A stretch of DNA of 28,176 bases from a virus. The stretch's first letter is position 1; the number at the start of each line of letters is the position of its first letter. Below the pieces are notes generated by a model that saw nothing but the letters and a program-made list of their open reading frames with translations, made no database searches and was not told the DNA's origin. The stretch is taken from positions 1-28,176 of IMG/VR virus record IMGVR_UViG_3300008012_000132, one strand, 5' to 3'. The position numbers were made by a program, and so were the translations under genes. Below, piece by piece: positions 1-28,176 of the stretch.

Positions 1-95
1 CCAAGAGCTTGACCCCTATCAAGGATCTCCTTCATGTACTTTTTCTGCCACTCTGGTAAGTCGGTTACCGAAGTGCTAGTGTAGTTTTCAACCAT
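1..95 (-). CDS. Partial virion/ejection-type protein (N-terminus only)
   Basis: An open frame starts at an ATG (bases 95-93) and runs off the left edge, giving 31 residues that begin MVENYTSTSVTDLPEWQKK. It overlaps the preceding gene by 8 bases, and the minus strand carries an AAGGG ribosome-binding sequence about 9 bases before the ATG, so the start is well supported. An N-terminus with a 'LPEWQKKYMKEIL'-like helix soon after the start is what I remember from large internal or tail virion proteins of marine podoviruses, usually the next gene after the small zinc-ribbon and glycine-rich genes seen here. That role is inference from memory and gene order; the body of the protein is outside the window. 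Confidence 0.6.
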   Translation of the reverse strand, partial: MVENYTSTSVTDLPEWQKKYMKEILDRGQAL

Positions 96-723
96 GTTGG
101 TTACCCTTCATCTTTCTAACTTCAGCAAACATTCTAGCTGCTTCCGCTCCGCGTGTTCCGTTTGCCGCGCCACCAAGGCGCATTCCTGCTCGTTTCATGT
201 TTCCATCTGGATCCATGTTAGCCAGATCTTTACCTGACAAAATAACTTCGCCGTTACCTACAGCGATTTCCTCAACAGGGCGACCGTTCTGTGTAATAAC
301 TCCTGGTATTGAATCACTCGTCACAGTCCCTGGACCTTGGATCAAGCCTCCACCTGCAAACTGCGCTATGCCTCCACCGGCTAACGTTTGCTTTGGAGTT
401 ATTAAAGCCGCTTGGGCTTCTTTAGCCTCTACCATCTTGTCGTGAATATCTCGTTCTTCTTCTGTGGTAAACGCAGGCGCTCTGCCGTCAGGACCCGTGT
501 ATCTAGATTTAAACAGGTTTTGATCCCAACCATCTTCTTGGCTAGGACCCTTGTTCCACTTAGCCATCCGTGCTTCGTTAGCTGCGCCGCCATCATCGTC
601 ATCGTCAAACAACTTGCCAACGAGAGCTCCAATTCCTGTAACTCCTGCGGCTCCTAATAAACTCCCAAGACCAGGCGCTATCGCGTTACCTATAAATCCA
701 CCAATTAAATTACCTAAACCCAT
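88..723 (-). CDS. Glycine-rich probable internal virion/ejection protein
   Basis: The protein has 211 residues. The first 37 are a glycine/alanine-rich hydrophobic segment (MGLGNLIGGFIGNAIAPGLG and onward) that could insert into a membrane. A run of five aspartates follows (about residues 40-44), then a charged middle region. The C-terminal half carries GGGLIQGPGTVTSDSIPGVI and a 'VGNGEVILS' strand. The GPGT-TSDSIP plus 'GE-(V/F)I' pattern recurs in hypothetical proteins of many marine phages. A hydrophobic glycine-rich N-terminus in a tail-gene cluster would suit a protein ejected with the DNA, but no catalytic motif is visible. Its ATG shares one base with the stop of the upstream zinc-ribbon gene. 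Confidence 0.75.
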   Translation of the reverse strand: MGLGNLIGGFIGNAIAPGLGSLLGAAGVTGIGALVGKLFDDDDDGGAANEARMAKWNKGPSQEDGWDQNLFKSRYTGPDGRAPAFTTEEERDIHDKMVEAKEAQAALITPKQTLAGGGIAQFAGGGLIQGPGTVTSDSIPGVITQNGRPVEEIAVGNGEVILSGKDLANMDPDGNMKRAGMRLGGAANGTRGAEAARMFAEVRKMKGNQHG

Positions 724-950
724 TACGCCTCACCTACTATCTGCTCGGGCATTGTAACCACGATCGTTGTACTGCGCCGCTCGGATCCTGTCCATGGTTC
801 ACCGCAGTCAGGGCAGTTACCACTTGGGTAGGATGCAATCTCTTCTGGCGTATCGACTGCGTTTTCGCAGCTTACACAATGCACTATATCAGAACTTGTA
901 GAAGGTTTCCACTGTGTACCGTTAGGCATTTGAATTATTTGATCACTCAT
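723..950 (-). CDS. Small zinc-ribbon-like protein
   Basis: A 75-residue protein with two CxxC knuckles, CVSC near residue 25 and CPDC near residue 46, about 17 residues apart, followed by GEPW. This is a typical four-cysteine zinc ribbon. The C-terminus (TTIVVTMPEQIVGEA) is a hydrophobic strand. It overlaps the upstream gene by 4 bases (ATGA), so the two are probably translationally coupled. Zinc binding is inferred from the cysteine spacing. The role is unknown; small zinc-ribbon proteins are common in marine phage tail-gene clusters, where they could be structural or could touch DNA. Confidence 0.75.
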   Translation of the reverse strand: MSDQIIQMPNGTQWKPSTSSDIVHCVSCENAVDTPEEIASYPSGNCPDCGEPWTGSERRSTTIVVTMPEQIVGEA

Positions 951-1231
951 GTTATCACCACCGTTACTGTTCCTACTGAACTAGCTGCCGAAACGCTTCC
1001 TGAGTAGGTATCACCCTGTCGAATGATTTTCAAAAAGCCATTTGCCTCGAATACATCCCCTAAGTCTAGCGTATTTGCCGCGCCATCGCTAGGTATTCCT
1101 TGTAAATTTACTATAGGACTACGCTGTTCGTCAATGAAGTTGTCCAAGGTCCGTGCTAATTGGTTAACATATGCCGCGCTATACTCCAAGGGAGCAATAG
1201 GAATTATTTGTCGGACGATCTTTCTGGTCAT
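947..1231 (-). CDS. Conserved small tail-region protein with VGTVTV C-terminus
   Basis: A 94-residue protein of no recognised Pfam function. The N-terminal half looks helical (YVNQLARTLDNFIDEQ). The second half is beta-like, with LDLGDVFEANGFLKI, and ends in SSVGTVTVVIT. That last strand is nearly the same as the end of the protein at 13575-13898 and as the core of the 22-residue repeats at 11391-12116. It overlaps the gp10-like nozzle gene by 4 bases (ATGA), which suggests it is made in step with the nozzle and may be a minor tail component. That is inference from position. Confidence 0.75.
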   Translation of the reverse strand: MTRKIVRQIIPIAPLEYSAAYVNQLARTLDNFIDEQRSPIVNLQGIPSDGAANTLDLGDVFEANGFLKIIRQGDTYSGSVSAASSVGTVTVVIT

Positions 1232-3099
1232 CTACGACCATCAGGACGCATATCCAGTCTTGGTGCGCCTAATCTCCACTTAACCCCTGTTGTATCACTA
1301 GATACTTTCAAGCTCATCTGCCTTCCACGTAGTCTCATAAACAATTGTTTGGTGTAATTATCCGTGCCAGATACAACGGATGTTCTAATAACATCGCCGC
1401 TATCTGAGCCCTGGCCTGTCGCACTGCCGTTGTAGTTACGTGCAGCCATAGTAAACTCTACTTCTGGTGCCGCAGCTGTTGACTGGCTAAAGTTTAAATC
1501 AGGTATAACCTTGTTGATCAACATGAAGTGATCGCCGTCACCTATGTCAAAGTCTGATGACTGGACGTATGCGTCTATAGCAGACGCGGGAGTTGTGCTT
1601 CCATCATCCAAACCATTCTCCTGATTATACAAATAGCTATCTACCCCTGCCGCTTGTGGGAACGAACGTTGCCCTGCCGCTCTGTCATTCCATGCAGTAC
1701 GAGCTAATTTACCGTATACCCAAGTCTGCTCGAGGTAGTTGTATACAACATAACTATCGATCTCATTGCTAGAAGCAGAGCAATAGTACCACCAAACCTC
1801 ACTTTGGCTAGCCAAGCTCCCTGCGTGAAATTTAAACGATTGGTTTCTGTTGAGATCATCGAACACATACTGGCGTACAGTACATGGGATCGGCTGAATA
1901 CGACCATCGTACATGTAGAAGTTCTCTTGACCCATCCAGTAAACGATGTCGTTGACACTGATTGCAGTGTTAGGTCCGGCAATTCTAATGTTGTCACCCA
2001 ACATAGCTGTACCAAATGTGTATGGTGGTCCCAAGAACTGTAGGCTGTGCAGCGTATGGTCTGTCCAAATTAGGATCTGACGGCTAGTTCTAACTGCGGT
2101 TACAATCTCTGAGCCTTGTGATAGACGTAAATCCCCTGCCGTATTGGTGGCTGTAGGTGTCCAATCAGTTAGGCTCTCTTGGCTAGACCAACGGATCAAC
2201 AACGGATCTTGCTGTGTTTCACCCAATGGGTTTGCACCAAAGCAGATAACGTGGCGATCTGTTTCTGATACCAGTACCTTACGCGCTACAGTAGGGACAT
2301 TGGAAGCACCGGTTAACGAACTTAGAGCCACGGCTCTTGTGTTTGTTGTGCCTGTAGCGTCCCAATAGAATATCTGCCCGTCTGCAATATTCATAATGAG
2401 GTCTTCGCCAAAGTCATCTGCAAACCAAAGACGTAACGTATTACCGGCTAAAGAACCTGCACCAGAGCCCCAGGTAAAACGACCCCAGGTTCCTGCGCCC
2501 CACCCTGGACCAAGGATCGTGGTGTTTAGACCGATGTTAATTTGATATGCTGCTTCGACTGATGATCCACCGCCCGCTGTACTACCAGAAGAGGCTGATC
2601 CACCTGTGTTTACTCTGTAGGAGTTAGCATTAACTACCTCTGTAACTACCTGTTCTTTGTTTAGGTTTGCCGTGGTCAGCCCGTCAAAGGCTGTAGCACC
2701 AGAGAACGTAACGTATGAACCAAGAGTTACGCCATGCCCAGTGTCTGTAACTGTGATAACACCTGATCCTGCACCACCTGTTGTGTTAAATGGGTTAGCT
2801 CCAAGGGTCACGGTTCGACGAATAGGCGTTATATCATAGAGCGCGCCTGAGTCTTCTAAGTATGCTTTCTTCTCTGTGCCCAGGAACAACAGGTTCTCTG
2901 AGGCTAGAGTTACAAAGTCATGCATGCAGCGGCATGTTCCAATAAACGCGGACGCCCCTACCTTGACCCAACCACCTATGCGCTCGACAAAGCCAGAGCG
3001 GAAACGTATTTTGTCTCCGTCATACCAACCACCTTCGTTTGAGTAATTGGTTCCTTCTCGGTTAAGACCAGCTCGGAATACTAGCTTTGTTAAAGGCAT
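1228..3099 (-). CDS. gp10-like tail nozzle / DNA stabilisation protein
   Basis: A 623-residue beta-rich protein. The N-terminus (KLVFRAGLNREGTNYSNEGG, then WYDGDKIRFRSGFVERIGGW) is the hallmark of the P22 gp10-like nozzle family of marine podoviruses, which cap the tail tube and keep packaged DNA inside. Repeated blade-like segments rich in W and G follow (for example WGAGTWGRFTWGSG near residues 200-213, then LLIRWSSQESLTDW and YVVYNYLEQTWVYG), consistent with a beta-propeller. A small glycine/serine-rich domain with FSGATAFDGLTTANLN sits near residues 130-170. Length is somewhat above P22 gp10 (about 470 residues), partly because of that insertion. Start choice: an ATG next to the small 56-residue gene, 6 bases downstream of its stop. 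Confidence 0.8.
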   Translation of the reverse strand: MPLTKLVFRAGLNREGTNYSNEGGWYDGDKIRFRSGFVERIGGWVKVGASAFIGTCRCMHDFVTLASENLLFLGTEKKAYLEDSGALYDITPIRRTVTLGANPFNTTGGAGSGVITVTDTGHGVTLGSYVTFSGATAFDGLTTANLNKEQVVTEVVNANSYRVNTGGSASSGSTAGGGSSVEAAYQINIGLNTTILGPGWGAGTWGRFTWGSGAGSLAGNTLRLWFADDFGEDLIMNIADGQIFYWDATGTTNTRAVALSSLTGASNVPTVARKVLVSETDRHVICFGANPLGETQQDPLLIRWSSQESLTDWTPTATNTAGDLRLSQGSEIVTAVRTSRQILIWTDHTLHSLQFLGPPYTFGTAMLGDNIRIAGPNTAISVNDIVYWMGQENFYMYDGRIQPIPCTVRQYVFDDLNRNQSFKFHAGSLASQSEVWWYYCSASSNEIDSYVVYNYLEQTWVYGKLARTAWNDRAAGQRSFPQAAGVDSYLYNQENGLDDGSTTPASAIDAYVQSSDFDIGDGDHFMLINKVIPDLNFSQSTAAAPEVEFTMAARNYNGSATGQGSDSGDVIRTSVVSGTDNYTKQLFMRLRGRQMSLKVSSDTTGVKWRLGAPRLDMRPDGRR

Positions 3100-3105
3100 A
3101 TGTCA

Positions 3106-3276
3106 TTACTCCGCATCTGCGATTGTTAAGGTTCCAGCTTCGACTTGCTTGAGTATCTCTGCGTAGTGACGATTGGCTGGGTCTAGTGGGACTGACATTA
3201 CTTGTCCGTCTATTGTTGCTTGGATGCTTGAGTTGTTGCCATCACTTTGTGTATATTGTGCTGTTGTAATGTTCAT
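3106..3276 (-). CDS. 56-residue conserved small protein (missed by 60-aa cut-offs)
   Basis: Translating the minus strand between the nozzle gene and the fibre gene gives a 56-residue protein that starts MNITTAQYTQSDGNNSS and ends EAGTLTIADAE, with a TAA stop. A good ribosome-binding sequence (AAGGAAGAG) lies just before the ATG, and the frame fills an otherwise empty 190-base gap exactly. A pattern of 'DGQVMSVPLDPANRHYAEIL' followed by a short acidic helix matches small proteins I remember from many marine phages. Function unknown; it sits among tail genes. Confidence 0.8.
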   Translation of the reverse strand: MNITTAQYTQSDGNNSSIQATIDGQVMSVPLDPANRHYAEILKQVEAGTLTIADAE

Positions 3277-3288
3277 TTCATCTCTTCC

Positions 3289-4359
3289 TTATAACTCTGC
3301 ATCAAACTCAATATAGGCATCATTATCATTATTGTTTCTTAGTCTAAATACTTGTTTTGCACCAAACCCACTAGCTACACTTACATGATCACGGATACTA
3401 TTTTTTGTTGCATTTTGAAAAGTAAAACTTGAAATAGCAATATTTGTGTCCGCACTAGCAATAAAATTACCTACTTGCGTTGCAGTGGGTGATGCTCTCA
3501 TAGTCGTAGGGTATTGAATATACGCAATACCTTGTGTACTATCATAAGCGGCTATAAGCCCAAACTCTGCGTATGTTGTTCCATCAGAACTAAGCCTAGA
3601 ATAATACCTCTGACACTTCGCCAGTTCTTCTCCGTATGTCCTATGCTCGAATGGGGTGGCTGTGTCGCCGACTTCTAGTTGGACACCTGTGATTTGCCAT
3701 GTGGCGTTAGTTGTACCTGCTACGTCAGCTACTTGCCCATAGCCAAACCTTGCAGCAGACCATGTTGCCCATGAAGTATTGTTTGTTGTTTTTCTGTCAG
3801 GGCCAACAGAAAGAAAGAAGTAAGTTTCCAAACCTCCGCCATTGTTATTGTCTATTACACCGACTGTATCTGGTGGGAAAGTTATAGTCTTGTATTCCCA
3901 TGTGTTAGCTGAGTTAATTGTGTAAGTAGCACCAATATTCCTGTTATCATCATTTTCGTATAGTGATAAACAGTAAGCACCTGTTACACTTGATTTGACC
4001 CAAAACGAAACAGTTACAGATTGTGCATCAGATGTTCCGTATCCTAGTTGTTGTAGGTTTTGTGCTTCTATAGCATGAAAAACTGCTAACTGTTTTGATC
4101 CTGACATTGTTTCAGCAGTAGTAACTGTAATTTTAAGAGAGTTGCTAAAACCCGAAGGTGCGTTTGTATCTTGAGTTTGAGTTATAGCCAAACTACTTGT
4201 GCTACCTTCTGATGGTTTGAACCTATCCACAGTTCCATATGAAAATGTCGTAGCACTTGTCCCACGTTGTGCCACTTCCATAGCACCATTGATTATAAGA
4301 TTACGATTCCCCAGTTGACCGAGGTTCGCGCCGTTGTTGTCAATTGTTGAAATCGCCAT
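3289..4359 (-). CDS. Receptor-binding / carbohydrate-binding-like tail protein
   Basis: A 356-residue protein. After a short N-terminal peptide it carries NLIINGAMEVAQRGTS and a VDRF motif (residues about 19-48). Next comes a beta-sandwich-like region with VSFWVKSSVTG, and then WQITGVQLEVGDTATPFEH and EELAKCQRYYSR (about residues 222-254). This arrangement is typical of phage tail proteins with a carbohydrate-binding-module-like jelly roll. The C-terminal 100 residues are likely the variable tip. Together with the neighbouring fibres it probably contributes to host recognition. The family pattern is recognised from memory; ligand and oligomeric state are not visible. Confidence 0.75.
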   Translation of the reverse strand: MAISTIDNNGANLGQLGNRNLIINGAMEVAQRGTSATTFSYGTVDRFKPSEGSTSSLAITQTQDTNAPSGFSNSLKITVTTAETMSGSKQLAVFHAIEAQNLQQLGYGTSDAQSVTVSFWVKSSVTGAYCLSLYENDDNRNIGATYTINSANTWEYKTITFPPDTVGVIDNNNGGGLETYFFLSVGPDRKTTNNTSWATWSAARFGYGQVADVAGTTNATWQITGVQLEVGDTATPFEHRTYGEELAKCQRYYSRLSSDGTTYAEFGLIAAYDSTQGIAYIQYPTTMRASPTATQVGNFIASADTNIAISSFTFQNATKNSIRDHVSVASGFGAKQVFRLRNNNDNDAYIEFDAEL

Positions 4360-4363
4360 TTAT

Positions 4364-4576
4364 TTATTCCTCTTTTTGACCCTCTAATGAGGATGCTAAC
4401 ATATTTACAAACGCTTCGCGACCTACATTTAATTGATCCACGTTAAACCGTGCGTTGTCTAGCTTCCTGCTCAAATCATTAATATGATTTAATGCAATCT
4501 GTTGTTCTTGCGTGAACTCATCCACGTTGTATTCTTTTTCATTGATTGTAATGAGGTTCTTTTCATTTTTACCCAT
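4364..4576 (-). CDS. Small coiled-coil protein (DUF6447-like)
   Basis: A 70-residue protein: a short 'LITINEKEYNVDEFT' beta hairpin, then a long helix with heptad spacing (QQIALNHINDLSRKLDNARFNVDQLNVGREAF). The pattern 'I-ING-xY-x(2)-(L/E)(S/T)-(D/E)EQ' followed by a coiled coil resembles DUF6447, which is frequent in cyanophages and other marine phages; I assign the name only tentatively. It lies 4 bases from the fibre gene downstream, so it could be an assembly or chaperone-like partner of a fibre. That is inference from position. Confidence 0.7.
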   Translation of the reverse strand: MGKNEKNLITINEKEYNVDEFTQEQQIALNHINDLSRKLDNARFNVDQLNVGREAFVNMLASSLEGQKEE

Positions 4577-4600
4577 TGTAATCTCCCGTTAGTGTTTAAA

Positions 4601-4846
4601 TTAAGAAGCGGTGTATCCGTTTCCTGCTGTGATAGCGGCGTTTACCGCTGTCATACTTTCGTCTGTCCAGTAATCTTTAGCAACCATTAGCTCTAGGTGT
4701 GCTACGTTACGATCCACACAGTCTTGTCTGTCTGCCGCATCATCATCTGCCATAGCATTACCTGCTATCACGTCATTGATAAGTGCAACTGAGTCACCCA
4801 TTGCTGAGTAGTTCTGTGCGATTTGTTCTGCTGTTAAGTCATCCAT
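4601..4846 (-). CDS. Conserved hypothetical small protein
   Basis: An 81-residue, acidic, mostly helical protein (MDDLTAEQIAQNYSAMG at the start, VDRNVAHLELMVAKDYW in the middle, AVNAAITAGNGYTAS at the end). The 'DxVDRNVxHL' and 'AAIxxGxxYxA' pattern is familiar from small proteins of marine phages lying beside fibres. No cysteine cluster, membrane segment or signal peptide except a single cysteine. It ends 24 bases before the next gene and starts 3 bases after the S74 fibre. Function unknown; an accessory to fibre assembly is possible. Confidence 0.7.
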   Translation of the reverse strand: MDDLTAEQIAQNYSAMGDSVALINDVIAGNAMADDDAADRQDCVDRNVAHLELMVAKDYWTDESMTAVNAAITAGNGYTAS

Positions 4847-4849
4847 TGG

Positions 4850-7201
4850 TTATGCTCCTTCTAAAGCTGTAATACGAGCCTCTAGCTCTTGGATTGTTTT
4901 TACTAATAGTGGTACAAGTTTAGACTGATCTATGCCTTGCATTACGGCAACGCCATCTGCATCGACTTCGTTGTGTGTTCCATGTACTGCTTCTGGTACA
5001 ACTGCCTGTGCTTCGTGGGCTAAGAAACCATCGACTGTAGTATCTGGATCAGCAATAAAGTTAAACCTTGCTGGCTTGAGTTGCTTTAACCTAGTTGTAG
5101 CATCCCATGTGTAACTTACGTTTTCTTTTAGGCGGTGATCTGAGGAGGTGTTATAAGAAACAGATGAACTACCTGTTGTTACTGTTCCAACAACTCCTCC
5201 ATTAGTAGTATGTTCAAAGGCTAATGCTCTGTTTGAACTACCGACTTCTCCTATAAAATTACCATGAGCAGTAAGGTTGCCATTAGCAAACCCTATTCTT
5301 CCGTTGTAAATATTTACTCTAGGATTACCATCCCCATCAGACAGCACGATGTGGTTGCTTGAGGTGCGGATGTCTAGGCCGCCTTGGTTGCCGTTGTAGC
5401 GTCCAATTATTGTGTTTTTAGCACCTGATGTGACATTATACCCTGCGGAACGACCAACAAAAGTATTTTTGTCTGATGTCGTATTATATCCAGAAACATT
5501 ACCAATAAAAGTATTTGAGGCCGCAGTTGCGCATGAATATCCTGCTTCAATACCAAACGAAGCATTATTAACGCCTGTGGTGTTGGATTGCAAAGCACCA
5601 AGACCAAAAGCTGAGTTACTTTCCCCAGTAGTATTGTTATATAATGCCAACCTTCCCACAGCAGTATTACTTCCACCTGTAGTATTACTATAAAGCGACT
5701 GATAACCCACAGCAGTGTTGTTACTTGCGGTGGTGTTGGAGTTAAGAGCCTTATAGCCAAAACCTGAGTTATTAGCCCCTGTAGTATTTGCAAACAATGC
5801 CCCATGTCCAAAAGCACTATTGTCTGAAGCTGTGGTATTACTGTATAAAGCCGCATAACCTACAGCAGTATTATCATCACCTGTACTATTAGTATAAATA
5901 GCGTTTGCTCCCACAGACACATTTCTATTACCAGTAGTATTACTATATCCAGCCCGATAACCAGTAGCCGTGTTGTAGTCTGCGGTGGTGTTTGATTGCA
6001 GTGCTTGTCTGCCTAACGCTGTGTTATATGCACCTGTTGTGTTATAGTATAAAGAATTATTACCAACCGCTACGTTTTCTTGACCAGTAGTATTAGTATA
6101 TAAGGTGTTTCTTCCTAGTGCAGTATTGGTACTACCAGTTGTATTGGAGTATAAGGCTTGAAAGCCAAAAGCGTTATTCTCATTACCTGTAGTATTAGTA
6201 TAAAAAGCACCCTTACCAACGGATGTATTTGAATGACCAGTCGTATTACTATAACCCGATAGTCCACCAACAAAGGTATTGTGTGTGCCTGTTGTTACTG
6301 CATTACCTGCGGAAAAACCTACTGCTACGTTATAGTTGTCAGTAGCTGTGGTGAAGTTTTGTGTACTTAAAGCCCCGTATCCAAGAGCAACTGCTCTGCT
6401 ACCTAATGTATCAACGGCTAAAGAGTCATAACCTAGTGCTACATTATAATCAGCATCAGTAAGTGCATCACCAGCTAGTCCACCAATGAGGGTGTTTCTT
6501 ACGCCTGTTGTGACTTGCCCACCTGCGCCATAACCCACTGCTGTGTTGTAAGTGTCTGTAGCTGATGTAAAGTTTTGACTAGATAAAACTGATCGTCCGA
6601 TTGCAACAGATTTACTTCCTAAAGTATCAGAGGTTAATGCGTTGTATCCAAGTACAGTATTGTCACCACCAGTAGTAAGAGCATCTCCTGCAATGCCACC
6701 GATAAGGGTATTTCGAGTGCCTGTGGTTATTGCAGTACCAGCATTTGCACCTATAGCCGTATTGTAAGTACCAGACGTTAGGCTATCCAACGCAGTATCA
6801 CCCAATGCCACGTTGTTTGTACCATTGGGATAGTTTCCGTCTAGCTTGATCGTGCCGCCGTCCGCGGAGAAGTTACCTTGAACAGTAACCGCGCCTGTAA
6901 ACGTACCGCCCGATGTCGGAACCGCGTTAGCTATAGAACTAATCTCATACGCTACAATCTCCACAATGTCAGAAGCCGCGGCTCCCGATCCAAGGACCAC
7001 GGACGTTTTAGTTGTGGCCGCGTAATCTGATACGGGAACGAGAAGTACCCCGTTTAAAAATACATCGACATATGTTGCGTCTGCGTAGGCGAGTGTTAGC
7101 CCGTTACTGTCAGCGCCGCTAAAGGACGTCTGACCATTTGTGGCAGAATAGATGAAGCGGTTTCGTACACCTACTCCCGGTTGTCGTCCTTGATATGCCA
7201 T
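4850..7201 (-). CDS. Tail fibre with head-type repeats and S74 autochaperone domain
   Basis: A 783-residue fibre. Residues 1-100 form an N-terminal attachment domain (FIYSATNGQTSFSGADSNG, DVFLNGVLLVP). Residues 130-163 start a series of N-x-(A/V)-x-G turns. Two 72-residue modules follow (164-235 and 236-307), then 17 copies of a 17-residue repeat (308-595) of the form NTAVGYQSLYSNTTGGS. A beta segment (about 609-680) leads to a C-terminal peptidase S74 / intramolecular chaperone domain from about residue 686, with the SDHRLK motif (Ser687, Lys692) and LAHEAQAVVPEAV. The protein ends in a trimerising coiled coil (QELEARITALEG). In this family the C-terminal domain folds the trimer and then cuts itself off next to the conserved serine. 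Confidence 0.88.
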   Translation of the reverse strand: MAYQGRQPGVGVRNRFIYSATNGQTSFSGADSNGLTLAYADATYVDVFLNGVLLVPVSDYAATTKTSVVLGSGAAASDIVEIVAYEISSIANAVPTSGGTFTGAVTVQGNFSADGGTIKLDGNYPNGTNNVALGDTALDSLTSGTYNTAIGANAGTAITTGTRNTLIGGIAGDALTTGGDNTVLGYNALTSDTLGSKSVAIGRSVLSSQNFTSATDTYNTAVGYGAGGQVTTGVRNTLIGGLAGDALTDADYNVALGYDSLAVDTLGSRAVALGYGALSTQNFTTATDNYNVAVGFSAGNAVTTGTHNTFVGGLSGYSNTTGHSNTSVGKGAFYTNTTGNENNAFGFQALYSNTTGSTNTALGRNTLYTNTTGQENVAVGNNSLYYNTTGAYNTALGRQALQSNTTADYNTATGYRAGYSNTTGNRNVSVGANAIYTNSTGDDNTAVGYAALYSNTTASDNSAFGHGALFANTTGANNSGFGYKALNSNTTASNNTAVGYQSLYSNTTGGSNTAVGRLALYNNTTGESNSAFGLGALQSNTTGVNNASFGIEAGYSCATAASNTFIGNVSGYNTTSDKNTFVGRSAGYNVTSGAKNTIIGRYNGNQGGLDIRTSSNHIVLSDGDGNPRVNIYNGRIGFANGNLTAHGNFIGEVGSSNRALAFEHTTNGGVVGTVTTGSSSVSYNTSSDHRLKENVSYTWDATTRLKQLKPARFNFIADPDTTVDGFLAHEAQAVVPEAVHGTHNEVDADGVAVMQGIDQSKLVPLLVKTIQELEARITALEGA
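5417..6280 (-). repeat. 17 tandem 17-residue (51-base) fibre repeats
   Basis: Within the S74 fibre, residues 308-595 consist of 17 in-frame copies of a 17-residue unit with consensus N-(T/S)-(A/S)-(V/F)-G-x3-L-(Y/Q)-(S/T)-N-T-T-(G/A)-x2. One copy is 16 residues. The last three copies lose the NTT motif (CATA, NTTSDK, NVTSG). These resemble YadA/Hep-Hag head repeats that build left-handed parallel beta rolls in trimeric adhesins. Diverged copies argue that the array is selected as protein, not a recent DNA expansion. Confidence 0.85.
6281..6712 (-). repeat. Two tandem 72-residue modules in the fibre
   Basis: Fibre residues 164-235 and 236-307 are two copies, each exactly 72 residues (216 bases). 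Both run from N-T-L-I-G-G-(I/L)-A-G-D-A-L-T through DT-L-G-S, VA(I/L)G and QNFT(S/T)ATD to AG and TTG. A third copy lies in the neighbouring fibre (bases 7868-8083). Confidence 0.85.
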
Positions 7202-7204
7202 TCT

Positions 7205-8833
7205 TTAAGCCTCCAGTGCTGTAATACGTGCTTCTAGTGCATCGTTCTTTGATTCTAGTGCATCGTTCTTTGCTGATAATTCTTGTACGGCTTTGATAAG
7301 CATGGGCATGACGTTACCTAAACCCACAACTTGAAACCCACCTACACCTTCTTTCCAGATATTATGTCTTCCAGTTAAAGAATATTTATCTATTACTGTT
7401 TTTACTTCTTGAGCAATAAGACCATAATGAATACCGCCATCGCCCCTGCAAGGTTCAGTAGAGTTTTCTTCATAATATCTGCCCAAACTTGGGTCTATAT
7501 CTTTTTTTTCTTTCCACTCATAAGTAACTGGTCTTAGCTCATCTATGAAATCTAATCCTACAGATAGTGGATTAATATTATGTTTTAATCTTTCATCGGA
7601 TGTAGCACTCCAACTAGTGTCAGAGCCATCAAGATTTATTTGAACATCAGTGTCACCACGACCAATTGTAAAAGTATTAGTGCCGCTTCCTGATGCCGCT
7701 CTTCCAATTACATATTCTGTATTAACAGTTGTAGAAGAATTGCTTGAGTTTGAACCAACAATAATGTTTGAATCACCAGTTGTTGCATTCATAGAATTGT
7801 AACCAACAACTACGTTTTCAATCCCAGTAGTTATATTATCACCTGCAATGCCACCAACAATGGTATTTTTAACCCCAGTTGTGATGTCATTACCTGCATG
7901 AAACCCAATAGCAATATTGTGAGTATCCGTAGCTGATGTAAAGTTTTGTGCGTTTAATGCTCCACCACCTATCGCTACTGATTTACTACCTCTTGTGTCA
8001 CTACCTAAAGATTCAACACCAATCGCAATATTAAAGTCTGCATCGGTTAAAGCATCACCTGCTAGTCCACCAATCAAGACATTCTCTATGCCTGTTGTAA
8101 TCTGTCTACCTGCCTTTGCTCCAACTGCTGTGTTGTAAATATTGCCCGAAGAATTGACTTGATTTTCTAAAGCACTGCGACCAACGGCAACGTTATTTTG
8201 CCCACCAGTTTCCGTTGATAAAGATAGGTATCCTACTGCTACGTTGTCAGCACCTGTAGTATTAGCATACCCAGCTTGATGCCCAACAGCAGTGTTGTTA
8301 CTTGCGGTGGTGTTGTTTTCTAATGCTGACTTACCTAATGCTACATTGTAAGAACCTGTCGTAATTGCATCGCCAGCTAAAGCACCTATCGCCACATTTT
8401 GAGTACCCGAAGTTAGAGCATATAAAGAGTTTCTACCAACTGCTGTATTGCTTGCCCCTGTTACTGTTGCGCTACCTGCTGAAAAACCACCAATAAAAGT
8501 GTTAGAAACACCTGTAGTGTTAGAAATACCTGCGCTGTGTCCTACTGCTACATTGTAGCCGTCTGAACCTAAGTTTTGTTGTAGTAAAGCACGATACCCT
8601 ACAGCAGTTGCGCCTTTTGTAGTATCTTCTGCTTTAAGTGCCTCAAAGCCAATAGCTACATTGTCATCCCCCGTCGTAATAGCAGTACCTGCTTCGTCAC
8701 CCACAACCACGTTGTAGTTACCGCCAGATGCTATTGAGTTACCTGCGTTAACACCTGCTCTATAGTTTGACGTACCAAGAGTTTGTGTAAATGGCTGTTT
8801 AATTATATTGGCTGTATCTCTTGATTTAGTCAT
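7205..8833 (-). CDS. Second tail fibre with head-type repeats and a different S74 domain
   Basis: A 542-residue fibre with a very short N-terminus (about 38 residues; MTKSRDTANIIKQPFTQTLG), then about 330 residues of N-x-A-V-G head repeats, including one copy of the 72-residue module (residues 251-322). A linker with FTIGRGDTDVQINLDG precedes the S74 chaperone/protease domain, whose motif is TSDERLK (Ser412, Lys417), followed by LRPVTYEWKEK and HYGLIAQEVKTV. The end is a coiled coil with a duplicated KNDALE heptad. The SDERLK/IAQE pattern is the classic S74 signature. Without a large N-terminal domain it may bind the virion through the neighbouring fibre. Its start lies 13 bases after the upstream gene's stop. 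Confidence 0.88.
   Translation of the reverse strand: MTKSRDTANIIKQPFTQTLGTSNYRAGVNAGNSIASGGNYNVVVGDEAGTAITTGDDNVAIGFEALKAEDTTKGATAVGYRALLQQNLGSDGYNVAVGHSAGISNTTGVSNTFIGGFSAGSATVTGASNTAVGRNSLYALTSGTQNVAIGALAGDAITTGSYNVALGKSALENNTTASNNTAVGHQAGYANTTGADNVAVGYLSLSTETGGQNNVAVGRSALENQVNSSGNIYNTAVGAKAGRQITTGIENVLIGGLAGDALTDADFNIAIGVESLGSDTRGSKSVAIGGGALNAQNFTSATDTHNIAIGFHAGNDITTGVKNTIVGGIAGDNITTGIENVVVGYNSMNATTGDSNIIVGSNSSNSSTTVNTEYVIGRAASGSGTNTFTIGRGDTDVQINLDGSDTSWSATSDERLKHNINPLSVGLDFIDELRPVTYEWKEKKDIDPSLGRYYEENSTEPCRGDGGIHYGLIAQEVKTVIDKYSLTGRHNIWKEGVGGFQVVGLGNVMPMLIKAVQELSAKNDALESKNDALEARITALEA
7232..7272 (-). repeat. 21-base direct repeat encoding a duplicated coiled-coil heptad
   Basis: Bases 7232-7251 and 7253-7272 are the same 20-base sequence, spaced with a 21-base period (seven codons). 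In the fibre this gives KNDALES then KNDALEA, an exact heptad duplication. The identity at DNA level suggests a recent slip that lengthened the C-terminal coiled coil by one heptad. Confidence 0.85.
7736..8719 (-). repeat. Head-type repeat region of the second fibre
   Basis: Fibre residues 39-366 are built of degenerate N-x-A-V-G-x(3)-(A/L) turns with NTTG or TTG spacers. They include one 72-residue module (bases 7868-8083) that matches the modules at 6281-6712; by hand count it shares 47 of 72 residues with the closer of the two. The turns are more diverged than in the first fibre. Confidence 0.75.
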
Positions 8834-8846
8834 TGGCTACTATCCC

Positions 8847-9125
8847 TTATATTTCTGCTGCATCCATAGCTGTCTGGTATGCAGTCTTCACTGCGTCTGT
8901 CCAAACAGCATTGCATATTGCTTGTACTTCTGTGCTTTCACCTGAGATGTCAGTGTCTGCCCATGTATCACCTGATTTAGTTGAGCAAGATAAGACGTGC
9001 CGATGGAATGATCTGCTGATCTCTGTGCCATCTCGTGCTATCACTGTAGCTGTACGAACTTGCACATGCTTGTGATCTCCTACGACTTCAATCTTATCTT
9101 CAACTTGTGTTTCTGTAAGTGCCAT
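8847..9125 (-). CDS. Conserved hypothetical small protein of the fibre region
   Basis: A 92-residue protein. The first half is beta-like (IEVVGDHKHVQVRTATVIARDG, then EISRSFHRHVLSC). The second half is helical (STEVQAICNAVWTDAVKTAYQTAMDAAEI). The 'VQVRTATVI-RDGxEIS-xFHRHVL' pattern is common in small proteins beside marine phage fibres. A strong AGGAGG ribosome-binding sequence precedes the ATG. It may be a fibre assembly partner or a minor structural protein; no function is known to me. Confidence 0.75.
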   Translation of the reverse strand: MALTETQVEDKIEVVGDHKHVQVRTATVIARDGTEISRSFHRHVLSCSTKSGDTWADTDISGESTEVQAICNAVWTDAVKTAYQTAMDAAEI

Positions 9126-9146
9126 ATTGGCCTCCTATGTTTTATC

Positions 9147-9189
9147 GTGGCTTTATTGCCACCTGTCCAACCCAATCTCTGAGTGGGTT
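9147..9189 (-). other. Two small hairpins in an intergenic gap
   Basis: The 62-base gap between genes holds two inverted repeats: GTGGC/GCCAC (9147-9151 with 9158-9162, loop of 6) and AACCCA/TGGGTT (9169-9174 with 9184-9189), the second overlapping the stop codon of the upstream fibre. Neither is followed by a U tract on the minus strand, so they are not convincing terminators. They could protect RNA ends or slow readthrough. The first lies about 10 bases before the AGGAGG of the downstream gene. Confidence 0.4.
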
Positions 9190-10354
9190 ATGATGTTGTT
9201 AAATAAGAAAAACTGATATTAAAGGTGGCATTTGCCGCAGGTGTGTAATCCGCAAATGGAGCATTATCTTGTTCATACAAAAATGTTACTTGAGCGTTCA
9301 CAGTATTTCCGATTATAACTGGTGTATTATCTTGATTATGAGGTACACGGTATGCAACTGGTTTTGAACCTATAAACGTATCTCTTGCAGTACCAGTAGC
9401 AGAAATAGTAAAAGGTAAAGTCATAGTCATAGAACCCACTGGACTACTTACTGAACTTACCGATACCTCACCAGTTACAGTTACCAATCTACCAACCTTA
9501 ATGTAAGCAAGATTTTGTCTCAGCATACTAATCGAACCACTACCATTCATAGCAAATGTAGCTGAGTGAGTCCCCTCTTCATAATCCTCCAACTTATTGG
9601 CCGACCCTACACCGCCGAGGTAAATTCCGTCTGATAGGTAGAGGTCACGAAAACGCATACCATTATACCCAAGGTCAATAGCATTATCTCGAGATGCACC
9701 ACTTGATGTTACAGGACGGATAATCTGGTTTCCAAATCCAATGTATGCATCAGCACCTTCTGTAGACCCAATATATAAAGTTGATCCGTTTGTCCCAATA
9801 GTACCTACAGTTGTGCCGTCTTTTTGGAACAATGCAATGTCACCATCAGAAGTAAGGCGATTTAGTTCTAATGGACTGCCACCATCGTTGGTAGACTGAA
9901 TGCGGTTATTCCGCAGTGCTACACCTTGTGTACCAAACGATGTAGTAGTCTTGCCGATTAACACATTTTCTGAACTATCAATCGTGAGTGCCACTGCGTC
10001 TGCGTTATCGTCAATCCCTTTAGAGGTGAACGCACCTTGAACCGTGAGGCTCGAAGCAAACGTCGTGGCATCCGCTATCTCAGCCGGTGGTACAGCCGTC
10101 ATGGCCGCCGGTCCTAGGTGAACAACGTAAATGTTATTCGTCCCCGTTGGAGGCGCTGACGTAAATGTAAGCGTGGTTCCCGATACAGAGTACGCGACCG
10201 TCGGGTCTTGTATAACGTTCTCTACTACGACCCTGACGTCGTTTGTTACGGTCGGCAATGACATTGTAAAGGCGGTCGCTGAACCGTTGCCACTAAAGCT
10301 ATCCTTTACCGTATTTGTATATGCTTCCGCAGGTACATTACCAAGTGTGGCCAT
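9188..10354 (-). CDS. Tail fibre / adhesin
   Basis: A 388-residue protein. The N-terminus contains VKDSFSGNGSATAFTMS, then VVENVIQDPTVAYSVSG and TLTFTSAPPTGTNNIYVVHL (about residues 15-82). This beta domain is a widespread attachment module of marine phage fibres. A region of about 100-250 follows, with ALTIDSSENVLIGKTTTSF and RFRDLYLSDGIYLGG (a beta-helix-like fibre stem). The C-terminal third, from LEDYEEGTHSATFAMNG, is a beta-sandwich tip with no S74 domain. The start overlaps the stop of the upstream gene by one base. Likely one component of the host-recognition set; the receptor is unknown. Confidence 0.8.
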   Translation of the reverse strand: MATLGNVPAEAYTNTVKDSFSGNGSATAFTMSLPTVTNDVRVVVENVIQDPTVAYSVSGTTLTFTSAPPTGTNNIYVVHLGPAAMTAVPPAEIADATTFASSLTVQGAFTSKGIDDNADAVALTIDSSENVLIGKTTTSFGTQGVALRNNRIQSTNDGGSPLELNRLTSDGDIALFQKDGTTVGTIGTNGSTLYIGSTEGADAYIGFGNQIIRPVTSSGASRDNAIDLGYNGMRFRDLYLSDGIYLGGVGSANKLEDYEEGTHSATFAMNGSGSISMLRQNLAYIKVGRLVTVTGEVSVSSVSSPVGSMTMTLPFTISATGTARDTFIGSKPVAYRVPHNQDNTPVIIGNTVNAQVTFLYEQDNAPFADYTPAANATFNISFSYLTTS

Positions 10355-10686
10355 TAGGTGATCTCCAGTATACTCATTACTACGTCAACAGAACTTGCAG
10401 TGTTCGACTTTACCTTAACACTATCTGCCGTTTCTAACACTACTTTTTGATCTCCGCCAACAATAACTATAGAACCGCCACTTGGAACTGGGGCATCTTT
10501 AATTAAATGTGTGTCGTTTGATCCGTCGTTTACCACCGCTGTAATCAAAACCTGGGAGGCCGTAACGTTCGATACCGTCAATCCGATAACCGTTGTAGCT
10601 GTTGATGAAGGAACCGTGTAACTGCCTACCGAGGTAAGCGAAGTGCCTATAGTTCTTGAAAGTTTATTTTTAAACGTATTTGCCAT
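10354..10686 (-). CDS. Small virion structural protein (Ig/TNF-like beta protein)
   Basis: A 110-residue beta protein beginning MANTFKNKLSRTIGTSLTSV, with VIGLTVSNVTASQVLITAVV and a PSGGSIVIVGGDQKVVLETADSVKV segment. This is a family I know from many cyanophages and other marine phages, where it sits among fibre genes and has been found in virions. It shares a one-base start/stop overlap with the next fibre, suggesting coupled expression. Role: probably a small trimeric connector or spike tip; that is inference. Confidence 0.75.
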   Translation of the reverse strand: MANTFKNKLSRTIGTSLTSVGSYTVPSSTATTVIGLTVSNVTASQVLITAVVNDGSNDTHLIKDAPVPSGGSIVIVGGDQKVVLETADSVKVKSNTASSVDVVMSILEIT

Positions 10687-10694
10687 TGTCTATC

Positions 10695-11273
10695 CTATCC
10701 AAGTGCGATCGCTAGGGCCACCGCTGTACCAGCAGGGTCTACTTCTAAATTTGTTTGTGCGGCCGCAACGGTAGAAGCACCAGTGCCTCCATCTGCAACT
10801 GCTAAATCAGTTATACCAGAAATTACGCCGCCTGTAATGTTTACTGACGACATTGCTAAATTAGCAGTGAAATCAAATACTGCGGCTCCGGAACCCGCAC
10901 CATCTGTGTAAATTAGTTTTGTGTCTCCGTTGGCTACAGTGACATTGGCTCCTGATCCCTGTGAAAACACAGCCGATTGGCCAGAGTTGTTATACACCAT
11001 ATATGTCTTTTGTGCATTGTTTGGTGCAATCGTTATGGTGTTCGTACCAGAAGGGGATCCGCCTAGAACCAGGACCTTATACATACCATCTGATAATGTA
11101 CCATCTGTAGTTGTAAGAGTGTGCGTCGTACCAGACAAAGTAATCGTTCCAACCCCAGTAAGGATCCTGTCGATAATCTGAAGGTTAACGTTTGTTGTGT
11201 CGCCCCATGCACCCGATTGTTCACCTGTGGCGATCAACTCAATGCCGTTTGCGCTAGTGTATGTACTCGCCAT
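10695..11273 (-). CDS. Short tail-fibre-like protein
   Basis: A 192-residue protein. The N-terminal signature IELIATGEQSGAWGDTTN followed by NLQIIDRILTGVGTITLSG is an N-terminal domain found on many marine phage fibres. It continues with MYKVLVLGGSPSGTNTITI and a VANGDTKLIYTDG beta motif. The C-terminus has VADGGTGASTVAAAQTNLEV, a turn often used as a hinge between fibre segments. Here it ends soon after (ALAIALG), so it looks like the attachment part of a fibre without a tip domain. The gap to the upstream gene is 9 bases. Confidence 0.75.
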   Translation of the reverse strand: MASTYTSANGIELIATGEQSGAWGDTTNVNLQIIDRILTGVGTITLSGTTHTLTTTDGTLSDGMYKVLVLGGSPSGTNTITIAPNNAQKTYMVYNNSGQSAVFSQGSGANVTVANGDTKLIYTDGAGSGAAVFDFTANLAMSSVNITGGVISGITDLAVADGGTGASTVAAAQTNLEVDPAGTAVALAIALG

Positions 11274-11282
11274 CTGTTTCTC

Positions 11283-12182
11283 CTATGCCGCTACTTCTGT
11301 CCAACCAGGGGACTGCGACGGTGTGATTTCGTCCCAACCGGGTGTTTGCGACGGTGTTATTCCATTCCATCCTGGTGTCTGGTTCGGGTCTATTTGGCTC
11401 CAAACAAACACAGTTCCGGTACCACCAGTTGCAGAAACGCCTGTAATTGAGACATTTGCTTCCGCGACTACGGTTACAGTACCAACATTTCCCGTACTTT
11501 CCAACCCTGTAACTGGAACATCTACACGAATACCGACTTCTACGTCGCCAATCTCGCCTGTTCCTGCTACTCCAGTGGGTAAAACAATGGAATCTGCGGC
11601 TACTACAACCGATCCAACTGCTCCTGTTCCTGCTACACCAGTAGGTATTTCAACGACACTATCCGCTAAGACCTCTACAGATCCAACTCCGCTCGTTCCT
11701 ACCAGTCCCGATACAGGGACATTTGCTTCAGCAGCGACTACTACAGTCCCTGTTTCTCCAGTTCCGACGGAACCTGTAACATCAACATCCGCGTTTGCGG
11801 CGACTACTACAGTTCCTAATGCACCTGTACCTTCTACCCCTGTAGGTAGAACAAGTGCCTCGGCAATAACAACCACCGATCCGACGCCGCCTGTGGCGGC
11901 AAGACCTGATGGTAGGACAACAGCATCAGCAGTGACGCTAACTGTACCGACGCTTCCCGCCGCTTGTAAGCCTGTTACCCCTACATTCGCATCCGCAGAT
12001 ACTGTAACTGATCCGACACCACCTGTGGCGACGTTCCCCGTTACTGGGATATTAGCTTCCGCAACGATGCCAACTGAGCCAACGGCACCAGTTCCGGCTA
12101 CCCCCGTGACTGTCACAGGAATAGGGGAATCCCAGGGTCCTTCAGACCATGTACCTCTGCCCCAGCCTGTGATGTCTACCAT
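11283..12182 (-). CDS. Beta-repeat virion protein with 11 copies of a 22-residue unit
   Basis: A 299-residue protein. The N-terminus has GWGRGTWSEGPW (residues 6-17). Residues 23-264 are 11 tandem copies of a 22-residue unit of the form V-x-V-T-G-(V/L)-x-(G/A)-T-G-x-V-G-(T/S)-V-x-V-x-A-(E/D)-A-(N/D/V). Three copies of an 11-residue PGW unit follow (DPNQTPGWNG, ITPSQTPGWDE, ITPSQSPGWTE). It has no cysteine. The repeats should form a beta solenoid or stacked strands. Comparable repeat proteins occur in marine phages with head-tail gene neighbours. The role is not known; a decoration or fibre-like structure is likely. Repeat copies are diverged at DNA level. Confidence 0.8.
   Translation of the reverse strand: MVDITGWGRGTWSEGPWDSPIPVTVTGVAGTGAVGSVGIVAEANIPVTGNVATGGVGSVTVSADANVGVTGLQAAGSVGTVSVTADAVVLPSGLAATGGVGSVVVIAEALVLPTGVEGTGALGTVVVAANADVDVTGSVGTGETGTVVVAAEANVPVSGLVGTSGVGSVEVLADSVVEIPTGVAGTGAVGSVVVAADSIVLPTGVAGTGEIGDVEVGIRVDVPVTGLESTGNVGTVTVVAEANVSITGVSATGGTGTVFVWSQIDPNQTPGWNGITPSQTPGWDEITPSQSPGWTEVAA
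11295..11390 (-). repeat. Three C-terminal PGW repeats
   Basis: Residues 265-296 hold three copies of an 11-residue unit, (I)TP-S-Q-(T/S)-PGW-(D/T/N)-E, at the end of the beta-repeat protein. A tryptophan at the same place in each suggests stacking or binding. Confidence 0.85.
11391..12116 (-). repeat. Eleven tandem 22-residue (66-base) repeats
   Basis: Residues 23-264 of the protein are 11 in-frame copies of a 22-residue unit (one of 23, the last of 21) centred on TG-x-VG-(S/T)-V-x-V. Base sequence differs between copies, so the array is maintained as protein. Confidence 0.88.
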
Positions 12183-12195
12183 CGGAGGCTACTCC

Positions 12196-12636
12196 TTACG
12201 CGATGCGAATGATCGCGTTTGAAGCATCCGCTGTTGGGAACTGAATAGTAAAATCACCGTTAGTCGCCGTCTTGTCCGCACCAAATGCTAGGATAATACA
12301 AGAGTCCGTAGTGTTCGATCCACCAGCAGTTGTGGTGTTGTAGATCATCGCACCGTTAGCAGTGATGGATGCAGAGCTAAATGTCAGATCGTTGAAGTCA
12401 CAGAATGCTGTTGTTCCGCTTGTTGTCGGTGTAACGTTTGTCAACGCCGCTCCGCCCGCAGTATATCCAGAACCCGAAGCTTCGTTCGAGGTTGAATAGG
12501 CTGTTGTTGTAGCGCCTAAACTTGCACTGCTTGTAAACAGAGCTAATTTAAAAGTACTACCACCATTGGTAAAATTGTGTTGGCCTTGCAGGAGTTCCTG
12601 CTTGAAGGACGTACACATTGCTTGAGTTATCGCCAT
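12196..12636 (-). CDS. Conserved beta-rich virion protein
   Basis: A 146-residue protein with SFKQELLQGQHNF, then TFKLALFTSSASLGA, NEASGSGYTAGGAALTNV and FCDFNDLTFSSASITANGAM. The 'ALFTS-A-LG---T-Y---NE--G-GY-AGG--L' pattern is very common in phage tail regions and is usually left as hypothetical. It lies between the small helical gene at 12638-12931 and the repeat protein. It is probably a capsid or tail decoration or fibre-like protein; the role is not established by the sequence. Confidence 0.75.
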   Translation of the reverse strand: MAITQAMCTSFKQELLQGQHNFTNGGSTFKLALFTSSASLGATTTAYSTSNEASGSGYTAGGAALTNVTPTTSGTTAFCDFNDLTFSSASITANGAMIYNTTTAGGSNTTDSCIILAFGADKTATNGDFTIQFPTADASNAIIRIA

Positions 12637-12637
12637 A

Positions 12638-12931
12638 TTATAGTCTCCTTATCGCGTCAGCTAGTTCGGGGTTTCCCGAATCTTTTAGGGCATTATACAC
12701 AGTTGTACGGTCGCTGCGAATAGCTTCTCTCATATAAAATGAAACAACCTTTTCCATGTGCTCTTTGTAGGCCAGTGCCTGATCTCTGATAGCAGGATGT
12801 GCACCATCTGAAACGCTGATTAGTTTAGACACACAACGCTCCGCTACTTCTTCCGGTGAAAACCCACGGTTCTCGGTAGTCTGTACAGACACCATCGGTT
12901 GATCCGGCATATTGAAATCTAGTTTAAACAT
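12638..12931 (-). CDS. Conserved helical small protein
   Basis: A 97-residue protein ending in DRTTVYNALKDSGNPELADAIRRL, with a long helix in the middle (HPAIRDQALAYKEHMEKVVSFYMREAI). The N-terminal part carries GFSPEEVAERCVSKLISVSD. The 'PEEVAERC', 'IRDQAxAYK' and 'SDRTTVxxxL' pattern is conserved in marine phage tail clusters. Its TAATG junction with the upstream adaptor gene points to coupled translation. No function is known; association with the tail adaptor is inferred from position only. Confidence 0.75.
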   Translation of the reverse strand: MFKLDFNMPDQPMVSVQTTENRGFSPEEVAERCVSKLISVSDGAHPAIRDQALAYKEHMEKVVSFYMREAIRSDRTTVYNALKDSGNPELADAIRRL

Positions 12932-13578
12932 TACGTTTTCGGCCTTATAACTTTACCAACTCTGTATTCTTGAGTGGTTTCTTTAGCTTCACCTAACATC
13001 TTCAGACCAATCATAGCTTCTCCAAAGCGTTGATTGTACTGTTGCATGACGTCAGCCTCACCCTTCATAAATATGTACGCTTCTACAAGCGAACCGTATA
13101 ACAATGCTAGCTCACCGTTGGTACTAATCCAAGTAGTTCCTCCGCCTGCGCCCGCTGTTATGCTAGTTGGACGATACAGGTAGTGTAGCTCAACATCAAG
13201 GTTTGCGTTGGGTGTCGGACCGACAATGAAGTTATCCACGTCAAACTGTGCGTAATACTTAGGTAATCCCTGGGTTGTAGCGTTCGGGGAATACGTCTGT
13301 ACAAAAGATACGTCCTTAAACTCTACAAATGTTTTTTCGTTATTCAATGTATAGCTCAAGGAAAACGGTGCCAAGAAGTCACTTGGGCAATTTAGATATG
13401 GGTTTGCTTGTGTAAGTGCAGCCGTTTGATTACGACGGAACAAATCTAGCTGTACGTTTTTTAGTATACGCTCTTCTGCCGCTCGTATAAACAAAGGAAG
13501 GTTTGTTACGAAACTCGTTTCGGAGTTTTCAGTATAGTCTTGAATAGCTTGCTTTAGCTGATCGTATGTAAAACTCAT
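12931..13578 (-). CDS. Head-tail adaptor protein (SU10-type)
   Basis: A 215-residue protein: N-terminal helices (YDQLKQAIQDYTENSETSF, LFIRAAEERILKNVQLDLFR), a beta segment with LNCPSDFLAPFSLSYTLNN and PKYYAQFDVDNFIVGPTPN, and C-terminal helices (GELALLYGSLVEAYIFMKGE, YNQRFGEAMIGLKML). The mixed helix-beta-helix layout is that of tail adaptors or connectors that link the portal to the tail nozzle in podoviruses such as SU10. The order (gp4-like adaptor, this protein, later gp10-like nozzle) agrees. It overlaps its neighbours by 4 bases and 1 base. Confidence 0.75.
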   Translation of the reverse strand: MSFTYDQLKQAIQDYTENSETSFVTNLPLFIRAAEERILKNVQLDLFRRNQTAALTQANPYLNCPSDFLAPFSLSYTLNNEKTFVEFKDVSFVQTYSPNATTQGLPKYYAQFDVDNFIVGPTPNANLDVELHYLYRPTSITAGAGGGTTWISTNGELALLYGSLVEAYIFMKGEADVMQQYNQRFGEAMIGLKMLGEAKETTQEYRVGKVIRPKT

Positions 13579-13898
13579 GTTATAATCACCGTTACAGTGC
13601 CTACATCTCCGTTACCACGAAGAGCGTTGGGCGTTAGGGCTTCATCACCGTTAAATCCAACAGGGCTCCAGCCCCATTGTATGTTTCTTTGTGCTTCCAA
13701 ATCAGACTCAGGACGAGGATCTCTAAGAGCCTGGGGGTCTGGTCCTACTTTTGGTGGGTTGAGTTGAGGTTGCTTTGGATCATATTCGTCAGGCCCCACT
13801 TTAGCTCCCGTCCATTCCACCTTCATCTCATGCAAGCGGTATCGACGGCCTGACCGATCTGATATTCCCCATGCTTTTTTACCACTAGCGTATGCCAT
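13575..13898 (-). CDS. Small conserved protein with degenerate zinc-ribbon-like N-terminus
   Basis: A 107-residue protein. The N-terminal part (GISDRSGRRYRLHEMKVEW, then GPDEYDPKQPQLNPPKVG) matches a pattern I know from marine phages where ICDRCGFRY and VC-x-x-C hold metal. Here those positions are S, S, G and D, so metal binding looks lost. A PQALRDPRPESDLEAQ linker follows, and the C-terminus ends GDVGTVTVIIT. Overlaps on both sides (ATGA at the 13578 end, one base at 13898) tie it to the two adaptor genes. The role is unknown; a tail-connector accessory is likely from position. Confidence 0.75.
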   Translation of the reverse strand: MAYASGKKAWGISDRSGRRYRLHEMKVEWTGAKVGPDEYDPKQPQLNPPKVGPDPQALRDPRPESDLEAQRNIQWGWSPVGFNGDEALTPNALRGNGDVGTVTVIIT

Positions 13899-14563
13899 TA
13901 AACCCTCAAATAACCACTACCTGGTTGCAGTTTCAACGATACTCTGTCTTCATCTTCATCCGCAGCGCGTTGGAACTCTTCCTCATATACAGACTTTAGG
14001 ATCTGAATACGCTCTGGCGCACGTTTCATAGCAATATAGTACGCTAATCCTGCGGCCATACAAGGGAAGAACCTAAACGGTAAGTCCGAATCATTAATCA
14101 AAGCGCCCGCGTCTTCAATTCTACGCACGTAATAGTAGATCAATTGATCGGTAGAGTTCTCTGGCACCGCCCATATATTAATTACAGGTGTAATCTGTCT
14201 GTTCAACCAATACTGACTAGGTCTACCCTGCGTTGTTTTATTCGGCAGCGTAACGTAATCACCACGACTGATACGTTCGACTTCATAGTCTGTGCCGTTA
14301 CGTCGTAATACTACGTCTAACAAATCAACGACATCACTGTTTAAAGATTCTGTTGCCTGCCCTTGAGTTAGCGTTATTGTGTTAGATTTCACTGTCCACA
14401 GGTTTAAACCACGGTTAGCCCATTCAGCAAACATCAAGTTCAGAGAACGACGTGCTGTTTTGGCATCGTAGCCAGTGCGAACTTCTAGTCCACACCTCTC
14501 GTATGCTTCCTCGATTATCTCTGCGATATCGAGATTGAAGTCTCTGGTTCCTGATGTTGCCAT
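13898..14563 (-). CDS. gp4-like head-tail adaptor / tail accessory protein
   Basis: A 221-residue protein. The N-terminal half is helical (FNLDIAEIIEEAYERCGLEV, DAKTARRSLNLMFAEWANRG) and is followed by LNLWTVKSNTITLTQGQATE and VVLRRNGTDYEVERISRGDY. The C-terminal helices carry FPCMAAGLAYYIAMKRAPER. The 'AYERCG-x-(E/D)', 'ARRSLN-xMF-x-EWANRG-NLW' signature is typical of phage tail accessory/adaptor proteins related to P22 gp4, which bind under the portal. Usually about 160-240 residues, so the length is normal. The gene precedes the 13575-13898 and 12931-13578 genes in the expected order. Confidence 0.8.
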   Translation of the reverse strand: MATSGTRDFNLDIAEIIEEAYERCGLEVRTGYDAKTARRSLNLMFAEWANRGLNLWTVKSNTITLTQGQATESLNSDVVDLLDVVLRRNGTDYEVERISRGDYVTLPNKTTQGRPSQYWLNRQITPVINIWAVPENSTDQLIYYYVRRIEDAGALINDSDLPFRFFPCMAAGLAYYIAMKRAPERIQILKSVYEEEFQRAADEDEDRVSLKLQPGSGYLRV

Positions 14564-14567
14564 TTAA

Positions 14568-15056
14568 TTAACCCATCTTTGTGTTTTTTACGCCACGTCC
14601 TGCCATTACACAGCCGCCGTTCATAAATCTTTCGCGCTCTTTACGTCTAGAATTCTTAATTGTTTGCGGAGAAGCATTTGTTCTTGTATCATATTTTCTA
14701 GACCCTTCCTTAACCGGTCTACCTCTGCTATCTTTTTCACCGTCTTCAGTCATATATACCTTGCTATCAATAGCTTTTAAGTCATCAATCATATGCTTTA
14801 GTTTTTTTTCTTTTAACAATAAAGACTTGCGACTCTCTTGACCTGTAGCTTTTCTTTTAGCTGCATTAAATCCGGCTCGAACTCCACTTGTTAACATACC
14901 TACAGGGCTTGCTGTGTTTTGATCTATTTTACTGCCCAAAAACGTTTCTAACTTTGGACTAGGATCAAAGCCTACTGTACCTTTTAATTCTTTTTGTATT
15001 CTTTTTAAAAGTGTACGAGACTTGAAGTTTTGACCTTCTCGTTTTCTATCAGGCAT
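14568..15056 (-). CDS. Basic helical protein with GGCVMAGRG C-terminal motif
   Basis: A 162-residue lysine-rich protein with long helical stretches (SLLLKEKKLKHMIDDLKAID near residues 80-100). No recognised domain. The end, NGGCVMAGRGVKNTKMG, shares the nine residues GGCVMAGRG with the C-terminus of the adjacent upstream gene. Strong positive charge could mean DNA or RNA contact inside the head. It overlaps that gene by one base (TAATG-like). Confidence 0.65.
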   Translation of the reverse strand: MPDRKREGQNFKSRTLLKRIQKELKGTVGFDPSPKLETFLGSKIDQNTASPVGMLTSGVRAGFNAAKRKATGQESRKSLLLKEKKLKHMIDDLKAIDSKVYMTEDGEKDSRGRPVKEGSRKYDTRTNASPQTIKNSRRKERERFMNGGCVMAGRGVKNTKMG

Positions 15057-15244
15057 TACATCGCTCCTTTATATTTGCCACCGCGCCCGGCCATTACACA
15101 GCCTCCGCCCATATAGCCTTTTTTAACTTTACCGCCGCTCATGTAGCCCTTCTTGACCATGCCGCCATTTTTCTTTTTTATTACACCACGGCCAATAAGA
15201 ACGTCTTTCTTAGTGATTTTACCGTCGCCACTTAAATCTTTCAT
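15056..15244 (-). CDS. Small EF-hand-like, glycine/lysine-rich protein
   Basis: A 62-residue protein. Residues 3-14 read DLSGDGKITKKD, an EF-hand or dockerin-like calcium loop (acidic or hydroxyl groups at positions 1, 3, 5, 9 and 12). This is followed by a helix, then by two KKGYM repeats and GGGCVMAGRGGKYKGAM. The last motif is repeated in the next gene. Function unknown; tiny size and dense lysines suggest a virion accessory protein. The gap to the upstream gene is 19 bases. Confidence 0.65.
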   Translation of the reverse strand: MKDLSGDGKITKKDVLIGRGVIKKKNGGMVKKGYMSGGKVKKGYMGGGCVMAGRGGKYKGAM

Positions 15245-15263
15245 AGCATAATCCTTTCGGTTA

Positions 15264-15491
15264 TCAAAATACTCTTGCTAGACCACCACGGCTAGCTTTC
15301 CATTTAATTCGTTTAGAAGACTTCTTCTTCTTAGCAGCAGATGTACACTGAGCCATCGTCGGCCTACATGCAGGATACCCCTTACGCTTCTCTCCCTTTT
15401 GACGGCCACAAGGTTTGCCTGTCTTACAGTCAACCCAACCCTTTCCGTCGTTTTGAGAAAACCATTTGCGTAAAGAATTTTCTTTTGCCAT
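15264..15491 (-). CDS. Small basic cysteine-containing protein
   Basis: A 75-residue protein with SLRKWFSQNDGKGWVDCKTG, KPCGRQKGEKRKGYPACRPTM and a lysine-rich tail (AAKKKKSSKRIKWKASRGG). Four cysteines fit C-x5-C, C and C in a compact metal or disulfide knot. The WFSQN-GKGWVDCKTGKPCGR pattern is widely conserved in marine phages and is of unknown function. Start: the ATG at 15491 overlaps the upstream stop by one base (TGATG) and fits better than a TTG one codon upstream. High positive charge suggests nucleic-acid contact. Confidence 0.75.
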   Translation of the reverse strand: MAKENSLRKWFSQNDGKGWVDCKTGKPCGRQKGEKRKGYPACRPTMAQCTSAAKKKKSSKRIKWKASRGGLARVF

Positions 15492-15775
15492 CAATAAGTC
15501 CTCGTACTCTTACGTCTTGTTTCTTCAACGCAACCACAACCAGAAGCTATGATGCCTCCACCACGGTATCTGTTCCTTGCAGGGCGTTTAGGATTATCCA
15601 CTGAAGTCATTAGTCCACCTGTTGCCGCTTTCTTAGTAGAGTTTCCCCAGTTGGCCGCCCCTACCTTGCGACACTTCGAGAGTGCTCCGCTTGCGTAGGC
15701 GCTTGGCCATACCTTGTATCGGGCTTTGACTTTGCGATAACAAGCGTCTTTTTTTGTCTTTGTTTTTTTTGACAT
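15491..15775 (-). CDS. Small basic protein with conserved 'KVKARYKVWPSAYASG' motif
   Basis: A 94-residue protein. Residues 9-38 read KDACYRKVKARYKVWPSAYASG then ALSKCRKVGAANWG. This is a recurrent marine-phage motif. The C-terminus, GGGIIASGCGCVEETRRK, is glycine/cysteine-rich. Start: an ATG at 15775 that shares TAATG with the upstream stop. An ATG at 15823 would extend into the upstream gene by 49 bases and is less likely. Probably a virion or DNA-binding protein; function unknown. Confidence 0.75.
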   Translation of the reverse strand: MSKKTKTKKDACYRKVKARYKVWPSAYASGALSKCRKVGAANWGNSTKKAATGGLMTSVDNPKRPARNRYRGGGIIASGCGCVEETRRKSTRTY

Positions 15776-16059
15776 TAGCCCTCCTCTCCGGCGATCGTGA
15801 GATTTGAAACGACATCTGACCACGGCTTATCATTTAAATTGGCCTTTCGTGAATTGCTCACCAGGTACTTCAACATATCATTGTTCAAAGACACCATAGC
15901 ATTAGTGTTACGGATTTCTGCTTCCATCACAGCAGTTCTAGTGTTCAAGTCAATCAACGTGCTAGACGTCCAACTTGTCCACTCTTTTGATACGAAACCA
16001 ATAGATCCAATTATTGCCGCTACCACGACACTTCCAATAACTTTTTGATCCATACGCAT
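15775..16059 (-). CDS. Single-TM small protein with a short coiled coil
   Basis: A 94-residue protein. After a short charged start (MRMDQK) comes one membrane helix (VIGSVVVAAIIGSIGFV, residues 7-23). A predicted extracytoplasmic helix follows (DLNTRTAVMEAEIRNTNAMV and on). Start: an ATG at 16059 overlapping the upstream stop (TGATG); a GTG at 16065 would create a longer overlap. Could be an envelope-associated factor (for example spanin- or holin-like) or an internal virion protein. The evidence does not decide. Confidence 0.65.
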   Translation of the reverse strand: MRMDQKVIGSVVVAAIIGSIGFVSKEWTSWTSSTLIDLNTRTAVMEAEIRNTNAMVSLNNDMLKYLVSNSRKANLNDKPWSDVVSNLTIAGEEG

Positions 16060-16304
16060 CACCACATCTTACACGACCAATACCTGGCCGTTAGTTTATC
16101 TAGTCTTTTCGTGTCACATCCGTGTCTTGCACGGAATGACTTACGACGCTTGGGGTTAGATTTTTTAATCTTCATATTGGCGTCACCAAACCTGATAACC
16201 TTCTCCTTGCCTTTATCGCAAGCCTTTACAACAAACTTCTTACCCCCAGAAACCTGACGCCTAGGCTTGTTGCATTTCATCTTGGATTTATCAATCTTTG
16301 CCAT
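16059..16304 (-). CDS. Small basic cysteine-rich protein with 'FRARHGCDT...ARYWSCKMW'
   Basis: An 81-residue, strongly basic protein. Cysteines occur at KCNK, ACDK, HGCD and WSCK. The C-terminal signature KRRKSFRARHGCDTKRLDKL then TARYWSCKMW is a conserved marine-phage module; I know it from proteins of unknown function in many cyanophages and podoviruses. Metal binding by the cysteines plus histidine is plausible. A basic virion protein that meets DNA is likely, but that is inference. Confidence 0.75.
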   Translation of the reverse strand: MAKIDKSKMKCNKPRRQVSGGKKFVVKACDKGKEKVIRFGDANMKIKKSNPKRRKSFRARHGCDTKRLDKLTARYWSCKMW

Positions 16305-16306
16305 GT

Positions 16307-16591
16307 TTACTCCACAAATACTGAAATTGTTGTGTTATCTGGTATAGACGCATAAACACCTTTTTTAGCTAAGATGCCGTCTCCAGGGATATACACCTCA
16401 TCCATCCCTTGAGATGTCTCATCAACTCTAAGCAATACTTTCCCAGAAGCTTCGGACTCGTTATCATAAAGTACAACGTGACCTGTAGCTCCAGATTCAT
16501 ATGTTAAAACAAGAGCTTGCAGACGACAGCGTCGAGAAACCAACGCTGCCGAGGTTTGAGAGTAAAACGATGTTACCTCATTACCAGCCAT
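16307..16591 (-). CDS. Small beta protein, tandem paralog of the next gene
   Basis: A 94-residue beta protein with RRCRLQALVLTYESGATG, HVVLYDNESEASGKVLLRV and VYIPGDGILAKKGVYASIPD. It aligns along its length with the product of 16601-16882: both have R-x-RL-x-(A/Q)-(L/I)-V, A-x-G, GxVLL, IP-x-(D/N)-GI, (K)xGV(Y/F) and a terminal TxxxxF strand. The two are clear paralogs. Small beta pairs at this position (just after the capsid operon) are often head-stabilising or decoration proteins. Function not proved. Confidence 0.75.
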   Translation of the reverse strand: MAGNEVTSFYSQTSAALVSRRCRLQALVLTYESGATGHVVLYDNESEASGKVLLRVDETSQGMDEVYIPGDGILAKKGVYASIPDNTTISVFVE

Positions 16592-16600
16592 ACTACTCCC

Positions 16601-16882
16601 CTAAGACAAGAAGATTGTTAGTTGGTTAGTCGAACCGGTAAATGCCGCTACAAAAACACCATCTTTAAATATAATCCCATTATCAGGGATATTCATTACA
16701 TGATGCCCCGTAGGGAACTTCTGTGTCAACAAAACGTCTCCGCTTGCGCTTCCGTCCTTGAGAGTAAACTCCCCAGCGGCAGCGGCAAAAATAACTATCT
16801 GACGCAAACGGGAACGACTTGGACCGACAATTGCGGCGGTTGTGCCTTGAACCCAATTATATGCGGTTACTGGACCTGACAT
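16601..16882 (-). CDS. Small beta protein, tandem paralog
   Basis: A 93-residue beta protein with VGPSRSRLRQIVIFAAAAGE, FTLKDGSASGDVLLTQKFPT and MNIPDNGIIFKDGVFVAAFTG. It is a paralog of the protein at 16307-16591. There are no cysteines and no membrane segment. The gap to the downstream paralog is 9 bases. Likely a small virion protein expressed with its twin. Confidence 0.75.
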   Translation of the reverse strand: MSGPVTAYNWVQGTTAAIVGPSRSRLRQIVIFAAAAGEFTLKDGSASGDVLLTQKFPTGHHVMNIPDNGIIFKDGVFVAAFTGSTNQLTIFLS

Positions 16883-16885
16883 ATG

Positions 16886-17071
16886 TTAATCCTTTTTTTT
16901 CGGAGGACGTCCACGTTTCTTTGCAGGCTTCTCTTCCCATGCCTCATTGACATTAGGTGTAGAAGGATCATCCGCTTTGAGCGTACCGTTCTCATTTCGT
17001 GCGCGAACTTTAGCGGTTCCAATTCCTCGAGCCGCTAGTTCTTCTTCGGTTGGGGGTGCGAATCTACTCAT
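16886..17071 (-). CDS. Small protein with AT-hook-like C-terminus
   Basis: A 61-residue protein: MSRFAPPTEEELAARGIGTA, an acidic/disordered middle and a basic tail KKRGRPPKKKD. RGRPP matches the core of an AT-hook (GRP flanked by basic residues), which contacts the minor groove of AT-rich DNA. No other feature. Conserved small proteins like this are common in marine phages. A role inside the capsid or in DNA organisation is plausible; it is not shown. Confidence 0.7.
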   Translation of the reverse strand: MSRFAPPTEEELAARGIGTAKVRARNENGTLKADDPSTPNVNEAWEEKPAKKRGRPPKKKD

Positions 17072-17081
17072 GACTCACCCC

Positions 17082-17306
17082 TTATGATGCCGCTATTGTG
17101 CCACCAGTGTCAGAACGCTTCCAGTTTGTTCCGTCAGAGAAAGCCAATATTGCAGAACCTGCTGCGCCGTTTGAAACAAATACAACAGTACCTGCGCCAG
17201 CGGCTGATGCTGAAGGTGCGTTTGCTACGGTGTAAGTTGGGACGACGATGTCGCCAATAAAGCCAGCAGTTGAAGTCACTGGACCTGAAAATGTAGTCGA
17301 TGCCAT
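17082..17306 (-). CDS. Short fibre-like beta protein
   Basis: A 74-residue protein starting MASTTFSGPVTSTAGFIGD, with an alanine/glycine-rich middle and the ending VFVSNGAAGSAILAFSDGTN then WKRSDTGGTIAAS. The FSDGTNWKR turn is seen at the ends of many phage fibre and adhesin proteins. It is the first gene after the terminator and the 168-base gap, so it probably starts its own transcript. Likely a small virion protein; a decoration or fibre-type role is inference. Confidence 0.7.
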   Translation of the reverse strand: MASTTFSGPVTSTAGFIGDIVVPTYTVANAPSASAAGAGTVVFVSNGAAGSAILAFSDGTNWKRSDTGGTIAAS

Positions 17307-17422
17307 TTTAGTACCCTTTGCATAAGGATTTGCCTTGTAGTCTATGCAACGTCAGGCGGGCGGATACCTGTCTACAAAGCTAATATGATGCCCATTACAA
17401 AAACAATACAACACATTAAACC
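17307..17422 (-). promoter_or_regulatory. Leader region with a possible weak promoter before the post-capsid block
   Basis: This is the only gap over 100 bases between supported genes, bounded by the terminator and the 17306 start. On the minus strand a poor sigma-70-like pair is present (TTGTAT at 17411-17406, CATATT at 17387-17382, 18-base spacer; 3 of 6 and 4 of 6 matches). An imperfect TTGTAG/CTACAA inverted repeat also occurs. A ribosome-binding AAAGGG lies just before 17306. The promoter call is weak; a phage-specific promoter would look different. Confidence 0.25.
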
Positions 17423-17451
17423 AAAAAGAAAGGGGCTACCGAAGCAGCCCC
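17423..17451 (-). terminator. Intrinsic terminator with cUUCGg tetraloop after the capsid gene
   Basis: On the minus strand a GGGGCTGC/GTAGCCCC stem closes over TTCG (bases 17451-17432) and is followed by TTTCTTTTT (17431-17423). Eight pairs, one of them G-U, a C(UUCG)G loop and a U-rich run make a textbook rho-independent terminator. It begins about 23 bases after the capsid protein's stop. It probably keeps the head genes from being expressed at the same level as the following block. Confidence 0.9.
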
Positions 17452-17474
17452 TCACAAAAACTGTAATTTACAGC

Positions 17475-18386
17475 TTATGCACCTGGTGAACCAAATACAC
17501 AACGTGGATCTGAGAATCCAAAGCTGTAACGCTCACGAGCCTTAAAGCGCATGTTACCTGTGTCAAAGTCTGCTTCCATGTTAGTGGATAGCGGAGTTCT
17601 TTCAAAGTGAACAAAGCCGCGAGGCGCGTCTGTTTTGATGAAGAATGCATCAGGGTCAGTTAGGAAGTCGTTGACTGCATAACCTTCTGGTAACATCCCC
17701 ATTGAACGTAGAGCGTTTGTGTCATTGTCGGCAGTACCTACACGTAGGTTAGATACCATCAAACGTTCTGCAACGAATTGCAATTGACGTGGGATCATTA
17801 ACTTAGTTCCACGTAAAGCAACCTTTAGACCACGTTCGTCAACAAACCCTGCGATGTTGATTAGAGCGTCTTCTAAAGAAGTTTCGTTCAAATCAGCAGC
17901 TACAGCAGGAGTGTTAGCTAGTGTTCCACCGTTTGTTAACGGGTGGTTAGTTGCACAAAGAGCAACACCGTCACCACCAGCAGAAGCACCACCTGTGAAC
18001 GCATTGTTCAATACAGCGGCAGCTTTAACCTGCTTAGAGTGAGCCATTGATCTTGCGAGGGCGCGTGTGTAACGACTGCCTAAACGGTCGTACAAGTTGT
18101 CCTCAATTGCTTCCTCAGTGATTGAGAATGCAAGTGCAACAGTTTCGTGGTTGTAACGAGCAGTGAATGCTTCGTTAGCGTCGTCGAAGTTAATTGCAGA
18201 ACCTTCTGACTTAGTAGGTGCCGCACCAAATCCAGCCAACATTACTTCTTCTTCAAACGCACGGTCTGAAGATTCAGTAGTGAAGATTTCTGAATGTTGG
18301 TTTTCGTACCGATTGTACTCCATGCCAAACAAGGCGTTGAGACCGGGTTCTAGCTCTTTCGCTAGTTGTGCGCGTGATATAGCCAT
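17475..18386 (-). CDS. Major capsid protein (HK97-fold)
   Basis: A 303-residue protein. The N-terminal part (MAISRAQLAKELEPGLNALF, then FTTESSDRAFEEEVMLAGFG) leads into the most conserved segment, SITEEAIEDNLYDRLGSRYT and RALARSMAHSKQVKAAAVLN (about residues 92-127). Next come ALCATNHPLTNGGTLAN, MIPRQLQFVAERLMVSNLRV and a C-terminal RYSFGFSDPRCVFGSPG. This pattern is a common HK97-fold capsid family of marine podoviruses, related in appearance to Mu gpT-like heads. A scaffold and a co-chaperonin lie upstream. An A/G-rich ribosome-binding sequence (AAGGGGG) precedes the start. Its terminator follows directly. Confidence 0.88.
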   Translation of the reverse strand: MAISRAQLAKELEPGLNALFGMEYNRYENQHSEIFTTESSDRAFEEEVMLAGFGAAPTKSEGSAINFDDANEAFTARYNHETVALAFSITEEAIEDNLYDRLGSRYTRALARSMAHSKQVKAAAVLNNAFTGGASAGGDGVALCATNHPLTNGGTLANTPAVAADLNETSLEDALINIAGFVDERGLKVALRGTKLMIPRQLQFVAERLMVSNLRVGTADNDTNALRSMGMLPEGYAVNDFLTDPDAFFIKTDAPRGFVHFERTPLSTNMEADFDTGNMRFKARERYSFGFSDPRCVFGSPGA

Positions 18387-18398
18387 CTGTTAGCCCCC

Positions 18399-19043
18399 TT
18401 ATACGCCAGTCACAGAAACAGTACCCTGTACAATACTTCCGTTTGGAGCATTGAAATGGTTGTTTAAGCGAACAATTAATGGAATACCAGCTACAGTGAA
18501 ATCAGCATTTTCTGGATCGTCTTGGACGCCCATAATACGCATAGATAACGCCGCCGTGGTAGCGATTGTGTTTAGGTCAGCAGTTGCTGAAGAGATACCT
18601 GTAGTATCACTACCGCTATTGCCACCTGCAAACGCGATGTTAGCAAATACTGCTGCGCGTACTTCCGCTTCAGTGTTTGCCGCAGCCACTACGTTAGATG
18701 TAGCGATTGTGAACGTCTGCATAGGATCGTCATAGACGAAAGCCTTGACAGGGTAGTTGGTATCAGCACCAGAACCTGGCCATGTGTTAGACCAGATAGT
18801 TGCGCCTGTTGTAGAAGAAACGTATTCACATCCCCAGAACACACCAACAATAGAGACAGTACCACCAGCCGCAGCTTGTAGATCGTCAATTACACCAGCC
18901 GCAGTCGGTATTACCGGCTGACCTTGGTATAGTTTGTTTGTGTTACCTGGAGCTATGCGATATTCCGTTGCCCCGGTAGAATTGGCTTGTTGGCCAATTT
19001 TCCCAATGGGTCGTAGCCCAAAGGATCCGTTAGAATTTGCCAT
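18399..19043 (-). CDS. Probable capsid decoration / stabilising protein
   Basis: A 214-residue beta-rich protein starting MANSNGSFGLRPIGKIGQQA. It continues with YRIAPGNTNKLYQGQPVIPT, VSIVGVFWGCEYVSSTTGAT and YPVKAFVYDDPMQTFTIATS, and ends in NNHFNAPNGSIVQGTVSVTGV. Proteins with 'NGSFGLRPIGK' and 'YDDPxxxF' lie directly before the capsid gene in many marine phages and are abundant in virions. I infer a decoration or head-stabilising role from this position; the fold cannot be read from sequence. Confidence 0.8.
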   Translation of the reverse strand: MANSNGSFGLRPIGKIGQQANSTGATEYRIAPGNTNKLYQGQPVIPTAAGVIDDLQAAAGGTVSIVGVFWGCEYVSSTTGATIWSNTWPGSGADTNYPVKAFVYDDPMQTFTIATSNVVAAANTEAEVRAAVFANIAFAGGNSGSDTTGISSATADLNTIATTAALSMRIMGVQDDPENADFTVAGIPLIVRLNNHFNAPNGSIVQGTVSVTGV

Positions 19044-19062
19044 AATAGCACCTCAATAAAAG

Positions 19063-19521
19063 TTACTCGGAGTCTCTTCGTGAGCCTCCGAAGGATACAC
19101 GACTCTGCCGATTATTAGTTATCGGCATTGAAGGATGTTGGTCCTTCATTAAATCCTGATCAACTGCTACCATTTGTTCGCGGGTCCGGTTCCCGTAATA
19201 CTCGGATCGTTCTTGGGCGGTTTCTACAGGTATGCGACACAGCATCAATCCACCTTGTCCGATGATGCCCTCAAACCGACCTTCGTCGATAGTGGGAGCT
19301 TCATAGTCTGGATACTCGTCCTTACGAACGGGTTCCCATCCTTCGCGTAGCTTAGTGTTGACGTTCATCTTATCGTCTTCACCGCGCATTGCGGTTCGAA
19401 TCCAACGATGCACAAAACCCGCAGGGGCTTCTGGTGCAGCAAGGCGACTGGGCGGTGCCCATGGTTTACGGCGCGTTTCTTTTTCGCGTGTTACGCTTTC
19501 GCGTGGTTTTCTGTCAGTCAT
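19063..19521 (-). CDS. Conserved hypothetical head-region protein
   Basis: A 152-residue hydrophilic protein. The basic N-terminus (MTDRKPRESVTREKETRRKP) is followed by APAGFVHRWIRTAMRGEDDK and WEPVRKDEYPDYEAPTIDEG. A middle segment EGIIGQGGLMLCRIPVETAQ leads to SEYYGNRTREQMVAVDQDLM. The C-terminus is short and basic (RVSFGGSRRDSE). The 'AGFxHRWIR' plus 'GGLMLxRIP' pattern recurs between scaffold and capsid genes in marine podoviruses. It may take part in capsid assembly. The gap to the upstream scaffold is 5 bases. Confidence 0.75.
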   Translation of the reverse strand: MTDRKPRESVTREKETRRKPWAPPSRLAAPEAPAGFVHRWIRTAMRGEDDKMNVNTKLREGWEPVRKDEYPDYEAPTIDEGRFEGIIGQGGLMLCRIPVETAQERSEYYGNRTREQMVAVDQDLMKDQHPSMPITNNRQSRVSFGGSRRDSE

Positions 19522-19526
19522 TTGTC

Positions 19527-20417
19527 TTACTCCTTCACAAACTTTGCATATTCTTCAAGCGGAACGTTTAGTCGCTTCGCCATCGCAATTTGGGAGGGTG
19601 AGAGTTTCACCGACCTACGCGCCTGTTTTGCAGTGTTGCGGGTAGCTGAAGCGCCAGCAGGTGCGACCTGTGCTCCGCCCGATTTCTTAGCCTTCGGAAA
19701 CTTCTGTGGAAATTCTACCCGAATACGCTTGTCTACTTCATTGTAGTACTCTTCGGTCGCCGGGTCAAACCCTTCTTCCTCTACAAGTCGTTTATGTAAA
19801 CCAAACGCGGCATAAGTCATGACCTCATCTGAACCAAACCATTCATTTTTACTCGCCCAATCTTCGGCTCGTGCATCTGGTTTAGCCGCAGGTGGGGCTG
19901 TTGGTGTGATAGGAGCGGCCGTCTGTTCTGGTTCTTCAACCTCTCGCTCCAATCGTTGTTTCGCTGTACGAACACGGTCTTGCTGAACAGCCATCTTAGA
20001 CAGTTGTTCTTGTGCTTCAAACATCGCATCCGAATCTCCTGCCTCATAAGCTTCACGGTATTTACGTTTGACCGCATCCGTGTGAGCTTCTAAGCGTGAC
20101 TCTTCTGAGTTAACGTAGCCTTTGTCTAAGTTCTTAACTTGAGACTTTAACTTATTGTTTTCACTCAATAATTGTTGAGCCATGCGAACAGCTTCTTCAC
20201 GATCTCTTTCTTCTTTCCGATATTTCTCGGTAAGTTTCTTGATTCGCTTCTGAACGTTGTTACTATAACTCTCCAGTTCATCAGGCTTTTCTTCAGCCGG
20301 TTCTTCTTTAGAAGCTTCGACTTTCGTCTCTTCCTCTTTTTCCTCAGAAGGTTCAGCGTCTAGTTCAATCTCAACGCCTTCTTCTTCTTCGATAATTTCT
20401 TGTGCTTCTTCGTTCAT
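19527..20417 (-). CDS. Capsid scaffolding protein
   Basis: A 296-residue protein. Residues 1-60 are extremely acidic (runs of E with K and A). A long helical/coiled-coil region spans about 60-170 (SYSNNVQKRIKKLTEKYRKE, RMAQQLLSENNKLKSQVKNL). A flexible PTAPPAAKPDARA linker follows, then AEDWASKNEWFGSDEVMTYA and a C-terminal helix with LSPSQIAMAKRLNVPLEEYA. An acidic, helical protein immediately before the capsid genes is the usual scaffold signature; C-terminal helices of scaffolds bind the capsid shell. The 'AMAKRLNVPLEEYAKF' end is typical of this family. Confidence 0.85.
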   Translation of the reverse strand: MNEEAQEIIEEEEGVEIELDAEPSEEKEEETKVEASKEEPAEEKPDELESYSNNVQKRIKKLTEKYRKEERDREEAVRMAQQLLSENNKLKSQVKNLDKGYVNSEESRLEAHTDAVKRKYREAYEAGDSDAMFEAQEQLSKMAVQQDRVRTAKQRLEREVEEPEQTAAPITPTAPPAAKPDARAEDWASKNEWFGSDEVMTYAAFGLHKRLVEEEGFDPATEEYYNEVDKRIRVEFPQKFPKAKKSGGAQVAPAGASATRNTAKQARRSVKLSPSQIAMAKRLNVPLEEYAKFVKE

Positions 20418-20426
20418 GGCACTCCC

Positions 20427-20915
20427 CTAAACTTGTTTAATATCATCAGGTTCAAGAATTGTAGCAATCACTTCGTCATCATTAATGATACGAACTTCTC
20501 CACCGTCAATCTTAAATCGTGATCCAGAATATCGTCCAATACATACCCATTGACCTTCTTTGCACCAGGCATCTGAGCCTTTGCCAAATTTATTTGGGTC
20601 TTTGTATGCTAATGGTCCGACCTTTAGAACATACGCAACAACCGTAGCTACGGCCTCACGAGCTCTAATTTCGTCCGGAATATGTAGACCACCCTGTGTT
20701 TTAACGGCACCTTGATAAGGCATCACTAATACACGCCATCCAGTAGGCTGCGGTAATCTTTCCAAAAGGGGTTTATCTAATAGAGAAGGGTCTAATACCT
20801 TCTCGGTTGCACTAACGTATGCGCTATTCACAGCGGATGAGTCGGCTTTAGCCTCCTCCCGTTCCTTGTTCATTTTCTGCGCGACGTGGTCAGGTACTAA
20901 TAAAGTCTTCGTCAT
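20427..20915 (-). CDS. GroES-like co-chaperonin
   Basis: A 162-residue protein. Residues about 54-155 match the Cpn10/GroES fold: LPQPTGWRVLVMPYQG, then a mobile-loop-like GAVKTQGGLHIP (about 69-80), REAVATVVAYVLKVGPLAY, EGQWVCIGRYSGSRFKIDGG and VRIINDDEVIATI. The GroES 'IVL' tripeptide of the mobile loop is LHI here. A 50-residue N-terminal extension (coiled-coil-like, with MNKEREEAKA) is unusual for a co-chaperonin. Phage co-chaperonins such as T4 gp31 help host GroEL fold the capsid protein; its place before scaffold and capsid genes fits. The start overlaps the upstream gene by 26 bases; a second ATG at 20873 would avoid the overlap. Confidence 0.85.
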   Translation of the reverse strand: MTKTLLVPDHVAQKMNKEREEAKADSSAVNSAYVSATEKVLDPSLLDKPLLERLPQPTGWRVLVMPYQGAVKTQGGLHIPDEIRAREAVATVVAYVLKVGPLAYKDPNKFGKGSDAWCKEGQWVCIGRYSGSRFKIDGGEVRIINDDEVIATILEPDDIKQV

Positions 20916-21102
20916 CGTCTACGGTTCTTTCCAGCAGGGCTTTGAATTCCTCACGAGCGTAAGTAAGGCCCCGTACCTCACCTACCATGAGTTTGTAATG
21001 CTCCCAGTCTTTGCAAGCATCACTAGCAAGAGCACTTGCAATATCTTGTTCGCGCTCTTGTAGTACCTTATACATATGTTTTGCAAAATCAACAACATCC
21101 AT
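20890..21102 (-). CDS. Small acidic helical protein
   Basis: A 70-residue protein, MDVVDFAKHMYKVLQEREQD and onward, ending in EDFIST. It looks mainly helical and acidic, with GEVRGLTYAREEFKALLERT. Start: the ATG at 21102 shares TAATG with the stop of the upstream gene; an ATG at 21162 would add 20 residues and overlap that gene by 61 bases. Function unknown. It overlaps the co-chaperonin by 26 bases, so translation of the two is probably linked. Confidence 0.65.
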   Translation of the reverse strand: MDVVDFAKHMYKVLQEREQDIASALASDACKDWEHYKLMVGEVRGLTYAREEFKALLERTVDDDEDFIST

Positions 21103-21479
21103 TAAAGAATATCTCTTTCTGAGTTCTCTGCAACCGATTTTATCGGACCGCCCTTCACCCAATCGTCACAAGTGTTGCTTGATTGACACATAAACTTATA
21201 TATTTGACAGTATCCTAGGTCACCAGAGTCATCTCCAATGCAAGCTAGCATGTCTTCTGTCTGATTGTATGCGCCACAATTGCCGCAAACTTCTGTTAAT
21301 TTAAAGCCCCCGTCTGCCGATGGATCACGATAAGATGCTTGTTCCTCTGCGGACATACGGTTCTCATCGTTGATCTCGCCATCTTGAGTAGCCGATGGGC
21401 AGCTAGGACCATCATTGTCCCCGTCCATCTTATCTACCGGAATACCATCCGGCATGATGCTGATCATGATCGTAGGCAT
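21102..21479 (-). CDS. Small cysteine-rich protein resembling HiPIP iron-sulfur proteins
   Basis: A 125-residue protein. The first 60 residues are hydrophilic and acidic (DKMDGDNDGPSCPSA). The C-terminal half carries Cys65, 68, 80, 91, 98 and 104 in CGNCGAYNQTEDMLAC, then GYCQIYKFMCQSSNTCDDW. The CxxC, a C 22 residues later and a C 12 residues after that, with a W close behind, resemble the C-x2-C...C-x13-C-x2-W layout of high-potential iron-sulfur proteins. Two extra cysteines are unlike classical HiPIPs. It could bind an Fe-S cluster or zinc. No signal peptide is visible. The TGATG junction links it to the upstream gene. Confidence 0.7.
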   Translation of the reverse strand: MPTIMISIMPDGIPVDKMDGDNDGPSCPSATQDGEINDENRMSAEEQASYRDPSADGGFKLTEVCGNCGAYNQTEDMLACIGDDSGDLGYCQIYKFMCQSSNTCDDWVKGGPIKSVAENSERDIL

Positions 21480-21676
21480 CAGTATGTTTTCCCACGGTTA
21501 GCATTGAAACGAACATCGCCACCATAGCTGAACTTTTGAGTTTCACCCGTATCATCATCGATAATGATCATCTTGTCTTCAGCGTCCATGTTTTCTATTT
21601 CATCAATAGACTCTTGATCTAACCCTAAGTACTTAGGACGTAACTTAGGCTTTGGTGATTTCTTTGGTACGGGCAT
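21479..21676 (-). CDS. Small basic-to-acidic hypothetical protein
   Basis: A 65-residue protein: a proline/lysine-rich start (MPVPKKSPKPKLRPKYLG), an acidic middle (SIDEIENMDAEDKMIIIDDD) and GETQKFSYGGDVRFNANRGK near the end. No known domain or membrane segment. The gap to the lysozyme gene is 9 bases. Its role is unknown. Confidence 0.65.
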   Translation of the reverse strand: MPVPKKSPKPKLRPKYLGLDQESIDEIENMDAEDKMIIIDDDTGETQKFSYGGDVRFNANRGKTY

Positions 21677-21685
21677 TTTACTCTC

Positions 21686-22195
21686 CTATATCATTTCTAA
21701 GGCTTGGTGTAATGTTTCTTTGTTACGTCTTGTCCATCCACGCCCAAACGTTTCAAACGTCTTTAAGCTCTTATAGAAGTCCTGACGGACGCCGTAAACA
21801 TAATTTATTATTTCAGCGGGATCTTTCTCCATAATAAGACCTAGCGTCTTTGGTCCTATGGCTCCGTCTTGCGTAGCCCCAACTGCGCGTTGCACAGCTT
21901 TTGCAGGTCTACCCGATCCGGAATTCACGGCCCAGTCCAGACAGGCCCAGTCTAAACCAGAAGGAAGTGAATCTCCTTTTACTCGATCCCAGTAGTTCTT
22001 CTTGTATATCGGAGCTACATCTTCGGGCGTTAAGTCGCGCATTTCCTGTTCAGTAGACTCTCGTCCAATCCATTCATCGTACACACGTTTGGTGACACCG
22101 AGATTAGTCATACCCCCTGGATCCTCGGGATGATTTACAAATCCTCCTTCGTGGGCAAGTAGCATATCTAAACACTTATTGAAGTTCTCTTTCAT
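21686..22195 (-). CDS. Endolysin, GH108-type lysozyme
   Basis: A 169-residue muralytic enzyme. The N-terminal glycoside hydrolase 108 signature is LLAHEGGFVNHPEDPGGMTN, with Glu16 as the likely catalytic residue, then LGVTKRVYDEW. The C-terminal peptidoglycan-binding domain (PG_binding_3 type) has WACLDWAVNSGSGRPAKAVQ and GATQDGAIGPKTLGLIMEKD. It degrades cell-wall peptidoglycan at the end of infection. Length is typical. There is no signal peptide, so it depends on the holin next to it (ATGA overlap at 22192-22195). Confidence 0.92.
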   Translation of the reverse strand: MKENFNKCLDMLLAHEGGFVNHPEDPGGMTNLGVTKRVYDEWIGRESTEQEMRDLTPEDVAPIYKKNYWDRVKGDSLPSGLDWACLDWAVNSGSGRPAKAVQRAVGATQDGAIGPKTLGLIMEKDPAEIINYVYGVRQDFYKSLKTFETFGRGWTRRNKETLHQALEMI

Positions 22196-22551
22196 TTTTT
22201 ATTCCCAAAATACTTACTAACACCACGCATACCAATACTCGCAGACACTATTCCACCTAGAGAATACTGATACCAACCAGGCATATCCGCTAATGCAGCG
22301 AATCCTGCTTGTACTATTTGATTACCCCAGTCCCCACAGAACGCCAAAATAAGGGGAATACTGAACAAAAGTGTGATCCATTCGTCTTTCCAACTATTCT
22401 CTGTGGCTTTCATTGCGGCCAGGTCCCAATCAAGTTCTCCAGTGGCAATCTTCATTTTTGTTTGAGCTTCAGCCTGCTTAACCGCAGTCTTGCCCTCGAT
22501 CATTGTACCGGCTAAGTCAGCGACCTTACCTAGTAATCCTAGTCCCATCAT
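22192..22551 (-). CDS. Holin (GTA_holin_3TM-like)
   Basis: A 119-residue membrane protein. A hydrophobic N-terminal segment (about residues 2-18) is followed by a charged helix with KQAEAQTKMKIATGELDWDL. A strong membrane helix (about 58-72, ITLLFSIPLILAFCG) comes next. The rest is a weaker segment (about 80-106, with IGMRGVSK). The 'SWKDEW' before the middle helix and the general layout match the three-TM holin family first described for gene transfer agents. The start has ATGATG in frame, giving a possible two-start product. Directly upstream of the lysozyme, as in most lysis cassettes. Confidence 0.8.
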   Translation of the reverse strand: MMGLGLLGKVADLAGTMIEGKTAVKQAEAQTKMKIATGELDWDLAAMKATENSWKDEWITLLFSIPLILAFCGDWGNQIVQAGFAALADMPGWYQYSLGGIVSASIGMRGVSKYFGNKK

Positions 22552-22871
22552 TAGTTATTTTCCTTTCCTTTTGTGTAGGCTTCCTTGCCGTAGAAGGCAG
22601 CAACAATAGCCGCAACAGAAACAAAATACACACCAGCAATAGAAGCTAGCGACTTCATGGCCTCATCAAGATTAGCCACATTACAAATAATTATTGCGAA
22701 AGGGTACAGCAACATGCCGAATAATGCAAACCATGCCATCTTGCGTTGTGCATCTCTTTGAGCATCGTCATCTGCCATCTTCAGCCTTCTATCTTCTAAG
22801 GCCAGTCTATCCCACTCGGATTGATCTATTGATCCATTACCATCTACATCTGCTTTTTCAAACTCTGTCAT
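22551..22871 (-). CDS. EF-hand protein with two membrane helices (lysis-region)
   Basis: A 106-residue protein. Residues 8-19 (DVDGNGSIDQSE) form a complete EF-hand calcium loop: Asp8, Asp10, Asn12, Ser14, Asp16 and Glu19. A charged amphipathic helix follows (RLALEDRRLKMADDDAQRDA). Two membrane helices lie at about 46-66 (AWFALFGMLLYPFAIIICNV) and 76-94 (ASIAGVYFVSVAAIVAAFYG). It is one base away from the holin start (TAATG). A calcium-responsive partner of the holin is a reasonable guess, since the cassette is lysis-related. No functional evidence beyond position and motif. Confidence 0.75.
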   Translation of the reverse strand: MTEFEKADVDGNGSIDQSEWDRLALEDRRLKMADDDAQRDAQRKMAWFALFGMLLYPFAIIICNVANLDEAMKSLASIAGVYFVSVAAIVAAFYGKEAYTKGKENN

Positions 22872-22880
22872 GTGCTTCTC

Positions 22881-23390
22881 CTAGTCTGCGAGAGGGTTGT
22901 CTAAAGCCCTCTGGATCTTATCCATTAGTTTTTCCTCGAGCTCTTTCATAGCGCCACTTTGTGAAACCCTAACACGTTCACGTTGATTTTCAAAGCGAAC
23001 TTCTGCGTTATCTATCATAGTACGAACCTTGTCCTCTGATTCACGTACCATATCTTCTACACGATCCGTTTGCTTTTCAATGCTAAGAATGTCAGAACGT
23101 AATCCATTTTTGATGTCCCGGCTGTATTCTACAGACTCTTCAACCTTTTCAGATATGCCCGTTACCTTCGCATCCATCACATCCATTGCTTGTTGGTATT
23201 CCCCTAAGTCAAGTCCTGCAACTTCCTCGATCTTTTGGTACATGACGAAACCACCGTACAAGCCACCTACGACCGTAGACAAAAACGCCAGTATAGCCAT
23301 GATTGAACCAAACGACATCTTCATGCCACCAGTCTTAAACTCACGATCTGCAAGTCCATCAATGTTATTTGCTATCTTGGTAGTATCCAT
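22881..23390 (-). CDS. Membrane-anchored coiled-coil protein (possible inner spanin)
   Basis: A 169-residue protein. A short cytoplasmic start is followed by one membrane helix at about 28-50 (GSIMAILAFLSTVVGGLYGG), then by a long heptad-rich coiled coil (about 55-150: MDAKVTGISEKVEESVEYSR, KQTDRVEDMVRESEDKVRTM). N-in topology with a large periplasmic coiled coil is that of an inner spanin or of a phage TM-coiled-coil lysis protein. The upstream gene makes an exported coiled-coil protein, a plausible partner. No lipobox is visible in either, so the spanin label stays tentative. Confidence 0.65.
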   Translation of the reverse strand: MDTTKIANNIDGLADREFKTGGMKMSFGSIMAILAFLSTVVGGLYGGFVMYQKIEEVAGLDLGEYQQAMDVMDAKVTGISEKVEESVEYSRDIKNGLRSDILSIEKQTDRVEDMVRESEDKVRTMIDNAEVRFENQRERVRVSQSGAMKELEEKLMDKIQRALDNPLAD

Positions 23391-23788
23391 TAGTTTTCAA
23401 ACTCCATCTCTCCACCGGCGTTCTGTAGGTTCTTTAGTGCTTCTAGCTCATCGCGTAGTTTTTGTATCTCTAACCTACGTTGCGCTAGCTCTATTTGATA
23501 AAGGTCGTCACAGTTAATACGAGCCTTGGGCTTGTCTAATGGAATAACTATCCTTGCGTATACACCTATGTCTTTGCCACGACTGCTAGTATCTAAACCT
23601 GATAGCACACCTGTTACGCCATACTCTAAGTTTACGCCTCCACCGACAGCGTTACTGCACCGTGTACTACCCGTTGAAAACGAATCCGATTGGTAGTTCA
23701 TTGGCGGGCTTGGCAAAGCAAGCGAAAGAGAGCTGTTGTCGGCCACAACAGAACTTGATAAAACACAAAAAGCTAACGCTAATCTCAT
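23390..23788 (-). CDS. Exported protein with C-terminal coiled coil
   Basis: A 132-residue protein. A signal peptide (MRLALAFCVLSSSVVA|DNSS, cleavage by eye) opens the sequence. A beta-like middle follows with SNAVGGGVNLEYGVTGVLSG and GVYARIVIPL, then an amphipathic helix DLYQIELAQRRLEIQKLRDE. Two cysteines in the mature part suggest a disulfide. I chose the ATG at 23788: it overlaps the upstream stop by 4 bases (ATGA) and has GGAG about 8-11 bases upstream, whereas an ATG at 23815 would give a basic leader. It might act with the downstream membrane coiled-coil protein at the envelope. Confidence 0.75.
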   Translation of the reverse strand: MRLALAFCVLSSSVVADNSSLSLALPSPPMNYQSDSFSTGSTRCSNAVGGGVNLEYGVTGVLSGLDTSSRGKDIGVYARIVIPLDKPKARINCDDLYQIELAQRRLEIQKLRDELEALKNLQNAGGEMEFEN

Positions 23789-24174
23789 GCAGGTTCTCCG
23801 TCTAGCCTTGAGCATATTGTAGAAGAAACAAGTGTCCTGGATATATTAGTTTTCCTGACCTTTGAGGTTGTACATAGAAAGACTGCTTCGGGTAAATCTC
23901 TCTTCCTTATGTAGACATCAAAAGCTTTATATTCTTTATAATCAACCTTCATAATTCTATACGGCGTAGAAAAAGGTATAGGCATCCAGTTTAAATCAAA
24001 TAAATCGACCTGATAGTAATTTATTTCTTCCCTAGAGTTAAACAAAGACATTTCTACTTTAACTACGTTTTTGACGTGGGACATCTTTACTTCTGGATAA
24101 GCAGGCGTCATTTCGTGCGCGAACGCACTAGAAGCAGCTAACATACCTATTATGAGTAACTTACTTAGCGACAC
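23785..24174 (-). CDS. Exported Ig-like protein, possibly chaperone-like
   Basis: With a GTG start at 24174 the protein begins MSLSKLLIIGMLAASSAFA|HEM, a good signal peptide. The mature 110 residues are beta-rich: VVKVEMSLFNSREEINYYQV, DLFDLNWMPIPFST, YKAFDVYIRKRDLPEAVFLC, ending VSSTICSRLDGEPA. The N-x-(S/R)-x(3)-Y-x-V pattern, then D, then a C after a V-x-V strand, looks like one PapD-type immunoglobulin domain. Two mature cysteines could pair. An ATG at 24240 would overlap the upstream gene by 80 bases and lack a signal peptide at the start; I prefer GTG. Fold resemblance is tentative. Confidence 0.6.
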   Translation of the reverse strand: MSLSKLLIIGMLAASSAFAHEMTPAYPEVKMSHVKNVVKVEMSLFNSREEINYYQVDLFDLNWMPIPFSTPYRIMKVDYKEYKAFDVYIRKRDLPEAVFLCTTSKVRKTNISRTLVSSTICSRLDGEPA

Positions 24175-24649
24175 AACTGGCCTGCACAACCGCAGTGTAG
24201 TTGCCTCCGGGAAACGGTTTAGCTGAACCGTACACAGCACTAGAAGCAGTAGAGAACCATGTTGACCCCGCGAGCGTAAGATTAAATATCGAAGTGTTAT
24301 CTACGACTACTTTAGCATCGTTATAAGCGGACATTCCTGACACAGACGTTTGTGTGACCGTCGTACTACCTGTCCACGCTAATGTGTCTGTTAATGTAGG
24401 GGAAGAACTAAACGATGTTGGATGCGTTATGTTAGCTGTGTAGGAATTCGCAATGGATACATCGTATCTAATTACTGGCAATACGCCCCCGTCAGAAGGA
24501 GTAGTGCTTAACTTACTAGCAATCGGGTTTCCGTATACACCGCTTTTAGTTGTTTGGATAACACATTTGGCTTCTACACTCCCTGTAATATTTACAGTTG
24601 CGAAAGCTGGTAGTGCAACGAGTGAAAGTGTTGCTATTAGATACTTCAT
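24161..24649 (-). CDS. Exported beta-rich protein, pilin-like
   Basis: A 162-residue protein with signal peptide MKYLIATLSLVALPAFA|TVN. The mature part begins NITGSVEAKCVIQTTKSGV, has many T/S-rich strands and ends in GNYTAVVQASCVAK. Cys29 and Cys159 could pair as in pilins and spore-coat U-like proteins, where an early cysteine and a C-terminal strand frame an Ig-like domain. Start: the ATG at 24661 overlaps the stop of the upstream gene, but GAGG lies six bases before the ATG at 24649, so the latter is likelier. It neighbours a chaperone-like gene. Assignment to a pilin-like fold is by pattern only. Confidence 0.7.
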   Translation of the reverse strand: MKYLIATLSLVALPAFATVNITGSVEAKCVIQTTKSGVYGNPIASKLSTTPSDGGVLPVIRYDVSIANSYTANITHPTSFSSSPTLTDTLAWTGSTTVTQTSVSGMSAYNDAKVVVDNTSIFNLTLAGSTWFSTASSAVYGSAKPFPGGNYTAVVQASCVAK

Positions 24650-24657
24650 ATTAAACC

Positions 24658-25530
24658 TCATTTGTTATACTGCATATCAACCATCTTTTCATGCAGAATC
24701 TGTTGTGCCAAATTATTGCGAAGGGCTTTCTTGTTATCAGGTATCTCTGAATCAGCAAGACCAGGGGCATCAGCATACGAACCACCGTTAATAGATGCAT
24801 TGTAATACATATTAAGATTAGTTTGTTGATTGATAGCCATAATAATCTGATCTTGTCCTTGCGTTTTAAATAGGGTCAACGCATTGGCAGATGCCGTCAG
24901 CCCCATCTCAATCCTAGTTTCTTCTTCCTCTTCCTCCTCAGAAAGTATCAACTCTCCGTCTTCATCATACTGAAAGTCTGTGTCGGCGTCTATAGCGTCT
25001 ACAACAGCGTCATCTTCCAGTGCATCATAGACTTCAATCACAGGAAGAACAGGTATGGGCTTTACATATCCTGGGCAGTTAGGATTGGACTGCGGTTCAA
25101 AGCACTCGTCGATCCTATAGTTATATATAACCACAGCATCTTTGACCGAACCTTTCCCTTCAATGTCAATTGAACCGTCACCCCATTTGGTAGCCGGAAT
25201 GTTAGAAAGGGGAAAGGATTTAACGATGGTGTTGCCGGGAACTCCCGACCAGTCGTCGGTTTCTCGAAAGATATAGCCGTCTCCGCTAGCGTTCTTATTT
25301 CCAACGTGGACTTTCATGTCGTCTTCTGGGTTTTTGACCGTGGTGTATCTGTATAAAAGACCGTTTATATCTATGCCTGGGATATCAGGCAGGACGGAAC
25401 TCATCCCCCAGCTTAGTGCTGTGGATGCGGCGTTCCCTGTTGCCCCATAACTATAGGGATCACAAGAAGAGTAAGAAGGCCAAAGTGCTAATAATAACAC
25501 TAAGACCTGTTTTTGTTTCAACGTTTTCAT
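24658..25530 (-). CDS. Exported acidic protein of unknown function
   Basis: A 290-residue protein with a signal peptide (MKTLKQKQVLVLLLALWPSY, then SSCDP). Cys23 is at the cleavage site but the context (YSSC) is not a canonical lipobox. The mature chain has YGATGNAASTALSWGMSSVL, GYIFRETDDWSGVPGN and DECFEPQSNPNCPGYVKPIP. A very acidic stretch follows (ALEDDAVVDAIDADTDFQYD, then EEEEEEET), then helices to the end (LAQQILHEKMVDMQYNK). The start overlaps the upstream gene by 71 bases; the signal peptide supports this start. No known domain. Confidence 0.7.
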   Translation of the reverse strand: MKTLKQKQVLVLLLALWPSYSSCDPYSYGATGNAASTALSWGMSSVLPDIPGIDINGLLYRYTTVKNPEDDMKVHVGNKNASGDGYIFRETDDWSGVPGNTIVKSFPLSNIPATKWGDGSIDIEGKGSVKDAVVIYNYRIDECFEPQSNPNCPGYVKPIPVLPVIEVYDALEDDAVVDAIDADTDFQYDEDGELILSEEEEEEETRIEMGLTASANALTLFKTQGQDQIIMAINQQTNLNMYYNASINGGSYADAPGLADSEIPDNKKALRNNLAQQILHEKMVDMQYNK

Positions 25531-26014
25531 TGAACATCTTTCTCATAGGATTGTTCTGATCTCTTTGTATTTCTTCTTTGACCGCTTCCATTTCCCATGC
25601 CAGTCTAGCTTTATCGCCTACCAACCCATCCTTGGGGCAGGGCGTCCCCGCGTTAAGCATGGCTTCAAACACTCTTTCGTCCTGACACATTACGGATACA
25701 GCAGCAACTTTCATGCCCATATCGTACATAGTCTTGGCGTTCTTGAGCTTCTCACAGTTCATATCTCGTACAGTTCTACCCGCTGAAATACCAAGTATCT
25801 GTGTCTGCACCGCCCCCGCGACACCTACAGTACATAGGTCAGAGTTGCTTGCGCTAATCTGCGGAGAAATCGCAGAAGGCGGCGGACTGTTGATGGTGGT
25901 ATCCATCGAACCGTCAGAAGTTATAGTGCTGTTTGTATCAGTTCTGATTGTATCGTCGGCGGATACAACCCCGCCGATCATAATTAGTATAGCCGCTAAA
26001 AGACCGCGGGTCAT
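25460..26014 (-). CDS. Exported cysteine-containing protein with C-terminal membrane helix
   Basis: A 184-residue protein. A signal peptide (MTRGLLAAILIMIGGVVSA|DD) starts it. A T/S/P-rich linker precedes a conserved helical core: ILGISAGRTVRDMNCEKLKN, AKTMYDMGMKVAAVSVMCQD, RVFEAMLNAGTPCPKDG. The C-terminal helix (SVIISTLAFLLFL) may be a membrane anchor. Four cysteines in the mature part suggest two disulfides. The core 'RTVRDxNCExxK--KT-YDxGxKVAAVSxxCQDxRVFxAMxxAGTPCP' is one I remember from hypothetical proteins in phages of many hosts; it has no assigned role. It overlaps the portal by 4 bases. Confidence 0.8.
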   Translation of the reverse strand: MTRGLLAAILIMIGGVVSADDTIRTDTNSTITSDGSMDTTINSPPPSAISPQISASNSDLCTVGVAGAVQTQILGISAGRTVRDMNCEKLKNAKTMYDMGMKVAAVSVMCQDERVFEAMLNAGTPCPKDGLVGDKARLAWEMEAVKEEIQRDQNNPMRKMFNENVETKTGLSVIISTLAFLLFL

Positions 26015-28176
26015 CTTCTTTCCATAGCCTGACGTTGTACGTCAATGCGTTCCCTGTTTACCTCACTGCGATCATCAGCGATCTGCTCTTGAAGTTCTAG
26101 CCTAGCGGAATCAGTAGTAGCTTGTTGTTCTAGCTTCATCTGGTCAAGCTGTAGTTTAGCTTGCTCCATCTGTGCTTTCTGCGAAGCTTCCATCTCTTTG
26201 ATTGCTAGTTCCTGCATACGGATAGTTACGAGCGGATCTTGTTCTGCGCCGCCTTCACCTTTGTATGTCAGTAGAGGCATAACCTCTTGTAGCAACTCTG
26301 ATTCAACCTGTGAAACTCGAGCCTCCACTTGATCTGGGGGCATTTGAGACTGTTGCATCTGCTGTTGCAGTTGAGCAATCTGTGTCTGCGCCATCTCAGG
26401 AAGCAACGCTCCTGCTTGAACTAGGTTTGTAATCTGAGCAATCTGTTGTTGTAGCTCTTGCATCTGCGCTTGTTGCATCTGCTGCATCTCCATTTGAACC
26501 ATAACTCTGGCTTTCATACTGATGTGTTGGAACACATGACTGAAGATTGCCGCCAGAACTGCCGGTGTTTGTTGTAGTATATCAAGTTCGAGCATAGCCA
26601 AGTGACTCTGAATATGCGCGTCGTGATCCTGTTGAGGGAACGCTTGTGGTGTTTTACCACCAATCATAGCCGCATTCTCCGTAGCAGGGTCTTGAGGCAT
26701 AGGTTCTGGTGCCGGTGGCAGAAGCTCGTCTATGTTTTGCACCTCTAATGCTTGATACATTCTTCGATACGCCGCATGCAAATCATGCATCTGCGGGTTA
26801 GACTGCGCCAGTTGGAGCTGTGTTTGCGCGAGTGTAACACGTTGCGACATTGAGAAGATGTTGGGGTCTGAGACTGGGAGGACGTCTACCCGAGCATCAA
26901 AGTCTTCAACCTTAACCTGCGCCTGCGCTCCCGCTACTTGATAGGGGTACATAGGAGGTAGGTTTTCAGAGAAGATACGCGCCAGTAAACGGAATTCCGT
27001 CTTCTGAGCGTAGTGCAATCGTTTATGAATCGCGGACATAACTTTCATCCCGCGTTCCAACATAGCTACTGTAGTTCCAACAGGAGTTTCCTGACCCATG
27101 TCCGAGATCTGTTGATCAGCTAATGCAATGAACCTACGTCCGTCATTTACCAAGCCACCTAGTAATTGAGCAAGTGTGCCTGATGGTTCTTTGTAGGGTA
27201 AAGGAACGATAGCGTCTCTAATGCTTCCTCCTGGGGCGTCAATGTCTCTCCACTCTCCAGGCTGTAACGGCTCATCTGCGTTGCGTACACGCACTCCACG
27301 GGCTTTAAAACCTGCTGGGAGGTTAGCGAGTGTTCCTGCATCGATAAGCTGACGTAGGAGGCTCGTTGCCGCTCTGCCTAAACCACCAATCATGTGGATT
27401 AAACCAAAGCCGTAGAACCCAAGACCAGGCATAAACTTGTAATGAACAAAGTACTGGCGCTTACGCTTGAATATATCTTCCATCTCGTAATTACGACGGA
27501 TAGATAGGATCGAACCAGAAGAATCGTCCAGTGTTACGATGTAAGGTAACTTGATTCCAGTAGGTTCTTGAGTCTCTGGATCCATGTCCTCGAACCCTTC
27601 GAGGTCTAAATCAACGTGCATCTCTAGTATATTGAGGACATCATCGCTGTAGTTCTTAGATAATCCCTCTAATTCGTTTACCTTCTGGCGTACTTGATCC
27701 TCTTCTACATCTTCCGAAGCAGACAGATCAACGTCACGGTACATCCCCGCATACTGTAATTTTACAACTTCGTTTAAATCCATGCGTAGAACGTGGGTTA
27801 CACGGCTAGCTGTGGCTAAATCAGAAGCAGAGTAAGAAACAACGAGATCCTGTGCAGGAATAAACTTCGCAACAGCGCGTTGTTTCGTTGGATCGAAGTA
27901 AACTTTCTTAAATGTAGAACCTGACAGCGGCAAATAGAACAACATCTGATCCATATCTGGATCGTATTCTTCCATAATCTCCGTAATCTGGTAGTTCATG
28001 AAGTCTTTTACACGCTTGGCTTGCTCTTCTCGTGCGCGGTCTTTAAGTCCAAGGACCGCGGTGCGTACTGGTCCGCCCGATGGTAAGAGTTCCTTGTATG
28101 CCTGTGCTTGGAACTGGGTTACGCTTTCACTAATCATAGGATGCGTAATGCCAGAAGCCCCTTCAAATGGAGTAGA
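26011..28176 (-). CDS. Portal protein (5' end cut by window edge)
   Basis: The frame is open to base 28176. The residues upstream of the first ATG (28137) read STPFEGASGITHP in frame and fit the rest, so the true start is outside the window. The visible part begins with VTQFQAQAYKELLPSGG and has IPAQDLVVSYSASDLATASR and YKFMPGLGFYGFGLIHMIGG. PVGTTVAMLERGMKVMSAIH follows at the core of the portal fold. The C-terminal 200 residues are an M/Q-rich helical barrel (LQQQIAQITNLVQAG and onward), as in P22 gp1-type portals. Twelve copies form the ring through which DNA enters and leaves the head. Confidence 0.88.
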   Translation of the reverse strand, partial: STPFEGASGITHPMISESVTQFQAQAYKELLPSGGPVRTAVLGLKDRAREEQAKRVKDFMNYQITEIMEEYDPDMDQMLFYLPLSGSTFKKVYFDPTKQRAVAKFIPAQDLVVSYSASDLATASRVTHVLRMDLNEVVKLQYAGMYRDVDLSASEDVEEDQVRQKVNELEGLSKNYSDDVLNILEMHVDLDLEGFEDMDPETQEPTGIKLPYIVTLDDSSGSILSIRRNYEMEDIFKRKRQYFVHYKFMPGLGFYGFGLIHMIGGLGRAATSLLRQLIDAGTLANLPAGFKARGVRVRNADEPLQPGEWRDIDAPGGSIRDAIVPLPYKEPSGTLAQLLGGLVNDGRRFIALADQQISDMGQETPVGTTVAMLERGMKVMSAIHKRLHYAQKTEFRLLARIFSENLPPMYPYQVAGAQAQVKVEDFDARVDVLPVSDPNIFSMSQRVTLAQTQLQLAQSNPQMHDLHAAYRRMYQALEVQNIDELLPPAPEPMPQDPATENAAMIGGKTPQAFPQQDHDAHIQSHLAMLELDILQQTPAVLAAIFSHVFQHISMKARVMVQMEMQQMQQAQMQELQQQIAQITNLVQAGALLPEMAQTQIAQLQQQMQQSQMPPDQVEARVSQVESELLQEVMPLLTYKGEGGAEQDPLVTIRMQELAIKEMEASQKAQMEQAKLQLDQMKLEQQATTDSARLELQEQIADDRSEVNRERIDVQRQAMERR

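Follow-up and report, generated by a model that had tools for sequence, protein, structure and literature searches.

A phage family of small two-helix membrane proteins with a conserved calcium-type loop, mostly encoded in the vicinity of lysis genes

A virus genome fragment of 28,176 nucleotides (IMG/VR record IMGVR_UViG_3300008012_000132, analyzed over its entire length; hereinafter the window) includes, next to an endolysin cassette, a gene for a small protein (hereinafter the EF protein) in which a calcium-type loop is followed by two transmembrane (TM) segments. The question raised by this locus is whether such a protein functions in lysis and, if so, whether the loop contributes to that function. 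The timing of holin action sets the moment at which a phage kills its host and, to our knowledge, the trigger of this timing is still open. If a holin-type protein did carry an invariant calcium loop connected to the first TM segment, triggering would be tied to the entry of ions, and the EF family gives a concrete candidate for phages in which a holin has not been recognized.

The open reading frame, including its length, stands as described in the first-pass annotation and is located on the minus strand, which that annotation did not specify (Table 1). The ribosome-binding site is separated from the ATG by 6 bases, and the record contains one match to the EF protein. The gene had been described as lying one base from a holin gene; instead, its stop codon and the start codon of the next gene share one base, in the form TAATG. 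The designation of this downstream neighbor as a holin can be kept in part: the position and the TM content fit, but the PHROG match, phrog_2524, carries the label 'unknown function', and the putative assignment, based on position and TM content, is worded here as 'holin-like'. The two proteins encoded upstream may be the spanin pair of this lineage; their families were counted 58 and 51 times, respectively, in 78 loci of the window branch, the first of them immediately preceding the EF gene in 82 of all 433 loci, and no spanin profile matched either protein at E 1 or better. Further along the window, a portal protein is encoded at 26011-28137.

Table 1. Coordinates of the EF gene, its neighbors and a second EF-like loop in the window
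Feature	Position	Strand	Basis
EF-loop/two-TM protein, 106 aa	22551..22871	-	ORF calling
Calcium-type 12-residue loop DVDGNGSIDQSE, residues 8-19	22815..22850	-	Strict pattern; family conservation
Predicted single helix, residues 17-65 (EF exit helix, charged linker and TM1)	22677..22823	-	AlphaFold model
TM2, residues ~79-100, followed by Lys-rich C tail	22572..22637	-	Model helix 79-105
AGGAG ribosome-binding site	22878..22882	-	Sequence
Holin-like membrane protein, 119 aa, phrog_2524	22192..22551	-	PHROG match; putative holin role from position
GH108 (glycoside hydrolase family 108) endolysin	21686..22195	-	PF05838 E 3.3e-30; phrog_315 endolysin E 3.4e-49
Protein with one N-terminal TM and coiled coil	22881..23390	-	Possible inner-membrane spanin analogue
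Protein with signal-peptide-like N terminus and C-terminal coiled coil (by eye)	23390..23815	-	Possible partner of the 22881..23390 protein
Second EF-like loop DLSGDGKITKKD, opening a Lys/Gly-rich 62-aa protein	protein 15056-15244, loop 15203-15238	-	Pattern

Conservation of the calcium-type loop

The claim that the EF protein carries a full calcium loop is borne out, DVDGNGSIDQSE being complete and fitting the strict pattern. Across its six reading frames, the window contains a single instance of this pattern, compared to 0.0155 hits on average in shuffled window proteomes, and a strict loop was contained in 20 of 100,000 shuffles of the EF protein itself. Altogether, 433 loci were examined; the loop statistics exclude L138 and L277, both of which are cut before the loop by the contig end, and sequences are counted as distinct if they differ from the loop onwards, with the window protein included among the resulting 261. 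The acidic residues, the absence of which from homologs would have spoken against the original proposal, are retained: 260 of the 261 distinct sequences fit the strict pattern, and the remaining one, L279, has an undetermined residue (X) at the first loop position. The signature of the EF superfamily (oxygen ligands at positions 1, 3, 5 and 12, Gly at position 6 and a hydrophobic residue at position 8) is likewise present in 260 of the 261. Position 12 is Glu and position 6 is Gly in all 261 sequences, position 3 is Asn or Asp, and position 5 is Asp, Asn or Ser, whereas positions 2, 7, 10 and 11 each accommodate 10 or 11 different residues. Judging from this sequence comparison, the predicted metal-ligand residues are held and the rest of the loop drifts. 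Glu at position 12 of an EF loop is calcium-type, and Asp in its place would favor magnesium.

The searches were seeded with short peptides, some of which overlap the loop, and the counts were therefore repeated on loci with an exact seed outside it. Seeding does not explain the conservation of the loop because 409 of the 410 loci seeded in this way keep it, the exception again being the sequence with the X residue, L279. On these sequence statistics, the loop is not a chance occurrence.

The EF protein shares with EF-hands (Pfam EF-hand_5 and EF-hand_1; calmodulin) the complete 12-residue loop and the exit helix. EF-hand_5 matches 26 of 28 family members at E of 0.1 or better, and the family profile, when compared to the PDB, matches calmodulins (best E 6.5e-6) across the loop and the exit helix. 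Unlike EF-hands, however, the window protein stays below the Pfam cut-offs (EF-hand_5 E 1.2e-4, 21.8 bits, under the curated 25.9 bits), the loop is single and fused to TM segments, and the entering helix is very short in the structural model, with about 5 residues at pLDDT 64, next to a clear exit helix. The loop is preceded by at most 8 residues in 239 of the 421 loci with an uncut start and by 9-46 residues in the remainder. Because the entering helix is so short, the EF protein is not a clear helix-loop-helix, and its loop is unpaired. A match to lanmodulin (E 0.048; 13.7 bits vs. a cut-off of 135) was set aside.

The EF family is large and hitherto unnamed. At least 595 relatives were confirmed with the window protein as the query and at least 591 with the protein of phage HTVC008M, along with 325 for DC31, 204 for CRP-9, 52 for CRP-810 and 48 for CRP-345, and relatives of different queries may overlap; up to 80 loci per query were kept, and each branch is named after the query against which its loci score best. 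The cultured members are Roseobacter phages CRP-207, CRP-345, CRP-810 and CRP-9, Pelagibacter phage HTVC008M, four Melnitz records (Methylophilales) and Limnohabitans phage DC31, with CRP-1 as a possible further member known from one match alone; the hosts accordingly belong to the Roseobacter group, Pelagibacter, Methylophilales and freshwater Limnohabitans. The cultured records found annotate the EF gene as 'hypothetical protein'. In a scan of bacterial genomes with a single peptide pattern, 5 loci were detected, on contigs of two metagenome-assembled genomes. Identity between branches is 26-37%, with the loop kept; the CRP-9 member, only 26% identical to that of CRP-810, still has it. At the level of profile alignment, the marine and DC31 branches are one family (106 aligned columns, hhalign probability 98.9, E 2e-17). 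Among the PHROGs, phrog_27150 ('unknown function') matches the CRP-9 member with E 5.2e-11 and, more weakly, those of HTVC008M (2.4e-4) and DC31 (0.0032); the window protein matches none at E 0.1 or better.

Predicted topology and genomic context of the EF family

The two TM segments that had been described downstream of the loop are supported both by family-wide hydropathy, which predicts exactly two in 264 of the 269 complete distinct proteins (edge-cut and duplicate sequences excluded), and by structural modeling. The AlphaFold model, built on 28 sequences (mean pLDDT 80, pTM 0.42), consists of a 5-residue helix, the loop, a helix comprising residues 17-65, a short helix (69-77) and a helix at 79-105. 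Helix 17-65 is predicted to be unbroken, such that the EF exit helix would run straight into TM1, and the DC31 branch is modeled with a comparable arrangement, albeit at low confidence (pLDDT 65). A fold search recovered just one match below E 0.001 among viral structures (A0A516M8G9, E 9.9e-6), and the best match in the PDB has E 3.7. The mean number of Lys and Arg residues is 2.72 in the 15 residues before TM1, which are also acid-rich (mean Asp plus Glu 3.56), 0.78 between the TM segments and 2.94 in the C tail (n=264). Given this bias, the positive-inside rule together with hydropathy predicts an N-in/C-in topology with both ends inside and the loop in the cytoplasm, rather than facing outward to the periplasm as considered in the first-pass annotation.

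Class II holins (e.g., lambdoid S21) have two TM segments and an N-in/C-in topology. The EF protein is similarly small, with two predicted TM segments, both termini predicted to be cytoplasmic and a charged C tail, and its gene is found near endolysin genes in five of the six branches. It differs from these holins in having a cytoplasmic N domain of ~45 residues with the calcium-type loop and in that known holin families gave no convincing sequence match; among the 28 members, there are weak matches of one to Phage_holin_3_6 (E 0.076) and of two to MscS_TM (best E 0.009). In its layout and genomic setting, the EF protein thus resembles class II holins, but it is no demonstrated member of a holin family.

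Membership of the EF family in lysis cassettes is well supported. Neighboring genes were clustered by BLAST, and the cluster representatives were labeled by PHROG matches. Of the 341 loci outside the HTVC008M branch, 279 encode an endolysin within three genes of the EF gene, namely 63/78 in the window branch, 25/45 in CRP-810, 43/56 in CRP-345, 68/81 in CRP-9 and 80/81 in DC31. Either an endolysin or a PHROG-annotated holin family is present in 300 of the 341 loci, and in 317 once the phrog_2524 type and weakly labeled spanins are added. As a yardstick, the six genes closest to the endolysin make up ~5% of the 130 annotated features of DC31. Fewer than three downstream genes were available at 72 of the 433 loci, 47 of these in the HTVC008M branch. 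In a non-redundant set of 44 rows picked at 80% identity from 418 usable ones, a lysis context was found in 33, and 43 of the 433 loci, that of the cultured phage CRP-207 included, have neither a lysis nor a tail context. The CRP-207 gene product gp73 (L082 3292-3873), deposited as 'putative lysozyme', has no endolysin PHROG match and clusters with the coiled-coil TM protein, and this label may be wrong.

Among the first 267 loci, the next gene downstream encodes the PHROG 'holin' (phrog_3427) in 52 cases and the phrog_2524 type in 65; the genes overlap by 4 bases in 53 of these 117 loci and by 1 base in 33. Compared with each other, the two holin-like families reach an hhalign probability of 33 over 24 columns, which does not establish homology. 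At an hhalign probability of 9, the comparison of the EF family with the phrog_2524 type likewise does not establish homology, nor an origin of the EF protein by duplication of this neighbor. Among the 176 loci with an endolysin and without either holin-like family, the EF gene is the sole one within three genes to encode two or more TM segments in 130 (DC31 75/80, CRP-9 46/68, window 5/5, CRP-345 4/17, CRP-810 0/6); six loci of the CRP-810 branch have another multi-TM gene, and one or two TM segments are likewise predicted for the spanin2-like protein of cassettes of the CRP-345 and CRP-9 types. The spanin labels are weak, with PHROG E of 1e-4 to 2e-3 for most representatives and 52.7 bits vs. 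a cut-off of 80 for NCBIfam spanin2. In DC31, the gene order is EF protein, Rz-like protein, endolysin, and of five small annotated genes with at least two TM segments (95 scanned), only that of the EF protein lies in the lysis region. CRP-9 has four such genes (51 scanned), the two beside the endolysin encoding the EF protein and the spanin2-like protein.

A possible calcium-linked role in lysis and the alternatives

The reading that we prefer, and consider equally likely to hold or to fail, is that the EF protein acts in lysis as a small holin-type protein of the inner membrane, or as a partner of a holin, with a cytosolic calcium switch. Lineages lacking another multi-TM gene in the cassette probably use it as the holin; in those with a second holin-like gene downstream, such as that of the window, it is probably a co-holin or antiholin, and there it need not be the pore. 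Free calcium is low inside an intact bacterium and higher outside, and EF loops tend to pair. Loop conservation and synteny are observed, and topology and helix continuity are predicted; the scheme that we infer comprises pore formation or membrane permeabilization, calcium occupancy, pairing between protomers, and gating with its direction. Each protomer would contribute one unpaired cytoplasmic EF loop, and metal binding would be mechanically coupled to the membrane part because the exit helix is predicted to continue into TM1. In the intact cell, the loop would be empty and, given the calcium gradient, a loop of modest affinity would fill only after a leak or depolarization. Membrane lesions or the loss of the membrane potential would then admit calcium and the loops would fill; filled loops would pair between neighboring protomers, and assembly would thereby be favored, driven or locked, so that lysis is completed. 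Such calcium-driven assembly would sharpen lysis.

The calcium-linked holin-like protein proposed in the first-pass annotation is a fair hypothesis because the acidic residues are kept and the gene adjoins lysis genes in five of the six branches; the part of that proposal that finds no support is the sensing of calcium in the surrounding seawater, for which the millimolar marine concentration had been invoked. Since the loop is predicted to be cytoplasmic, it would be blind to seawater calcium before the membrane leaks, and since the freshwater phage DC31 carries a relative, millimolar marine calcium is no condition shared by the family. For both reasons, external sensing is not our first choice.

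Among the alternatives, a constitutive metal staple, in which a calcium or magnesium ion in the loop of a lysis-cassette protein would cap the long helix and keep its cytoplasmic end in shape without any gating, appears rather unlikely. A structural site would also explain why it is the ligands and the turn glycine that do not vary, and a lone, unpaired loop preceded by so short an entering helix hardly resembles a sensor that acts cooperatively; nevertheless, the site is kept across branches as divergent as those described above, Glu at position 12 throughout favors calcium, and calcium is scarce in the cytoplasm. We regard as unlikely an antiholin role, in which the EF protein would delay the action of the holin-like neighbor until calcium, or the loss of the membrane potential, releases the antiholin at the moment of triggering. 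The location of the EF gene directly upstream of a holin-like gene of either family in 117 of 267 loci, with overlap in most of these, fits such a role, as does the TM layout, which is similar to that of the neighbor, but the gene is also kept in the 130 endolysin loci where no holin-like family or other gene with at least two TM segments is nearby and there is nothing obvious to inhibit.

The preferred assignment to lysis has to be weighed against the HTVC008M branch, in which a lysis gene occurs within three genes in none of the 92 loci and tail genes are nearby in 73. In HTVC008M and Melnitz-3, the EF gene is located between gp51 and the tape measure position, and this placement among tail genes counts against the lysis reading. 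A tail, baseplate or entry-related membrane protein, for which the proximity to lysis genes would be incidental, could account for the arrangement but is quite improbable: an endolysin lies within three genes in most loci of the other five branches (see above), and no annotated gene was found between gp26/gp51 and the following large gene in any of three other T4-like phages with this block (Synechococcus phages S-SM1 and ACG-2014d and Pseudomonas phage pf16), although a T4-type tail or hub component would be present wherever the gp26-gp51-tape measure block is. Because these three phages lack an annotated gene there, the EF gene of HTVC008M and Melnitz is an added gene and no core tail part. 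In a tree of the 44 non-redundant rows, in which 16 of 41 inner branches are unsupported, the T4-type members group with members of neither context, inside a larger clade that also holds the window group. The case for a holin in HTVC008M and Melnitz is nonetheless weakened by the distance from the endolysins: those annotated in HTVC008M are ~125 kb from the EF gene in record coordinates (~19 kb if the map is closed), and the GH108 and cell-wall-hydrolase genes of Melnitz-3 are 17-21 kb away.

Two small two-TM genes are annotated in HTVC008M, gp021 (the EF protein) and gp167, and five were found in Melnitz-3, one of them two genes after the GH108 gene; the EF protein (67% identical) is the only such protein found in both, in a scan of ATG-initiated ORFs of 45-200 aa matched by eye to the annotation, which genes with other starts could escape. 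The Melnitz-3 gene two genes past GH108 (L440 38719-38982; 87 aa) is another possible holin. In the main text of the Melnitz paper, no word starts with 'holin', and a passage there suggests that the curli pore CsgG(F) might act like a pinholin (PMC9004378). That suggestion concerns the same role, the timing of lysis in Melnitz-like phages, but involves a pore of the outer-membrane type (PMC9004378), whereas the EF protein is predicted to reside in the inner membrane and has kin in lysis cassettes; it is a simpler rival candidate to the curli pore. The broader conjecture, that the EF protein is a calcium-locked holin, with the first leak leading to all-or-nothing assembly of the lesion and a sharp lysis time, and, in place of the curli pore, also fills the vacant holin role in Melnitz-like and pelagimyophage T4-type phages, is offered tentatively and appears rather unlikely.

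No EF-hand holin appears in the titles and abstract openings among the literature matches listed, subscription journals and preprints being outside this scope. EF-hand mentions in passages of PMC5795418 and PMC5889276 are not tied to a holin, and those in a table of PMC7432712 do not concern the holin of that paper; a passage of PMC12346957 places an 'EF hand domain protein' next to a 'holin/anti-holin'. In Acinetobacter phage Abp1, a 185-aa 'EF hand domain protein' (L528 2572-3129) is deposited next to a holin. This apparent precedent was rejected: the protein matches Glyco_hydro_19 (E 1.3e-5, just above the cut-off), lacks a TM segment, and is matched neither by a Pfam EF-hand model at E 1 nor by the EF family profile. 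By these signs, it is a GH19-type endolysin that lacks the loop and is unrelated to the EF family, and its label looks wrong.

A second EF-like loop and other genes of the window

The first-pass annotation also pointed to a second EF-hand-like loop, DLSGDGKITKKD. The pattern is present, but in a different, Lys/Gly-rich protein, and the loop ends in Asp and has a variable Gly at position 6 (replaced in 2 of 6 distinct loops among 80 close relatives, these being the ones kept of 250 confirmed viral relatives); for these two reasons, it appears to be a weaker calcium candidate. A related opening, DLTGDGEVTKAD, starts gp44 of Pelagibacter phage HTVC027P. A joint action of the two loop proteins was considered and dropped, the second being a different protein and evidence for joint action not having been found.

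Several other genes of the window, all on the minus strand, merit mention. By eye, the N termini of three consecutive proteins at 24161-26014 look like signal peptides, and Pfam gave no match to these proteins at E 0.01. A GroES-like phage co-chaperonin (Cpn10, E 3.7e-8, above the cut-off) is encoded at 20427-20915, with the lysis genes on one side and the capsid gene on the other. Two large proteins encoded next to each other at 4850-8833 are rich in repeats of the N-T-x-x-G type (by eye) and have one Peptidase_S74 (endosialidase chaperone) domain each, close to the C terminus; they look like paired tail fibers.
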